Assembly (NCBI RefSeq): GCF_022984075.1
Contig: NZ_JALAAD010000001.1
Span: 2,616,501-2,680,500, forward strand
Direction of reading: 5' to 3'
From: Synechococcus sp. C9
GTDB taxonomy: Bacteria; Cyanobacteriota; Cyanobacteriia; Gloeomargaritales; Gloeomargaritaceae
DNA: 64,000 bases
Under the pieces are notes generated by a model. The model was not told where the DNA came from and did not search any database. It worked only from the letters and a program-made list of their open reading frames with translations. The first letter of the stretch is position 1. Every line of letters begins with the position of its first letter. A program made the translations under genes and the position numbers. Below are positions 1-64,000 of the stretch, one piece after another.

Positions 1-2
1 AT

Positions 3-278
3 TTAGTACTCATGAAATTACAAGCATCCCGAACGATTGACCTGGCAGATATTAGCAGAATGATGGGGCAGGCAGACGAAGTAACCCGCAATGAAACCAG
101 GCAACTCGTAAAAAAATATTTGCCTTCCGCTTCTGAGGATTTAGAGGGTTTGATTTACCTGGGACAACTAGAACTACAGCAACCATCAAAAAGAACTTCA
201 TCTTATCGGGAAGTAAACAGACAGGACGACATGAGTAAAGGCGAACATCAGACTGAGAACCGTAGCCATCCCATCTAA
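3..278 (+). CDS. C-terminal part of a hypothetical protein (runs off left edge)
   Basis: The frame is already open at the left edge (Leu-Val-Leu before the first Met at 12), so this is the tail of a longer gene. The visible part reads LKLQASRTIDLADISRMMG and then a helical stretch ending in a region rich in Leu, Gln and Glu. The wording 'ADISRM.GQAD...R..V.KYLP...EDLE' resembles tails of small nucleotidyltransferase-like (DUF6036/AbiEii-type) proteins of cyanobacteria, but this is an impression and not a proven match. The last 25 residues are hydrophilic and look unstructured. No function is assigned. Confidence 0.5.
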   Translation, partial: LVLMKLQASRTIDLADISRMMGQADEVTRNETRQLVKKYLPSASEDLEGLIYLGQLELQQPSKRTSSYREVNRQDDMSKGEHQTENRSHPI

Positions 279-434
279 ATTATGCGTAGAAATTCTGGGG
301 AATTCAATCATGCCCCTGCGACGATAATCCCTATAATTTGTAACCTGTGGAACATCCTAATTTTTAACCATGTCTTTGTGGTAATCACTCACTGATGGGT
401 GATAAGCTCAATCTGTTTTTTACGAGGGGGGAAT

Positions 435-815
435 ATGAATATCAATTGGTCAGTGGTGGCAGTGGTTTTGGCACTGGGGGGTACGGCGGTAGCGGCTCCT
501 AAAACCTTCAGCTATGGGTGCGGCACGGGCTGTGGGATAGAAGCTCGTTTGGTTGGGTCGGTGGAAATGGTCGCCGATGGCATTAAACGGGGGGCGTTTC
601 AGCAACAAATGTTCACCAACGGCAAAAAATCCGGTGCGCCCCAACCGGTCTATGCCTGGGCACTATGTTTCGACAAAAAAGTGGCGTTTAGCCCCAGCCA
701 AGACTTCACCAGTGGCAAGGGCTGGCAACCCCTCAACCAAAAAGACTGGTCGGCGAACTACACCACCGCCGCTGGGGGCATGGGCTATGACTACGATGTC
801 CTATGCGGTCGGTAG
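435..815 (+). CDS. Small secreted protein of unknown function
   Basis: A 126-residue protein. The start at 435 is chosen over an upstream in-frame codon at 399 because a strong ribosome site (GAGGGGGGAA) sits just before it and because it opens directly into a signal peptide (MNINWSVVAVVLALGGTAVA, then APKTF). The mature part has four cysteines (CGTGCG near its N-terminus, one central, one near the C-terminus), which could form disulfides after export. Its family is not recognised. The last 15 bases overlap the end of the convergent asparaginase gene. Confidence 0.7.
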   Translation: MNINWSVVAVVLALGGTAVAAPKTFSYGCGTGCGIEARLVGSVEMVADGIKRGAFQQQMFTNGKKSGAPQPVYAWALCFDKKVAFSPSQDFTSGKGWQPLNQKDWSANYTTAAGGMGYDYDVLCGR

Positions 816-1733
816 AGTATCTCCGATAATATTGTTAGTACAGTATGCCGCCAGGATAATTTCCGTGGTGTGACCCCAGGCGATATTGCCCTGGGCATCC
901 AAACCGATGGCTCCCAAATCCCGTCCCCGTTGGTCACATTCTGCCAAGGAGCGTTCAAATGCCTCGGCTAAGGTCATGCCATCGGTAACCCGTACCACAA
1001 TCCGGGCGGCGAGACATTCATTGATAATATCTTCCCCAATCCCCGTACAACTAATGGCGGCACAATCATTGGCGTAGGTGCCCGCAGGCATGGCGGAATC
1101 GCTCACCCGCCCGATCCGTTCCCCCCCTTTGCCCCCGGTGGATGTACCCGCCGCCAGATGCCCCTGGATGTCCCGCACCACCACCCCAATTGTGCCCATC
1201 TCGCTGACCAAATTCATCAACGCCCCGTCTTTGCATTCGTTCACCCATTCCTGCAGGCGTTGGGGGGTAATGGGATTGTACAGCGGGATATGCAGTTCCC
1301 TTGCCAGTTCTACGGTGCCCACATCGGCGATCACCCGGTCGTTTTGGGTTTGCAAAAATTGCGCCAAGGTAATCGGATGCTGTACCCGTTGGGCATTGAT
1401 CACGCCGCTAAAGGTTTGGGTATGCCCGTCCATCAAAGCGGCACTCAGGCGCACCTGCCCATCCGATTGCAAAACCGCCCCTGTCCCGGCGTTGAATTGG
1501 GGGTCATCTTCCAGCATTTGACAACCCCTGACCACCGCCTCTAGGGCAGGCATTCCCTGGGTTAAATGCTCATAAATTTTGTGAACAATGTGATGCAGGG
1601 ATTCCCGCAGGGGTGAAACGGCTCCTTTACTTTTGAGGGTGGCACCTGCCCCCCCATGAATGATCACCTGCGGACCAGGGGCACTGGGTTGACTGCCAAG
1701 GCGGTAGGACACGGCATATCCCGGAAACGGCAT
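801..1733 (-). CDS. iaaA: Isoaspartyl peptidase / plant-type L-asparaginase
   Basis: An Ntn-hydrolase of the plant-type asparaginase family, which removes isoaspartyl residues from peptides and hydrolyses asparagine. The family's N-terminal IIHGGAG is at residues 24-30 and FNAGTGAVL at 80-88. The autocleavage site is MGTIGVVV with Thr181 as the new N-terminal nucleophile, followed by the GTSTGG substrate loop at 196-201. Length (310 aa) is normal for the family. The first 20 residues before the HGGAG strand are longer than usual, so the true start may lie further in. The gene converges on the small secreted protein, with a 15-bp overlap of coding ends. Confidence 0.92.
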   Translation of the reverse strand: MPFPGYAVSYRLGSQPSAPGPQVIIHGGAGATLKSKGAVSPLRESLHHIVHKIYEHLTQGMPALEAVVRGCQMLEDDPQFNAGTGAVLQSDGQVRLSAALMDGHTQTFSGVINAQRVQHPITLAQFLQTQNDRVIADVGTVELARELHIPLYNPITPQRLQEWVNECKDGALMNLVSEMGTIGVVVRDIQGHLAAGTSTGGKGGERIGRVSDSAMPAGTYANDCAAISCTGIGEDIINECLAARIVVRVTDGMTLAEAFERSLAECDQRGRDLGAIGLDAQGNIAWGHTTEIILAAYCTNNIIGDTLPTA

Positions 1734-1834
1734 AGTTCTTTTGTACCATGTTCCCCGCCGGACTCCACAAAGGCGAACCTATCGGCTACACTGACTGGTA
1801 TTAAGTGAATACCCTGGGGATAATACTGGCAAAA

Positions 1835-3040
1835 ATGGAACGTTTTGTGGATGCGGAAACCAACCCCATTCAACCCCTATGGATGACGGCTCTTTCCACC
1901 CAGGTCTCCCTAGAACGGGCGATTCAGGAAGTGACGGCACAGGTGCAGAGCGTGCGCCCGGTGGATTTAGCCTTTTTGTTTATTAGCGAAAGTTTCACCA
2001 GTGAGTATTCCCGGCTTTTGCCCCTCTTGCATGAATATCTGCCGGTGCGATGCTTGGTCGGCTGTGGGGGGAATGGCATTATCGGTTCCCTGCCCAATGG
2101 GGTGGCACGGGAGGTGGAGGGGAAGCCCGCCCTGTCCTTGACCGTTGCCCGTCTGCCGGGGGTGCAGGTACAACCTTTGGTTTTATCGCCCAAGGATTTA
2201 CCGGATTTGGATAGCCCGCCCCAGGCTTGGGTGGATTTGATTGGCGTTGACCCCGCCCAGGAACCCCATTTTATCCTGTTGGCTGACCCGGCGACGAGCC
2301 AAATTACGGATGTGCTCCAGGGTTTGGACTACGCATACCCCCGCAGTGTCAAGGCGGGCGGTCTGGTGGGGGATGGGTTATTTTGCCAGCAGGAATGGGT
2401 GCGCCAGGGGGTGGTGGGGGTGGCGGTGGCTGGTCTGCGGGCGGAGGCGATTGTGGCGCAGGGGTGCCGTCCAATTGGGGAGCCGTACCGGGTGACCCGG
2501 GGGGAACGGAATATCATCCTGGGTTTAGAAGACCGTACGCCCCTACAGGTTTTGCAAAATCTGATCCAAAATCTGGATGATAAGGATCGGGAACTGGCGC
2601 AATCCGGTTTGCATATTGGGGTGGTGGGGGATGAATTTAAGCAGGAACTCACCCAGACAGATTTTTTGATTCGCAATTTATTGGGGATTGACCCCCGGCA
2701 TGGGGCGATTGCCATTGGGGACCGGGTACGCCCCGGCCAGCGGGTGCAGTTTCATCTGCGGGATGCCCAGACCTCGACGGCGGATTTGCAACAACTCCTG
2801 GAAAATCATGTGCGGCACCATCCCGAACCACCCCTGGGGGCGTTGATGTTCGCCTGTTTGGGGCGGGGGGAACACCTCTACGGTCGCCCGGATGTGGATT
2901 CCCACCTATTCCAGAGCTATCTGCCGGGGACGGCGCTGGCGGGGTGCTTTTGTAATGGGGAGATTGGCCCGGTGGGGGATACCACCTACCTGCACGGCTA
3001 TACTTCAGTCTTTGTGCTGTGGTATGCGGGGGAACCGTGA
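1835..3040 (+). CDS. FIST N/FIST C domain sensory protein
   Basis: Contains an N-terminal FIST domain (LAFLFISESFTSEYSRLLPLL, then VGCGGNGIIGS) and a FIST C half ending in ALAGCFCNGEIGPVGDTTYLHGYTSV. FIST domains are predicted small-ligand sensors found with signalling proteins. The frame is open back to a GTG at 1805; the ATG at 1835 is chosen because the earlier start adds only an unconserved leader. Another ATG lies at 1883. The stop codon overlaps the start of the protein kinase gene (GTGA), so the two are probably translated together, suggesting a sensor-kinase pair. That functional link is inference. Confidence 0.8.
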   Translation: MERFVDAETNPIQPLWMTALSTQVSLERAIQEVTAQVQSVRPVDLAFLFISESFTSEYSRLLPLLHEYLPVRCLVGCGGNGIIGSLPNGVAREVEGKPALSLTVARLPGVQVQPLVLSPKDLPDLDSPPQAWVDLIGVDPAQEPHFILLADPATSQITDVLQGLDYAYPRSVKAGGLVGDGLFCQQEWVRQGVVGVAVAGLRAEAIVAQGCRPIGEPYRVTRGERNIILGLEDRTPLQVLQNLIQNLDDKDRELAQSGLHIGVVGDEFKQELTQTDFLIRNLLGIDPRHGAIAIGDRVRPGQRVQFHLRDAQTSTADLQQLLENHVRHHPEPPLGALMFACLGRGEHLYGRPDVDSHLFQSYLPGTALAGCFCNGEIGPVGDTTYLHGYTSVFVLWYAGEP

Positions 3041-4530
3041 TCAACCAGCTGTTGGACGGGCGGTATCGGATCATTGAAACCCTGGCGGCGGGGGGGTTTG
3101 GCAAAACCTTTGTGGCCCAGGATACCAAACGTCCGGGCCAACCCCAATGCGTGGTGAAGATGCTCCACGGTAGCCACAATCAACAGACGATGGAGGTTGC
3201 CCGCCGGTTATTTTATAAGGAAGCGGAAACCCTAGAGAAATTGCGCCATCCCCAAATTCCCCAGTTGTTGGCTTTTTTTGAGCAAAATCAAGAGTTTTAT
3301 TTGGTGGAAGAATTCGTCCCCGGTCATACCCTGGCGCAGGAATTGGTGCCCGGGCGGGTGTTCAGCGAGGGGTGGGTGTTGACCTTTCTCACGGATGTCC
3401 TGCAAATTCTGCAATTTATCCACAATCACGGGGTGATCCACCGGGATTTGAAACCCAGCAATTTGATCCGCCGCCAGGGGGACGGCAACCTGGTGTTGAT
3501 CGATTTTGGGGCGGTGAAGCATTTGCAAATCGAAGGGGAAACCCCGAAAGAAGCCAGCCATACGGTGGGAATCGGCACCCAAGGCTATATGCCCACGGAG
3601 CAATCCAGCGGCAAACCCCGCTTTAGCAGTGACCTCTACGCCCTGGGGATGATGGCCATTCAGGCGTTGACAGGGGTGCATCCCCGGGACTTGCCCGAAG
3701 ACGTGGACACGGGGGAAATCCTCTGGCAAGACCGAGCCACCGTGAGTCCCGCATTGGCGCAGATTCTCTCCAAAATGGTGCGCTACCACTTCAGCCAACG
3801 CTACCAACGGGCGGAGGAAGTGTTTCAGGATTTGCAACCCCTCTTGGCGGGTTTACCCCAACTGGCGACTAGCTCCACCCCGGCAGGGGTAAATCTGGCA
3901 CTGCGGGTAGCGGAACCCACCTACCGGGAAGCCCAACCCCACGCCCCCACCACCCCCTTTGAAATTGAGCCGACCACCCCTGCTTCCCAGGTCGCTCGCC
4001 CGGCGGATCAAGCGGATCAAACCGTACCAGCGGCAACCCCAACCCTTGGTGAGGGCACTGCCAAAATCGGGGATATAGACCGGACGGAACCCGCCCCCCT
4101 GGGGACTCCCACAGTCATGATGCCCACACCCCAGCCTGCCACCGCCAACCCATTACCTAGTTCGACCCCATCCCCGTCCAAGCCACTCCCCTGGGTAGCT
4201 GGAGGAATTGCGGCCCTAGTGGTATTGGGGGCAGGAGGTTGGTTCGGCTGGCAACAACTGGCACCCAAACCCACGCCTGCGGCCTTGACCACCGCCCGTA
4301 CCCTGGTCACCCAAGCCAGCCAAAGCACTGCCCAAGCCAAAACCCTGGAGGAACTGCAAACCGCCAAAGCCCAATGGCAAAAAGTATTGGCCGAACTGGA
4401 TACCATCAGCAATCCCGGTGCCGCCGCCAGCGAAATCGCACAACTCAAAGCCCAATGCCAGCAGGAAATCGCCCAACTGGAAACCCGCATCAAAGACTGT
4501 AGCACCGTACTTTGGGGGGAATGTCCCTAA
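3037..4530 (+). CDS. Membrane-anchored serine/threonine protein kinase
   Basis: A eukaryote-like Ser/Thr kinase of the cyanobacterial Spk type, 497 residues from a GTG start that overlaps the FIST gene stop by 4 bp (GGGGGAA ribosome site). Kinase landmarks in order: glycine loop AAGGFGKTF, lysine in CVVKML, catalytic loop HRDLKPSN, IDFGAVK, and GYMPTEQ in place of APE. A long Pro/Thr-rich linker follows, then one membrane segment (WVAGGIAALVVLGAGGWFGW), then a coiled-coil-like Gln/Ala-rich tail with a few Cys. The kinase domain would be cytoplasmic and the tail outside. A hairpin at 4538-4560 follows; its A/T run is on the side suited to a terminator for the minus strand. Confidence 0.92.
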   Translation: MINQLLDGRYRIIETLAAGGFGKTFVAQDTKRPGQPQCVVKMLHGSHNQQTMEVARRLFYKEAETLEKLRHPQIPQLLAFFEQNQEFYLVEEFVPGHTLAQELVPGRVFSEGWVLTFLTDVLQILQFIHNHGVIHRDLKPSNLIRRQGDGNLVLIDFGAVKHLQIEGETPKEASHTVGIGTQGYMPTEQSSGKPRFSSDLYALGMMAIQALTGVHPRDLPEDVDTGEILWQDRATVSPALAQILSKMVRYHFSQRYQRAEEVFQDLQPLLAGLPQLATSSTPAGVNLALRVAEPTYREAQPHAPTTPFEIEPTTPASQVARPADQADQTVPAATPTLGEGTAKIGDIDRTEPAPLGTPTVMMPTPQPATANPLPSSTPSPSKPLPWVAGGIAALVVLGAGGWFGWQQLAPKPTPAALTTARTLVTQASQSTAQAKTLEELQTAKAQWQKVLAELDTISNPGAAASEIAQLKAQCQQEIAQLETRIKDCSTVLWGECP

Positions 4531-5418
4531 AAAAAGAGCCGGATTCCCTCCAGAACCGGCCAAACGTCACCAAGATTTCTCAGAGTTGGACAATCCCAGT
4601 TCAGCCTCAGCCTTCGCTTCCAGCTAACTGAAATCTGCCTATCTCCATATTAAGTAACAATTGCTACCCCCGATTCATTTATAAAACTTTACATTTAATG
4701 GATGGGGAAATGATAAAAAAATCTTTTCAGTCAACCCATCCCCCAGCCGGTCGCCCGCCCATGCACCGAGGTAACGGGGGTGAATCCAGTCCCCTGCCGG
4801 TCGGAAGTTTTGCCCCAGATCAAGCCTTAGCTCTAAAAACCTGAAACATTGGTCACCAGGGCGTAGTTTATGGGCACTTCTCAAGAGCGGTCGCAGAGGT
4901 GTAGCCCCGGTTTTTGGTTCTGGGGAATTTCTGTATGCCTATGGCACGCAAGTGAACGTTAATCGCATCGGATTGTTGTCACTGGCAGAAGCTATTCGCT
5001 TTTTTGTCCACAGAAGATAGCATCAATATTAAGGGCACCTCTATAAATTCAAATTCAAAGTTAGCGGTCGCAGGGGGGCACCCCCGCCCTTGGTTCTGGA
5101 CTAATATAGGCATTCCCACGCTGGGATTGATGATTGATTCAAATCAATAGAGGTTCCCTAAATTCAAAGTTAGCGGTCGCAGGGGGGCACCCCCGCCCTT
5201 GGTTCTGGACTAATATAGGCATTCCCACGCTGGGATTGATGATTGGTTCAAATCAATAGAGGTTCCCTTAATTTAGTAAAGAAACAGGCTGTAAACAGTT
5301 TATTGAAGCAGTTCTCTGGCTGGCACATCCCTCCTTAATCTCATCGTTATGTCCAATCCCCAAAAGCAGAAATTTACCAACGGCGGCATGGTATCCTGGG
5401 AATTAGCAAGAGGGGGTA
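4531..5418. other. Non-coding gap with repeat remnants
   Basis: No convincing gene. It holds a GC hairpin at 4538-4560 next to an A-tract, a decayed copy of the GGGCACCTCT element starting near 4870, a roughly 70-nt stretch at 4908-4978 that is related to the reverse strand of 8452-8520, and the composite element at 5033-5267. The last 150 bases before the flotillin gene presumably hold its promoter, which I could not pin down. Confidence 0.7.
5033..5267. mobile_element. Composite MITE-like element with TTAA target duplication
   Basis: Two near-identical units of about 110 bp in tandem. The left end is GGGCACCTCTATAAATTC and the right end is AATAGAGGTTCCC, an imperfect inverted repeat of the left. 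The whole block is flanked by TTAA on both sides (5029-5032 and 5268-5271). Each unit has a central hairpin (GGGGG, 3-nt loop, CCCCC). There is no coding capacity, so it would need a transposase in trans. Confidence 0.75.
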
Positions 5419-6819
5419 ATGATCATGGCTCGTGTTCCTTGGCTACTCGGCTTAAATACCTTGGGTTTGGTACTTGCCCTGCCGGTATTGGCGCAAACGG
5501 CGGCTGGGGGCGGTGGTGTCAGTGTGACGGGGGTATTGACCCTGGCTTTTTTAACCCTGTTTATCCTGGTGATGTTGCTGGTCGTCCTGAGCCAGATCAT
5601 TTATATTTGTAATCCCAATGAAATTTTGATTTTTTCCGGGCGGGAACACCGGTTGAGTAGTGGTCAAAAAGTTGGGTACCGGGTGGTATTTGGGGGAGCC
5701 TCGATTCGGATTCCCATTATCGAAAGTGTGGACCGGATGGATTTGACCACGATGCCGGTGCAGGTGGAGGTCAAAAACGCCTATTCAGCAGGCGGAATCC
5801 CCCTCCAAATTCAAGCGATTGCCAACATCAAAGTTTCCAGTGCCCCAGCGGTGGTGGGGAATGCGATTGAGCGGTTTTTAGGTCGCAAGCGAGAAGAAAT
5901 TATCCGGGTCGCCAAAGAAACTTTAGAAGGCAATTTACGGGGGGTGGTGGCAACCCTAACCCCAGAGCAGGTGAATGAGGATCGTCTGCAATTTGCCGAC
6001 CGCATTTCCCAATATGTAGAACGGGATTTGTCTAAGTTGGGTTTGCAATTGGACACCCTGAAAATCCAGAGTGTTTCCGATGAAGTGGATTATCTCAATT
6101 CCATTGGACGGCGACAAATTGCCAACATGATTCGGGATGCCAAAATTGCCGAATCCAATGCGGAACGGGAAGCAGAATCCGCCGCCGCTGAGAGTCGTCG
6201 TGCCGCTGAAGTTGCCCAAAAGGAAGCGCAAGCCGCCATTCAACAAAAGCAAAACGAACTCCGCAAGATGCAGGCGGAACTAGAATTGCAGGCACGCTCG
6301 GAGGAGGAACGCACGGAAGCGGTCGCCCAGGAAACCCGAGCCAAGGCGGAACAGGAACTGCAAACGGTACGGGCGGAATTGGAGCGGTTGCGGTTGGAAG
6401 CGGATGTGGTACTCCCGGCGCAAGCCCGACGGCAGGCACAGGAATTGTTAGCCCGGGCGGAGGCGGCTCCCCTAGCGGCGAATGCCAGAGCCACGGCGGC
6501 TGTGACGGATATGCTCAATGACCTGTGGCAAACCTATGGTCAGGATGCCAGTGCCATCTTATTAATTCAACAACTGGAAATGCTGTTGGCTACGGCGGCG
6601 CAGGTGCCCCAAAAGCTAAGTCTCGGTCAGATCAATGTGATTGACACCGGGGATGGGCGGGCATTGTCAACCCTGATGCGGGCGTATCCCGAGATGATCC
6701 AACAGTTCCTCAACCAGGCGGATCAGGTTTTGGGATTGAATTTAGCGGGCACCCTACACACCCCCGGAGCGAGCCAACCCCAAGGCGACCACCAACAGCA
6801 AACAGCCCACGAAGGTTAA
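5419..6819 (+). CDS. Flotillin-like SPFH/Band 7 membrane protein
   Basis: A 466-residue flotillin family protein, expected to scaffold ordered membrane microdomains. It opens with two hydrophobic segments (residues about 6-24 and 36-62), then the SPFH domain (IYICNPNEILIFSGRE..., VEVKNAYSAGGIPLQIQAIANIKVSS), then a long Ala/Glu/Gln coiled-coil stalk (about 240-350) and a flotillin tail (INVIDTGDGRALSTLM). Two in-frame ATGs (5419 and 5425) follow the strong AGAGGGGG site; either could be used. The 3' end overlaps the convergent J-domain gene by 66 bp, an unusually long convergent overlap. Confidence 0.9.
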   Translation: MIMARVPWLLGLNTLGLVLALPVLAQTAAGGGGVSVTGVLTLAFLTLFILVMLLVVLSQIIYICNPNEILIFSGREHRLSSGQKVGYRVVFGGASIRIPIIESVDRMDLTTMPVQVEVKNAYSAGGIPLQIQAIANIKVSSAPAVVGNAIERFLGRKREEIIRVAKETLEGNLRGVVATLTPEQVNEDRLQFADRISQYVERDLSKLGLQLDTLKIQSVSDEVDYLNSIGRRQIANMIRDAKIAESNAEREAESAAAESRRAAEVAQKEAQAAIQQKQNELRKMQAELELQARSEEERTEAVAQETRAKAEQELQTVRAELERLRLEADVVLPAQARRQAQELLARAEAAPLAANARATAAVTDMLNDLWQTYGQDASAILLIQQLEMLLATAAQVPQKLSLGQINVIDTGDGRALSTLMRAYPEMIQQFLNQADQVLGLNLAGTLHTPGASQPQGDHQQQTAHEG

Positions 6820-7164
6820 TCCCAACAGCAATAGGGCGAACAATTCCCCCGGCGAAAGGGGGCGCTCCGTCGGGTCAAGGTAGGCGGAATACATCTGCTG
6901 AATTTGTTGCAAGGTCGGCGCTGGGGGCAGGGTACTTTGCCACAATTGCTGGTCATAATCCGCCCGTTGTTGGGGTGAAATCAAGACCGTGTATGCTGTA
7001 TTGATCTGATGGAATTTTTCCTGGGCAACCGCTATGGGTAGGGTGGTGGTATCCGGGTGATAACGTTTGCTCAACTCCCGATAGGCACGGCGAATGGTCT
7101 CCCCACTGGCAAAACGGGATACCCCCAGAATTTCGTAGTAGTTTGGCTTCGAGGTACCGACCAT
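6754..7164 (-). CDS. Membrane-anchored J-domain (DnaJ-like) protein
   Basis: The first 70 residues are a J domain (NYYEILGVSRFASGETIRRAYRELSKRYHPDT) with the HPD motif that stimulates DnaK ATPase. A short linker and a C-terminal hydrophobic segment (FALLLLGLTFVGCLLLVVALGL) follow. There is no Gly/Phe region or zinc domain, so it is a type III J protein that would bring Hsp70 to a membrane. It converges with the flotillin gene, overlapping its last 66 bp. Confidence 0.9.
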   Translation of the reverse strand: MVGTSKPNYYEILGVSRFASGETIRRAYRELSKRYHPDTTTLPIAVAQEKFHQINTAYTVLISPQQRADYDQQLWQSTLPPAPTLQQIQQMYSAYLDPTERPLSPGELFALLLLGLTFVGCLLLVVALGLARSGGV

Positions 7165-7230
7165 CCCTATTCCCCAGCGTCACCAGGATCACATTTACTA
7201 ATGTATTGTATTTAACCTATCGCTATGGCT

Positions 7231-7671
7231 ATGGCAATCCCAGACCCTATTATGAGACTAACAAGAGGATGAGAACCAGGGCGGGGCGGTGCCCTGCGAC
7301 CCTTGACTTTCTAGGTATTAAATTTTTGCTCACAATTCAAGCGTGATTTTTGTATGGCAATCCCAGACCCTATTATGGGATTAACAAGAGGATGAGAACC
7401 AGGGCGGGGCGGTGCCCTGCGACCTTTGACTTTTTAAGTATTAAATTTTTGCTCACAATTCAAGCGTGATTTTTGTATGGCAATCCCAGAACCTATTATG
7501 GGATGAACAAGAAGATGAGAACCAGGGCGGGGCGGTGCCCTGCGACCCTTGACTTTCTAGGTATTAAATTTTTGCTCACAATTCAAGCGTGATTTTTGTA
7601 TGGCAATCCCAGAGCCTATTATGGGACTAACAAGAGGATGAGAACCAGGGCGGGGCGGTGCCCTGCGACCC
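7231..7671. repeat. 123-bp tandem repeat array, 3.6 copies
   Basis: Units begin at 7231, 7354, 7477 and 7600, an exact 123-bp period, starting with ATGGCAATCCCAGA and containing GAACCAGGGCGGGGCGG. The last copy stops after about 72 bp. Copies differ at only a few positions. Each unit holds an AGGGC/GCCCT hairpin and a TCAC/GTGA inverted pair. Diverged single copies occur near 8521, 34735 and 38660, so this is a dispersed family that has been amplified in tandem here. Confidence 0.9.
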
Positions 7672-7725
7672 CTATTCCATTCTTATTTAGGCTTCCCGTA
7701 CCATACTCCTTGCCAGTTGTGAACA

Positions 7726-8289
7726 TTAACGCTTCTCTATTTTCAGCCATGCAAAAACTTGTTCGGCTGTTAGTTCTAAATGAATTTCCTCGAGTACCTG
7801 AAGCTGGCAACCCCCCCTACAAACATTAGGTTCTTGTTTTGGTGCAAAAATTAGCACAGAATAATCATCTGGATCAAGCATCCACCCCAACCGACACCCA
7901 TGTTTTAGGCAATGTAAAAGGTTATCAATCACACGATTTACCTTTTGCTCAGGGGAAAGAATTTCGATTGACCAATCAGGAGCGGCAATAAAATTATCCT
8001 CTGGCTCTCCCACCTCATTCGTTTGAATTCGGTTCCATGCAATTACTGCTATATCAGGAACAATTGATCGCCCAGCAAAAGTACAGCGCAGTTCGGGTAG
8101 GGCTGTGTATAGTTCACTATGACGATCAATCTCAATCAACAACCGCTTTTGTAAGATAGATTGTCGAGTTTTGGGCATTGGTTTTTGCATAGCCACCCCG
8201 TCCACATATTCCCAGGCGGAGGATTCCTCTATCTGTGGGAGTTTGAGAAATTCCTCAATCGTCAAAATTTGAGTTAGAGAGGCAGTCAC
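7726..8289 (-). CDS. Uma2 family (DUF820) putative endonuclease
   Basis: A 187-residue member of the Uma2/DUF820 family, very abundant in cyanobacteria, with a PD-(D/E)xK-like fold. The family order is visible: TIEEFLKLP, WEYVDGVAMQKPMP, RSIVPDIAVI with the acidic metal-binding residue, and WSIEILSPEQ followed by a basic stretch. Its role in the cell is unknown. It is flanked by repeats on both sides and is not in an operon. Confidence 0.85.
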   Translation of the reverse strand: MTASLTQILTIEEFLKLPQIEESSAWEYVDGVAMQKPMPKTRQSILQKRLLIEIDRHSELYTALPELRCTFAGRSIVPDIAVIAWNRIQTNEVGEPEDNFIAAPDWSIEILSPEQKVNRVIDNLLHCLKHGCRLGWMLDPDDYSVLIFAPKQEPNVCRGGCQLQVLEEIHLELTAEQVFAWLKIEKR

Positions 8290-8652
8290 AGTTTTAACTG
8301 AGGGACTGAACGTTTGCTTTTAGTATAGTAGATTGCCCTACTTGTCTCACGGTGACGCAAAAAGCACCGCATTCATGATGAACAATCTGGCGATTGCGCC
8401 TCTGCGGCATCACGGCTGAACTCATCCCCCACCAACAGTTTTGGTTAATATGTGGCAATCCCACTTGATTTACATTAGCTGGCGTGCCGTAGGCATACAA
8501 AAACTCCCCAGAACTAGAACGAGCCAGTGCCCGGCAACTTTGACTTTCTAAGGATTAAAGGTTCACTCACAATTCAAGTGTGAATACCAAAATCTATTGC
8601 ATCTCCAGGGTGGCTGTGGGTCAATATAGAAGAAACAGTACCGGGAAATGCC
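8290..8652. other. Non-coding gap with repeat remnants
   Basis: Contains a stretch (8452-8520, reverse strand) related to 4908-4978, and a diverged single copy of the 123-bp repeat family at about 8521-8586. An open frame on the minus strand here (8294-8500) is not accepted as a gene. A ribosome site and start for the next gene lie at the right end. Confidence 0.6.
8521..8586. repeat. Diverged partial copy of the 123-bp repeat
   Basis: Shares TTTGACTTTCTA and TCACAATTCAAG with the units of the tandem array at 7231-7671 in the same order and orientation, with many substitutions between. Confidence 0.7.
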
Positions 8653-9192
8653 ATGACCACACCGGAGTACGAAGAATTGCTGGCCCAGGGGAGCCGGGTC
8701 ACAGGGGCGATGGCACTGCTGAAATGCTACCGTTCGTACCTGGAATTTCTCCCCAGTATGCGCCGCCAGGAAGATAGCCTGATCCCCATCGTTTTGCCCC
8801 TGGTGCGACAGGACGGCCACCTGGTACAACTGCCCTGCGAATTAGCCCTCCTCCCCTGCGACCCCACCTGGCAGGTGAAAACCGACCAGGAAATTCTGGT
8901 ATTTATGCACCGGGAAGCGGAGGACTTTTCCCAACTGCTGAACCGCTGGCGACAAACCCAAATCATCCTCGGACGACCCTACGCCTGGGTGATGCCCCCC
9001 CGCCATAGCCAGGGCTACAACGAAGGTGCCGAAAAAATTTACCCCCTCTTTGTCCTCTGGCCGGGTAGCCCCCAACGCATTCGCCAGGGCTTGCAGGGAG
9101 CCGGTTTACCCGTGGTCATCCACACCCAACCCCCCCTCCCCCTCGATTCCGACGACTACCCTGACCCGGTGCCCGATAATGACCCGGTGTGA
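8653..9192 (+). CDS. Conserved-looking hypothetical protein
   Basis: A 179-residue soluble protein with no signal peptide or membrane segment. It has a Gln/Arg/Leu-rich N-terminal half (YRSYLEFLPSMRRQEDSLIP) and an Asp/Pro-rich acidic tail (LDSDDYPDPVPDNDP). Base composition and codon use match the neighbouring housekeeping genes. It lies just upstream of rpsB with its own spacing and so is probably a separate unit. I do not recognise a domain. Confidence 0.75.
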   Translation: MTTPEYEELLAQGSRVTGAMALLKCYRSYLEFLPSMRRQEDSLIPIVLPLVRQDGHLVQLPCELALLPCDPTWQVKTDQEILVFMHREAEDFSQLLNRWRQTQIILGRPYAWVMPPRHSQGYNEGAEKIYPLFVLWPGSPQRIRQGLQGAGLPVVIHTQPPLPLDSDDYPDPVPDNDPV

Positions 9193-9264
9193 TTTGGGCA
9201 ATTTTTTGTGTAACTGATTAATGAATTTTCTGCTACTATAAAAAATCGTGCATTTAATCTTACC

Positions 9265-9321
9265 CCACCTGGCCACTACGGGTGTTCTTTGGGAACCCAA
9301 CCAGGTGGTTTGAACCCGTAG
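9265..9321 (+). promoter_or_regulatory. Candidate rpsB leader pseudoknot covering the ribosome site
   Basis: Stem 1 pairs CCACCTGG (9265-9272) with CCAGGTGG (9301-9308). Within its loop, CTACGGGT (9276-9283) is a perfect complement of ACCCGTAG (9314-9321), which runs into the Shine-Dalgarno TAGGAG (9319-9324). The two stems interlock as an H-type pseudoknot. A competing small hairpin GGGT/ACCC (9280-9283 with 9295-9298) would free the site. This fits autogenous control by S2, as known for rpsB leaders in other bacteria; here it is inference. Confidence 0.6.
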
Positions 9322-9329
9322 GAGTTTTC

Positions 9330-10124
9330 ATGTTGTCTGTTTCCCTAGCCCAACTGTTGGAAGCGGGAGTCCATTTCGGCCACCAAGCCCGCCGCTGGAA
9401 TCCCAAAATGGCCCCTTATATTTTTGCCGAACGCAACGGGGTGCATATCATTGACCTGGTGCAAACCGCCAGCTTGCTCAATGAAGCCTACGAATATATG
9501 CGCCGTGCCGCCGAAGCGAACAAAAAGTTTTTATTTATTGGCACCAAGCGGCAAGCCGCCGGGATTATCGCCCAGGAAGCCGCCCGGTGTGATGCCTATT
9601 ACGTCAATCAGCGGTGGTTGGGGGGGATGCTCACCAACTGGACGACGATCAAATCCCGGGTTGACCGCCTCAAGGAATTGGAACGGCGGGAGGAAACCGG
9701 AGCCTTAGACCGTCTGCCCAAGAAAGAAGCGGCGACCCTGCGGCGGGAATTGGAACGACTGCGGAAGTATTTGGGGGGCATTAAAATGATGCGGCGACCC
9801 CCGGATGTGGTGGTGATCGTGGACCAAAAACGGGAATACAACGCCGTTCAAGAGTGCCTCAAGCTCAATATCCCGATTGTGTCGCTCCTGGATACCAACT
9901 GCGACCCGGACGTGGTGGATGTACCCATTCCCGCCAACGACGATGCCATTCGCTCTATTAAATTGATCCTCGGTTCCTTGGTGGATGCCATTTGTGAAGG
10001 CAAGCACGGCCAAGTCGGGGCGATGGAGATGGATGACGGGGCAGTGGACAGCGACGGCGAGAGCGAGGAAGACCTGCCCTTGGAGGAGGACGAAGGGGAC
10101 ATCCCGGATGAATCCGAAGCCTGA
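9330..10124 (+). CDS. rpsB: 30S ribosomal protein S2
   Basis: Start at 9330, after GGAG, gives the canonical opening [14 protein letters not shown] followed by [23 protein letters not shown]. The body is standard S2 ([55 protein letters not shown]). After about residue 225 there is an acidic tail rich in Asp and Glu, longer than in E. coli S2 and seen in some cyanobacteria. It is followed 36 bp later by tsf, the usual pairing. Confidence 0.98.
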
Positions 10125-10160
10125 ACGGGTTAAAATAAACCAAGTGCAACAGGAGTAGTT

Positions 10161-10919
10161 ATGGCCGAAGTTTCCGCCCAAATGGTCAAAACCCTCCGGG
10201 AAAAAACCGGTGCAGGGATGATGGACTGCAAAAAAGCCCTCCAGCACAGCGAGGGGGACCTGGATAAGGCCATCGAGTTTTTGCGGCAAAAAGGGTTAGC
10301 TTCGGCGGAGAAAAAAGCCGGTCGCAGTACCACCGAGGGGCTGATTTACAGCTACATCCACACCGGCAGTAAGCTGGGGGTTTTGTTGGAAATCAATTGC
10401 GAAACGGACTTTGTGGCCAAGGGGGAGGACTTCCAGAGTTTGGCGCACAATATCGCCCTGCAAATTGCCGCTACGGAAAATGTGGAATACGTGGACATGA
10501 GCGAGATTCCAACGGCGGCCATCGAGCGGGAAAAAGCGATTGAGATGGGCAGGGAAGACCTGGCGAAGAAACCGGAAGCGGTGCGGGAAAAAATTGTCCA
10601 AGGTCGGTTGGATAAGCTTTTCAAAGAACGGTGCCTGCTGGATCAGCCCTACATTAAAGACCCGAATATCACCGTGGGGGACTTGATCAAACAGACCATC
10701 GCCCGGGTGGGGGAAAATATCCGGGTGCGCCGTTTTACCCGCTATCGCTTAGGAGAGGAATTGGCAACCCCAGGGCAACCGGCGGCAGAGCCAACCCCTT
10801 CGGAAGCCGCAACCCCAGCACCCCCAGCGGTAGAAACGGAACCGACCCCGGCACCCGTAGCGGAGACCGCCGAACCGGCACCCCAGAAAAAATCCAAATC
10901 CAGTTCCAAGAAAAAGTAA
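10161..10919 (+). CDS. tsf: Elongation factor Ts
   Basis: EF-Ts exchanges nucleotide on EF-Tu. The N-terminal [19 protein letters not shown] and the [10 protein letters not shown] motif of the core are clear, followed by [14 protein letters not shown] and [11 protein letters not shown]. The protein ends with a Pro/Ala/Glu-rich linker and a Ser/Lys-rich tail (about residues 205-252), an extension not present in E. coli EF-Ts. It has the short single-core form typical of cyanobacteria and plastids. Confidence 0.97.
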
Positions 10920-10920
10920 G

Positions 10921-11520
10921 GTGCTCACCCCGGAGCAATACCGCCAAAAAATGCAGCAACGCCAGCGGGTGCAGGCGGAGCGTTTAGCCCAATGTACAGC
11001 AAAGGGCTTGGTGATTGTGCATACGGGGGACGGGAAAGGGAAAACCACAGCGGCTTTGGGGATGGTACTGCGCTCCCTGGGGCATGGGTATCGGGTGGCG
11101 GTGGTGCAGTTCATCAAGGGAGCTTGGTGTCCGGCGGAGCGGCGGGTTTTGGAGCATTGGTCGGAGCAGATGGTCTGGCACGCCCTGGGGGAAGGCTTTA
11201 CCTGGGATACCCAAGACCGGGAGCGGGACCGGCAGTGCGCCCAACAGGCTTGGGAGGTCGCCGCCAATTACCTGAAACATCCAGACTATTATTTAACTGT
11301 CCTGGATGAGGTGAATGTGGCACTCAAGCTGGGCTATTTAGACATCCATCAGGTCTTGGCGGATTTAGCGGCCAAGCCCCCCCATACCCATGTGGTGTTG
11401 ACCGGGCGGGGGGCCCCCCCGGAATTGATTGACCATGCGGACTTGGTGACAGAAATGACCCTGCGGAAGCACCCATTTCGTTCCCAGGGGGTCAAGGCGC
11501 AGGCCGGGATTGAGTATTAG
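10921..11520 (+). CDS. cobO: Cob(I)alamin adenosyltransferase, CobO/BtuR type
   Basis: Transfers the adenosyl group of ATP to the cobalt of corrinoids. The P-loop GDGKGKTTAALGM is at about residues 36-48, followed by VAVVQFIKG, VLDEVNVALKLGYL and VVLTGRGAPPELIDHADLVTEM, all typical of the CobA/CobO/PduO-unrelated family. It starts at a GTG one base after the tsf stop, so it is probably co-transcribed with rpsB and tsf. An ATG at 10951 is a possible alternative start. Confidence 0.95.
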   Translation: MLTPEQYRQKMQQRQRVQAERLAQCTAKGLVIVHTGDGKGKTTAALGMVLRSLGHGYRVAVVQFIKGAWCPAERRVLEHWSEQMVWHALGEGFTWDTQDRERDRQCAQQAWEVAANYLKHPDYYLTVLDEVNVALKLGYLDIHQVLADLAAKPPHTHVVLTGRGAPPELIDHADLVTEMTLRKHPFRSQGVKAQAGIEY

Positions 11521-11578
11521 GGGCAGGGGATGAGGTTCCCGGCGGCGTGGATGACCGGCGATAGGGGGAGGGCAGTCA

Positions 11579-12901
11579 ATGGCTAAGTTTGCTCCATCCC
11601 GTCTGCGGCAATGGCTGAAGTGGTTGAAGCCAGGATTGTTGGTCAAACGCTGGCTGGTGGTGAGTTTTATCGGGGCGGTGTTGGTGGTACTGGGGCTGTC
11701 CATTTCCCTGCGTCTCACCCCGGTGAATAGCTTTTTACAATTGATCGAACGGGTGCTGCGGGGGTTGGCGACGGTGGTTCCCAGCTATATTTCCGGGCCA
11801 GTGGCGATTTTCATGGGGATTGGGTTAATCATTTGGAGCCAGACCCGCTCCCTGGGGAGTCTCAGCGAGGTGCTCCGGCCCGAAGGGGAACAGGCTTTGG
11901 TGGATGTGTTGATTGCCCAACGCCAGCGCAACCGGGGGCCCAAAATTGTCGCCTTGGGGGGAGGCACGGGCTTATCCCGGCTGTTGCGGGGCTTGAAAGC
12001 CTACAGTAGTAACATTACTGCCATTGTCACCGTGGCGGATGATGGGGGTTCCTCGGGGCGACTGCGGCGGGAGGTGGGGGTCCTGCCCCCGGGGGACATT
12101 CGCAACTGTTTGGCGGCGTTGGCTCGGGAGGAGCAACTGTTAACGGCATTATTTCAATATCGGTTTGAGTCCGGGGAAGGGTTGAGCGGCCACAGCTTTG
12201 GGAATTTGTATCTGACCGCCCTCACTGCCATCACGGGCAATCTGGAACAGGCGATTGCCGCTAGCTCCCGGGTATTGGCGGTACGGGGGCAGGTGCTCCC
12301 AGCGACGATGGCGGATGTGCATCTGTGGGCGGAATTAGCGGACGGGCGGCGCATCGAGGGCGAATCCCAAATCCCCAAGGCCAGGGGGCACATTGTCCGC
12401 ATTGGCTGTACCCCTGCCCATCCCCCGGCGTTACCCAGGGCGATTGAAGCCATTGAGGAAGCGGACTTGATTTTGGTCGGGCCGGGAAGCCTCTACACCA
12501 GTGTGATTCCCAACCTGCTGGTGCCGGCCATTACCCAGGCGATTGCCCAGGCGACGGTGCCCCGCATTTACATTTGCAATGCCATGACCGAACCGGGGGA
12601 AACCCAGGGCTACCGGGTGTCCGACCACCTGCGGGCCATCGAGCGGGTGACGGGGCAGCGGATTTTTGATGTAGTGCTGGTGCAAAAAAAAGCCCCTTCC
12701 GCCCAGGCGTTACAACGGTATGCCCAGGTGGGGGCGGAGTTTGTGGAATTGGACCGGGAGGCAGTGGTCAAAATGGGCTATCGCCTCATTCTGGCGGATG
12801 TGATCCAAGAGGACCCGGAAAAAGCCCAGGTACAACACCATTCCCAACGGCTGGCACACGTCCTCATGCGTTGGTATAGCCGGGTACAGGCATGGTGGTA
12901 G
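11579..12901 (+). CDS. YvcK/CofD-like protein with N-terminal membrane anchor
   Basis: The C-terminal 300 residues are a gluconeogenesis-factor (YvcK)/CofD-like fold: VALGGGTGLSRLLRGLK, VTVADDGGSSGRLRREVGVLPPGD, GNLYLTALTAI, PGSLYTSVIPNLLV and YICNAMTEPGETQGY. In Bacillus YvcK binds UDP-sugars and influences cell-wall synthesis and carbon metabolism. The N-terminus adds two hydrophobic segments (about 26-46 and 63-83), usual in cyanobacteria and absent from Bacillus YvcK. The stop overlaps tsaE by 10 bp. Confidence 0.92.
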   Translation: MAKFAPSRLRQWLKWLKPGLLVKRWLVVSFIGAVLVVLGLSISLRLTPVNSFLQLIERVLRGLATVVPSYISGPVAIFMGIGLIIWSQTRSLGSLSEVLRPEGEQALVDVLIAQRQRNRGPKIVALGGGTGLSRLLRGLKAYSSNITAIVTVADDGGSSGRLRREVGVLPPGDIRNCLAALAREEQLLTALFQYRFESGEGLSGHSFGNLYLTALTAITGNLEQAIAASSRVLAVRGQVLPATMADVHLWAELADGRRIEGESQIPKARGHIVRIGCTPAHPPALPRAIEAIEEADLILVGPGSLYTSVIPNLLVPAITQAIAQATVPRIYICNAMTEPGETQGYRVSDHLRAIERVTGQRIFDVVLVQKKAPSAQALQRYAQVGAEFVELDREAVVKMGYRLILADVIQEDPEKAQVQHHSQRLAHVLMRWYSRVQAWW

Positions 12902-13362
12902 TACTGCCGAACCCAGTGGCCACCGTCAGTTTAGGGGAAGCTCTGGGTCGTATGTTACCCGCCGGGGCCATCCTGTTACTCCAGGGGGATTTGGGCAGTG
13001 GCAAAACCACCCTTGTCCAGGGACTCGCCCAGGGGTTAGGCATCACGGCACCCGTGACCAGCCCCACCTTTGCCCTGATCCAGGAATACCCGGAGGGACG
13101 CATCCCCCTGTATCACTTGGATTTGTACCGCCTTAATACTTCAGAAGTACAGCAATTATACCCGGAATATTACTGGCAAGAAGCGGCACCGGGGATTGTG
13201 GCGATTGAGTGGCCGGAGCGACTGCCCACCTGGCCGTCCAGTTACCTGCATTTGTCCTGGCAAAGTATGGCATCCGGGCGGCAGGTGAACCTAACGGCAC
13301 AGGGAACGGCACCGCAAGGGTGGCTTCAGCACTTACAGTCGCAGATGGGAAAATTAGACTAG
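12892..13362 (+). CDS. tsaE: tRNA threonylcarbamoyladenosine biosynthesis ATPase TsaE
   Basis: A small P-loop ATPase of the TsaBDE complex, which makes t6A at position 37 of tRNAs reading ANN codons. Walker A is GDLGSGKTTLVQGLAQGLG, followed by VTSPTFALIQEYPEG, IPLYHLDLYRL and IVAIEWPERLP, all in family order. The length of 156 aa is normal. It overlaps the upstream yvcK-like gene by 10 bp. Confidence 0.95.
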   Translation: MVVVLPNPVATVSLGEALGRMLPAGAILLLQGDLGSGKTTLVQGLAQGLGITAPVTSPTFALIQEYPEGRIPLYHLDLYRLNTSEVQQLYPEYYWQEAAPGIVAIEWPERLPTWPSSYLHLSWQSMASGRQVNLTAQGTAPQGWLQHLQSQMGKLD

Positions 13363-13391
13363 CATGAAAAAAACAGTTAATTGTTAAGCCC

Positions 13392-14789
13392 ATGAATGCC
13401 TGGTTAACTTGGTGGGAACACCAATGGCGCACCCTTAAACTTTGGTGGCGGAGTTTGGTGCAGGTGGTGGCGGATTTACGCTTAGCAATTAGCCTGCTGT
13501 TGGTAATTGCCGTCGCCAGTATCGCCGGTACGGTGATCGAACAGGGGGAAACGGTCAAATTTTACCAAGAAAACTACCCGGAACACCCGGCTTTGTTTGG
13601 ATTTTTGACCTGGAACATTATTCTAAATCTAGGGTTAGATCATGTCTATCAAACCTGGTGGTATTTGAGTTTATTGATCCTCTTTGGAGCCAGTTTATTG
13701 GCTTGTACTTCCCTGCGCCAGTGGCCTGCCCTAAAAGTTGCCCGGAAATGGTATTACTACCAGCGACCAGAACAGATTTTACGATTAAATTTCAGTCAAG
13801 CCTGCCCGGAAATTCCTATTGCTGAATTGGCAGTCATTTTGCGCCAAAAAGGTTATTGGGTGGCACTGGAAAACGAGAAACTTTATGCCCGGAAAGGGCT
13901 GGTGGGTAAAATTGGCCCGATTGTAGTTCATGCCAGTTTAGTGGTAATTTTGATCGGGGGTTTCGTTGGGGCATTGACCGGTTTTTTAGCCCAGGAGTTA
14001 GTGCCGAGTGGTCAGGATTTTCAAGTCACAAAAGTCATCGAAGCGGGGGCATGGGTACGGCGTTTACCCCCGATCCAGGGGCGGGTCCATCGGTTTTGGA
14101 TTGACTATACGCCCAGTGGTGAAATTGACCAGTTCTACACGGATTTGGGATTGTTAAATGCCGCCGGGGAAGAAGTTATCCGCAAGACGATTCATGTGAA
14201 TGAACCGCTGCGGTGGCGGGGGTTAACCTTCTATCAAACCAGTTGGGGTATTCACGGGATACGTTTGCAATTCAACAATAGCCCGATTTTAGAACTGCCG
14301 GTTACCCCATTTACGGCGGGGAATGGTCGCAAATTGTGGGGAACCTGGTTACCCTTAAAACCGGATTTAAGCGAGGGGGTTTCCTTAGTCGTTCCTGACC
14401 TACAGGGATTATTTTTACTCTACGACCAACAGGGGCAATTATTAACCACGGGTCGGGTGGGTACACCGGTACGCATCGGCGGGGTAAATTTACGGCTTAC
14501 CGAATTAGTGGGCAGTACGGGTTTACAAATCAAATCGGACCCAGGTGTACCCATCGTTTATCTCGGTTTTGCCGGTTTGATGTTGGGGGTCATGATGAGT
14601 TATGTTTCCCATAGTCAACTGTGGGGATTGCAAGTAGATAAACAGCTATATCTTGGGGGCAAAACCAATCGGGCTCAGGTCACGTTTGAGCGGGAATTTC
14701 TGGAAATTTTGCAACAATTACAATCGAAAACTCCTTCCCAATCGGGGGTCAAAAATTCTATTTCCCCAATGGCACTACCCCCAGGATAA
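13392..14789 (+). CDS. ccs1: Cytochrome c biogenesis protein Ccs1/ResB
   Basis: The ResB/Ccs1 half of the System II cytochrome c assembly machinery in the thylakoid membrane, which delivers heme with CcsA. Landmarks: DLRLAISLLLVIAVASIAGTVIEQGE (first membrane segment), DHVYQTWWYLSLLILFGASLLACT, a third segment after KIGPIVVHASLVVILIGGFVGAL, a large lumenal domain (RWRGLTFYQTSWGI), and a last segment VYLGFAGLMLGVMMSYVSH. At 465 aa it is full length. CcsA is not in the window. Confidence 0.95.
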   Translation: MNAWLTWWEHQWRTLKLWWRSLVQVVADLRLAISLLLVIAVASIAGTVIEQGETVKFYQENYPEHPALFGFLTWNIILNLGLDHVYQTWWYLSLLILFGASLLACTSLRQWPALKVARKWYYYQRPEQILRLNFSQACPEIPIAELAVILRQKGYWVALENEKLYARKGLVGKIGPIVVHASLVVILIGGFVGALTGFLAQELVPSGQDFQVTKVIEAGAWVRRLPPIQGRVHRFWIDYTPSGEIDQFYTDLGLLNAAGEEVIRKTIHVNEPLRWRGLTFYQTSWGIHGIRLQFNNSPILELPVTPFTAGNGRKLWGTWLPLKPDLSEGVSLVVPDLQGLFLLYDQQGQLLTTGRVGTPVRIGGVNLRLTELVGSTGLQIKSDPGVPIVYLGFAGLMLGVMMSYVSHSQLWGLQVDKQLYLGGKTNRAQVTFEREFLEILQQLQSKTPSQSGVKNSISPMALPPG

Positions 14790-15119
14790 ACAACAGGGGC
14801 GTTTTAGCTAAGAATGGGACAGGTGCTACGTTCTTCTACGTGGTAACCCTACCTTAATTTCTATCAACATCCACAGCAATCACACTTGTATTGTGAGTAA
14901 AAATTTCGTAAAAGTTTCATACCTAGAAAATCAAAAGTCGTAGGGCACCACTCCCACATTGGGTTCTACAAAATTTCAGTTTGTTAATCGGATGGAACGG
15001 CGACAGGAAGTGCACTGCCCTAATTTATTTACATTTCTTAAAACTACTGAAGAAATCCTTAAACATTTGCAACCAGAGCGACCGGGGCATCTATAAAGGT
15101 AGGGTGACGTTACCCGTGA
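14790..15119. other. Non-coding gap upstream of ctaA
   Basis: No credible gene and no copy of the dispersed repeats. It includes an imperfect inverted pair ACGTTCTTCTACGT near 14827 and several AT-rich blocks that could be promoters. I see nothing decisive. Confidence 0.4.
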
Positions 15120-15125
15120 GTGTCC

Positions 15126-16067
15126 ATGATTGGTACCCAGTTCACTGCATCCGAGTCCTTGAGGGGGTGGGTGCCCCAGTTGGTGGTACGGCGATGGCTC
15201 TGGTTTTTGGCAACGATGACTTGGGGTTTGATGGCTCTGGGTAGTGCGACCCGGGTGATGGAGGCGGGGCTGGCTTGTCCCGATTGGCCCCTCTGTTTTG
15301 GTCAGGTACTGCCCGCCCAACAGATGGATTTGCAGGTGTTTCTGGAATGGTTTCACCGATTGGTGGCGGCTACGGTCGGGGTGGGGGTGTTGATCCTGGT
15401 GGGAATGGCTTGGGGGTGGCGCTCCCATTTACCCCGCTGGTTGCCCTGGGGCGCAACGGCGGCGTTGGGTTTGGTGCTGTGGCAGGGGATTTTGGGGGGC
15501 TTAACGGTGACCCAGTTGCTCCGGTTTGATATTGTGACGGCGCACCTGGGGACGGGTTTGGCATTTTTTAGCCTGTTGTTGACCCTGGCGGTGGCACTGC
15601 TGGAAGCACCGGAAGTGACGCAACCGTTACCAAAGTTTCTGCCGGGTTTAGCTTTGGTTGCAACCCTGACTTTGTATGGTCAAAGTCTGTTGGGTGGCTT
15701 GGTGGCTTCCCGCTGGGCGGCGCATCAGTGTTTCCTGGGGCGGGAACTGTGCCAAGTTCTGCATTGGCATTTGCTAGGGGTGATTCCGGCGACGCTCTTG
15801 ACGCTGGGGGTGGGGGTCATGACCCTGCGGCAGAAACGGGTGGCACCTGGGTTGGGACGGTGGGGGCATGGGGTCTTGATGCTGTTGGCTTTACAGATTG
15901 GGGTGGGGGTGGCAACCTACCAATTGCGGCTTCAGGTCGAGCCGTTGACGGTGACCCATCAGGCGGTGGGTGCCCTGTTGTTAGGAAGTTTGGTGGTACT
16001 AACGGTGTCTCTACAACGCATGACTCGCCAAGCGACCCCAAGCCCGATTTCCCCAACCGCGATTTAA
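15126..16067 (+). CDS. ctaA: Heme A synthase, CtaA/COX15 type
   Basis: Oxidises the C8 methyl of heme O to make heme A for cytochrome aa3 oxidase. It has eight predicted membrane helices. The CPDWPLCFGQVLP stretch and HRLVAATVGV match CtaA; HLGTG and THQAVGALLLG supply conserved histidines. The frame also has a GTG at 15120, two codons upstream. It is followed 9 bp later by ctaB, the next enzyme in reverse pathway order, so they form an operon. The oxidase subunit genes ctaCDE are not in this window. Confidence 0.95.
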   Translation: MIGTQFTASESLRGWVPQLVVRRWLWFLATMTWGLMALGSATRVMEAGLACPDWPLCFGQVLPAQQMDLQVFLEWFHRLVAATVGVGVLILVGMAWGWRSHLPRWLPWGATAALGLVLWQGILGGLTVTQLLRFDIVTAHLGTGLAFFSLLLTLAVALLEAPEVTQPLPKFLPGLALVATLTLYGQSLLGGLVASRWAAHQCFLGRELCQVLHWHLLGVIPATLLTLGVGVMTLRQKRVAPGLGRWGHGVLMLLALQIGVGVATYQLRLQVEPLTVTHQAVGALLLGSLVVLTVSLQRMTRQATPSPISPTAI

Positions 16068-16076
16068 GGAGCAGTT

Positions 16077-17027
16077 ATGCAGGTAGCTGGGCGGGAAACG
16101 GGAACCCTGTGGGGCAGGGTACGGGACTATATTCAACTGATGAAACCCCGGATTATTGTCCTACTGTTGGTGACAACGGCGGGGGCGATTTGGTTGGCTT
16201 CCCAGGGGGAGCCGGATACAAACATTTTACTAACAACCTTATTCACCGGCACCTTGGCGGCGGGGTCAGCCAATACGATCAACTGCCTGTATGACCGGGA
16301 TATTGACCGGGTGATGGTGCGTACCCAAAGGCGACCGATCCCGGCGGGGCGGATTACGCCGTGGCAGGCGTTGGTGTTTGCGGTGGTTTTGGCGGTGGGG
16401 GCGTTGGTTCTGCAGGTCTGGCGGGTGAATGTCCTGAGTGCCCTGTTGGAATGGGCGGGAATTTTAGTTTATGTGCTGGTTTATACGCATTGGCTCAAGC
16501 GTTCGAGTCCTCAAAATATCGTCATTGGGGGGGCGGCGGGGGCGATTCCGCCTTTGGTGGGCTGGGCGGCGGTGACGGGGGAATTATCCGCCTGTGCCTG
16601 GATTTTGTTTGCGATTATTTTTATTTGGACACCGCCCCATTTTTGGGCATTGGCGTTGATGATTCGGGAGGATTATGCCCAGGTGGGGGTGCCGATGTTG
16701 CCGGTGGTGGCGGGTTCGGAGCAAACGACCCAGCAAATTTTACTCTATACGTTACTGCTGATTCCCACCAGTTTGCTGTTGGTTTATCCCTGTGGGGTGG
16801 TGGGGGGATTGTACGCCCTGATTGCCCTAGCCTTGGGGGGTATTTTTCTTTACAAAGTATTTCAATTATTTGCTCAACCCCAAGAAATTTCCTTGGCACG
16901 TTCGGTATTTAAGTATTCGATTTTATATCTGATGTTGCTGTCTTTGGGGATGGGGTTAGACCGCTGGCCGTTGATGCACACCTGGCAGAATGTGCTGGTG
17001 CAAAAGGCGGCGCATTGGTGGGGTTAA
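16077..17027 (+). CDS. ctaB: Protoheme IX farnesyltransferase (heme O synthase)
   Basis: A UbiA-family prenyltransferase that adds a farnesyl group to protoheme, giving heme O for CtaA. The catalytic Asp-rich motif is NCLYDRDIDRVMVRTQRRP, with a second conserved segment YTHWLKRSSPQNIVIGGAAGA. About nine hydrophobic helices are seen in 316 residues. A GGAG site precedes the ATG. It is the second gene of the ctaA-ctaB operon. Confidence 0.96.
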   Translation: MQVAGRETGTLWGRVRDYIQLMKPRIIVLLLVTTAGAIWLASQGEPDTNILLTTLFTGTLAAGSANTINCLYDRDIDRVMVRTQRRPIPAGRITPWQALVFAVVLAVGALVLQVWRVNVLSALLEWAGILVYVLVYTHWLKRSSPQNIVIGGAAGAIPPLVGWAAVTGELSACAWILFAIIFIWTPPHFWALALMIREDYAQVGVPMLPVVAGSEQTTQQILLYTLLLIPTSLLLVYPCGVVGGLYALIALALGGIFLYKVFQLFAQPQEISLARSVFKYSILYLMLLSLGMGLDRWPLMHTWQNVLVQKAAHWWG

Positions 17028-17067
17028 ATTTGGGGTAAACTCATCAGCAGTCAGGCGAGTCAGCACC

Positions 17068-17364
17068 ATGGCAGCACCGTCCCCAGTGACCCTAGAAACC
17101 ATTGCCCAAACCTTGGCGGAGTTTCGTCAGGAAGTGAATAGTCGCTTGGATCAGTTGGAAACCCGATTAGACCAAGTGGAAAACCGCTTAGATGCCCTAG
17201 AGGGGGATTTCCGGCAATTTCAGGCGGTGAATGAAGCCTATCAGAAAGCCGCTGACCGGGTAGCCAATTTGGCCTTTACGGTGGTGACTGCCTCTGCCGC
17301 CGTGATTGTCTTGGCACCTGCGGTTAAAGTTTTAGCCGAGTATGTGACCCGTTTGCCCGCGTGA
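17068..17364 (+). CDS. Small coiled-coil protein with C-terminal membrane segment
   Basis: 98 residues from the ATG at 17068. A heptad-patterned stretch with repeats of the type RLDQLETRLDQVENRLDALE (about 25-50) is followed by a hydrophobic stretch VANLAFTVVTASAAVIVLAPAV (about 68-90). This looks like a short membrane-tethered coiled coil. The open frame extends upstream into ctaB, but that part lacks any start signal. The family is not recognised. Confidence 0.65.
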   Translation: MAAPSPVTLETIAQTLAEFRQEVNSRLDQLETRLDQVENRLDALEGDFRQFQAVNEAYQKAADRVANLAFTVVTASAAVIVLAPAVKVLAEYVTRLPA

Positions 17365-17590
17365 GGGAGCCTGACGAACCGCAACAGAGGGGGTCGCCCC
17401 TTACCTGCCCCATTTCTGAGAAATAGGTGATAGAGCCCGCCGATCCTGGGTTGGCTTAAGGTTTTTTAATGGGCAATTTGGGGCTAACTTCGGTAGGAAT
17501 ACTGTACTGTTACCCGCCAGGGATCAAAACCCCCTCGGCAGTTTTCTGATAAACTCTTAATGAAATGTAAAAAAATGATTGATACATCCT

Positions 17591-18598
17591 ATGAATATTT
17601 TGGTGGTGGGGGCGACGGGCACCCTGGGCCGACAGGTGGTACGGCGGGCATTGCAATCAGGACATCGGGTGCGGTGCTTGGTGCGGACATTGCCCAAGGC
17701 GACTTTTTTGCGGGAATGGGGGGCGGAACTGGTGCCGGGAAATCTCTGTCGCCCGGAGACCTTGACCGATGCCCTGGAAGGAATGGAGGTGGTGGTGGAT
17801 GCGGCGACGGCTCGCCCGACGGATGGGATTGGCATTCGGGAGGTGGATTGGCAGGGCAAGGTGAGTTTGGTGCAGGCGATGGTGCGGGCGGGGGTGAAGC
17901 GTTTGCTCTTTTTTTCCATCCTGGGCTGTGAACGCTATCCCCATGTGCCGTTGATGAGTGTCAAGGCGGCTACGGAGGCTTTTTTGGCGGAGTCGGGCTT
18001 GGACTACACGATTTTGGCACCGGCGGGGTTTTTCCAGGGGTTGATCGGTCAGTTTGCCATTCCCATTTTGGAGGAGCAGTCCGTGTGGCTGACGGGAACT
18101 TCGGCGGCGGTGGCTTACATGGATACCCAGGATGTGGCTCGGTTTGCCCTGCGCTGTCTGGAGGTGCCGGAAACGATTGGGCAGAAACTACCGGTGGTGG
18201 GTGCTAAAGCCTGGACTTCCGAGGAAATTATTGCCCTGTGTGAGCGGCTGAGCGGGAAAAATGCCCGGATTCTCCGCATTCCCCTAGGGGTTTTGACCGC
18301 AACCCGGCAGGTGTTACGGGGTTTCCAATGGACATGGAATATTGCGGATCGTTTGGCCTTTGCCGCCGTTTTGGCCGGGGGTGAAACCCTGACGGCAGAG
18401 ATGGATGGGGTGTATGCCCAGTTGGGTTTGAACCCGGAGGAGACGGGCAGTTTGGAGGACTATTTAGCGGAATATTTTGGCCGGATTTTGCAAAAACTCA
18501 AGGAGCGCAACTATGAACTAGACCGGCAAAAGCGCAAGGAACAGGAAAAACGCAAACGCCGCCGCCCCTTCAAGACCTCCGCCAAAACCGGCAACTAA
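17591..18598 (+). CDS. ycf39: Ycf39-like NAD(P)-binding protein (photosystem II assembly)
   Basis: An atypical short-chain dehydrogenase (NmrA-like). The Rossmann motif [13 protein letters not shown] is at residues 5-17; [34 protein letters not shown] and [17 protein letters not shown] match Ycf39. In Synechocystis Ycf39 works with Hlip proteins in delivering chlorophyll to early photosystem II subunits. The last 35 residues are very Lys/Arg-rich, an extra basic tail. The ATG at 17591 is chosen over the upstream TTG at 17579 because it opens the Rossmann strand directly. Ycf39 is favoured over other NmrA proteins by the long matching stretches, from memory. Confidence 0.87.
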
Positions 18599-18639
18599 AT
18601 CGTTCATTTTATAATCCCATATACAACCGGCTGGGGGGC

Positions 18640-19551
18640 GTGGTGGGCAAAATCGGCATTATTTACAACGATGACAAACCGGAAGCCGAGCGAGCCGCCG
18701 GGGAATTGCGGACACTCCTGGAGCAACGGGGGCGGCAAGTCTGTCTGGCGACTGGGGTGGGGGGCTTGCTGGGCTATGCCCAACCGGGGAGTCCCGTCTG
18801 TCACACGCCGATTGAATGGCTGACCCCGCCGGGGTTTGACCGGGATGTGGAATTTACCATTGTCCTGGGGGGGGATGGCACGGTGCTGTCCGCCAACCGC
18901 CAATGTACGCCTCTGGGCATTCCCCTCTTAACCGTCAATACAGGACATTTGGGTTTTTTGACGGAGACCTATTTGGAATCCTTGCCCACCGCCCTCGATG
19001 CCCTCTTGAGTGGGGATTATCAGGTGGAAGAGCGCATCACTTTAGCAGTACAGGTCTGGGAAGGTCAAACCCGGATTTGGGAAGCCCTAGCGTTGAATGA
19101 GGTGGTACTGCACCGGGAACCCCTGGCGAAACTCTGCCATTTTGAGGTGCAGGTGGGGCGCCATGCCCTGGTGGATATTCCCGCCGATGGGGTGATTTTG
19201 TCCACGCCCACGGGTTCGACCGCCTATGCCCTGTCCGCCGGGGGGCCGGTGTTGTCGCCGGGGGTGGCGGCGCTGTTGATGATCCCCATTTGTCCCCATT
19301 CCCTCGCCTCCCGGGCTTTGGTATTTGACGACCGGGAACAGGTGCAGATCGTGGCGGCTAACCGCTCCCGTTTGGTGTTGGTGGCGGATGGGAATGCGGG
19401 CTGTTATGTCCACCCGGAAAACCACGTCACCATCCAGCGTTCCCCCTACCCCGCCCGGTTTGTACGCCTGCGTCCGCCGGAATTTTTCCATCTCCTGCGG
19501 CAAAAGTTGGGCTGGGGATTGCCCCATCAAGCCAAGCCCAAAGCACCCTAG
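18640..19551 (+). CDS. nadK: NAD kinase
   Basis: Phosphorylates NAD to NADP. The GGDGT motif ([13 protein letters not shown]) and [10 protein letters not shown] are clear, followed by NEVVLHREP and [22 protein letters not shown]. The start is a GTG at 18640 or the next codon, also GTG; both give the usual [13 protein letters not shown] opening. Many cyanobacteria have two NAD kinases; this one, with 303 aa, looks like the general type. It lies 42 bp after ycf39 on the same strand. Confidence 0.96.
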
Positions 19552-19567
19552 GTGGTGTTGATCTTAT

Positions 19568-19661
19568 GGGCACTTCTAAGAATGGGTTCCAGGGGCGTAG
19601 CCATTGGTATGGGCATTCTAGCCAGATAACCTTCAATGGATGCAAATAAACAGAGGTTCCC
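19568..19661. mobile_element. Short copy of the GGGCACCTCT MITE-like element
   Basis: Begins GGGCACTTCT and ends AGAGGTTCCC, about 94 bp. The middle keeps the AGGGGCGTAGCC hairpin arm and GGGCATTCTA of the family. No matching target duplication is seen at this copy. Confidence 0.65.
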
Positions 19662-19736
19662 TAACTAAATATATAAAAAGAATAAGCACATTGTTCATCC
19701 TCGGAAATGGCTCCGATGCTCCAGGGGGAACGGAAG

Positions 19737-19788
19737 CTTAACCTGCTCTTAGCCAATTGCTAGTCATTCCTTATTCATTTCTTAATCG
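19737..19788 (+). promoter_or_regulatory. Pho box of five 11-bp-spaced units
   Basis: Five 8-bp units each separated by 3 bp: CTTAACCT (19737), CTTAGCCA (19748), GCTAGTCA (19759), CTTATTCA (19770), CTTAATCG (19781). Cyanobacterial PhoB (SphR) is known to bind direct repeats of the form PyTTAAPyPy(T/A) with 3-bp spacers. The site lies 70-121 bp before the start of the large nucleotidase gene, so that gene should be induced by phosphate starvation. Confidence 0.85.
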
Positions 19789-19857
19789 ATCTGCTTCCCG
19801 TTTTTGCCTATGTTGGAATAGCCTTGTCTATTTTTTTGTGGCAGAGGAGTTGGGATT

Positions 19858-22800
19858 ATGGCATTTACCTTACAATTGCTCCACGCATCCGACCTCGAGG
19901 GAACCGTTAATGCGATTCCTAACGTCAGCAATTTTGCGGCGCTGGTGGAATTTTTTGAAAATCGCTCCACCCCGGTGGATGGTGGCACCCGTACCCTTGC
20001 CCAAAACACCATTCTTCTGTCTTCTGGGGACAATTTCCTTTCGGGCCCCTTTTTCAATGCGGCTGGGGATACCACGGTGGATGTGGACCCCAATACCCCT
20101 GGGGTGCAAACTGTCCAAACGGTTTTGCGGAATGTGTACAACCGGCTCTATGGTTTACCCGCTGATGTGAATGGGGATGGCAACCCTGATAGCTTTACCG
20201 ATTTGCGGGCGGCACCGGGGCGGATTGACATTAGCATTATGAATGTGATTGGCTTTGATGCCTCTGCCCTGGGGAACCATGAATTTGACCTCGGCACCAG
20301 TGTCCTCAACGAAATCATTGCCGCCGATATTCGGGGCACGACGACAACGAATCTTTTGGGGGGTGTGCGCTGGTTAGGTGCCCTGTTTCCCTACCTAGCG
20401 AGTAACTTGAACTTTGCCAATGACCCCAACTTCAATGCAGATTTAGTCAATACGTTTGTCAATGGCGGCCCCCTGTTCTCCACCAGTCGGGATCGGTTCC
20501 ATACCGAATACTTCACCCGGTTAGCGGATTTGAATAAGCCTACCGCCAGTGCATTGGTTGAACCGGATAAACTGGCTCCTGCGGTCATTATTGATACCGA
20601 CGGAAATAGCGCTACCACCTTTGATCGCATTGGGGTTATCGGCATTACTACGCCCCTGCTGGCCAGTATCTCTTCGCCGGGTGCGACTACCGTCATCGGC
20701 ACTACCACCAATAACGTGCAGTTGATTGCCCAGTTCCTGCAACCGATTATTGATGATGTGATTAATGGCCCAGACAACCTGCTGGGTACAGCCGACGACA
20801 TCAACAAAATCATCCTGGTTACGCACCTGCAACAGTTTCAGATTGATCTGGCATTAGCGCCCCTGCTTAGGGGGGTGGATATTATCCTGGCGGGCGGCTC
20901 CGACACCATTCTCGCCGATGCGAACGACCCTCTCAGACCGGGGGATACGGCGGCATTCCCCTATCCTGTCCAAGCCACGGGTGCTGATGGCAGACCTGTC
21001 CTCCTGGTCAACACAGATGGCACCTATAACTACCTGGGTCGTTTGGTGGTGCAGTTTGATGACAATGGTGTCATCATTCCTGCCAGTCTAAACCCTGCAA
21101 TCAATGGTGCTTACGCCACGACCGATGCGGTGACCTTCAGCACCATTGGTCTCACCGACCTGAATGGCGATGGGGTGGTTGACCAGAAAGACGTGCGGCT
21201 CTTTGACCCGAACAACGATGGGATTAGCAAAGCGGGTTTAACGGGGCAACTGACGGATGCGGTCACGGCGGTGGTCACAACCCAGGACGGGGTTATTGCC
21301 GGGGACACCAGCGTTTTTCTGGAAGGGCGGCGGGAAAAGGTGCGGACTGAAGAGACCAACCTCGGTAACCTCACCGCCGATGCCAACCTCGCCTATGCGA
21401 AGGCGGTAGATAGTCGGGTTATCCTCTCCTTGAAAAATGGCGGTGGGATTCGGGACATCATTGGAGCCATCCAGAACGACACCAGCCAAAACCCCCCGGT
21501 TACCAATTTTCTGCCCACCCAAGCCAACCCGGTGGCCAATAAGCAAGAAGGGGATATTTCCCAGTTGGACATTGCCGGTTCGCTACGGTTTAACAATGGC
21601 TTGACCCTCCTCACCATTACCCAGCAACAACTCTACTGGCTCTTTGAAGCCGCCGTTGCCCCCGTTGCCCCCGGTCAAACCCCTGGAAGCTTCCCCCAAG
21701 TTGGGGGTGTGCGCTTTAGTTACGATGCCACCCAACCGGGGCTGCAGGAACTGCGTACGGAATCGGCGGGTTCAACCCGCGTCTTTGATGCCAATGGGGT
21801 ATTGACCTCCGAATTCCAAACTCGGCTCGCCAACGGTCAGGGACGGATTCGCAACCTGGCTTTGGTGAATGAAGCGGGTGTCGTGACGGACGTGGTTGTC
21901 AAAGATGGTCAGTTTGTCGGGAGTGCCAGCGACACCCTCCGCATTGTCACCTTGAACTTCTTAGCCGGGTCGCCGCCGAGCTTTACGGGTACGGTTCCCA
22001 ATCTGGTGGATACGGTGTACCCCTTTACCCGCTGGAATAATGCCAATCCCACGTTTGTCAATCGGGTGGACATTCCCAACAGTGGGTCAATTTTGGGCAA
22101 CAATCTGACCTTTGCCCCCCAAGGCTCCGAGCAGGATGCTTTGGCGGAATACCTGTTTACCAATTTCAATGTCGCCAATGGCAAGCCTTCCTTCAGTACC
22201 CCCGATGTGAGTGATCAGTTTGATCAGCGCATCCAAAATTTGGCGGCTACTCAGGATACGGTTTTGGCGACCGTGGGCAATCACGAATTGACCGCCCAAG
22301 TGAAATCTACCATCAACCTTACGGGCGGGGCAGAAATTGTCAGTTTTGATCCCGTCTCCAAACGATTGTTTGTGGTCAGTGGCGGCGATAAACTGACGAT
22401 TCTGGATGCCACCAACCCCGGTAGCGTGACTGTGGCGAATACGATTGATTTAGCACCTTTTGCGACAACGGGTGGGGCAAATTACTCCAGCGGTATCGGT
22501 GCCAACAGTGTGGCGGTCAAAAATGGCATCGTGGCAGTGGCGGTTGCGCCTAATTTGGGGGATACGACCAATCCTGCCCAGCGCACTGAGGCGGGCGAGC
22601 AGGGCAAAGTGCTGTTCTTCAGAACCGATGGCACCTTTATCCGGGAAGTTTTGGTTGGCTTCTTGCCGGATAACTTGGTGTTTAGCCCCGATGGGAATAA
22701 GTTGGTCGTCGCCAACGAAGGGGAACCCCAGGGCTATCAAGCTGGGCAAGTTGACCCGGAAGGTTCCGTGAGCGTGATTACCTTCGCCGGGGGGGTGGGG

Positions 22801-24561
22801 GCGTTAACGGCAACCTCTGGCTTAACCAATGTCAATGCCACCTTTACGGCGTTCAACGGTCAAAAAGCCGCCTTGGAAGCGCAAGGGGCGAAATTCAACG
22901 GCCCCAATGCCACCCTTGCCCAAGATGCGGAGCCGGAATACATCACCATCTCGGCAGATTCCACCACTGCCTATGTCACCCTCCAGGAAAATAATGCGGT
23001 TGCCGTAGTCGATCTGGTCAATGGGGTGGTCACGCGAATTATTCCCTTGGGTTTCAAAGATCACAGCCTGCCCTACAACGCCATTGATGCCAGTGATCAG
23101 GACGACGGCGGTTTCAACCCCCGTAGCTACCCGAACCTGTTTGGCCTGTACCAGCCCGATACGATTGCCTCCTACACGGTCAGCGGTGTGACCTACTTGG
23201 TGACTGCCAACGAAGGCGATGGGCGGGACTACGCTGGTTTTGTGGAAGAGGTGCGGGGGGCTTCGGTTCCGGGTGGCTTAGACCCGACGGCATTCCCCAA
23301 CCCCGCTGGCATTCTGGACAATGAGGCACTGGGTCGTCTGAATGTCGTTCGCACCAACTACGGTGATCCAGATGGCGATGCCCAACGGGAAAGGCTGTTC
23401 TCTTTTGGCGGTCGTTCCTTCTCCATTTGGAATGCCCAGACCGGCGAGTTGGTCTATGACAGCGGCAATGCCTTCGATACGATTGCGGAGTCTATTGGCA
23501 TCCGGGATAACGGGCGAGATGACAACAAGGGGACAGAACCCGAGGCTCTAGCAATTGGGCAAATTGAGGACCAAATCTATGCCTTTATTGGTTTAGAGCG
23601 GACGACCCGAGCCGCAGCGATTTTGGTCTATAACATCACGAATCCCTTGGCTCCCCGATATGTCCGAGCGATTGCCATCCCTGGTGATGTCAGCCCCGAA
23701 GGTTTGATCTTTATCAAGGCTGAGGATAGCCCTAGTAGCAAACCGTTGCTGGTGGTCGCCAATGAGGTGAGTAACACCATTAGCGTGATCGAGTTGGGGG
23801 TTTCTGGTGCTACCTCTGTTTTCAGGGGTGATGCGGCCAACAACGTCATCTATGGCGGTGCGAGTAACGAAACCATCCTCGGCGAAGCTGGGAATGATGT
23901 CCTCTACGGCGGTGCAGGCAAAGACACCATCCTGGGCGGGGCTGGCAATGATGTCCTGGTTGGCGAAGAGGGGGATGATGCGCTCCTGGGTGAAGCCGGG
24001 AATGATTACATTGATGGCGGCGCTGGCAATGACTACATCGAGGGTGGCGCAGGGGATGACGGTCTCCTAGGCGGCTCAGGCATTGATGTCCTCCTGGGCG
24101 GGGATGGCAATGACTACATTGCGGGGGGTGCGGGCAATGATGTGTTGATTGGTGGCTTGGGCACCGACAGTTTGGTAGGCGGTATGGGCAGTGACCGGTT
24201 TGGGTTTGCGACCGGTTCTGGGTTCACTGCCCCTAGCATTGGGAATGACATCATTGCGGACTTCAATCCTGCGGACGACTTCATCGTATTGAGCAGAACC
24301 ACCTTCACCGCATTTATGACATGGAGTGGGGATGTCTTTAATGGTGGCACGCCCATTGCGGCGGCGGACTTTGCGACGATTGCGACAGGGGGTGTAGCGG
24401 CGGCAGGCAATTCCTCGGCTCTGATTGTCTATGAAACCTCGACCGGTGCCTTGTACTACAACCCGGACAGGGCAACTGCTGGGCTAGGTACGGGTGGGCA
24501 ATTTGCCACCGTGAGTGGTGCGCCAAGCATCCCTGCCAACCGCATCCTGATTGTCAGTTAG
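19858..24561 (+). CDS. Secreted 5'-nucleotidase/choice-of-anchor/RTX protein, likely Pho-regulated phosphatase
   Basis: A 1567-residue secreted protein in three parts. Residues 1 to about 760 are a UshA-like 5'-nucleotidase: LLHASDLEGT, ILLSSGDNFLSGPFF, GNHEFDLG, and a C-terminal nucleotidase region with LKNGGGIRDIIG. About 800 to 1320 is a choice-of-anchor I/beta-propeller-like region (YLVTANEGDGRDYAGF) of a kind found in alkaline phosphatases. About 1325-1440 has some ten GGxGNDxLxGG nonapeptide RTX repeats that bind calcium, then a C-terminal secretion region. There is no N-terminal signal peptide, which fits export by a type I system. With the Pho box upstream, it most likely releases phosphate from extracellular nucleotides or esters. 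Confidence 0.9.
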   Translation: MAFTLQLLHASDLEGTVNAIPNVSNFAALVEFFENRSTPVDGGTRTLAQNTILLSSGDNFLSGPFFNAAGDTTVDVDPNTPGVQTVQTVLRNVYNRLYGLPADVNGDGNPDSFTDLRAAPGRIDISIMNVIGFDASALGNHEFDLGTSVLNEIIAADIRGTTTTNLLGGVRWLGALFPYLASNLNFANDPNFNADLVNTFVNGGPLFSTSRDRFHTEYFTRLADLNKPTASALVEPDKLAPAVIIDTDGNSATTFDRIGVIGITTPLLASISSPGATTVIGTTTNNVQLIAQFLQPIIDDVINGPDNLLGTADDINKIILVTHLQQFQIDLALAPLLRGVDIILAGGSDTILADANDPLRPGDTAAFPYPVQATGADGRPVLLVNTDGTYNYLGRLVVQFDDNGVIIPASLNPAINGAYATTDAVTFSTIGLTDLNGDGVVDQKDVRLFDPNNDGISKAGLTGQLTDAVTAVVTTQDGVIAGDTSVFLEGRREKVRTEETNLGNLTADANLAYAKAVDSRVILSLKNGGGIRDIIGAIQNDTSQNPPVTNFLPTQANPVANKQEGDISQLDIAGSLRFNNGLTLLTITQQQLYWLFEAAVAPVAPGQTPGSFPQVGGVRFSYDATQPGLQELRTESAGSTRVFDANGVLTSEFQTRLANGQGRIRNLALVNEAGVVTDVVVKDGQFVGSASDTLRIVTLNFLAGSPPSFTGTVPNLVDTVYPFTRWNNANPTFVNRVDIPNSGSILGNNLTFAPQGSEQDALAEYLFTNFNVANGKPSFSTPDVSDQFDQRIQNLAATQDTVLATVGNHELTAQVKSTINLTGGAEIVSFDPVSKRLFVVSGGDKLTILDATNPGSVTVANTIDLAPFATTGGANYSSGIGANSVAVKNGIVAVAVAPNLGDTTNPAQRTEAGEQGKVLFFRTDGTFIREVLVGFLPDNLVFSPDGNKLVVANEGEPQGYQAGQVDPEGSVSVITFAGGVGALTATSGLTNVNATFTAFNGQKAALEAQGAKFNGPNATLAQDAEPEYITISADSTTAYVTLQENNAVAVVDLVNGVVTRIIPLGFKDHSLPYNAIDASDQDDGGFNPRSYPNLFGLYQPDTIASYTVSGVTYLVTANEGDGRDYAGFVEEVRGASVPGGLDPTAFPNPAGILDNEALGRLNVVRTNYGDPDGDAQRERLFSFGGRSFSIWNAQTGELVYDSGNAFDTIAESIGIRDNGRDDNKGTEPEALAIGQIEDQIYAFIGLERTTRAAAILVYNITNPLAPRYVRAIAIPGDVSPEGLIFIKAEDSPSSKPLLVVANEVSNTISVIELGVSGATSVFRGDAANNVIYGGASNETILGEAGNDVLYGGAGKDTILGGAGNDVLVGEEGDDALLGEAGNDYIDGGAGNDYIEGGAGDDGLLGGSGIDVLLGGDGNDYIAGGAGNDVLIGGLGTDSLVGGMGSDRFGFATGSGFTAPSIGNDIIADFNPADDFIVLSRTTFTAFMTWSGDVFNGGTPIAAADFATIATGGVAAAGNSSALIVYETSTGALYYNPDRATAGLGTGGQFATVSGAPSIPANRILIVS

Positions 24562-24585
24562 TAACCTCACGTTCCAACCCAAATA

Positions 24586-24617
24586 ACGGCTCCCCACCCC
24601 TTGGGGGGTCGTTTTTT
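24586..24617 (+). terminator. Rho-independent terminator of the RTX gene
   Basis: ACGGCTCCCC (24586-24595) pairs with GGGGGGTCGT (24603-24612) around a 7-nt loop, with two G-T pairs, and runs into a T tract. It lies 25 bp after the stop codon. Confidence 0.88.
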
Positions 24618-24698
24618 ACTTTTATTTATTATTCATCATATTATAGTCAAACAGGGTAAGGTTGTCCTATTATAGAATAGATATTTTAGAGAAAAGCG

Positions 24699-25694
24699 AT
24701 GGCAAGACCATACAGTTGCGATTTGCGTCAAAAAGCAGTCGAAGCAGTCTTAAATGGGGCAAAACTAGTTGAGGTTAGTGAGTTATTTGGTATTAGCAGA
24801 AGAACCGTACAAAGATGGTTAAAAATGTGGTCAGAAAGTGGTGATTATCGCCCGAAACAGAACTATCAAAAAGGTCATAGTGCTAAGATCACTGATTTGG
24901 AGAAATTTCGCCAATTTGTAGAAGCAAATCAAGGGTTGACACAAAAAGAAATGGGAGTCATTCTCGGGGTAAGTCATACAACCGTTGGTCAAGCCCTTAA
25001 AAAAATCAACTTTACCCGTAAAAAAAACATACTCTTATAAAGAACAAAACGAAGAAGAGCGACAACAATTTATCAAGATGATCAAAGAGGAAAAGAATGA
25101 AGATGTAGTCTATGTTGACCAGTCTGGGATGGATAATCGAGATATTTATGAATATGGTTGGGGGCTAAAAGGACAAAGAATATATGGTCAACGACCTGGC
25201 AAAAAGAGAGAGAATAAGCATGATGAGTGGTTATCATTTAGGGAAATTGGTTGCACCATTTACAGTCTATTTATTAATTAAAGGATACAAAAAGCCTCCA
25301 TCATTCTCAAGGCTCAGAATAATTGACTCACGGCAAGTGGGGTTCAACTGTATCCCATAAGCACTTAAAAGACTGTACTTGGATTGGTAGTTGTAATTTG
25401 CAAGTATTGATTGCCTGGTTAACAGAGATGTTGTTGCCAACAATTGGAGCAGGGAAGAAAATTGTTTTAGATAATGCAAGTTTTCATCGTTGCCAACTGG
25501 TTAGGAAGGTTGTGGAAGCCGCTGGGTGCGAATTGATATATCTACCGAAATACTCTCCCGATTTAAATCCGATTGAGCATCAATGGCATAGAATCAAGCA
25601 AAGAGTTAGAAAAACCATGACATCTACAACCCAAAATCTTCATGATCTTATAGATTCAGTCATCTGCTCTATATGCCAACCTTTGCCTGTTTAG
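24699..25694 (+). pseudogene. IS630 transposase, disrupted
   Basis: Three reading frames together make one IS630 transposase. 24699-25040 is the helix-turn-helix part (MARPYSCDLRQKAVEAVLNG, SRRTVQRWLK, SHTTVGQALKKI). The frame then shifts +1 at a run of eight A and continues with VYVDQSGMDNRDIYEYGWGL (first catalytic Asp). A second shift within a run of five A near 25201 moves to MMSGYHLGKLVAPFT, where a 115-bp MITE interrupts. Removing the MITE and one TA restores APFT-WIGSCNLQVL in frame, leading to the second Asp (VLDNASFH) and Glu (LNPIEHQW). The first shift may be programmed; the second looks like a mutation. It cannot give active transposase. Confidence 0.92.
25261..25377. mobile_element. 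115-bp MITE inserted at TA inside the IS630 transposase
   Basis: TA (25261) then CAGTCT, 14 bases, GGATACA at the left. The right end read on the other strand is again CAGTCT, 14 bases, GGATACA, then TA (25376-25377). Deleting one TA and the element exactly restores the transposase frame, so both borders are fixed at base resolution. The ends differ from those of the host IS630, so another Tc1/mariner-type transposase must have moved it. Confidence 0.93.
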
Positions 25695-25827
25695 CTATAG
25701 CAACTTTGTTTTTGTTAATCACTCATCACATAAATATTCTGAGATTATTTTAAGATTAGCCTAGGTCGGTTTCGCATGGCATTGTAAGTACAGATTTTCT
25801 ACTATAGAGACCCAATCCCTAGTCAGC

Positions 25828-27126
25828 CTAACTCCGGGTTGCCACTCCCAGGGAAGCAAACAAAATCGCCGGGGTCAACACCCCACCCCCTACCCATTCC
25901 CGCTCCTGGCTGAGGGCTTGGATCGCCGCTTCAAACACACTGCCCGCCACCATCGTATTTTTCACCCGCCCGACAATCTCCCCATTCACCACCCGGTAGC
26001 CCAGGTCGAGATTCACGGAAAATTCCCCCGCCAACTCGTTCGACTGCCCCGCCCCCAACACCTGATCCACGATAATCCCCTCGGACATCTGGGCGACCAA
26101 ATCCGCATAGGGGGTCTGCCCCGCCCCAATACACACATTCACCAACTCCGCCCCCGGTCGGGACAACCCACCCCGGTAGCCATTGCCCGTGGAAGTCCGC
26201 CCTGCCCGTTGCGCCCAGGTTTTGTCCCAATAAAAACCCTGCACCACCCCCTGGTCAATCAAGGTTTGCGGTTGGGTGGGCGTGCATTCATCGTCAAACC
26301 GCCGGGCACTCACCCCCAGGGTCGGGTCTTCCATTAACGTCAATTGGGGGTCAAACACCCGCTGTCCCACCTTTTCCGCCAAAGGGGTCGCCTGTTGTAC
26401 CACCGCCTGCCCCGACAACAAAGTTTCAAATAACCCCACCAAAACACTCGCCACCGCTCGGGGTGTAAACAACACCGGCATTGTGCCGCTTGTGACCGAA
26501 GTGGTCGCTTCCGCCCAGGTGTATTTCTGAATTACATCCCGGAGCAATTGGTCATAATCCGGGTCATGCCCATCCGTCACCTCGTAGCTATAAATTTGCA
26601 AAAAATCCTCTCCCCGCACCCAATTTCCCCCCACACTGGCACTGAGGGATTGACGCTGGTAATGGGCTTGTGCGCCCCTGTCGGTGAGGATTTGCACCTC
26701 CCCACAACTGGGATTGAACCCCACATCCACCAAAATCTCCGGGTTGTAGTCATGCAGACGTGCCACCAAATCCTTACCAATGTCCACCAAGGTTTCAGTG
26801 GTGGGTAAGGTCACGGGCGGGCGGGTATCCTGCACCTGTTGCGCCGGGGCAAATTCAATCTCCGCCGGGTCGCCAATGGTAGCGGTTTCCAAAGCGGCAT
26901 TAACCAAATCCTCCAGGCGGGTCAAATCCGTACTGGCGGCAAACCCCAACCGACCCTCCCGAATCACCCGCAACGCCACCCCCTCCACCGATTTAGTGGT
27001 CAGGGACTTGAGGCGATTATTTTCAAACTGCACCGGCTGGCTCTGGCTCCGCAGGTAATAAATTTCCACCCCCTCCGCCCGGGGTTTCGCCAAATCCATG
27101 ATCGTGGTCAGGGCGGGATGATTCAT
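25828..27126 (-). CDS. pmbA: TldE/PmbA-family metalloprotease subunit
   Basis: A member of the TldD/PmbA family, whose two subunits form a protease that trims peptides such as microcins and antitoxins. The segments EGVEIYYLRSQSQPVQFENN and VEGVALRVIREGRLGFAAST match the N-terminal domain; GNGYRGGLSRPGAELVNVCIG and ELAGEFSVNLDLGYRVVNGE match the C-terminal domain. It lacks the HExxxH zinc motif of TldD, as expected for the PmbA/TldE partner. The ATG at 27126 is preferred to a TTG five codons upstream. The cognate TldD gene is not in the window. Confidence 0.9.
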   Translation of the reverse strand: MNHPALTTIMDLAKPRAEGVEIYYLRSQSQPVQFENNRLKSLTTKSVEGVALRVIREGRLGFAASTDLTRLEDLVNAALETATIGDPAEIEFAPAQQVQDTRPPVTLPTTETLVDIGKDLVARLHDYNPEILVDVGFNPSCGEVQILTDRGAQAHYQRQSLSASVGGNWVRGEDFLQIYSYEVTDGHDPDYDQLLRDVIQKYTWAEATTSVTSGTMPVLFTPRAVASVLVGLFETLLSGQAVVQQATPLAEKVGQRVFDPQLTLMEDPTLGVSARRFDDECTPTQPQTLIDQGVVQGFYWDKTWAQRAGRTSTGNGYRGGLSRPGAELVNVCIGAGQTPYADLVAQMSEGIIVDQVLGAGQSNELAGEFSVNLDLGYRVVNGEIVGRVKNTMVAGSVFEAAIQALSQEREWVGGGVLTPAILFASLGVATRS

Positions 27127-27190
27127 CGGGATTGCCTGCAATAATTAACTTCACAATCGCTCGTTTATCCTAGCGTAGAATCCTATGCCC

Positions 27191-28591
27191 TCAACCGACG
27201 GTAAAGTTTGCCAACCGGGAGTAGCGCATCACTGGCTCTAGGGACTGGAGGATTTGCGCCCCGTAACTGCGATGGCAGACCCGGCTATCCAAAAGCGCCA
27301 CCCGTCCCCCCCGCACCGGTGCCACCGCCCGTTGCAATTGCGCCAGGGTATGGGGCAGGAGATACTCCCGAAACCAATCCCGTCCCTCGTGACGCAGTGC
27401 CTCGATCCGTGCCATCACCAGGGGTTGCTCCCGGGGCGGAATCGGCAGGAGGGGAATGACCAGCAGGCTGGGGCTGGGGAGCCGTTCCTGATGGGTGCGC
27501 CAAAACTCCCAACCACTCACCAGGATGCCGTTTTCCTCCAAAGCAGTGCGCTCCCGTTGCACCCGGGAACCAAATTCCGCCGCCAAGGCCACCGTGAGTT
27601 GGGTCTGCAAGGGCTGTTCCTGCACCAAAATCACCACCAAGCCCGTCGCCAAGGGTAAAAGCCGGTGCAATTCCTGGCGCACAGCCTGGTAAAACTGGGG
27701 ATGATTCGGCGGGGGCAGGTGGGCAGGGGCGTACAGATGCAGAACCTCATCCCGGGGGTGGGGGGCAAACCGGAACCGGGTCACGCCCGGCAAGGCAATC
27801 GTGCCCAAAGCCATTCCCAAACCCACCCAAGGCTGTTGCGGCCAGTGGTTCGCCAGTTCCGCCAAAGCCCACAGGGGGGAGCAATGCAGGGTGAATTGGG
27901 CAAGGGAGCGTTCCAGGGTCGCCCAACGCACACGCCGGGGTTGGGACTGGGGCCACACCGCCTGCAACCAGTTTTGCTCCGTTTCACTCAGTAACCACTG
28001 CTCGTAGGGGTTGGGGGGATGGCTGAGCAGGGAGTGGGTCAAAGCCAGTTGGGTTTCCCGAATCAATTCCGCCTGATGGGGTTGCGCCCACACCCATTCA
28101 TCCCACGCCTGGGGACAACGGCTCTGGGTTAAAGCCGCCTCTGCCCATTGCTCCAGGTCGTCCAGACCATCCACCACCGTGGGCAATTGGGTGAGGGAAG
28201 AAGACGGGTTGGCTAATTCCTGCAACCAGCGCTGGGGAGTGAGCAACAGCAAGCCATCGGCAACGCCCGGCGGCCAATGCTCCCGATACAGCGGTTTTTC
28301 CACCGCCAGCCAGGTCCGTAGCCGGGGCAATTCCACCTTCAGCCAACGCCTTTGAATTTCCGCAGGAGCCACCAGCACCACCGCCCCCGGCCAGAGCAAA
28401 GCCGCCGCCAGGTACCCCAACCGGTACTGCCCCTGTACCCCCGCCAAACCCCCGACTTCCATGAGGGCACTCGGCCCCAACCGCAGGGCACGGGTCACCA
28501 AGCGCGCCAGGGTCAGATGGTGCGGCCAGGGCGGGATGGCCTCCGTTTGCAGTAAAGACCGCAGACGTTGATGGACTTCGACTTCCAGCAT
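27191..28591 (-). CDS. DinG-like helicase with degenerate nucleotide-binding site
   Basis: The end of the protein (APVRGGRVALLDSRVCHRSYGAQILQSLEP) matches the last motif of DinG/XPD helicases, and LVVILVQEQPLQTQLTVALAAEFGSRV resembles the start of the second RecA domain. The expected Walker A is replaced by MEVGGLAGVQGQYRLGYLAAALL, with no GKT/GKS, and no four-cysteine iron-sulfur cluster region is apparent. At 466 aa it is shorter than DinG. It may be a non-catalytic or strongly altered relative. The ATG at 28591 is chosen because the longer frame upstream has no start signal or conservation. Confidence 0.65.
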   Translation of the reverse strand: MLEVEVHQRLRSLLQTEAIPPWPHHLTLARLVTRALRLGPSALMEVGGLAGVQGQYRLGYLAAALLWPGAVVLVAPAEIQRRWLKVELPRLRTWLAVEKPLYREHWPPGVADGLLLLTPQRWLQELANPSSSLTQLPTVVDGLDDLEQWAEAALTQSRCPQAWDEWVWAQPHQAELIRETQLALTHSLLSHPPNPYEQWLLSETEQNWLQAVWPQSQPRRVRWATLERSLAQFTLHCSPLWALAELANHWPQQPWVGLGMALGTIALPGVTRFRFAPHPRDEVLHLYAPAHLPPPNHPQFYQAVRQELHRLLPLATGLVVILVQEQPLQTQLTVALAAEFGSRVQRERTALEENGILVSGWEFWRTHQERLPSPSLLVIPLLPIPPREQPLVMARIEALRHEGRDWFREYLLPHTLAQLQRAVAPVRGGRVALLDSRVCHRSYGAQILQSLEPVMRYSRLANFTVG

Positions 28592-28700
28592 TTGGGTACA
28601 GGGAACTATGTTTATGCTACTCCCCCATCGGGCAAACCCACTGCTTGACCCAGCGGTGAGACCATAACAGCCAGGCAGATGGGTTAAATTCTGTGAAAAT

Positions 28701-29426
28701 CTATAGGTTTTTGGTTGCCCAGGTGGACTCTTTTTTCCCCTGAAACCCAGGCCGGTCATGGATGGTAAAATCAACAGCTTTTAAGGCTCTTTTGAGACTG
28801 CCGGTACTGGCGTAGGTCACAAATAAACAACGTTCCGCACTGTAATATTCCAAAAGTTGAATTAAATAATCTTCCTGCCATAATTCCTGAGACGTTTTAG
28901 AACTGTAGGCATCAAACAAAATACCCTCAATTTGGTTCTGCCATTGGGGTAGGTAGGTTAGTTCGTTTTCTAAAATTAAATGTTCCCTCAGCCAATCTCG
29001 TACCTGGGGCATTTCCCCCGGATAGTCTTGGGTAAATTTATCATCCCGCAGTTGCTGAATAGGCTCGATTTCCGACGGTTTCCCGGCTAACCAGTCTTGA
29101 AATTGCGCTCGCCAATAGTGTTCTGCTTCAAAACTGATCACCCAACAATGCCCTGATGACTGGGATTTTAACCATTCACAAGCGATCAGAATTTCAATAT
29201 AACCCAACCCTAAACCCACGACCAAAAAATGGGGATTGGGACAGGTTTTGATCACCAATCGAATCGCTTCCCCATAAATATATTGCGTTTCTTGATAGGC
29301 ACCACCGCTATGGTGCATACATTCCTGATTGGCGGTGCCCAAATCCCGGATGGTGGGGCTACCATCGCCAGTGATCACCGTCGCAAAACGTGCTTGATAA
29401 ATTAAACCCGCCGGTTGCCAGTTCAT
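28701..29426 (-). CDS. MnmC-like SAM-dependent methyltransferase (MnmD type)
   Basis: Matches the methyltransferase domain of MnmC, which finishes 5-methylaminomethyl-uridine at the tRNA wobble base. Landmarks: TGDGSPTIRDL, ECMHHSGGAYQETQYIYGEA, the SAM-binding FLVVGLGLGYIEIL, FDAYSSKTSQELWQEDYL and the C-terminal TYASTGSLKRALKAVDF followed by RPGFQGKKEST. The FAD oxidoreductase half of MnmC is absent, as in stand-alone MnmD proteins. It diverges from prfA with 49 bp between starts. Confidence 0.88.
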   Translation of the reverse strand: MNWQPAGLIYQARFATVITGDGSPTIRDLGTANQECMHHSGGAYQETQYIYGEAIRLVIKTCPNPHFLVVGLGLGYIEILIACEWLKSQSSGHCWVISFEAEHYWRAQFQDWLAGKPSEIEPIQQLRDDKFTQDYPGEMPQVRDWLREHLILENELTYLPQWQNQIEGILFDAYSSKTSQELWQEDYLIQLLEYYSAERCLFVTYASTGSLKRALKAVDFTIHDRPGFQGKKESTWATKNL

Positions 29427-29475
29427 GGGGTAGGCTAAAATAAGAGGATAATTTGGCGTTTGGTAATCCTATCCT

Positions 29476-30576
29476 ATGGCGGAAGCGTATCTCCTGGAAA
29501 AGTTGAAAGCGATTGAAAGCACCTATCAGGATTTGAATCGGCAGTTGGCTGATCCGGCGGTGGCGACTGACCCCCAGGAATTGCAACGCATTACCAAAGC
29601 CCGGGCGGCAATGGAAGCAATTGTCAGTACATTTGATGCGTGGCGAACCGCACAGAGAGAATTGCTCGATACCCAACAACTTTTGAAAGAAGCGGGTGAG
29701 GATCAGGAATTTCAAAAAATGGCACAGCAGGAAGTGGAAACCCTCAAGGAGAAATTAAACCGTCTCGAACAGGAGCTAAAAATTCTCATCCTGCCCCAGG
29801 ACCCCAACGATGATAAAAACATCATGCTGGAAATCCGAGCGGGAACGGGCGGCGACGAGGCGGGCATCTGGGCCGGGGATTTAATGCGCATGTACAGCCG
29901 TTATGCTGAACGCCAAAACTGGCGGGTCAAACTGGTCAGCGAGTCCCCGGCGGAGTCCGGTGGGTTCAAGGAAGTGGTGTTGGAAATCGAAGGCGACCGG
30001 GTGTACAGCAAACTCAAGTTTGAAGCGGGAACCCATCGGGTGCAACGGGTGCCGGTCACGGAAGCGTCCGGGCGGGTGCATACCTCGACGGCAACGGTGG
30101 CGGTCATGCCGGAGGTGGACGAGGTGGCGGTGGAAATTAACCCCAATGATATTGAAATCACCACTGCCCGTTCGGGGGGAGCCGGGGGGCAAAACGTGAA
30201 TAAGGTGGAAACGGCGGTGCATTTAGTCCACAAACCCAGTGGGATTCATATTCATTGCCAAGAGGAGCGCACGCAACTTAAAAACAAGGAACGAGCGATG
30301 CAATTACTGCGGGCAAAACTCTATGATTTACAACTGCAAGAACAGCAGGAATCCGTGAGTTCTCTGCGTCGTTCGCAAGTGGGAACCGGGGCACGTTCCG
30401 AAAAAATTCGCACCTACAACTATAAGGACAATCGGGTGACGGATCACCGTCTGAATCAAAACTTTTCCTTAAACGAAATCCTCGAAGGCGACCTGGATGC
30501 CCTGTTGCAGGCTTGTATTATTAAAGACCAGCAGGAGCGGTTGGCAGAATTGGCGCGCCAGACTTCTCCCAATTAG
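29476..30576 (+). CDS. prfA: Peptide chain release factor 1
   Basis: Recognises UAA and UAG and triggers peptide release. The GGQ loop is [17 protein letters not shown], and the stop-codon tripeptide region is [20 protein letters not shown] with PVT in place of E. coli [20 protein letters not shown] and the coiled N-terminal domain are intact. The 366-aa length is normal. Confidence 0.98.
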
Positions 30577-30777
30577 GTTGAGTTGGGATTGCATTTTTGG
30601 CGCTGGGGAATCACCGCAAGCGTTGATTTTGCGAGTTGTTGATTGCGCCCTTCCCACGCACCAATTCCAAGTCTTGAAAGCGAGTATGATATGAATTAAC
30701 ACTCATCGGATGTACGTGTCCCTGGGCAGGGGTGTCTTCGTTTGGTGAACCCTATTTTGTGAACCGTTGTGAACCCT

Positions 30778-32118
30778 ATGCGTCGTTGGCTTTCCCACCC
30801 CAGTCACTGGTCTATTACCACCCGGCTCACAGTGGTTTTGCTGTTGACGGGATTGGTACCGATGGGGGTGTCAGCGGTGCTGAATTTGCGGGCGAGTATC
30901 CACCAATTGGAAATCCGGGAGCATCGCAGTCTGGAATTGTTAGCCATGAGTACGGCGGCTCGGTTGGATCAATTGTTGATTGACCATCGGGAATCGGTGG
31001 TTGCCATGAGTTTACTGCCGGGGGTACAAAAATTTCTCCAAAAGCAAGATGCCAGCCCCACGGAACTACAAAATCTGAAAAAGGCTCTCCAGTCCGAACT
31101 GCGTACTTTTGAGCGGATTCATACCAATTTTGACCTGGTATTTCTCCTGAATCGGGATGGGGTTTGTGTGGCTTCGACGGTACCGGCAATGGTGGGGGTG
31201 GATTACCGCTTTCGGGGTTATTACCAAGAGTCTATTCGAGGCAAAACCGCCATTTCTGGGGTGATTTTTGGGCGGGTGACGGGGCAACCGGGGGTGTTTG
31301 TGAGTGCGCCGGTGCGGGATGATCAGGGAGAAATATTGGGCGTGGCGGCGTTGAAAATTAATATTTCTGTTATTCAAAAAATTGTATCAGCGGCGCAGGT
31401 GGGCAAGCAGGGGGAGGCGTTTTTGATTGACAGCTATGGGGTGATTATGGCGCATACCAATCCTGAATTGGTGTTCCAGAGTTTGGCACCCCTGCCCGCC
31501 GATATTCAAGAACAAATTATCAATACCAGTTTGATTCCCTACATCACCAGCATCCGGGATTTGGATTTGAGTGTCCTGGCTGACAATTTGATTCAGGCGA
31601 AAGCACCGGGGTATGTGCGGGTGTTCCAGAATACTAACGGGCAGATGACCACCCTGGGCTATGCCCCCCTGCAGGTGGAACCCTGGGTGGTGGCGGTGGC
31701 GGAACCCCAGGCGCAGTTTCTCAGCCCGATTTGGCAGTTGGCGTGGCAGAATGGGGCGCAGTTTGTCCTGGTGGCGGGGTTGTTGGTTGCGGTGGTGGTC
31801 TGGGTCGTCCGCAGTATCAGCGGCCCGTTGCATTTGCTATTACTGACGGCGCAGGATTTGGAGCAGGGTATCTACGACCAGATGGGGCGGCTGGACAACA
31901 TCAGTGCCCAACCGGATGATGTGGGGCGTTTGGCGCGGGGGTTACGCAAGGCGGCGCTCCAAGTGCAAGCCCGGGAGGAACAATTGAAACAACAGGTGAC
32001 CAATTTGGTGATTACCATTGACCACCAAAAAAAGGAAAACCACGTCCAAGAAATTACCGGGTCAGACTATTTCCAAACCCTGCAAAATCGGGCGAGAGCC
32101 TTGCGAGAACGGCGCTAG
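30778..32118 (+). CDS. Cache-HAMP membrane sensor without output domain
   Basis: One membrane helix near the N-terminus (ITTRLTVVLLLTGLVPMGVSAV) is followed by a large outside domain of dCache type (RGYYQESIRGKTAISGVIFG, GVFVSAPVRDDQGEILGVAALKI, AFLIDSYGVIMAHTN). A second helix (FVLVAGLLVAVVVWVVRSI), a HAMP-like stretch (SGPLHLLLLTAQDLEQGIYD) and a final coiled coil come next. No kinase, cyclase or methyl-accepting domain follows, so it must signal through a partner. A GTG at 30769 is an alternative start. The 3' end overlaps the convergent peptidase by 4 bp. Confidence 0.85.
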   Translation: MRRWLSHPSHWSITTRLTVVLLLTGLVPMGVSAVLNLRASIHQLEIREHRSLELLAMSTAARLDQLLIDHRESVVAMSLLPGVQKFLQKQDASPTELQNLKKALQSELRTFERIHTNFDLVFLLNRDGVCVASTVPAMVGVDYRFRGYYQESIRGKTAISGVIFGRVTGQPGVFVSAPVRDDQGEILGVAALKINISVIQKIVSAAQVGKQGEAFLIDSYGVIMAHTNPELVFQSLAPLPADIQEQIINTSLIPYITSIRDLDLSVLADNLIQAKAPGYVRVFQNTNGQMTTLGYAPLQVEPWVVAVAEPQAQFLSPIWQLAWQNGAQFVLVAGLLVAVVVWVVRSISGPLHLLLLTAQDLEQGIYDQMGRLDNISAQPDDVGRLARGLRKAALQVQAREEQLKQQVTNLVITIDHQKKENHVQEITGSDYFQTLQNRARALRERR

Positions 32119-33488
32119 GAAGCCCGCTGGGAGAGGGTGCGTTCCCGGTTCTGCTGGGCATACATTTCCCGCAGGACAATGGCCGGGTCAATCCACCGCC
32201 CCGCATGGCGCAAGCCCCAGTGCAGATGCGGCCCCGTGGTGCGTCCGGTCATCCCCACCCGACCAATCCGCAGACCGGCGGTGACCCACTGCCCCTGGCG
32301 AATGTTCAAACCGCTATTGGGGTCATGCAGGTAAACCCCCTGGCTATCCTTGGCGGCCCGCCCCCGCAGATGACAATAGATATGCTCCCATTGCCCCGAC
32401 TGCACCACAATCCCCGTCCCACAGCCCGCATCGTTGAAAATTTCCACCACCCGGCCATCCCACCAACTGCGGATGTAGCTCCCTTCCGGGGCGGCCAAGT
32501 CCAAGCCGTAGTGGAAACGCCCCCAGCGGGGACCAAAGGGAGAGGAATAGGTCTGGAAATTTTCCACCGGGAAGGAACCCAACGCCCAGGATTGGGGTTG
32601 CATTTCCGGGCGCAAAATCGCCACCGGCTCCGGGTTGGCGGCAATCCCCCAATGGTCGGGAGCGGTCACCGGACTGGGTTGGGGGCTAGGCTGGGCGGCA
32701 ACCACGGGCGGGGCATCCCCACCCCGTACCAACATCACCCCCCCCAAACGACCAATTTGTTGCACCTGCACCTGCCACTGGGTTTGCCCCGGCGGTACCT
32801 GCAGAATCACCCGGGTTACGGGCGGTTGATTGCTCACTTGCACCACCCGGATATTCTGTACCCCCAACTGAGCCAACTGGGGCAAGGGCTGGGGTTGGTA
32901 ACTGGGAGACAGGGCGGTATTGCCCAAATCAATCCACACCTGCCGACCATCCCCACTGCGATGTACCCGAGTCGCCCCGGTTGTGCCCTGGGTTTGGAGA
33001 AAAATACCCTGTTCCGTCACCCGCAGACCCCGCAGAATCGCCCCCGTCCCAGGCTTGTCCTGACTTTGTAATAATTCCGACTGCACGGGAGCCGCCGCCA
33101 CCATCCCACCGGGGAGTTGAATCCGCCAACGACCCTCCCCCACCCCTTGCACCTGCACCTGTTCGGCGGTCACGGTCTGACCGGGGTGAAACTCGACCAC
33201 GATCCGGGTGGTGGTTTCATTAAATTGGGCGACCCGCACCTGGCGCACTTGCCCCCGTTGAAAATTCTGGATGTCCCGTCCCGCTGGCCACTGGGTATTG
33301 GGCAGGTCAATCACCACCCGAGTCGGCTGGGCCAACACCTGCACCTGGGGCGAGGTCGGGCTTGCCGTCCTCAGTTCGAGTAAATGGGTATCCGGGTTAA
33401 ATTGCCAATGGTCGAGCTGGGCGGCTTGGGCGGGAACGGCCAACAACAAACATCCCCCCGCACCCGGCAGTATCCAGGTGGTTTTCAT
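32115..33488 (-). CDS. Periplasmic M23 peptidase with AMIN domains
   Basis: A signal peptide (GAGGCLLLAVPAQAA) is followed by AMIN-type segments (TRVVIDLPNTQWPAG, TTRIVVEFHPGQTV, GVQNIRVVQVSNQPPVTRVI) that bind periplasmic sites or peptidoglycan. The C-terminal LytM/M23 domain has RWGRFHYGLDLAAPEGSYI with the HxxxD zinc ligands and TTGPHLHWGLRHAG with HxH. It should cleave or help activate cleavage of peptidoglycan cross-bridges during division. AMIN plus M23 in one chain is common in cyanobacteria. Confidence 0.92.
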   Translation of the reverse strand: MKTTWILPGAGGCLLLAVPAQAAQLDHWQFNPDTHLLELRTASPTSPQVQVLAQPTRVVIDLPNTQWPAGRDIQNFQRGQVRQVRVAQFNETTTRIVVEFHPGQTVTAEQVQVQGVGEGRWRIQLPGGMVAAAPVQSELLQSQDKPGTGAILRGLRVTEQGIFLQTQGTTGATRVHRSGDGRQVWIDLGNTALSPSYQPQPLPQLAQLGVQNIRVVQVSNQPPVTRVILQVPPGQTQWQVQVQQIGRLGGVMLVRGGDAPPVVAAQPSPQPSPVTAPDHWGIAANPEPVAILRPEMQPQSWALGSFPVENFQTYSSPFGPRWGRFHYGLDLAAPEGSYIRSWWDGRVVEIFNDAGCGTGIVVQSGQWEHIYCHLRGRAAKDSQGVYLHDPNSGLNIRQGQWVTAGLRIGRVGMTGRTTGPHLHWGLRHAGRWIDPAIVLREMYAQQNRERTLSQRAS

Positions 33489-33492
33489 TAGA

Positions 33493-33711
33493 CTATCTCC
33501 CTAATTGCTGAGAAGCTGTGTGGATCGGGGTGAGAAGCTTTTTTTCATGAGCAAGTATGTTGATTATTTTAACCCGGTCTGTCAAGTCGGCCAATCCAAT
33601 GGCTTTGCCTGTAGAACCCATTTGAGAGGTGCAGTAGGGGATAAGCGTCAGCCGATCATGCAATAAATGCAACTGAGGTGAAGTTTTGTCCCAAGCATTG
33701 GAGCAATCCAT
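33493..33711 (-). CDS. Possible small protein upstream of the M23 gene
   Basis: A 72-codon frame whose stop is only 4 bp before the start of the M23 gene, so the GGAGA ribosome site of that gene lies inside its last codons. It begins at an ATG after AGGTAGGT. The sequence (DRLTLIPYCTSQMGS, DLTDRVKIINILAHEKK) looks more protein-like than a random frame but is not recognised. It may be a real short gene coupled to the peptidase or a remnant of an older gene. Confidence 0.35.
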   Translation of the reverse strand: MDCSNAWDKTSPQLHLLHDRLTLIPYCTSQMGSTGKAIGLADLTDRVKIINILAHEKKLLTPIHTASQQLGR

Positions 33712-33781
33712 TACCTACCTGGCTATCACAGCCGTAAAATCTATTTTTGGCGATGAGGAATTAATAGGGGTTTTCCTGATT

Positions 33782-34612
33782 TCACGTAAGCAGAGACCCG
33801 AACCATGAATCTAAATCAGCCTGGGTGGTAAAATCCAGGAGAGCTTCCCCCAAAGACTCCAATTGTTCCAGGGATAGGGATTGAATTTTTTGGATTTGTG
33901 CTGGGGATAAACTACCGAGTTTGCGTTGAAGCTGACGCACAATTAAAGCATACCGTCCCTGTAGTTCCCCTTCTTGTCGTCCCTGTAGTTCTCCCTCTTG
34001 ATAAACTTCTTGGTAAAAACGAGTTTGTTTCAACTCCACCAGCCCCAACATCTCCATAATGACTCGCCCTCCTTGTCCTGGAAATTTACGCACCAATGCT
34101 TCTACTACCCATTCTAACCATTGCTCCCCCGCCTGTTCCAAAATCCCTTGCCCAATTGCCACCGCATCCGCCGCTGGTGCTACAATCAAACGTAACAGTT
34201 CCATCTCAACCGATGTCTGGGCAGGTAACTCATTTAAGTAAATTCTCTCGACTCGCCAATAGTTCAAATACGATTCCAAATTGGGAATAACTCACTCCGT
34301 ATTGCGCTCGGCATAGAGCACTAAAATTCTCCCAGGATTAACCGGTTGATATTGGGATAAATATGTTGCCAATTCATTCTGCAAACGATAGTAAAATCTG
34401 GCATCCGGTTGCATCTGCGTCTCAATTAAAATGAAAGGCAGATTGGCATCAGGTTGGATGGGTAATAGTAAACCATCCAAGCGAAACCCAAATTTCTTGA
34501 GTTCTACGGATTGGAATTGATAGGGAATTGGGGGCAGGGGTAAACCGAGCAGTTGAAAGGCAAAATTGGGAACACGTTGGAATAGTTTATAAGATCAATT
34601 ATCCGTTCGCAC
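33782..34612 (-). pseudogene. DUF2887/Rpn-type nuclease gene with two in-frame TGA stops
   Basis: A single continuous frame of 277 codons from a GTG (34612). It reads like cyanobacterial DUF2887/Rpn PD-(D/E)xK proteins: RTDN-stop-SYKLFQRVPNFAF, YQFQSVELKKFGFRLDGLLLP, PFILIETQMQPDARFYYRL, then YAERNTE-stop-VIPNLESYLNYWRVERIYLNELP, and a tail with the typical repeats EGELQGRQEGELQGRY. It is interrupted only by TGA at 34595-34597 and 34292-34294, with no frameshift. It is most simply a recent pseudogene with two point mutations. Confidence 0.82.
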
Positions 34613-34734
34613 AGTACCCCGCTGAATGGGGTAAATTAAAGCATGATTAATGTAATAAGCATATCCTGATTAACAACAAAGATTGCCATGATACCCAATC
34701 TCAAACGGTCTATGTGGATCATAAGGCTACCCAG

Positions 34735-34815
34735 GACCAGGACGGGGCAGTACCCTGCCACCCTTGATTTTTTAGGTATAAAATTTTTACTCACAATTTC
34801 AGGGTGATTGCCATA
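34735..34815. repeat. Diverged copy of the 123-bp repeat
   Basis: Keeps GGACGGGGCAGTACCCTGCC in place of the array's GGCGGGGCGGTGCCCTGCG, followed by CTTGATTTTTTAGGTAT and CTCACAATTTCAGGGTGAT in the same order as the array units. The compensating changes keep the hairpin. Confidence 0.75.
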
Positions 34816-34844
34816 TCTGATTCATATTTAATAATATTTAATAA

Positions 34845-34954
34845 GGGTACTTCTAAAAATAGGTCGCAGGGGCGTTGCCCCCGGCTTTGGTTCTCGATAA
34901 CATGGGCATTCTAACGAGATAACCTTCGAGGGGTGCCAATAAATAGAGGTTCCC
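34845..34954. mobile_element. MITE-like element flanked by ATAA target duplication
   Basis: 110 bp from GGGTACTTCT to AGAGGTTCCC, with ATAA directly outside both ends (34841-34844 and 34955-34958). The middle has GGGGCGTTGCCCC, the family hairpin. Confidence 0.82.
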
Positions 34955-35125
34955 ATAATTTATACAAGTTTAACAAGTTTATACCAGATGGCTTGGCGGT
35001 GACACCAAATAACCCATACCCACCCCAAGGGGTTCACCAATTTTTCACAAAATCAACACTAATCCGATAAATTTACTGTAGAATAGAACGCACATAATTA
35101 CTGGCGTATTGGCGAGGAAACGAAC

Positions 35126-35488
35126 TTGCTGGGGCAGTTATTGACCGTGGGGCTGGTTGCCGGTTTGGCGGGGGGAATGTTTGGCATTGGGGGTGGGGCG
35201 ATCATGGTGCCTGCCCTGGTGCTGTGGTTGGGCTTAGATCAAAAGGTGGCGACGGGCACCTCTTTGGCGGCTCAGGTTTTGCCCATTGGTCTGTTGGGGG
35301 CTTGGGTCTATCACCGCAGCGGCAATTTGCAGGTGAATTACGCTGTGATTATGGTGGTAGGCTTACTGCTGGGGAATGGGCTGGGGGCGGTGTTTGCCAA
35401 CCAACCCTATGTCAGTAGTGAATTGATGAAAAAACTCTACGGTGGCTTTTTACTGGTGTTGGGTCTGCGGTATTTGGTGTGGCGTTGA
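35126..35488 (+). CDS. Half-size TSUP (TauE/SafE) family permease
   Basis: 120 residues with about four membrane helices and the family signature GLAGGMFGIGGGAIMVPALV near the N-terminus, then VATGTSLAAQVLPIGLLGAWVYH. TSUP proteins carry sulfite, sulfonates or other sulfur anions. The length is half that of usual 240-270 aa members, matching the single-repeat forms that act as dimers. The start appears to be TTG after GAGGAAACGAAC. Position in front of NIL, CysA and cysK genes supports a sulfur role. Confidence 0.85.
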   Translation: MLGQLLTVGLVAGLAGGMFGIGGGAIMVPALVLWLGLDQKVATGTSLAAQVLPIGLLGAWVYHRSGNLQVNYAVIMVVGLLLGNGLGAVFANQPYVSSELMKKLYGGFLLVLGLRYLVWR

Positions 35489-35496
35489 GGTTGATA

Positions 35497-36087
35497 ATGA
35501 AGCTGATACAGCACAAGGAAATGCCCAGAATGGAAGGAACCAATTGCGTGACGGTGCGGGTGCGGGTGCCGGGGGGCGGACAGGAGGAGCCGGTCTTGTC
35601 CCAGTTGATTACCCAGTATGGGGTGACGATCAATATCCAGGCGGCTTTGTTTGACCCCCAAAATCAGGCGGAAGCCTGGCTTGACCTGGAACTGTACGGT
35701 ACCCCGGCGGCCTTGGAGGATTGCTTGGCGGTGATGCGCTCTCGGCAGTGGGAATTAGTTTCCCTGTCAGCCATAAGGGAGGTAACGGGTGTGGTTACCC
35801 CAGTGCCAGTGAAAACCGTACCGGATGGAAAGGTGCAACGCAGTCATATTCATGTGCGGATTCCCAAGGCGGCCTGTGATGTGCCCATTTTGTCCGGGCT
35901 GGTGTCGGGGCACGGGTTGGTGGTGAATTTGCGGGGTGGTTTGCTCAGCCCCAACCATGAGGGGGACGGTTGGTTTGACCTGGAGGTGCAGGGGACACCA
36001 GCGCAAATTGAGAGTGGGTTGGACTACCTGCGCCAACGGGGGTTACAGGTGTGGCAACAGGCGCAACCGGCGGATTGGTCGGTGTAG
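35497..36087 (+). CDS. Protein with two NIL domains
   Basis: The protein is a tandem of two NIL-type ferredoxin-like domains: [20 protein letters not shown] with [12 protein letters not shown], and [20 protein letters not shown] with [14 protein letters not shown], each followed by WLDLEL/WFDLEV and a GTP.....L region. NIL domains bind amino acids such as methionine at the C-terminus of MetN-type ATPases; here they stand alone next to a CysA-type ATPase. Start at ATG 35497 after GAGG; ATGs at 35521 and 35530 are alternatives. It begins 8 bp after the permease stop. Confidence 0.8.
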
Positions 36088-36097
36088 GAGGCTGAGG

Positions 36098-37114
36098 ATG
36101 GGGATTGTGGTGGAGCGGGTTTCCAAACGCTTCGGCAATTTTCAGGCGGTGGATGATGTCAGTTTAGAAATTGCCAGCGGCTCCCTGGTGGCCTTGTTGG
36201 GGCCATCGGGTTCGGGGAAATCCACCCTTTTGCGCTTGATTGCTGGTCTGGAAACCCCCGATACGGGCAAAATTTGGTTAACCGGGGAAGATGCCACCCA
36301 TCGCCAGGTGCAAGAGCGGAATATCGGTTTTGTATTTCAGCATTACGCCCTATTCAAACACATGACCGTGCGGCAGAATGTGGCGTTTGGGCTAGAAGTT
36401 CGCAAGGTACCCCGCCAGAAGATTCAGCAACGGGTGGACACCCTGCTGGAATTGGTGCAACTCCAGGGTTTGGGGAATCGTTATCCGGCGCAACTCTCCG
36501 GGGGACAACGGCAACGGGTGGCCCTGGCGCGGGCTTTGGCGGTGGAACCCCAGGTACTGCTTTTGGATGAACCCTTTGGGGCGTTGGATGCCCGGGTGCG
36601 CCAGGAATTACGCAGTTGGTTGCGGCGACTACACGATGAGGTTCATGTCACCACCGTGTTTGTCACCCATGACCAGGAAGAGGCGATGGAACTTTCCGAC
36701 CAGATTGTGGTGATCCACAAGGGGCGCGTGGAGCAGGTGGGTACCCCGGCGGAAATCTACGACCATCCGGCCACCCCGTTTGTCATGAGTTTCGTGGGGC
36801 CTGTGAATGTCCTGCCAGGGGATGCGGGGTTTCTCCAACGCCAGGGGATGGGGGTGCTGAATGGGCAGGCTTTTTTGCGCCCCCACGATATTCTCATCCG
36901 TACCGAACCCCACGAAACCTATACCCCCGCCCGCATTCAGCGAATGTTGCACTTAGGTCGGGAAATCCGAGTGGAACTGACATTAGATGATGGTCAATCC
37001 CTTACGGCGCAAGTGGATCGGGAACGTTTTTTGCAGTTAGAACTTCAGCCCCACCAACGGGTATATGTACGACCCCGGGAAGCTCGTTCGTTTCCTTTGC
37101 ACTATTCGATTTGA
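36098..37114 (+). CDS. cysA: Sulfate/thiosulfate ABC transporter ATP-binding protein
   Basis: An ABC ATPase of the CysA type. Walker A is [14 protein letters not shown]-loop [13 protein letters not shown], signature [16 protein letters not shown], Walker [13 protein letters not shown] and the switch His in [16 protein letters not shown]. The C-terminal region ([10 protein letters not shown] and a TOBE-like [20 protein letters not shown]) is that of CysA. The membrane subunits CysT and CysW and the binding protein are not here, so it must pair with products of another locus. It starts 10 bp after the NIL-domain gene. Frame continues upstream but the ATG at 36098 gives the family start. Confidence 0.92.
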
Positions 37115-37140
37115 TTTGAATGAATGAGAAATTTTTAGCC

Positions 37141-37195
37141 TATGGCCATTGAGCCATAAAACCCATAAAACTCGAGTGGAAAACCGGTATATACT
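37141..37195 (+). promoter_or_regulatory. Candidate promoter and operator of the Rrf2-cysK operon
   Basis: TATGGC (37141-37146) and GCCATA (37153-37158) form an inverted repeat with a 6-bp spacer. A perfect palindrome ACTCGAGT lies at 37170-37177, just before a TATACT -10 candidate at 37190-37195. Both lie in the gap in front of the Rrf2 gene and are reasonable self-regulatory operators. No experimental basis. Confidence 0.45.
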
Positions 37196-37226
37196 AAAAA
37201 TGATGGTTCTGCCCTAAGAGTGACCT

Positions 37227-37652
37227 GTGGAATTGTCCTGCAAAATCGAGTACGCTCTCCTGGCCCTAATGGCTCTGGCTGATGGTTTTGGTCAGGATGA
37301 ACCCGTCCAAATCAGCCAAATTGCCCAAGAGCAAGCCATCCCTGACCGTTACTTGGAGCAACTGCTGGCCGTTCTCCGCCGGGCTAATCTGGTGCGGAGT
37401 CAGCGGGGAGCCAAGGGCGGTTATTTTCTGGCTCGTTCCCCTTGGCAGATCAACCTGTTTCAGGTGTGGCAGTGTTTGGAGGGAGAAGCTCCCGTCGCCA
37501 ACCCAGCCGATACTCCTGAACGGATGGTGATTCGCCAGGTGTGGCAGGAGACCCAGCAGGCAACCCAGGTGATTTGGCAGGGATATACCCTAAAGGACCT
37601 GTGCCAGCAACGGGACAACCTGCGGCGGCGAGATTTGATGTATTACATTTGA
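37227..37652 (+). CDS. Rrf2 family transcriptional regulator (CymR-like)
   Basis: 141 residues from a GTG. The Rrf2 winged helix is clear: [39 protein letters not shown] and [16 protein letters not shown]. The three closely spaced cysteines that hold an iron-sulfur cluster in IscR are absent; the central region has only [13 protein letters not shown]. That favours a CymR-like regulator of cysteine metabolism, which in Bacillus works with CysK. The gene stops 14 bp before cysK, so the pair is an operon. Confidence 0.88.
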
Positions 37653-37665
37653 CCAACCCAGCCCT

Positions 37666-38616
37666 ATGCGTATTGCCAACAGCATCACTGAATTAATTGG
37701 GCGTACCCCCTTGGTGCGTCTGAACCGGATTCCCGCTGCCCACGGCTGTGTGGCGGAGATTGTGGTTAAGTTAGAGAGCATGAACCCGGCGGCCTCGGTC
37801 AAAGACCGGATTGGTCTGCACATGGTCGTAGCGGCGGAACGGGCAGGCTTAATCCGGCCCGGGGAAACGGTACTGGTGGAACCCACCTCTGGCAATACGG
37901 GCATTGCCCTGGCGATGGTGGCGGCGGCTCGGGGCTATGACCTGATTTTGACCATGCCGGAGACCATGAGCCTGGAGCGGCGGGCGATGTTGCGGGCCTA
38001 CGGAGCCAAATTGGTGCTGACCCCCGGTATGGAGGGAATGGGGGGTGCGATTCGGACGGCTCGGCAACTGGTGGAAACCACCCCCAATGCCTATATGTTG
38101 CAACAGTTTCAAAACCCGGCCAACCCGGAAATTCACGCCCTGACGACTGCCGAGGAGTTGTGGCAGGACACGGACGGTCGCATTGATATTTTGGTGGCAG
38201 GGGTGGGCACCGGCGGCACAATTACGGGGGTTGCCCGGACATTGAAACCCCGCAAACCCAGTTTTCAGGCGATTGCCGTCGAACCCGCCAACAGTCCCGT
38301 CCTGTCCGGGGGGGCACCGGGGCCCCACAAAATCCAAGGCATTGGGGCGGGGTTTGTGCCGGAGGTCTTGCAGATGGACTTGATTGATGAAGTCATCCCG
38401 GTCAGCGATGGGGAGGCGATCACCTGGGGGCGCAAACTGGCCCGGGAAGAGGCCCTCCTATCGGGAATTTCCAGTGGAGCGGCGCTGGCGGCGGCAGTAC
38501 GGGTGGCCCAACGCCCGGAAAATGCCGGGAAAATGGTCGTGATGGTGCAACCCAGTTTTGGGGAACGGTATCTCAGCACCCCCCTCTTCCAAGACCCGGA
38601 ACTACTGGGGGACTAA
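37666..38616 (+). CDS. cysK: Cysteine synthase A (O-acetylserine sulfhydrylase)
   Basis: A PLP enzyme making cysteine from O-acetylserine and sulfide. The PLP lysine is in [11 protein letters not shown] (about residues 38-48); the substrate loop TSGNTG, the phosphate-binding [11 protein letters not shown] and the C-terminal [11 protein letters not shown] are all intact. The 316-aa length is normal. It lies directly after an Rrf2 regulator and is the last gene of the sulfur cluster. Confidence 0.97.
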
Positions 38617-39196
38617 AACGTAGCAATCTCAGATAATTTATGTGAATCATAAAGATTACTGAGAACCAGGGCGGGACAATGCCCTGTAATTTTTGATTTT
38701 GCAAATATAAAGTTTTTATTCACAACTCAAATGTGATTTTTATATCAAGGGTAAGTGGATAGCACTGGTAAGCGGGGTAGTCCCTACTTTTTCAGAACCT
38801 GGCATTCCAGGGATCAGATTCTCGGTTGGTTTGGATGAAAAGCAGTATTTTTCAGTAATTATCCTGAGCATCGCCTATTTCATTCAACGTAAATATAGCA
38901 GTCCTAAATGAGAATAGAACAGGGGTTGCAGGGGCGCTACCGCTGTCCTTAGTTTTGGGTAATATGGGCATTCCTACGATGGAATTTGTGATTGGTTCAA
39001 ATAAATAAAGGTTCCCCTTAGTCCACTTCAACATGAGCTTTTTGTGATTCAGTTTTTCCCACCACTTTTGCCCATTCCAAAATCCTTTTTGACCCATTTT
39101 TCTCTCCATATCGTTAATGTTAATTAACTCACGGATGCATCTAGGAATCAATTAATAGAGGTGCCCATTAGTAAGGTGAAGCTCTTGAACATAAAG
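38617..39196. other. Repeat-rich gap at the left edge of the retron-like cassette
   Basis: Contains a diverged 123-bp repeat copy (about 38660-38737), a degenerate MITE-like copy (about 38910-39016, right end AAAGGTTCCCC), and an isolated right end AATTAATAGAGGTGCCC at 39151-39167. An open frame on the minus strand (38852-39151) is made largely of these repeats and is not accepted. Confidence 0.65.
38660..38737. repeat. Diverged copy of the 123-bp repeat
   Basis: GAGAACCAGGGCGGGACAA, then GCCCTG, TTTTGATTTT and TTCACAACTCAAATGTGAT occur in the same order as in the array at 7231-7671. Confidence 0.75.
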
Positions 39197-39787
39197 CTAG
39201 GTTTGAGTAGAAAGTTGACGAGGACGATGGGGACATCCTGCCATAATCCGATGAATCGCCAGAACTGTTTGCCGTTCACATTTTTGTTGAATGGATTGCG
39301 GAATAAAGTTGAGAATTTTCTCCCGGTTATATCCAGCAATAAAAGCCGCATATTGCACAAGTAAATTGGGGTAAGATAACACCAAGCCATATTGTAAATC
39401 TTCGGGAATTTCTGAAACGTGATGATGCCAACGAAAGTCATCAACCGTCAGCCATGCGGTAACAGCAACAGGCAAGATCACCCGTAAAATGTCCTGCTCC
39501 ATCAATACATACACCAACGGACGGCCATCCGTGGCATAGGTTACGGTACTATTAACTTTCTTTGTTTCTAAATCAATCCAATTCGCCCCTAAAGTCAACA
39601 GTCGAAAATAAGCAGTCATAAAATCAGTTTGCGCTGGATACTGACACCACCAGTTTTGGCGACTGATAGGGAAAAAATTGGTCGAAGTACCTAAAAACCA
39701 ACCTGCCTGATTAGCAAAAATCTTCTGCCGAAAGGTATCCCGCAGTCCAATGGGGGCAAAATTCTCGATAGCAGTACGTTTGCTCAT
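39197..39787 (-). CDS. Hypothetical protein at the end of the retron-like cassette
   Basis: 196 residues, aromatic-rich, without membrane segments (GWFLGTSTNFFPISRQNWWCQ, RLLTLGANWIDLE, TYATDGRPLVYVLMEQDILRVILPVAV, HRIMAGCPHRPRQ). I do not recognise a family. It is on the same strand as the WYL, HEPN-like and reverse transcriptase genes, 79 bp after the WYL gene, and may be the last member of the cassette or an independent gene. Confidence 0.6.
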   Translation of the reverse strand: MSKRTAIENFAPIGLRDTFRQKIFANQAGWFLGTSTNFFPISRQNWWCQYPAQTDFMTAYFRLLTLGANWIDLETKKVNSTVTYATDGRPLVYVLMEQDILRVILPVAVTAWLTVDDFRWHHHVSEIPEDLQYGLVLSYPNLLVQYAAFIAGYNREKILNFIPQSIQQKCERQTVLAIHRIMAGCPHRPRQLSTQT

Positions 39788-39866
39788 TCAGCCTCAGACA
39801 ACCCAACAACTATCATGGTAAAGCCAAGTCATCGAATTGGGATTAATTGTGATGCGAACGACGAAA

Positions 39867-41246
39867 TCAGGCATAAATACTGCCCATTGCCCGACTAATC
39901 TCAGTAAATTTTGCCACCAGTTGGGGCGGTTGCACGACTTTAACATCCTGACCATACCCCAAAATCCACCGTTGTAGGTCAATATCATCCACACTCCAGC
40001 ACGGGAGTTGCACCCGGAAACGATTAGGAAAGCAGGGGTCTCCCGTTTTCGGTAGGTTAAACATCGGTTCTTTTTTATTAGGAGTTATTCCATTCAGTTT
40101 AGGAGACATCTGCATTTTATTTTTGGGAAAACGATTGGTGCCCTCGCTAACAAATTGAAAAATGTAATCACTAAACCAAAGCTCTAGGGTGATTTCGAGA
40201 TGGCGACGTTGACCACTTTTAGCACTTAAATATTGCCTTTGTAACTGTGCATCCCGTCCTAAATAAATACTACTACTTGCTTGATAAAGTTTCTGTAATT
40301 TTGCTAAGGATATTTGTTGGGTTTTCATATCCCGTGCTTGCGTTTGTTTTTGTCCTAAAAACAGCCGGTCTAATCGCTCAAAACATAACAGTCCCTGGGA
40401 TGCACCTTCAGCTAATTCATAACCCAGATACCAAGCGATATTATGAAAAACTAACTGTAGCGGCCATGCCTTAAAAAAACCCAGTTCTGCCTGATTTGGA
40501 TAACGGGCGGCTCCCTGAAGATGGCGAAATTCTAGGAGTTGACCAGCAAGGATAGCTTCTTCAATCAATTGGGGCGTATGGGCGATTGAGCTACCGGGTA
40601 ATAGGTCGTGATCTACAATGGTGCGATTAGCAATAGCTCGCACAGGATAAATATCTGACGTGGCAATTTTGCTATATTCCAATCGCTGTTTGAAGGTTTC
40701 ATACACGGATAAGGATGCGGAATCGGTTAGGCTGGTCGCCTGGGCTTGAAGTAGTTGAAAAACCTGGAGTAATTCTGACCGGGAAAGGATAGCAGTGCCT
40801 AAGTAATAACCTTTTTTCATGGGATGAGAGGGCATCAAGCCATAGGGTTTCAGGACTTTTTCGATGTCTTTACGAATGCTGGCAGAGCAATCATAGTGAA
40901 ACTCACCTGCTTGGATCATGGCATCTACTAGGGTTTTGAGGCTACCTTTTTCAGGATCAAAGAGACAGGGATGGTGGGTGATGAAAATGATGAGAGTGCA
41001 TAGTCTGTTAAATGTATCAACATCCGAGTAAGTATGTAACTCGTCTAAGGGGACTACTTCTACCGGTTCATTGGAAAAGATAGTTTCAATTTCCCATCTG
41101 GAGCAATCAGACCCATTGAGCAAAGCACAAGTTCTTTCCAAAAAAAGTAAAAACTCAATCTTACTCGAAAATTTATGGAAATCGGATTTAGAATTAATCT
41201 TTCTATTTTTCTGATTTATCTTGCTTCTAAATTCAGTTAACATCAT
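39867..41246 (-). CDS. WYL-domain regulator, resembling the TIGR03985 family
   Basis: 459 residues. The N-terminal half is helical and looks like winged-helix DNA binding followed by a linker (SIRKDIEKVLKPYGLMPSHPMKKGYYLG). The centre matches a WYL fold (LLEFRHLQGAARY, FKAWPLQLVFHNIAWYLGYEL, LLCFERLDRLFLG) and a C-terminal extension (RFRVQLPCWSVDDIDLQRWILGYGQDVKV) completes it. Similar cyanobacterial proteins are annotated TIGR03985, first noted near CRISPR loci; this is from memory. WYL domains sense nucleic acids or nucleotides and often control defence genes. It overlaps the HEPN-like gene by 14 bp, so the two are translated together. Confidence 0.78.
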   Translation of the reverse strand: MMLTEFRSKINQKNRKINSKSDFHKFSSKIEFLLFLERTCALLNGSDCSRWEIETIFSNEPVEVVPLDELHTYSDVDTFNRLCTLIIFITHHPCLFDPEKGSLKTLVDAMIQAGEFHYDCSASIRKDIEKVLKPYGLMPSHPMKKGYYLGTAILSRSELLQVFQLLQAQATSLTDSASLSVYETFKQRLEYSKIATSDIYPVRAIANRTIVDHDLLPGSSIAHTPQLIEEAILAGQLLEFRHLQGAARYPNQAELGFFKAWPLQLVFHNIAWYLGYELAEGASQGLLCFERLDRLFLGQKQTQARDMKTQQISLAKLQKLYQASSSIYLGRDAQLQRQYLSAKSGQRRHLEITLELWFSDYIFQFVSEGTNRFPKNKMQMSPKLNGITPNKKEPMFNLPKTGDPCFPNRFRVQLPCWSVDDIDLQRWILGYGQDVKVVQPPQLVAKFTEISRAMGSIYA

Positions 41247-42156
41247 TTTTTACCTGCCTTATGAGCCAAGTTAAAGTGGTAATAACCTTATCATACAAAA
41301 ATATATATTCCCTGCCCTCCTTGTTTACCAGTATATTTTGGTATTTTTTCCCATTAAAAATATCTTCTAAAGATAGGGGTTTTGAATCCTTGGATTGAGC
41401 ATGATGTTCCGGATCACGGTTTCTAAGCGTGTTAACAGCCTTAACGATCCAGAAGTAGGATTTTCCTCTATGGTTATAATCATTTGATACTGTAAAGTCA
41501 TCAACGCTTTTAGGTGTCTTATCAACCTCTTCACCTAACAACGAATAATATGCGATATAAAAGCAATCCAAAAACTTTAATACTTTCCTGTCTCTGGAGT
41601 CTATTATTTTGCTTAAATCAATTTCATTGGTATTTTTAGAAAAAACAACTTTAATCTCATGTTCCCAAGGTTCTTTGTATTCTCTAGTACGTTTATTCTC
41701 TCTATTAATGTAATTAACATATAATTCCAGCCCTTTGAATAATTTTTCACGTTTATCTGATTTATTGAAGTTCAAGATTATCTTAAGAAAATAATGCTCG
41801 AAGCAATTTTTTGCTAGCGAACAAAATTTCAAAAAATTATTCTTTTTTTTATAGATTTCCATATCTCTTAAATAGTTACTTAATTTTTTAAAGTCTTCTT
41901 CTAAAAATTCTTCTTTGGGAATAATGTACTTAGTTGGTGGATGTTGAAGTTCATTATCATTATTATGGTCAGAATTTAGGTTCGATAAACTTTCATTGTA
42001 ACTATTAATAATGGGAGTTTTATGCAAGGAGTCAATTTTAGTCGAAAGAGTTTCTAATTGTCTAGAAAGAGTTATAATTAGAGACCGAAAACCTTTATAA
42101 TAACCACCTCTTCGTGACTTAAATCTAGCAGTTTTCCAGGAATGCTTTCCATCCAT
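41233..42156 (-). CDS. HEPN-like protein, candidate retron effector
   Basis: 307 residues, highly charged, Lys- and Asn-rich, in a visibly AT-richer stretch than its surroundings. A basic N-terminus (FKSRRGGYYKGF) and a possible coiled coil (about 28-46) are followed by helices. Near the C-terminus, AVNTLRNRDPEHHAQS places Arg245 and His251 in an R-x5-H arrangement within a helix, as in HEPN ribonucleases (Rx4-6H). This single motif is suggestive only. The gene lies between the reverse transcriptase (20 bp away) and the WYL regulator (14-bp overlap), the position of an effector in retron operons. Confidence 0.6.
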   Translation of the reverse strand: MDGKHSWKTARFKSRRGGYYKGFRSLIITLSRQLETLSTKIDSLHKTPIINSYNESLSNLNSDHNNDNELQHPPTKYIIPKEEFLEEDFKKLSNYLRDMEIYKKKNNFLKFCSLAKNCFEHYFLKIILNFNKSDKREKLFKGLELYVNYINRENKRTREYKEPWEHEIKVVFSKNTNEIDLSKIIDSRDRKVLKFLDCFYIAYYSLLGEEVDKTPKSVDDFTVSNDYNHRGKSYFWIVKAVNTLRNRDPEHHAQSKDSKPLSLEDIFNGKKYQNILVNKEGREYIFLYDKVITTLTWLIRQVKNDVN

Positions 42157-42176
42157 AATGCTTACCTAAAACTTAC

Positions 42177-43292
42177 CTAAAACACTTCTTCAAACATTTT
42201 TAGTTGATTCAAAAATTTAATGTAAATAGGGTCTTCTTTACCTCGAACTAAACCAACATACTCAATCCTGCCCCGGAGAACTTGCTTAAAGTTATCAAAA
42301 CTTTCATAGCTGATGGGGTGATTGGATTTGCTGGTAACAGATAATATATTTTGATTGCCATACTTGCGCCACGCATGAAGCATCGCTCGAATTTGCCGCA
42401 CATAACGACGGTCAACATTCGGAAATTCATTTGTGGTTAGCCCCGTCACTTCCTGATGGTGTCCCCGCTTTTGTAGTCTCACCTTCTTATCATTGATCAA
42501 AAAACCACTACTTTCAATAATTTGCCGCAGGGGTTCACCAATTTTAATCCTAGTTCCTTCATCCGTAGTGACCTCAATCGCTAAATCTGCTGGAAATTCC
42601 GGCATATTTGTAGAAAAGGTAATATCATCAGCATAGCGAGTATAGGTGCATTTAAGCTTTTGAGCTAACCGCTGTAACCGGCTATCCATCTGGGCACACA
42701 ACATATTAGTAATTACTGGTGAAGTCGGCGCACCCTGGGGCAATTGATTATTATGACAGCAAATTTGTGCCAGCACCGTTGCTACTGGTTCGGGTAAATG
42801 ATAGGGAATCCCCATAAACATTCCCCGCACTCGTCCAAAATTAATGGAAGGGAAAAAGTCTTTGAGGTCTAGATTCAAGACATAACGCCGCTTGACGTGA
42901 GGTTTGGCATTGCTGACGATATTTCTCCCAGGCGTAAACCCATGAACAGATGGTTTCGGTTCATACACCGCTTGTAAAACTTGATTGAGTTTGCGCTGAA
43001 TTAATTTTAAGGCGGTCACGGGTGCTGAAATCGTGCGAGTTCCCCCTGATTTTTTAGGAATTTCAAAAGTTGTATAGCGATTTTCCAAAGGCACTTTATA
43101 AATGTGATACACCAAACGGTCATATCTCACATTCAATAAACGTGCAATGTCCCTAGGAGTTTTAAGTGCTAGGAATGCCGCCCTAAGTTCTTCAGGAGTT
43201 TGGGTGAGATTCAAGCATCCTTTTTTTCGCTGAAAACTGCGCTTGGACGACTCTGGATTGACCGCTTGATGTTCAGGTAGGTTACTTTCCAT
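42177..43292 (-). CDS. Retron-type reverse transcriptase
   Basis: 371 residues. The catalytic box is RYADDITFS (residues 219-227) and the fold has LNLDLKDFFPSI (motif A) and QGAPTSPVITN. Two features specific to retron enzymes are present: an NAxxH motif (SNAKPHV, 128-132) in region X just before motif A, and VTG (282-284) in region Y (VTGLTTNEFPNVDRRYVRQI). No maturase or other domain follows, so this is not a group II intron protein. A retron enzyme copies a cognate non-coding RNA, normally encoded just upstream, into multicopy single-stranded DNA. The tail after 310 would recognise that RNA. Confidence 0.92.
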   Translation of the reverse strand: MESNLPEHQAVNPESSKRSFQRKKGCLNLTQTPEELRAAFLALKTPRDIARLLNVRYDRLVYHIYKVPLENRYTTFEIPKKSGGTRTISAPVTALKLIQRKLNQVLQAVYEPKPSVHGFTPGRNIVSNAKPHVKRRYVLNLDLKDFFPSINFGRVRGMFMGIPYHLPEPVATVLAQICCHNNQLPQGAPTSPVITNMLCAQMDSRLQRLAQKLKCTYTRYADDITFSTNMPEFPADLAIEVTTDEGTRIKIGEPLRQIIESSGFLINDKKVRLQKRGHHQEVTGLTTNEFPNVDRRYVRQIRAMLHAWRKYGNQNILSVTSKSNHPISYESFDNFKQVLRGRIEYVGLVRGKEDPIYIKFLNQLKMFEEVF

Positions 43293-43320
43293 TCACTGTA
43301 GATAATAAGAAAGAAGAAAA

Positions 43321-43603
43321 AGGTGCTGTAGGATTTATTCTCGCCTGCCGCTTTTCTGGGGAGTGCATTGCTCCTCTCCCCGCTTTTCTCATCTCATCCC
43401 GTAGGCTAACCAGCCCCCACCCTTTCTCCCAATTCGCCCAGTCACTTAGCAGTAAAGTTTTGCATGGGCTAGCGATGGCTCCAGCCCCTATCCTATCCTC
43501 TGCTGACCGTGGTTCCGAGAAAAAGGGTGCTGTGGGACTTATTCTCGCCTACCGCCCGAGATGAGCAACTGAGCAACATTGAAGCAACATTGAAACAACA
43601 TTG
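43321..43603 (-). ncRNA. Candidate retron non-coding RNA region
   Basis: The gap upstream of the reverse transcriptase start has no gene. It contains a direct repeat of about 30 bp (GGTGCTGT at 43322, ending near 43351, and again 43526-43555), a hairpin GGGGAG/CTCCCC (43358-43363 with 43376-43381), several GGGCTGG/AGCCC pairings, and an 11-bp tandem repeat at 43561-43603. I could not find a convincing a1/a2 pair or branching guanosine, so the exact msr-msd borders are unknown. Position alone makes it the place to look. Confidence 0.4.
43561..43603. repeat. 11-bp tandem repeat upstream of the reverse transcriptase
   Basis: GAGCAACT, GAGCAACATT, GAAGCAACATT and GAAACAACATT follow each other with a period of about 11 bp, one helical turn. 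It could be an operator for the WYL regulator or part of the RNA; nothing else supports either. Confidence 0.6.
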
Positions 43604-43782
43604 CATCAGTGTAGAGTCGGTATAAGGCATATCAGTTGACATTGACATGAACCGTCGCAGGATCGACAACGGAAATCAATAACGCCTAACAGCACCCAAT
43701 CACCAGAATAACACCCCGCCTAATGACCTGTCACCCATCTGATGCGAACGACGATAATAGCGCATGAGCTACCCTTGCAACC

Positions 43783-44775
43783 CTACTGTTTCTGGCACAA
43801 TACGAGGGCAAACCAGCCCCGCTCATCCTGCCAGATTTTTTGTACCGGTAAACCACAATGGTCTAACTGTTTGGTTAATGCCGTAAGTTCAAATTTGCGA
43901 GAAATTTCAGTGCGGATAGTTTCCCGTGCCATTAAAGTTATTTCTAAGTCTAAATCAAACAATTTAACAACCTGATTTTCCAAACTGATTAAGTGCATTT
44001 CAATTTGATGTAATTCCCGATTGTAAAATGCCCAATGCTCAAAATTTTCTGGATTAAAGTTCCCATTAAACCTATAATTCAAATGATGTAAAATGTTCAG
44101 ATTAAATTCTGCGGTGATGCGCTGACTGTCATTATAGGCTGAGGTTAAGGTGGCAATATCTTTTTGTAAATCTACCCCCAAAAGAAAATAATCCCCCGGG
44201 CTTAAACTCTGTTCAATTTGTTGTAAAAAAATAACTTCTTCCTGGGGGGATAAATTGCCGATGGTACTGCCTAAAAAAATCAACAACCGCTGTTGTAATG
44301 CTGGGGGTAAATGGTGCAGAGCAATTTCGTAAACCCCCGCTAAAGCATGGATAGATAACTGCGGATAATCGGCGAGTAAATCCAATGCCGTCGCCTGCAA
44401 CATCGTAGTACTAACATCAATGGGAATATAGGTAAATTGCCCCTGCAATCGGGTGTAAGCATCGAGTAAAATTCTGGTTTTGCGGGAACTACCACTGCCC
44501 AATTCCACCAGGTCACAATTCCCCGTTAAATTCGCAATTTCCTGGGCATAGGCGGCTAAAATTCCCTGCTCCGTCCGGGTGGGATAATACTCCGGTAAAC
44601 CGCAAATTTGCTCAAATAATTCCGAACCCCGTTGGTCATAAAAATAATAACTGGGTAAGGTTTTCGGATGATGGCTCAACCCCCGCACCACATCCAGACC
44701 AGAATTAGAGGTATTTGTTTGTACATTGTCACAGCAGTAACGGCTGTTTTTTGGGTCGCACAAGTCATATTTCAT
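43783..44775 (-). CDS. egtD: L-histidine N-alpha-methyltransferase (EgtD)
   Basis: Makes hercynine from histidine, the first step to ergothioneine. Family marks: TLPSYYFYDQRGSELFEQICGLPEYYPTRTE, the SAM site DLVELGSGSSRKTRILLDA, and YIPIDVSTTML, FLGSTIGNLSP, VDLQKD, HLNYRFNGNF. The ATG at 44775 follows a GGGGGGAA ribosome site and is preferred to the frame's earlier start at 44805. EgtB is not adjacent. It lies 40 bp downstream of cruP, on the same strand. Confidence 0.93.
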   Translation of the reverse strand: MKYDLCDPKNSRYCCDNVQTNTSNSGLDVVRGLSHHPKTLPSYYFYDQRGSELFEQICGLPEYYPTRTEQGILAAYAQEIANLTGNCDLVELGSGSSRKTRILLDAYTRLQGQFTYIPIDVSTTMLQATALDLLADYPQLSIHALAGVYEIALHHLPPALQQRLLIFLGSTIGNLSPQEEVIFLQQIEQSLSPGDYFLLGVDLQKDIATLTSAYNDSQRITAEFNLNILHHLNYRFNGNFNPENFEHWAFYNRELHQIEMHLISLENQVVKLFDLDLEITLMARETIRTEISRKFELTALTKQLDHCGLPVQKIWQDERGWFALVLCQKQ

Positions 44776-44815
44776 AGTAATTCCCCCCGATTTTACCGTT
44801 AGCATAGCACGCCCG

Positions 44816-46819
44816 TCATTGCGTCACGGACAACCGGCGTTCCACCCGAGGCCGCCCCACCCCATACCCCAGGTGGTAACTGCGGGCCAATAAACCTAAC
44901 CATAGCCCCGGCGCATGACGTTCTAACCAGGGTTGCCACTGGCGCAATAACCCCGGCCACCAGGGGAGCAACACCGCACTCACCAACGCCTCCCAAGTAA
45001 ATACAATGTAACTCCACAGCCACCGTCCCACTTCCCCCCATCCCGTCAACGGCACAATCCAGAGCAAAATGGCTGGGTTTGTCCAGGCGGCTTTCAGTGC
45101 CATGCGGGTAAATTCCCCCCAGCCGCTCCGGTCCTTGATAAACCGCTCCGCCACCTCTGGATCGGTGCTTGCCAACAGACCAAAAAACGTATTGAGAATG
45201 GCATTAATTTGTGCTGGGGGCAACTGCTTACCGGTGGGCACCATCATTCCCTTGGAAAACAGCCACGTCACCGCACTATTCCCCTGGTAGGCACGGATGG
45301 CATTCAGATGCTCCGCACCCAGTAAATCATGGCGCAAAGCCGTGTCCAATAAATCCGTCAACCGGGGTAAATTCCGCACCAAAGAACCAAATCCCGTAAA
45401 GACCAACGGGGATTGTAAAGCGGCGGCATCCCCAATACTGATCACCCGGTCCCAAGCCACTTTTCGTTCCGTAAAGGTACTGCTAAAATGCCCCGGAATA
45501 TAGCCAAATGTGGCTTTTATCCATTGCAATTGTTCCAGGTCACAGCGGCGATACTCTGGCAAAATGTGAAAAAAATCTTCATAAAGCTCTAATAAGGAAC
45601 CGGGATTCTCCGGGCAGGGTTGGTGATAATGAAATAAGTACACTGTCAGTTCCCCATTCCCCGCCGGAAATAGCTCCCAGATCAACTGCCGCCCTCGGGA
45701 AATGTCCCCGTGACTGTGCAGGACATCCCCATAGCGGTGATCCCACACCTGCGGGTCCAAGCCCTTGAAGACCGCCCCCACCGTCGGGCAAACGCTATCA
45801 AACGCCCGCCCCCCATTCAACTGCCAGGCAATGGGGGAAGCCGTGCCCATCGCATCCACCAGCAACCGCCCCGCCACCGATTCTTGCTCCCCGGTGCGGA
45901 AGGACTTGAACTGGATACCGACCCCATGCTCCCCCACCTCAGCCCGTAAAAACTCGCATTCGTCCCATATTTCTCCCCCCGCCTGTCGGAGCTTTTGTCC
46001 GGCTAATGTCAGTAATTTATTAGTATCTATGGCGATATTCAGAACCCTGGGGGTATGCAACACCGCCGCCCGCAGTTTTTGGGGCACCTCCGGCCAGTAA
46101 AATTGATGGAACCCGTCCTCATATTCACAGGCGATCAGCCGTTCCACCTCGGCACTGGTGAATAAATTCAGGTCAATCAGGGTTTGCAATTCTGAGCGGG
46201 AGATATTCCATTCCCGGTTCATCCGCCCGAAGGGCAAGCGCTCTAGCAACAGCACCCGATAGCCCAACCGTGCCATCACGGCGGCGTGGATCACCCCCAA
46301 AGCCCCCCCGATATAAATGAGGTCATAGGTTGGGGAAGTTTTAGCTTCGGACGGAAACAAGACCGGGTTGCGCCGGGGCTGACTGACCCCCTGCCGCCAG
46401 CGTTGCTCCCACCAATAGACCCGTTTCAGGTCATATTCCCCATTGGGAATGTTTTGGAAATGGCGGGCTGTCGCCGGGTAGTAGGGTGCCAGGGCGGTAA
46501 AAATCGTCTGCTGGCTCAGATCAAGGCTGGGAAATGGGGGGTACTGGGGCGGGAACTCCCGGGCTAAGTCCGCCGTCAACTGCCGCAACCAAGTTTGCTC
46601 CCCCGCTCCCGGTCGCCAACGAAAGACTTTCAGGTAAGTCGTCCGTTGCAATTCCCAGGTCACCACCGTCCACTCCCCCGTGCCCTGCTGGAGAAGTAGC
46701 CCCGTTGGTAAAGGAGTCACGCTCAAGCCAGGGGCGGTCCATTGGTGCAACCACCCCCGCACCCGTGCCACCGCCGGTGTGGGAATTTCCCGATAGCAAA
46801 GCTCCTGTATCACGTCCAA
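44816..46819 (-). CDS. cruP: Lycopene cyclase-related flavoprotein CruP
   Basis: A 667-residue FAD oxidoreductase of the CruA/CruP family. The dinucleotide motif is YDLIYIGGALGVIHAAVMARLGYRV at about residues 174-198, followed by PFGRMNREWNISRSEL, ISIGDAAALQSPLVFTGFGSLV and a C-terminal membrane-near region. CruP is found in cyanobacteria and plants, where it limits oxidative damage and is no longer an efficient lycopene cyclase. The start is TTG at 46819 or GTG two codons later after GAGGGTGG. The family is clear; the choice of CruP over CruA rests on overall likeness recalled. Confidence 0.85.
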   Translation of the reverse strand: MDVIQELCYREIPTPAVARVRGWLHQWTAPGLSVTPLPTGLLLQQGTGEWTVVTWELQRTTYLKVFRWRPGAGEQTWLRQLTADLAREFPPQYPPFPSLDLSQQTIFTALAPYYPATARHFQNIPNGEYDLKRVYWWEQRWRQGVSQPRRNPVLFPSEAKTSPTYDLIYIGGALGVIHAAVMARLGYRVLLLERLPFGRMNREWNISRSELQTLIDLNLFTSAEVERLIACEYEDGFHQFYWPEVPQKLRAAVLHTPRVLNIAIDTNKLLTLAGQKLRQAGGEIWDECEFLRAEVGEHGVGIQFKSFRTGEQESVAGRLLVDAMGTASPIAWQLNGGRAFDSVCPTVGAVFKGLDPQVWDHRYGDVLHSHGDISRGRQLIWELFPAGNGELTVYLFHYHQPCPENPGSLLELYEDFFHILPEYRRCDLEQLQWIKATFGYIPGHFSSTFTERKVAWDRVISIGDAAALQSPLVFTGFGSLVRNLPRLTDLLDTALRHDLLGAEHLNAIRAYQGNSAVTWLFSKGMMVPTGKQLPPAQINAILNTFFGLLASTDPEVAERFIKDRSGWGEFTRMALKAAWTNPAILLWIVPLTGWGEVGRWLWSYIVFTWEALVSAVLLPWWPGLLRQWQPWLERHAPGLWLGLLARSYHLGYGVGRPRVERRLSVTQ

Positions 46820-46928
46820 CCACCCTCAAATTTTGTTACATTCTGAGAAGCATCCTTAAAAAAGTTTACAAGCTTCTCATAATTTTCTGGAACCTGTTTA
46901 CGCTGTTACTTACTGATTGTGACCCGTT

Positions 46929-47189
46929 ATGGTGCCATCCATTCCCCAAACCCCGGAAGAATTTCAAGCCCTGCGGCTCCAGCCCCCCAGTCCGGACCGG
47001 ATTGCGCTGGCGATTGCTGGGGTCGTGGGTTTGGGTCGCAAGGCGGGGCAATCCCTGGCGGAACTCCAGGCGCAGATTTTGGCGGAGGACGGACTGTTGG
47101 AACCCGCCACCCGTTCCTGGTTGAGCCAACTGATCGCCCAGGCGTGGGAGCTTACTCCCCCAGAAGCACCCGGGTCGTGCAGTGGGTGA
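46929..47189 (+). CDS. Small conserved-looking hypothetical protein
   Basis: 86 residues: TPEEFQALRLQPPSPDRIAL then AIAGVVGLGRKAGQSLAELQ, DGLLEPATRSWLSQLIAQA. A helical, soluble protein with GC and codon use like its neighbours. The last 38 bp overlap the convergent inositol monophosphatase gene. Family not recognised. Confidence 0.65.
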   Translation: MVPSIPQTPEEFQALRLQPPSPDRIALAIAGVVGLGRKAGQSLAELQAQILAEDGLLEPATRSWLSQLIAQAWELTPPEAPGSCSG

Positions 47190-47982
47190 GGGCGTGGCTG
47201 ACGGCGGCGTGAATCCACCCATTGGTCGCCAGCAACTTCCCAGAAAACACATCCATCCGCTCCCCATCGTAGGCGGTGACCAATCCCCCCGCTTCCCGCA
47301 CCAGGACTACCCCAGCAGCAATATCCCAGGGGGACAAACCCCGTTCCCAATAGCCATCCAACCGTCCCCACGCCACGTAAGCCAAATCTATCGAGGCGGA
47401 CCCGCCCCGGCGCACCCCCTGACAGCGGTGGGTGAGGTGGCAAAATTCCGCATAGTTGTTGTCTGGGGTTTCCCGACGGTCGTAGGCAAATCCGGTCACC
47501 AACAGACTGCGCTCTAGGGTTTCCGTGCGGGAGACCTGCATGGGTTGGCGGTTGCAGGTGGCACCCAAGCCCCAAGCCGCCCGAAACAAATCCTGCCGCA
47601 GGGGGTCAAACACCACCCCCACCACCGGCTCCCCTTGGAACAGTAACCCGATGGAGACGCTGTAAAAAGGGTACTGGTGGGCAAAATTCGTCGTGCCATC
47701 CAGGGGGTCCACCGCCCAGACAAATTCCGGCTGGGGGGATTCCCGCTGCCAGCCAGACTCCTCGGCGAGGATGCTGTGGTGGGGAAAATGCCGTTGCAGG
47801 ACGCTTAAAATGGCATCTTCGGCGGCCCGGTCAGCGGCGGTGACCAAATCCCCACTGCGCCCCTTTTCTTCAATTTCCGCTAACTTCCCCCAGTAACTTT
47901 GCAGGACGGCTCCCCCGGCTCCGGCGGCTTCCGTGGCAATATCCAGGTAGATGGCGAGGTCATTGCTGGGAATGGTTTCCAT
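47152..47982 (-). CDS. suhB: Inositol monophosphatase family protein
   Basis: A magnesium-dependent phosphatase of the IMPase/SuhB family, 276 aa. The metal-binding motifs are HHSILAEESGW (Glu), WAVDPLDGTTNFAHQYPFYSVSIGL (DPLDGT) and SPWDIAAGVVLVREAGG near the C-terminus. Substrates may be inositol phosphate or related sugar phosphates. It is expected to be cytoplasmic. The ATG at 47982 gives the usual N-terminus. Confidence 0.93.
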   Translation of the reverse strand: METIPSNDLAIYLDIATEAAGAGGAVLQSYWGKLAEIEEKGRSGDLVTAADRAAEDAILSVLQRHFPHHSILAEESGWQRESPQPEFVWAVDPLDGTTNFAHQYPFYSVSIGLLFQGEPVVGVVFDPLRQDLFRAAWGLGATCNRQPMQVSRTETLERSLLVTGFAYDRRETPDNNYAEFCHLTHRCQGVRRGGSASIDLAYVAWGRLDGYWERGLSPWDIAAGVVLVREAGGLVTAYDGERMDVFSGKLLATNGWIHAAVSHALTHCTTRVLLGE

Positions 47983-48243
47983 AATGCCTGTTTTTCTCTA
48001 CTATAAGACACTTTTATCCCAATACCCCAGAGGCGGTGTGACCGTTGATCCCCGCTGGGAGGAACCCGCCCTGTCCCCGTGCCTAATTTTTAAGTATCTT
48101 TAAGAATCTCTTCCAAAAAGTAGGGAAAATGATCGAGTAGAATATGGATTGTAAATCAAACCTATGCTTTGAAGAGCATCATTATGGTCATGAACCTGTG
48201 TATTCACAAGCTTAGGGTATTCTAGGCAACCATCGTTGGGTTT

Positions 48244-48999
48244 ATGGGAGCAGTGACGACGTTGGAAAACCGCAAAGAACGGATTTTAGTGGTTGACGAT
48301 GAAGCCAGCATCCGCCGGATTTTGGAAACCCGTTTGTCCATGATCGGCTACGAGGTGGTCACGGCGGCGGACGGGGAGGAGGCGCTGACGGTCTTCAAGC
48401 GGGAGCATCCCCATTTGGTGGTTTTGGATGTGATGATGCCCAAGCTAGACGGCTATGGGGTCTGTCAAGAACTCCGCAAGGAATCGGACGTGCCGATCAT
48501 TATGTTAACAGCCCTGGGGGATGTGGCGGATCGGATTACGGGGCTGGAGTTGGGGGCGGATGATTATGTGGTCAAGCCCTTTTCCCCCAAAGAATTGGAA
48601 GCTCGGATTCGCTCGGTTCTGCGCCGGGTGGAGAAAAATGGGAGTTCCAGTGCGATTCCCAGTTCCGGGGTGATCACCATCAACAACATTAAAATTGATA
48701 CCAACAAGCGGCAGGTGTACAAAAACAACGAACGGATTCGCCTGACGGGCATGGAATTTAGTTTGCTGGAATTGCTGGTGGGACGCTCCGGGGAACCCTT
48801 TTCCCGTACGGATATTTTGCAGGAGGTGTGGGGGTACACGCCGGAACGCCATGTGGATACCCGGGTGGTGGATGTGCACATTTCCCGCCTGCGCGCCAAG
48901 TTGGAAGACGACCCCAGCAACCCGGATTTGATCCTCACGGCTCGGGGCACGGGTTATCTATTCCAACGGATTACGGACGTGAATAAATCCTCAGATTAA
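48244..48999 (+). CDS. rpaB: Response regulator RpaB
   Basis: An OmpR-family regulator of 251 aa. The receiver has DDEASIRRILETRLSMIGYEVVTAADGEEAL, the phospho-Asp in VVLDVMMPKLDGYG, and the switch Lys in VVKPFSPKEL. The winged helix is RLTGMEFSLLELLVGRSGEPFSR and DVHISRLRAKLEDDPSNPDLILTARGTGYLF. RpaB, with kinase NblS, controls photosystem I, phycobilisome and high-light genes in cyanobacteria and is essential. The likeness to RpaB (Ycf27) across the whole chain is strong. A 261-bp gap before it is AT-rich, with its promoter. Confidence 0.95.
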   Translation: MGAVTTLENRKERILVVDDEASIRRILETRLSMIGYEVVTAADGEEALTVFKREHPHLVVLDVMMPKLDGYGVCQELRKESDVPIIMLTALGDVADRITGLELGADDYVVKPFSPKELEARIRSVLRRVEKNGSSSAIPSSGVITINNIKIDTNKRQVYKNNERIRLTGMEFSLLELLVGRSGEPFSRTDILQEVWGYTPERHVDTRVVDVHISRLRAKLEDDPSNPDLILTARGTGYLFQRITDVNKSSD

Positions 49000-49028
49000 C
49001 CAATTTGTAGGAGAATGGGTTGCCCGCA

Positions 49029-49150
49029 GGGCACCTCTATAAATTCAAAGTTGACGGTTGCAGGGGGGCACCCCCCGCCTTCTAGGTAATACAGGTATTC
49101 AACAATGAGATTTATGGCTACGCCATCCAGGCTATGGGTTGGTTCCAATA
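49029..49150. mobile_element. MITE-like element, right end degenerate
   Basis: Begins GGGCACCTCTATAAATTC and has the central hairpin GGGGGGCACCCCCC. The right end (near CCAATAGATATGCC) no longer matches the family well. It starts 29 bp after rpaB and may act as, or replace, the terminator there. Confidence 0.65.
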
Positions 49151-49330
49151 GATATGCCTTGAAGTAAGTCCTATTGGAATGACCACTTCTCAAGCTCTAC
49201 TCCTGGCTAAAAAACGCAATTTACATTTATTCAACCCCCAAGGGTGAGGGCAATAAATCATATTTTGATGTGCAAAAATTCTGCCATCCCTGCATACTAA
49301 TTAATCAGGCTTTCATCACGTTTAATCACC

Positions 49331-51106
49331 TTAAAAATCCTGACGTTGGTTCACCGCCCGCTGTAACCGTTCTTCCACTTCTCGCACGGGTAATGCCCCC
49401 AAATCCCCCCCCTGGCGAGTCCGTACACTCAGGGTTTGGGTTTCCATCTCTTTCGCCCCCACAATCGCCATCACCGGAATTTTCGCCGTCTCCCCATTGC
49501 GGATCAGTTTGCCCAAGCGTTCCCCGGACTTATCCACCTCCACCCGCAGACCCATTTTCTGCCAATTTTGAGCAATTTCCTGGGCATAGCTGAGATACTG
49601 TTCCCCAACGGGTAAAAAGCGCAACTGCACCGGTGCCAACCACAGAGGAAAATCCCCCGCATAGTTCTCAATTAAAATCCCGAAAAACCGCTCTAGGGAA
49701 CCAAAAATTGCCCGGTGGATCATGATAGGAACCTGGCGAGAACCATCGGCGGCTACATATTCCAAACCAAACCGATGCGGTAAATTAAAATCCACCTGAA
49801 TCGTCGAACATTGCCATAAACGTCCAATCGCATCCCGAATTTTTATATCAATTTTGGGACCATAAAATGCCCCACCGCCTATATCTTCCTTGTATGCCCA
49901 ATCCTTGGTTTGGAGGGCATCTTTCAACGCATGGGTTGCCAATTCCCACACCTGGTCATCCCCCACATATTTATCCGGACGGGTGGATAAATTCACTTCG
50001 TAATCCCGAAACCCAAAATCCGACAAAATTTGTTCCGTGAGATTCAAGACACCCAAAATTTCCTCCGCCACCTGTTCCGGCAGACAAAAAATATGCCCAT
50101 CATCCTGGGTAAACCCCCGCACCCGCATCAAGCCGTGCAGCGTACCGGAGCGTTCGTAACGATAAACCGTGCCCAATTCCGCATAACGAATCGGTAATTC
50201 CCGATAGGAATGCAGGTGATTTTGATAGGTCAAAACATGGAACGGACAATTCATCGGTTTGAGTTGATATTCCTGGGATTCCACCGCAATCGCCTCAAAC
50301 ATACTTTCTCGGTAAAAATCAAAATGCCCCGAAGTTTTCCACAGGTCTAAATGGGCTAAATGAGGGGTGTACAAAAGTTCATAACCAGAGCGTAAATGGG
50401 CTTCCCGCCAATAGTTTTCAATTAACAAACGCATCCGGGCACCCTTGGGATGCCAAAACACCAGTCCGCCCCCGGCTTGCTCTTGGATGCTAAATAAATC
50501 CAATTCCTGCCCCAACCGCCGATGGTCCCGCCGCAGAGCTTCCCGTTTTTGGTGCAGATAGGCGTGCAATTGCTCCGGAGTTTCCCAGGCGGTGCCATAA
50601 ATCCGTTGCAACATGGGATTGCGTTCATCCCCCCGCCAGTAGGCTCCCGCCACACTTTCCAATTCAATGGCATCGGGGTTGAGTTCCCCCACATTGTCCA
50701 GATGGGGCCCCGCACACAAATCCCACCATTGATCCCCCAAATGGTACAGGGTAATTGGCTCTTGAATCCCTGCTAAAATCTCTAATTTGTAGGGTTCATT
50801 CAGGGCTTGAATCCGTCTTAGGGCTTCCTCTCTCGTCACCTCTTCCCGAATGACCGGCAGTTTTTTCTTGATAATTTTTACCATCTCTTTTTTGATGGCT
50901 TTCAAATCCGCTTCCGTAAAGGGTTCCGGGTGGTCAAAGTCATAATAAAACCCGTCTTCGATCCACGGACCAAGGGTGACTTTCGCCCGGGGAAATAGTT
51001 TTTGCACCGCCATCGCCATCACATGGGAAGCGGTGTGCCGGATGCGCTTCAGTTTTTCCGATTCACTGGTGCGGGGTAAATGCACCGGGGGGGGTGTGAT
51101 AGACAT
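49331..51106 (-). CDS. thrS: Threonyl-tRNA synthetase
   Basis: Class II synthetase, 591 aa. RIRHTASHVMAMAVQKLFPRAK is the HxxxH editing region (N2/SAD domain); PMNCPFHVLTYQNHLHSYRELPIRYAELG carries motif 2, TQDDGHIFCLPEQV follows, and the anticodon domain (PLWLAPVQLRFLPVGEQYLSYA) is complete. The N-terminal TGS domain is missing; this shorter form is usual in cyanobacteria. The CheW-like gene ends 10 bp upstream on the same strand. Confidence 0.97.
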   Translation of the reverse strand: MSITPPPVHLPRTSESEKLKRIRHTASHVMAMAVQKLFPRAKVTLGPWIEDGFYYDFDHPEPFTEADLKAIKKEMVKIIKKKLPVIREEVTREEALRRIQALNEPYKLEILAGIQEPITLYHLGDQWWDLCAGPHLDNVGELNPDAIELESVAGAYWRGDERNPMLQRIYGTAWETPEQLHAYLHQKREALRRDHRRLGQELDLFSIQEQAGGGLVFWHPKGARMRLLIENYWREAHLRSGYELLYTPHLAHLDLWKTSGHFDFYRESMFEAIAVESQEYQLKPMNCPFHVLTYQNHLHSYRELPIRYAELGTVYRYERSGTLHGLMRVRGFTQDDGHIFCLPEQVAEEILGVLNLTEQILSDFGFRDYEVNLSTRPDKYVGDDQVWELATHALKDALQTKDWAYKEDIGGGAFYGPKIDIKIRDAIGRLWQCSTIQVDFNLPHRFGLEYVAADGSRQVPIMIHRAIFGSLERFFGILIENYAGDFPLWLAPVQLRFLPVGEQYLSYAQEIAQNWQKMGLRVEVDKSGERLGKLIRNGETAKIPVMAIVGAKEMETQTLSVRTRQGGDLGALPVREVEERLQRAVNQRQDF

Positions 51107-51116
51107 AATAAATTCA

Positions 51117-51548
51117 TCATAACCTAGGGGATGGGGTGATGATGCTACCCAACCGTTGACTGTCCAGCAAAAATAAGGTCATTGTATCATTATTTAACCG
51201 AGCCACATGGCTGGCAAGTCCGAGGGTGTCCCCCTGGCGATAGGTGGCGGGAATTTGGCGTATCTGCTCTGGGAGAATATCCACGAGGGCGGGCATCCCC
51301 GTGCAGGGAAGACCATAGAGTTCCGCATTGCCTTTGACCACAATTAGATGGGTGGCGGGAATCGGGTTGGTTTGACCGAATAGGTACTGGTGTAGGTCAA
51401 GCACCACCACCTCTTGCTCTTCAAAATGCGCCAGACCAACCGGTTTTTGCCCACTGCTGAACACGGTGGGGTAAGGCAATACCTTCTGCACCTGGGTCAA
51501 GGGCAGTCCCACCTGGAGCGACCCCAACGGAAAATGGAGAACTTTCAT
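51117..51548 (-). CDS. Single-domain CheW-like protein
   Basis: 143 residues of CheW fold: LHFPLGSLQVGLPLTQVQKVLP, GLAHFEEQEVVVLDLHQYLFG, IVVKGNAELYGLPCTGMPALV and a final LASHVARLNNDTMTLFLLDSQRLG. CheW proteins couple receptors to CheA kinases; no che genes are near. It lies 10 bp before thrS and so may be in one transcript. The pairing has no evident functional reason. Confidence 0.82.
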   Translation of the reverse strand: MKVLHFPLGSLQVGLPLTQVQKVLPYPTVFSSGQKPVGLAHFEEQEVVVLDLHQYLFGQTNPIPATHLIVVKGNAELYGLPCTGMPALVDILPEQIRQIPATYRQGDTLGLASHVARLNNDTMTLFLLDSQRLGSIITPSPRL

Positions 51549-51861
51549 CGTGTGGTGCGAAATTCTAAGGGGTATTTCTATTATGAATCTGATTATGAAT
51601 CTGATGGGAATCTGAACCTATAGCCATTGTACAATCTCAAATTATTTGTCACCGATCTCAAATTAATGTCGTCATACACCCCCTTTGTCCTCATTCATCA
51701 AGAAACATTCCTGACTTAGTTGTGGGAAAGCAGACATACCGGAATTGGTCATGGCATTACTACGCTACGGCATCCTGAAAGATAGCATATCGCCTTTCAC
51801 CCGCTCTGTTTGTTGGAAGGCGGATGCAACTTAAGGCTACACCCACGCAAGTTACACTCAT

Positions 51862-51993
51862 GGACACCTCTACAAATTCAAAATTAGCGGTCGCAGGGGC
51901 ATAGCCCCCGTCTGTGGTTCTCAATAATATAGGTATCTCAGCGAAATAATCTGCCAGTGGTGACAATAAATTGAGGAATAAATAGAGGTGCCC
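51862..51993. mobile_element. Full-length MITE-like element with TCAT target duplication
   Basis: 132 bp, from GGACACCTCTACAAATTC to AATAGAGGTGCCC, flanked by TCAT at 51858-51861 and 51994-51997. The middle has GCGGTCGCAGGGGCATAGCC. This is the best-preserved single copy and can serve as the reference for the family. Confidence 0.85.
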
Positions 51994-52096
51994 TCATTTC
52001 TAAGAGTCCCCTGCTACCTGGGTCAGCCGTTCTCGTAGTAGGTGGGAACAGATGTTGCCTGTGGGCAACAAAATCAGCCCTTGTGCCGCCATTTGT

Positions 52097-52555
52097 TTAG
52101 TCAAACCCCATGCAAATCAGCGTTTCTGGGTCCACATCTGCTAAAGGGTGCCAGTAGTCTTCTAATTTGTCCTTAGAGTGCCAGTAGTCTTCTAATTTGT
52201 CCTTCTCGAAGTAGGGAAGCACACCATTTTCCACCGAGTGGTGCACCGCTTTGAGACGCTTTCGGAATTTCTCGCTCTTCCAACCATATATATCGCATTT
52301 GTCATCAAAAACCACCTCGATGTACCTTTCGAGTAATCCCCTCAAAACCCGCCGGAACGCTTCCTCCCCCTCCGTAGCAAAAGACAGCATATTGAGTAAG
52401 AAATGATCTGAACTCACCCGACAAGTAGCGAGAAAAATCCACATTCCCACCGTTTCTTTCTCCTCATTCGGCAAACTTTCCAGCAACAATCGGCCGGTCT
52501 CACAAGGTGTCAACAAAGTCGTTATACAAGTTTCAGTGCGGGCAAAAATCTTCAT
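52097..52555 (-). CDS. Hypothetical protein with a 10-residue internal duplication
   Basis: 152 residues. SLPNEEKETVGMWIFLATCRVS, EEAFRRVLRGLLERYIEVVFDDK and RKRLKAVHHSVENGVLPYFE make a helical protein not recognised by family. Near the C-terminus KDKLEDYWHS is followed at once by KDKLEDYWHP, from a 30-bp tandem duplication (52149-52208). It begins 53 bp after the Cas12k-like fragment stop, on the same strand, so the two may share a transcript. Confidence 0.65.
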   Translation of the reverse strand: MKIFARTETCITTLLTPCETGRLLLESLPNEEKETVGMWIFLATCRVSSDHFLLNMLSFATEGEEAFRRVLRGLLERYIEVVFDDKCDIYGWKSEKFRKRLKAVHHSVENGVLPYFEKDKLEDYWHSKDKLEDYWHPLADVDPETLICMGFD

Positions 52556-52608
52556 AATACATCCTAAACTGACTTTTCTATTTTAACGAAAAGGAGTTTT
52601 CCCCCGCC

Positions 52609-53223
52609 CTAGTTGCTGAAAAGCGGATGCAACGCAAGCTGGGTTTCCAGCCGCTCAATTTTGATTTCCACTTGCCGCCGTTTCCGCCTGAGTTCGTCCG
52701 TATCTTCCGACTCCGTGGGCACAGTCAAGCGGTGTTTCAGCAAGTAGGCAAAGATAGACCGCTCAACGACATCCTGACATTGTTGGTACACCTGAAACCA
52801 ATTATTAATCTCCCTATGGAGAAGTGCTTGTGCCCGAATTTTCATCTCCTCTAGGGATAAACCCGCATTTTTCGCCAATTCTGCATCCGGTCTGAGGACA
52901 CTCAACCAGGTTTGCTGACCCTGTAACTTTTGCTGTAGTTTCCGCCGTTTTGTTAACCAAGCCTTGTAGGTTTCCTGCACCTGTCGTTGGGCGGAGGCAC
53001 ACCAGCGAGCAGGCAGACCGCTTTGCGCCTGGTTCACTAAATTTTTGACCACCTGGGTAGGCAGTTCCCCGGTAGCTACCCATTGCGGAAAATCTTTGTG
53101 TTGGGAAACTTGTTCCAAGGTGGTGGCAATCAGCGGCGCATAACGACCCGCCATCATCTCCCACACCTGGCGGCGGGTTTCCTCTTCAGCAACCAGACGG
53201 CACTGAATCGTTAACTTAGTCAT
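52609..53223 (-). CDS. Cas12k-like protein, N-terminal third only
   Basis: 204 residues that read like the start of Cas12k, the RNA-guided module of type V-K CRISPR transposons: LTIQCRLVAEEETRRQVW, FPQWVATGELPTQVVKNLV, YKAWLTKRRKLQQKLQGQQTWL, RPDAELAKNAGLSLEEM, SIFAYLLKHRL and KRRQVEIKIERLETQL follow the known Cas12k order. Cas12k has about 640 residues; this ends after the first 200 or so, with a short unrelated tail (ALHPLFSN). The frame has no stops or shifts, so it may be a maintained short protein. The rest of Cas12k and its RuvC-like domain, Tns genes and a CRISPR array are absent nearby. The match is from memory. Confidence 0.72.
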   Translation of the reverse strand: MTKLTIQCRLVAEEETRRQVWEMMAGRYAPLIATTLEQVSQHKDFPQWVATGELPTQVVKNLVNQAQSGLPARWCASAQRQVQETYKAWLTKRRKLQQKLQGQQTWLSVLRPDAELAKNAGLSLEEMKIRAQALLHREINNWFQVYQQCQDVVERSIFAYLLKHRLTVPTESEDTDELRRKRRQVEIKIERLETQLALHPLFSN

Positions 53224-53330
53224 ATATCCATAAGAAGTTGATAATTTAATAATAGCATATCTGTGTTAAAAGTTGTCTAGCCATTGAAAGCACTTCAGGG
53301 TACGATAAAGCCAATCAATACTTGGGAACG

Positions 53331-54152
53331 ATGTTTTTCAGCACGAAGGAGGCGGCGCGCATCACGGGCTGTACCATCCGGCAACTGCAATACTGGCGGA
53401 GTAAGGGGTTGGTCGTGCCAGTAGTGAATCCGGCGGGTACGGGGTACAGTGCGTATTACGACCGGGAAAACCTGGTGAATCTGTCCATCGTGCATTACCT
53501 GTTACAGCGGGGATATGACTTGGCGGCGATAGCGATGTCGTTGGCAGTGTTGCAAAAGCTAGATGCAGGGTATGCCCAGCCGGAACAAGCCCGGCGGTTT
53601 CTGTTGCGGTGGGAGGATGTCCAACAAAAGCTCGTCGTAGAGGAATTTGACCCTCAGAAAGTAGCAGTTTTGATAAAGCAAGGGGTTTTTAGTATGACGG
53701 TCATACCGGTAGATGAGTTACAACGACAAATTCAAACAACGATTGAAAATCCGCAATCGGTTGAGGAGTTGGTCATGGCAAAACTGATGACAGCGGGTTG
53801 GGATAAAAGTCCACATTCCATTACGATTAATGGGGAAATTGTCGCTAAAAATAAAAGTTCATCCACTCGGTCAGGGAGAAAGAATAGAGCAAAAGCTGAT
53901 TATATTCTCAACTATGGTCATCATGGGGCGATTGCTGTGGTGGAGGCGAAATCTGTTTATATGGATGCGGGTGACGGGCTACAGCAAGCGAAAAATTATG
54001 CTGAGATGTTAGAATTACAGTTTGCTTATTCAACTAATGGTATCGGTATTGTTGAATACGATTTTGGTACTAAAATGATAAAGGAGAGGGATGCTTTTCC
54101 TACTCCTGATGAACTGTGGAAAAGACTAGGGGGTATCTCCAATACCAATTGA
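53331..54152 (+). CDS. CvkR-like MerR regulator fused to an HsdR-type nuclease domain
   Basis: Two parts in one frame. Residues 1-140 (numbered from the upstream TTG; start taken at ATG 53331, three codons later) are a MerR-like regulator: FFSTKEAARITGCTIRQLQYWRSKGLVVP, then YDRENLVNLSIVHYLL and RRFLLRWEDVQQKLVVEEFD, resembling CvkR, the repressor of type V-K cas12k genes. Residues about 147-260 match the HsdR N-terminal nuclease of type I enzymes: KADYILN (Asp193), AVVEAKS (Glu208-x-Lys210), then QQAKNYAEML with the QxxxY motif. It diverges from the Cas12k-like gene by about 107 bp, exactly where cvkR lies in complete V-K loci. Confidence 0.8.
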   Translation: MFFSTKEAARITGCTIRQLQYWRSKGLVVPVVNPAGTGYSAYYDRENLVNLSIVHYLLQRGYDLAAIAMSLAVLQKLDAGYAQPEQARRFLLRWEDVQQKLVVEEFDPQKVAVLIKQGVFSMTVIPVDELQRQIQTTIENPQSVEELVMAKLMTAGWDKSPHSITINGEIVAKNKSSSTRSGRKNRAKADYILNYGHHGAIAVVEAKSVYMDAGDGLQQAKNYAEMLELQFAYSTNGIGIVEYDFGTKMIKERDAFPTPDELWKRLGGISNTN

Positions 54153-54345
54153 TTTCTGTATAGTAGAAGTCCAAGGAATCTCATCCTGAAGAATGTGGAT
54201 TTCAAACTTTATTTGTAAATATAAAGTACAACAAGATGGAGGCATCTACCTATCAATCTTAAAAAAACTGGTGCAAATTGGCATCCCATACAAAGTACAG
54301 ATTATGCTTAACATTATCCATATTTAACTTACACCCTCGTGGATT

Positions 54346-54999
54346 ATGCCGGTAGGCTTGCCTGAATTCGTTGACAACCCTGAAAACCGTTGTCCGGTAG
54401 TGCTTTTACTTGATACATCTGCTTCTATGTCAGGAGCACCCATAACAGAACTAAACAGAGGTGTAACTCTATTCAAAGAGGCGATCCTAGAAGATGCCAA
54501 AGCATCTCTACGGGTAGAAATAGCAATTGTTACGTTTGGCCCCGTTCAGTTAGTTCAAGATTTCGTAACTGTTGAGCGATTTAATCCGCCTAGCTTTACA
54601 GCACAAGACGGAACCCCGATGGGAGAAGCAATTGAATATAGTCTAAATTTGCTAGAAAATCGCAAAGCAACTTATAGAAATAATGGCGTTCAATACTACC
54701 GCCCCTGGGTTTTTTTAATTACAGATGGTGCACCTACGGATGATTGGCAAAACGCCGCTCGTTTGGTCAGGAATGCAGAAGCGGGGAAACGTTTATGTTT
54801 TTTTGCGGTAGCGGTAGAGGGTGCGGATACCCATACTTTGAAACAAATTGCACCGCCAGAGCGTCCACCTGCATTACTACATGGCTTAGATTTTCGGGGC
54901 TTATTCTTATGGCTTAGTAGTTCTTTGTCCAGAGCTTCAAGTGGCAATATTAATGACCCAATTGCCCTACCACCAGTGGGTTGGGGAACAATTACATAG
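54346..54999 (+). CDS. TerY-like von Willebrand factor A protein
   Basis: 217 residues forming a vWA domain with an intact MIDAS: LLLDTSASMSGAPI (DxSxS), DGTPMGEAIEY and FLITDGAPTDDW. The tail (ALLHGLDFRGLFLWLSSSLSRAS) is as in TerY proteins. It is the first gene of a vWA, PP2C, kinase triad known as TerY-P, predicted in stress and defence signalling. The next gene starts 9 bp after the stop codon. Confidence 0.88.
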   Translation: MPVGLPEFVDNPENRCPVVLLLDTSASMSGAPITELNRGVTLFKEAILEDAKASLRVEIAIVTFGPVQLVQDFVTVERFNPPSFTAQDGTPMGEAIEYSLNLLENRKATYRNNGVQYYRPWVFLITDGAPTDDWQNAARLVRNAEAGKRLCFFAVAVEGADTHTLKQIAPPERPPALLHGLDFRGLFLWLSSSLSRASSGNINDPIALPPVGWGTIT

Positions 55000-55007
55000 A
55001 GTTTATT

Positions 55008-55829
55008 ATGTGGAGATATATTGTTCGGTCAGCGATTGGTGTAGCACATCAGCAACTCGGCCTGCCTTGTCAAGACAATGCGGGCTGTTTCGTTAAGGAG
55101 AATTGTCTCATTGGGGTAGTGGCGGATGGTGCAGGAAGTGCAAAATTTGCAGAAATCGGCTCACAGAGTCTCGTCAAAACTACGCTCAAATTTATCAATG
55201 AACATGATCTACACTTCAGCAATAAATTAACCATGTGGCAACTTCTCAACACAGATGTTACCCAATTGCCTAAAGTGTGGAAAGCCAAAACTCCAACTGA
55301 TGAATATGTTAAAACTTTTTTTAGGGATTTGACCGATGAGTGCATAAAAAATTTACGTCAAGAGGCGCAAAAAAACCATTGTGACTTATGCGATTTAGCT
55401 TCTACATTACTGGTTTTTATTGCTCATAAAAAGTGGCTAGTAGCTATGCAAATCGGAGACAGTATTTTGGTAGTTAGAGAGCGGGGAAACCAAGATTATA
55501 AATTGCTATTCAATCCCCAGCGTGGAGAATTTGCCAATGAAACTGTCTTTATTACATCCTCAGAGGCAATTACCAATATGCAAATTATAGTCATGCCTAT
55601 ATCCTGTGATTTTATTTGCGCCGCTAGTGATGGCTTGGAGAGTGTAGCTCTTAGATTCAGTGATTGGATGCCTTTTTCCCCTTTCTTTTCCCCGTTAGAG
55701 GAATACTTGCGGGAAACTGTTGACCCTGACCTAAATGACCAATACATCGTTGATTTTTTGAACTCAGATAGACTCAATGCCCGTACTGATGATGATAAAA
55801 CCTTATTAATCGCAATCAGTTATGAATAG
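55008..55829 (+). CDS. PP2C-type protein phosphatase of a TerY-P triad
   Basis: 273 residues. The metal-binding aspartates are in GVVADGAGSAKFAEIGS and ICAASDGLESVAL, with MQIGDSILVVRERG between, as in PP2C/PPM phosphatases. The ATG at 55008 is preferred to the in-frame start at 54981, which lies inside the vWA gene. It overlaps the kinase gene by 8 bp (ATG within the last codons). In the triad it would remove phosphates placed by the kinase. Confidence 0.9.
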   Translation: MWRYIVRSAIGVAHQQLGLPCQDNAGCFVKENCLIGVVADGAGSAKFAEIGSQSLVKTTLKFINEHDLHFSNKLTMWQLLNTDVTQLPKVWKAKTPTDEYVKTFFRDLTDECIKNLRQEAQKNHCDLCDLASTLLVFIAHKKWLVAMQIGDSILVVRERGNQDYKLLFNPQRGEFANETVFITSSEAITNMQIIVMPISCDFICAASDGLESVALRFSDWMPFSPFFSPLEEYLRETVDPDLNDQYIVDFLNSDRLNARTDDDKTLLIAISYE

Positions 55830-58800
55830 ATTAATTGAAGTACAAACCCATCGTTCTATTGAATTAACGAAGCAAATAGCTTCAAGTGGTGAAGGTTCCG
55901 TTTGGCGGACAAATTGTTCTGGACTGCTTGCCAAAGTATATCATCAGCCCTCTGTTGAACGTATCCAAAAACTAGAGGTAATGCTCAAAAATCCGCCTGA
56001 AGAAATGTTAGCTAATATAGGGCATACATCTTATGCTTGGCCGGTAGCAATTTTAGAAAATGAGAAGGGTCAACGAGTTGGTTTTTTAATGCCAGAAATC
56101 AAGCAGGGACGACAGTTAACTGAGATATATAATCCATCCTTGCGAAAGCGATTAAAGCTAGAGGTTGATTGGAAATTTTTACATACTACTGCTTATAATT
56201 TTGCATTATTGATGGAATCAATTCATAAAGCAGGCTATGTCATTGGGGATGTCAAGCCGGAAAATATTTTGGTAAATCCCCAAGCATTGCCATCAATTAT
56301 TGACACAGATTCATTTCAAGTAAGTGATCCTGAAGGGCATATTTACCGCTGTCCTGTTGGGTCAGAAGGCTTTACTCCGCCTGAATTAATTGGTAAGAAT
56401 TTCAAAGAAATAGACCAGACGGAAGTGCATGACCGCTTTCGTTTAGGGGTTATCGCCTTTACTTTATTATTTGGCTATGAGCCTTTTAAGGGAGTTTGGA
56501 AGGGCGGTGGGGAACCTCCTGAACTTAACGAGTGGGTCAGACATAATTATTGGCCGTACAGTGGTAATGGGAAGGTAGGTTTAGCCGACTATATGATGCC
56601 TTTAGATATAGTGCATCCAGAACTACAGAACTTATTTTTACGTTGTTTCAATGATGGATACTCTGTTCCTGCGATGCGTCCTAGTGCCAGGGAATGGAGG
56701 CTAACATTAGGAATGGCAATTGCCGAGTTACAAGTATGTGGTGTAGTAGAAACCCACCTCTATCACCGTGGAAATTCATCTTGTTGTTGGTGCGAAAGGA
56801 CAGCAAAAGGGCTTCCAGATGTATTTCTATTCAAGAGAACTGTTCTCGCAGTTATTTCTCAGCCTGAACAAAAGCCTGCAACTTTATCCCATCCCAGTAA
56901 CAAAACTCTTGTAACCGTATCTCATCACACTAATAAAACCACAAATAAAAACAATCAATTTTCTTCTAAAAAAGGTATGCTTATATTTTTATTTAGCATT
57001 GCAGTTTGTGGGTTTATATCATTACTTCCAAAATATTATTCTCGAGTTACTACTACCACCTCTAGCGAATCTAGCGAAATTCGTGATGCTTCCTACTATC
57101 ACAATCAAGGAACAATTAAATATTTACACCAAGACTATCTAGGGGCGATAGTCGACTTCAATCAAGCCATTCAACTTAACCCCAACGACCCCTTCTTCTA
57201 CTACGACCGGGGGAAGGCTAAATACGAACTCAAAGATTATCAAGGGGCAATAGCCGACTATACTCAAGCTATTGAAATCTACCCTGATTTTCTCGGTGCT
57301 TACCACCTTCGGGGAAAGGCTAAATATGAACTCAAAGACTATCACGGGGCGGTAGCCGACTACAATCAGGCTATTAGCCTCAGTTCTAGTGATCCCGATG
57401 TCTATGATGCCAATGTCTACTACGACCGGGGGAAGGCTAAATATGAACTCAAAGATTATCAAGGGGCGATAGCAGACTATACTCAAGCTATTGGAATCAA
57501 TCCTAATGATGCCGATACCTATAACAAGCGGGGGCTTGCTAAATACGAACTCAAAGATTATCAAGGGGCAATAGCAGATTACAATCAGGCTATTAGCCTC
57601 GATCCTAATGATGCCGATGCCTACACCAAACGGGGGAATGCTAAATACGAACTCAAGGACTATCCAGGGGCAATAGCAGATTACAATCAGGCTATTAGCC
57701 TCAATCCTAATGATGCCGATACCTACTACAAGCGGGGGAATGCTAAATATGAACTCAAAGATTATCAAGGGGCGGTAGCAGACTATACTCAAGCTATTGG
57801 AATCAATCCTAATGATGCCGATACCTACTACAAGCGGGGGCTTGCTAAATATGAACTCAAAGATTATCAAGGGGCAATAGCAGATTACAATCAGGCTATT
57901 AGCCTCGATCCTAATGATGCCGATGCCTACACCAAACGGGGGAATGCTAAATACGAACTCAAGGACTATCCAGGGGCAGTAGCCGACTACGATCAGGCTA
58001 TTAGCCTCAATCCTAATGATGCTGATGCCTATAACAAGCGGGGGCTTGCTAAATACGAACTCAAAGACTATCAAGGAGAGATAGAAGACTATAATCAAGC
58101 CATTAAAATCAACCCTAATCATGCTAATGCCTATAACAATCGGGGGCTTGTTAAAATTTTTTCCGATGATCGTTCAGGTGGATGTACTGATTTATCACGA
58201 GCGATAGATTTGGGTTCCAAACTGGCATCCAGAAACTATCAAAAATATTGTCGTTATTATGCTGGTGCCTACAACAAGCGGGGGCTTGTTAACCATGAAC
58301 CCAAGGACTATCAAGGGAGAACACAAGACGATACTCAAGCTATTAGCATCAACTCTATTGATGCCAATGCCTACACCAAACAGGGGAATGCTAAATATGA
58401 ACTCGGAGACTATCGAGGGGCAATAGCGGACTACAATCGAGCTATTGGAATCAATCCTAATAATGCTAATGCCTACAACAATCGGGGACTTGCTAAACAT
58501 GAACTCAAAGATTATCAAGGGGCAATAGCAGACTACACTCAAGCTATTAGAATCAATCCTAATGATGCTGATGCCTACAACAAGCGGGGGCTGGCTAAAC
58601 AAAAAATCCGAAACTATCAAGGGGCAATAGCAGACTACACTCAAGCTATTAGAATCAATCCTAATGATGCTAATGCCTACAACAATCGGGGGAATGCTAA
58701 AATTGAACTCCGAGATTATCAAGGGGCAATAGCGGACTACAATCGAGCTATTGGAATCAATCCTAATTATGCCTATGCCTACTACAATCGGGGGAATGCT

Positions 58801-59415
58801 AAAATTGAACTCCGAGATTATCAAGGGGCAATAGCGGACTACAATCGAGCTATTGGAATCAATCCTAATGATGCTAATGCCTACTACAACCGGGGGCTTG
58901 CCAAATATGAACTCCGAGGCTATCAAGGGGCAATAGCAGACTACACTCAAGCTATTAGAATCAATCCTAATGATGCTGATGCCTACACCAAGCGGGGGCT
59001 GGCCAAACAAAAAATCCGAAACTATCGAGGGGCAATAGCAGACTACAATCGAGCCATTAAAATCAATCCTAATGATGCTAATGCCTATATCAATCGGGGG
59101 CTTGCTAAAATTGAACTCCGAGATTATCAAGGGGCGGTAGCGGACTACAATCGAGCTATTAAAATCAATCCTAATGATGCTAATGCCTATATCAATCGGG
59201 GGCTTGCTAAAATTGAACTCCGAGATTATCAAGGGGCGGTAGCGGACTACAATCGAGCTATTAAAATCAATCCTAATGATGCTAATGCCTATATCAATCG
59301 GGGGCTTGCTAAAATTGATTCCAATGATCGTTCAGATGGATGTGCTGATTTATCACGGGCGATAGATTTGGGTTCCGAAGTGGCATCCAGAAACTATCAA
59401 GAATATTGTCGTTAA
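55822..59415 (+). CDS. Protein kinase-like protein with about 22 TPRs (TerY-P triad)
   Basis: 1197 residues. Kinase fold: ASSGEGSVWRT, Lys in LLAKVYH, GDVKPENILV in place of HRDxKxxN, and IDTDSFQV for the metal Asp. SSCCWCERT after it resembles part of a zinc ribbon, common in this triad. A membrane segment follows (MLIFLFSIAVCGFISLL, about 389-405), then about 22 TPRs of the type AxAYNNRGLAKYELKDYQGAIADYTQAIxINPN. The array is a doubled block: repeats 1-11 and 12-22 each end in a cap, RSGGCTDLSRAIDLGSKLAS and RSDGCADLSRAIDLGSEVAS. The TPRs would lie on the other side of the membrane and bind partners. Confidence 0.88.
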   Translation: MNRLIEVQTHRSIELTKQIASSGEGSVWRTNCSGLLAKVYHQPSVERIQKLEVMLKNPPEEMLANIGHTSYAWPVAILENEKGQRVGFLMPEIKQGRQLTEIYNPSLRKRLKLEVDWKFLHTTAYNFALLMESIHKAGYVIGDVKPENILVNPQALPSIIDTDSFQVSDPEGHIYRCPVGSEGFTPPELIGKNFKEIDQTEVHDRFRLGVIAFTLLFGYEPFKGVWKGGGEPPELNEWVRHNYWPYSGNGKVGLADYMMPLDIVHPELQNLFLRCFNDGYSVPAMRPSAREWRLTLGMAIAELQVCGVVETHLYHRGNSSCCWCERTAKGLPDVFLFKRTVLAVISQPEQKPATLSHPSNKTLVTVSHHTNKTTNKNNQFSSKKGMLIFLFSIAVCGFISLLPKYYSRVTTTTSSESSEIRDASYYHNQGTIKYLHQDYLGAIVDFNQAIQLNPNDPFFYYDRGKAKYELKDYQGAIADYTQAIEIYPDFLGAYHLRGKAKYELKDYHGAVADYNQAISLSSSDPDVYDANVYYDRGKAKYELKDYQGAIADYTQAIGINPNDADTYNKRGLAKYELKDYQGAIADYNQAISLDPNDADAYTKRGNAKYELKDYPGAIADYNQAISLNPNDADTYYKRGNAKYELKDYQGAVADYTQAIGINPNDADTYYKRGLAKYELKDYQGAIADYNQAISLDPNDADAYTKRGNAKYELKDYPGAVADYDQAISLNPNDADAYNKRGLAKYELKDYQGEIEDYNQAIKINPNHANAYNNRGLVKIFSDDRSGGCTDLSRAIDLGSKLASRNYQKYCRYYAGAYNKRGLVNHEPKDYQGRTQDDTQAISINSIDANAYTKQGNAKYELGDYRGAIADYNRAIGINPNNANAYNNRGLAKHELKDYQGAIADYTQAIRINPNDADAYNKRGLAKQKIRNYQGAIADYTQAIRINPNDANAYNNRGNAKIELRDYQGAIADYNRAIGINPNYAYAYYNRGNAKIELRDYQGAIADYNRAIGINPNDANAYYNRGLAKYELRGYQGAIADYTQAIRINPNDADAYTKRGLAKQKIRNYRGAIADYNRAIKINPNDANAYINRGLAKIELRDYQGAVADYNRAIKINPNDANAYINRGLAKIELRDYQGAVADYNRAIKINPNDANAYINRGLAKIDSNDRSDGCADLSRAIDLGSEVASRNYQEYCR
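57085..59400 (+). repeat. 102-bp coding repeats of the TPR array
   Basis: DNA copies of the 34-codon TPR are very alike (GACTATCAAGGGGCAATAGC and TCAATCCTAATGATGC recur in most units), with shorter or longer units only at the caps and repeat 4. Adjacent units are often identical over 60 bases or more, suggesting recent expansion or gene conversion. On the reverse strand the same repeats leave two long stop-free frames that are artefacts. Confidence 0.9.
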
Positions 59416-59588
59416 AAATTGCTGAATATTAGAGTCTGTTTAATAGGAAGAACCTAAATCACACTAATTGGTGTGGAAATTCAAACGATTGTCCCTCTGG
59501 ATAGACCGTTCTGCAACTTGAGGATCGGTGTCGGATTACTGTATTTGATCCCGATGTAGAACCCACGCTACGCCGTCAAGGATTTGAC

Positions 59589-60549
59589 TATAGTCATTTT
59601 TAATAAAAATGCAACATTTTATGAGAAGAGGGTGTAAGATAGAAGAGAAGTAGGAATTAAGGAGAAGAATCAGGATGTGTTACAGTCTGGATTTACGGAA
59701 AAAGGTGATAAGTTTCATTGAGAACGGGAATAGTATCACGAAAGCGGCGCGAATCTTCGGCATCAACCGAGCAACCGTGTACCGGTGGCTAGACAGACCC
59801 AATCTGGAGCGCACGAGAGTAGTGAGAAGGAAGAGGAAAATCGATATTGCCAGACTGAATCAAGATGTGGAGAAATACCCCGATAAGACTCTTCAGCAAA
59901 GAGCACAAGAGTTTGGGGTAGTGCCAAGCTCAATATATTATCAATTGAAGCGGCTAAATATCACGAGAAAAAAAACAGTTTCGCTATCGAGAAAGAAATC
60001 ATTCCGATAGAATATTACACTACCGGACATTGAGAGAATTAATCAAGAAGTATGGGATAGAAAGTCTGCTATTTATTGATGAGACGGGCTTTGAGAGGTT
60101 CGTCAGTCTGATTTATGGTTGGGCTAAACGGGGAAAAAAGATTTATGGAGAGCGTCAGGGACGGCGGTATAAACGAGAGAATCTCGTAGCGGGTCGGCGC
60201 AAACATAGCAAGGATTTAATTGCTCCCATGCTATTTGACGGCAGTTTAGATGCGGTGACTTTTGAGCGATGGTTAGAGGTGCATTTATTACCAGCATTGA
60301 CGAGACTATCGGTGTTAATTTTGGACAACGCACCGATTCATCGTAAGAAACGCATTCGAGAATTAGTGGAAGCGGCGGGGCATATCGTATTATTTTTGCC
60401 AACTTATTCCCCAGACCTCAATGACATTGAGCATGACTTTAGCGCATTAAAAAAATTGAGGATGTACGCTCCCCCTGGTACCACCATTGATGAAGTCATT
60501 CGTAATTATTGCGCAAGTTAGTGTCGCATTCTAAACCGAAATGACTATA
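59589..60549 (+). mobile_element. IS630 family insertion sequence, apparently intact
   Basis: About 961 bp. Left end TATAGTCATTT (59589), 9 bp later ATGCAACA; the right end on the other strand gives TATAGTCATTT, 9 bp, ATGCGACA, ending at 60549. TA is at each outer edge. It lies between the TerY-P triad and the methyltransferase gene. Its ends differ from those of the IS630 at 24.6 kb. Confidence 0.88.
59675..60521 (+). CDS. IS630 transposase expressed by +1 frameshift at an A8 run
   Basis: ORF A (59675-60010) has the two helix-turn-helix parts (ITKAARIFGINRATVYRWLD; VVPSSIYYQLKRLNITRKK). ORF B, in the +1 frame, continues as KKQFRYRERNHSDRILHYRTLRE and carries the DDE triad: LFIDETGFE, LILDNAPIH and DLNDIEHDF. 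The frames join at eight A (59968-59975) followed by C, the same place and sequence type as in the other IS630 here. The joined product is about 280 aa, the usual size, with no other defects, so it may be active. Confidence 0.88.
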
Positions 60550-60677
60550 AGTATGAATGATCGCTTAAATTTTGCGAATTACCTGATGCCCACCCCATAG
60601 GCGGCTGATTGTTCTGACGGCACCATTCCCTTGCAGGTGGTCAAGTATCATTAAAGTATTACCGAACGGCGAGGAAT

Positions 60678-63600
60678 ATGTCGGAGCGTAGGCTACAGCT
60701 TGATGATGTGCGGCTCACGGATTCCCCCCGTCGGATTGCGGATTTATTTCGCCGTTTGGGATACCGGACAGATGCAGAGGTATTGCCCCTCGACCTGGAG
60801 AGTTTGGAGTTGCCCCCCCGCAGTCAAGCCGCCATTCGTACTGCTTTTTTGATTGCTGACCAACCGGGAACGCCCGCCCTCCAAGTGTTATTGCTGGAAT
60901 TGCGTGACGCTGAATGGGAATCAAGTGGTACCGCCAGTGGTCGGATGAAAGCGATTGCCAAGGTACTCAGTCAGAAACCGGATTACTACCTGTTGTTGGC
61001 GACCAATACCAATTATGACCGCCTGCTGGTGGTAAATCCCCGCAAAAGCCTTGATCCGCAGGGGAATATCAGGACAGGGATTCGCAAGTTACTGATTGAC
61101 CGGCGCAATCCCACCGCCTACGACCGAGACCGATTGGAAGCACTGGCGATAAACGTTCAACATCCCCGGGAACTGTATCAGTCCCATTGTGCCGCTTTTG
61201 ATGTTGAAAAAATTACCAAGGAATTTTACCGGGGCTACCAAGACCTTTTTCAACGGGTGCAAACTGTTGTCAAACATCATAATCCCCATCCCTATTTTGA
61301 AGATAAAAAACGGTTACAGCAATTTTGTCAAAGAATGTTGGGCAGGATTATGTTTTTATACTTCCTGCAAAAGAAGAATTTTTTGGCTGAAGACCGGCAG
61401 TTTTTAACCCAACAATATCGTCATAGGAAATTACAATCTCATGGTACAGAATACTACACTGAAATTTTAGAAAATTTGTTTTTCAATGTGCTGAATACGC
61501 CGATGGATCAACGGTCAGGACTACCGGATGCCTGGTGCAGAGGTATTCCCTACTTGAATGGGGGTCTATTTGAACGGGATTATGGGGTGGGAATTGTAGA
61601 TGGTGCAGGTCAAGAAACTCCAGCGGAAATTCATTTACCTAATTCATTATTTGACCCTGGCGATACCCATAGCATCTTAGCATTTTTCAATCGCTACAAT
61701 TTCACCGTAGCAGAAAATTTGCCGGGGGATGAGGATGTGGCTGTTGACCCGGAGATGTTGGGAAAAGTGTTTGAGAATTTATTGGAAGAACAACAGCGGG
61801 GTGAGAGTGGAACGTTTTACACGCCAAGGGGTATTGTCCAATTTATGTGCGAATCGGCATTGTGTCACTATCTTGCCAGTGAAACGGGTATAAAACTAGA
61901 GGCAATTCAAGAATTATTGAGCTTGGATTTAGCGGAAATTAGCTCTACGGAATTGAACGAAAAATTAAGTCGGACAGAGGCGCAAGCGATCAAAACGGCT
62001 CTTAGTCATGTGAAAATTCTTGACCCGGCGGTGGGTTCTGGAGCTTTTCCGTTGGGGATGATGCAGGTGATTTTAAGCCTACGTCAGGTGGTGGCTCGCC
62101 GGGAAGGGATGACAGTAGAACGGGGCAGTTTACTCATCAGCGAATGGAAGCGGGAAATTATTGCTAATAATCTTTACGGGGTGGATATTAAACCAGAAGC
62201 GGTGGAGATTGCAAAATTGCGGTTGTGGCTATCGCTAGTGGTAGATATTCCTCGAATTGAGGATGTAGAACCTTTGCCCAATTTGGATTATAAACTGATG
62301 TGCGGCGATTCACTCATCACGACAATCAATGGTGAACATATCATCCCTGACCCCCGTAAATCGGAATTACAACTGAGTTTGATGGTTAGTCCTTTGCAAG
62401 CAGAAATTCAAAAGTTAGTTGAATTAGAGAAAAAGTTTTATTTTGTGAATGCGGAAGAACGCAACGCTCTGCGAACTGAGATTTTGAACATAGAAAGAAA
62501 TATATTTATCACGGCTATTCAGAATCAACGTAAGCTATTAGAAGATAAAAGAAAGCTCAAAGAAGCCGGTTTGCTTTCAGCGACAAGAGTTAATAAAGCA
62601 ATGCAGGACGAATATGACCGTATTTTATTATCTATTCAAAGATTAAATGAATTTGAGGCAGAGGTATTGAGAGGGGAACGGTCGCTGACATTTTTCCAGT
62701 ATCCCCTACACTTCCAGGATGTGTTTCAACAGGGGGGATTTGATATTGTGATTGGCAACCCACCCTATGTACGCCAAGAACAAATTAAAGACTTGAAACC
62801 AGCGTTACAGCGGGAGTACGAATGTTATACAGGCAGAGCCGATTTGTTTGTTTATTTCTATGAACAGGGATTGAATTTACTTAAACCGGGTGGGTATCTC
62901 ACCTATATTTCCTCTAATAAATATATGCGTAGTAGTTATGGGGAAAAATTGCGGGATTTTTTAGGAAATAAAAGTAAAATTTTGCATCTGATAGATTTTG
63001 GGGATACGAATGTATTTGAAGAAGCGATTGCTTATCCAAGTATTATCCTATTACAGAAAGATGCGCCCAAACAAGACACCAACTCAGTCAAAGCATTAAC
63101 CTGGAGTCAGGATGAACCCCTCGACAATTTTCCAGCAGTTTTTAAGCAACGCAGTATTCTGATTTTACAAAAGGAATTAACTCGTGATGGTTGGCGGTTG
63201 GAGTCTCCATCAGTTTTACGCTTGTTGGAAAAACTCCGCAAAGCCGGTACACCCTTGGGGGAATATGTCAACGGACGGTTTTACTATGGGATTAAAACAG
63301 GGCTGAATGAAGCGTTTGTAGTGGATCGGGCGACGCGGGATAGATTGATTGCTGAACACCCCTCTTCTGCTGAAATTCTCAAGCCATTTCTACGGGGAAA
63401 AGATGTGAAAAGATGGTGTGTGGATTATCAGGATTTGTGGTTAATTTTTACTCGTCGAGGGACTGAGATCGAGAAATACCCCGCAATTAAGAAGCATTTA
63501 GACAACTATAAGGATCAACTTCTGAACAGAGCAACATCCCATTTACATCCTTGGTATGAACTTCAACAGCCTCAAGAAGGATGCTGGCAGGAGTTTGAGC

Positions 63601-64000
63601 GACTGAAGATTATTCTTGGTAGATTTATGGATAAACCAACTTTCGCATTTGATAGGGAGAAGTTTTTTCATAATGATGCTCTTTACATGATTTCAGGAGT
63701 TAGTGAGTATGTAGTTGCAATTTTAAACTCGTCAATAAGTTGGTGGTTTTTGAGGCAAATATGCACAGATTTACAAAACGGATATTTGCAGGCTTTTCAG
63801 AAGGATTTATTTCAAATCCCCATTCCCCCAGCCTCAGAACACGACAAAGAAGTGATTTGTTCTCTAGTGCAAAAATGCCTAGATTCTAGGGGACAAGGGG
63901 TAGAGCAATGGGAGCAAGAAATAGATGAGATTGTCGCTCGTTTATACGGTTTGACCGAGACAGAACGAGCCATCATCACAGAGAGGGACAATGATCGACG
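60678..64000 (+). CDS. Eco57I-like (type IIG/IIL) DNA methyltransferase-restriction protein, partial at right edge
   Basis: One frame from ATG 60678, after GAGGAAT, runs open to the window end: at least 1107 residues. An N-terminal region (residues 1 to about 370) is of unclear role. TFYTPRGIVQFM and ILDPAVGSGAFPLGM are SAM-binding motifs; FDIVIGNPPYVRQEQI is the catalytic NPPY of N6-adenine methyltransferases. The C-terminal part (FYYGIKTGLNEAFVVD, LKPFLRGKDVKRW, KHLDNYKDQLLNRA) is a TaqI-type target recognition domain and LYGLTETERAII is typical of the last 20 residues, so the stop is probably just outside. No PD-(D/E)xK site was located with certainty; it could be a PglX-like or restriction enzyme. 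Confidence 0.85.
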   Translation, partial: MSERRLQLDDVRLTDSPRRIADLFRRLGYRTDAEVLPLDLESLELPPRSQAAIRTAFLIADQPGTPALQVLLLELRDAEWESSGTASGRMKAIAKVLSQKPDYYLLLATNTNYDRLLVVNPRKSLDPQGNIRTGIRKLLIDRRNPTAYDRDRLEALAINVQHPRELYQSHCAAFDVEKITKEFYRGYQDLFQRVQTVVKHHNPHPYFEDKKRLQQFCQRMLGRIMFLYFLQKKNFLAEDRQFLTQQYRHRKLQSHGTEYYTEILENLFFNVLNTPMDQRSGLPDAWCRGIPYLNGGLFERDYGVGIVDGAGQETPAEIHLPNSLFDPGDTHSILAFFNRYNFTVAENLPGDEDVAVDPEMLGKVFENLLEEQQRGESGTFYTPRGIVQFMCESALCHYLASETGIKLEAIQELLSLDLAEISSTELNEKLSRTEAQAIKTALSHVKILDPAVGSGAFPLGMMQVILSLRQVVARREGMTVERGSLLISEWKREIIANNLYGVDIKPEAVEIAKLRLWLSLVVDIPRIEDVEPLPNLDYKLMCGDSLITTINGEHIIPDPRKSELQLSLMVSPLQAEIQKLVELEKKFYFVNAEERNALRTEILNIERNIFITAIQNQRKLLEDKRKLKEAGLLSATRVNKAMQDEYDRILLSIQRLNEFEAEVLRGERSLTFFQYPLHFQDVFQQGGFDIVIGNPPYVRQEQIKDLKPALQREYECYTGRADLFVYFYEQGLNLLKPGGYLTYISSNKYMRSSYGEKLRDFLGNKSKILHLIDFGDTNVFEEAIAYPSIILLQKDAPKQDTNSVKALTWSQDEPLDNFPAVFKQRSILILQKELTRDGWRLESPSVLRLLEKLRKAGTPLGEYVNGRFYYGIKTGLNEAFVVDRATRDRLIAEHPSSAEILKPFLRGKDVKRWCVDYQDLWLIFTRRGTEIEKYPAIKKHLDNYKDQLLNRATSHLHPWYELQQPQEGCWQEFERLKIILGRFMDKPTFAFDREKFFHNDALYMISGVSEYVVAILNSSISWWFLRQICTDLQNGYLQAFQKDLFQIPIPPASEHDKEVICSLVQKCLDSRGQGVEQWEQEIDEIVARLYGLTETERAIITERDNDR

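Follow-up and report, generated by a model that had tools for sequence, protein, structure and literature searches.

The window (the whole 64,000-bp stretch analysed, positions 2616501-2680500 of the 2.96-Mb genome of a Gloeomargarita-like cyanobacterium) holds the decayed right end of a V-K CAST, whose regulator is best read as a conserved variant of CvkR that carries a type I restriction nuclease domain and probably represses the transposon. Sequence comparison shows that related genomes keep this nuclease-bearing CvkR fusion and that it originated more than once.

A CvkR repressor fused to an HsdR nuclease domain

The fusion gene (P0002, 53331-54152, + strand) encodes 273 aa from a conserved ATG, or 276 aa from an alternative TTG at 53322. 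Its frame matched MerR_1, and residues 2-137 matched CvkR (Alr3614; PDB 7xn2, E 2.5e-18) over the whole length; the CvkR part (residues 1-140, 53331-53750, + strand) is complete and is a MerR winged-helix homologue of Alr3614, divergent from cas12k with a gap of 107 bp. Residues 145-268 (53763-54134, + strand) form an N-terminal PD-(D/E)xK nuclease domain of HsdR, EcoAI type, with matches across residues 145-267 to NF046051 (E 4e-29) and PDB 3h1t (E 3e-23) and the motif D190...E205-A-K207...Q219-AKN-Y223. The original prediction, a MerR regulator of CvkR type joined in frame to a nuclease domain with the D...ExK...QxxxY of HsdR, was borne out by these matches, as was the divergent arrangement of two frames 107 bp apart (52609-53223, - strand; 53331-54152, + strand).

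The closest known relative of the first part is CvkR (Alr3614) of AnCAST from Anabaena PCC 7120 (Ziemann et al. 2023, PMC9938897), likewise a MerR-type regulator divergent from cas12k in a V-K CAST. Its repression of cas12k and tnsB is established by experiment, and Alr3614 is the only CvkR for which dimerisation and this repression are known. The window protein differs in its added C-terminal nuclease domain and in its operator, which in Gloeomargarita is not the canonical AnnACATnATGTnnT. The second part shares its N-terminal nuclease domain and D...ExK...QxxxY with the EcoAI/FtnUII-family type I restriction subunit R (NF046051; 3h1t) and is ~50% identical to the nearest cyanobacterial HsdR. 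Unlike that family, the window fusion ends after the nuclease domain and lacks the superfamily 2 motor, the C-terminal region and adjoining hsdM/hsdS partners. No hsdR motor remnants were found downstream of or beside the short fusions. An AlphaFold2 model built on a three-row alignment reached pLDDT 40, too low for a useful structure.

Conservation and selection in Gloeomargarita

The fusion is not unique to this genome. The same-genus genome OV696605.1 (identical to G005) carries it at two loci, L010 and L011; full-length identity to P0002 is 89% for one copy and 78% for the other. Parallel fusions occur in other lineages. Both OV696605.1 fusions adjoin a full-length cas12k (601 aa), one locus with an array of 13-14 repeats and the other with four repeats. 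The three Gloeomargarita loci are homologous at the DNA level up to a common point, where the nuclease domain ends, and the cargo beyond it differs. The dN/dS analysis indicated purifying selection on the nuclease domain, with values of 0.15-0.18 in all three pairs, compared with 0.15-0.27 for CvkR and 0.14 for the pair of intact cas12k genes. In the short copy of VI4D9-A, the Tyr of QxxxY is replaced by Cys (Y223C).

The three Gloeomargarita elements (L010, L011 and the window) are mosaics: the window cas12k-cvkR spacer and tnsB resemble those of L010, and the window fusion gene resembles that of L011.

Recurrence of the fusion across cyanobacteria

The loci came from fusion queries against 390 genomes from the class and 342 from a single order, so the fusion counts that follow are not frequencies. 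CvkR joined to a full-length HsdR (940-1069 aa) was found in G217, G343, G388, G527, G454 and G585; most of these fusions sit in CASTs, several with adjoining hsdM and hsdS. Unfused cvkR and hsdR lie as neighbours, ~13-180 nt apart, in seven further loci. The nuclease-only form is known from five loci in three lineages: Gloeomargarita, G258 (299 aa, beside a cas12k cut to 63 codons) and G434 (292 aa, beside an intact cas12k of 628 aa). All five short proteins end 7-11 residues past F[PH]TPxxL, the motif that closes the nuclease domain, while the few other truncated HsdR frames in the compared loci end 76 to 379 residues past it. D, ExK and Q are retained in every one of the five. The fusion was not found in plasmid and viral collections, and the five short-form loci showed no shared partner or immunity gene.

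The full-length relatives of the G258 and G434 short forms have a PRK11448-type HsdR, from which these two short forms derive, whereas the Gloeomargarita nuclease is of EcoAI type. A single origin of all fusions was rejected by the nuclease-domain tree (AU p 1e-88), which rules it out for that domain; it was not rejected by the CvkR tree (p 0.128). In both trees the closest neighbour of G258 is the full-length G217.

Further variants were seen in this sample. In G454, one locus (L088, G454:C1:1556000-1572000) encodes at 5972-7900, next to an intact cas12k, a CvkR fusion of 642 aa that combines an EcoAI-type nuclease with a shortened motor; another (L087) encodes a 1018-aa fusion with no cas12k nearby. 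In G258, the 63-codon cas12k fragment (L084:6853-7122) is directly followed by transposon-end-like repeats and sequence reading as a tRNA gene; this is a second, independent loss of cas12k beside an intact nuclease-only CvkR fusion.

A dead V-K CAST

The locus is the right end of a 20,591-bp V-K CAST, in agreement with the predicted derivation from a V-K system. The right terminal repeat, TGTACAATCTCAAATT, lies at 51628-51643 and has an inverted copy at L052:8704-8719 (window-equivalent 72203-72218). It is flanked by a 5-bp target-site duplication, GCCAT (51623-51627), whose other copy is beside the left end beyond the window (L052:8720-8724). Just outside the element, a likely homing protospacer (51575-51601, + strand) matches the last VI4D9-A spacer (L011:11255-11289) at 26 of 27 nt (blastn-short); it is preceded by GGTA at 51571-51574 and is ~54 bp from the insertion point. 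Natural V-K insertions are mostly explained by att-targeting guides (PMC11406308). The left end, beyond the window in L052, carries TniQ (164 aa), TnsC (273 aa) and a frameshifted TnsB. The transposase had been described as lost, because the window edge cut the element; its genes are at the other end, just past that edge.

The element shares with V-K CASTs the order tnsB-tnsC-tniQ-cargo-cvkR/cas12k-array, the 5-bp target duplication and the homing spacer, and differs in being inactivated. The tnsB gene is frameshifted in all three Gloeomargarita elements, at different positions. The predicted loss of the guide array was confirmed: in the window only two repeat remnants are left, one at 51794-51831 (- strand, ~89% to VI4D9 repeats) and one at the cut end of cas12k; L011 still has an array, one spacer of which matches the insertion site. 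A search for a tracrRNA gave no Rfam match in L011:9500-11600, and the corresponding region is deleted in the window. As only codons 1-197 of Cas12k remain in the window, the locus was classed as a CAST remnant and not as a working CAST.

The cargo beside the fusion (54346-59415) encodes a VWA-domain protein and a PP2C phosphatase (both by Pfam), together with a third protein, apparently a kinase, whose gene has ~19 TPR-like units of 102 bp in tandem; this trio may be a defence or signalling module. At 59589-60549, two frames that read as a split IS630-type transposase lie between 28-nt inverted repeats. Between the two CRISPR-repeat remnants there is a 152-aa frame of unknown family (52097-52555), which contains a tandem duplication of 30 bp (52145-52204).

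The Cas12k fragment is deletion debris

The 204-codon frame divergent from the fusion (P0001, 52609-53223, - strand) had been taken for the first third of Cas12k. This held for residues 1-197, which matched Cas12k in NCBIfam (NF038191, E 5e-54), PADLOC (6e-54) and PDB 7n3o/8axa (E 1e-33), but not for the last 7-8 residues and the stop, which are encoded by a CRISPR repeat (52598-52633, - strand, 97% to L010:10481-10516) abutting the cut end of the gene. Against the syntenic L011, DNA identity is 93% from 54127 down to 52633, where it ends at cas12k codon 197. The 5' fragment of cas12k (codons 1-197, 52633-53223, - strand) thus runs into a CRISPR repeat at codon 198, which indicates that the rest of the gene, including the RuvC part that had been described as missing, was removed by deletion together with most of the array. 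Changes specific to the window copy number N=10 and S=4 in the cas12k fragment versus N=9.5 and S=15.5 in the fusion (Fisher p 0.05-0.10, by rounding), which is suggestive, though not proof, of relaxed selection on the fragment.

The original prediction also allowed for a short Cas12k conserved together with the fusion, in which the Cas12k part would sense or bind nucleic acid. The co-occurrence fails: in the relatives that share the fusion cas12k is full-length, and in the window the gene breaks off precisely at a CRISPR repeat. Nucleic-acid sensing found no support. A short Cas12k as a functional module was ruled out on these grounds and by the different length of the G258 fragment.

Operators

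A candidate operator, AATAGCATATCTGTGTT, was read by eye at 53251-53267 (+ strand), and a similar sequence, AATAGCGTATGTGTTTT, which matches it at 14/17 positions, is located just 5' of tnsB within this element. The canonical CvkR operator was absent from the Gloeomargarita cas12k-cvkR promoter, the best window match having 3 mismatches, no better than in shuffles. Seven loci with a fused CvkR, among them the G258 and G434 short forms, do have the canonical motif in their cas12k-cvkR spacer, with 0-1 mismatch. Judging by these matches, it is widespread but not universal in the family.

Function of the nuclease domain

Most likely, from the sequence evidence, the fusion is a repressor of cas12k and tnsB carrying a relic, still constrained nuclease domain. 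In V-K CASTs, cvkR is often followed directly by a type I restriction-modification operon; without its stop codon, cvkR would have become fused to hsdR, and replacement of the HsdR motor part by other cargo would then have left CvkR with the nuclease domain. The fusion would dimerise via CvkR, bind operators in the cvkR-cas12k spacer and in front of tnsB, and repress the transposon. The nuclease domain, presumably folded and with its catalytic residues kept, is without the motor and partners that normally trigger HsdR, and so probably adds DNA contact or stability, with at most conditional cutting near the bound sites. Because its targets in this genome are dead (cas12k cut, tnsB frameshifted, array gone), the fusion is left without a working transposon of its own to control.

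This reading is favoured by the identities of the CvkR and nuclease parts, the same fusion beside full-length cas12k, the low dN/dS and the window-specific changes, the joint of cas12k to a CRISPR repeat, the CAST ends, target duplication and homing spacer, the cvkR-hsdR neighbours, the full-length fusions with hsdM/hsdS in CASTs, the canonical operators elsewhere and the repression known from Anabaena. Several points count against it. A domain attached to a repressor that is itself needed can have a low dN/dS simply because it must fold. The Gloeomargarita promoter lacks the canonical motif, and the candidate operator is diverged and read by eye. Y223C in VI4D9-A hints at tolerance for a weakened nuclease, the structure has pLDDT 40, and the five short-form loci come from three lineages only.

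A less probable reading, which we consider doubtful, is that the nuclease of the short fusions is active and selected: CvkR dimers would bring a pair of PD-(D/E)xK domains to the operators, with cutting under some condition and a possible role against phage, in competition between CAST copies or in addiction to the element. Such a nuclease would account for the purifying selection, for the D, ExK and Q kept in three lineages with ends 7-11 residues past the same nuclease-end motif, and for a gene that stays open beside a truncated cas12k in two lineages (the window; G258, 63 codons). However, tied to a repressor it would threaten its own operator, and HsdR nucleases normally depend on the motor and methyltransferase. 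No gene for a partner or for immunity was seen to be shared by the five loci, and one copy has Y223C. Equally doubtful is the broader form of this idea, that nuclease-only CvkR fusions are recurrent, selected site-directed nucleases in which the repressor carries a restriction nuclease to its operators, at least three cyanobacterial lineages having independently trimmed HsdR at the same domain boundary and kept the product after transposon death.

That the fusion is instead a purely neutral leftover, with cvkR running by chance into a piece of hsdR in a decayed locus and the nuclease part functionless, is improbable. With its cas12k cut, its tnsB frameshifted and its array lost, the element in this genome is indeed dead, and fusions arise easily because cvkR and hsdR often lie next to each other. 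The same fusion with intact catalytic D and ExK is nevertheless found at two other loci beside intact cas12k, dN/dS is 0.15-0.18 and independent parallels have the same end point; this conservation already weakens the neutral account. Of the "decayed locus with a lucky fusion" in the original prediction, decay thus fits the Cas12k part, but not the fusion, which is common to two other loci and has parallels elsewhere.

TnsA is a PD-(D/E)xK enzyme too. It is highly improbable that the nuclease domain stands in for the TnsA missing from V-K CASTs, which transpose replicatively (PMC11406308), and helps to free the transposon from cointegrates: CvkR would position the nuclease at the left end, close to the tnsB promoter, but most CvkRs are unfused, full-length fusions occur in ordinary type I operons with hsdM and hsdS, and tnsB is frameshifted in all three Gloeomargarita elements.

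Relation to known fusions and significance

CvkR-HsdR fusions are already known. Four, located in CASTs and combining CvkR with an hsdR restriction domain, were mentioned in 2023 in the main text of PMC9938897, which states that there is no evidence for cooperation between restriction and CAST systems; some of these four may be the same proteins as ours. The nuclease-only form, its recurrence in three lineages and its common end point appear to be new: they are absent from that main text, and no description of a compact nuclease-only CvkR fusion in three lineages was found in the searchable literature that included it.

The close neighbourhood of cvkR and a type I restriction operon in V-K CASTs is a possible source of CvkR-HsdR fusions, and in several lineages the fused enzyme has been trimmed to the nuclease domain alone. 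An inactive nuclease would make the locus a clear record of a CAST that dies with its regulator intact. If the nuclease is active, CAST control and DNA cleavage would be combined in one protein, which would bear on the restraint of these transposons and on the use of CvkR-controlled systems.
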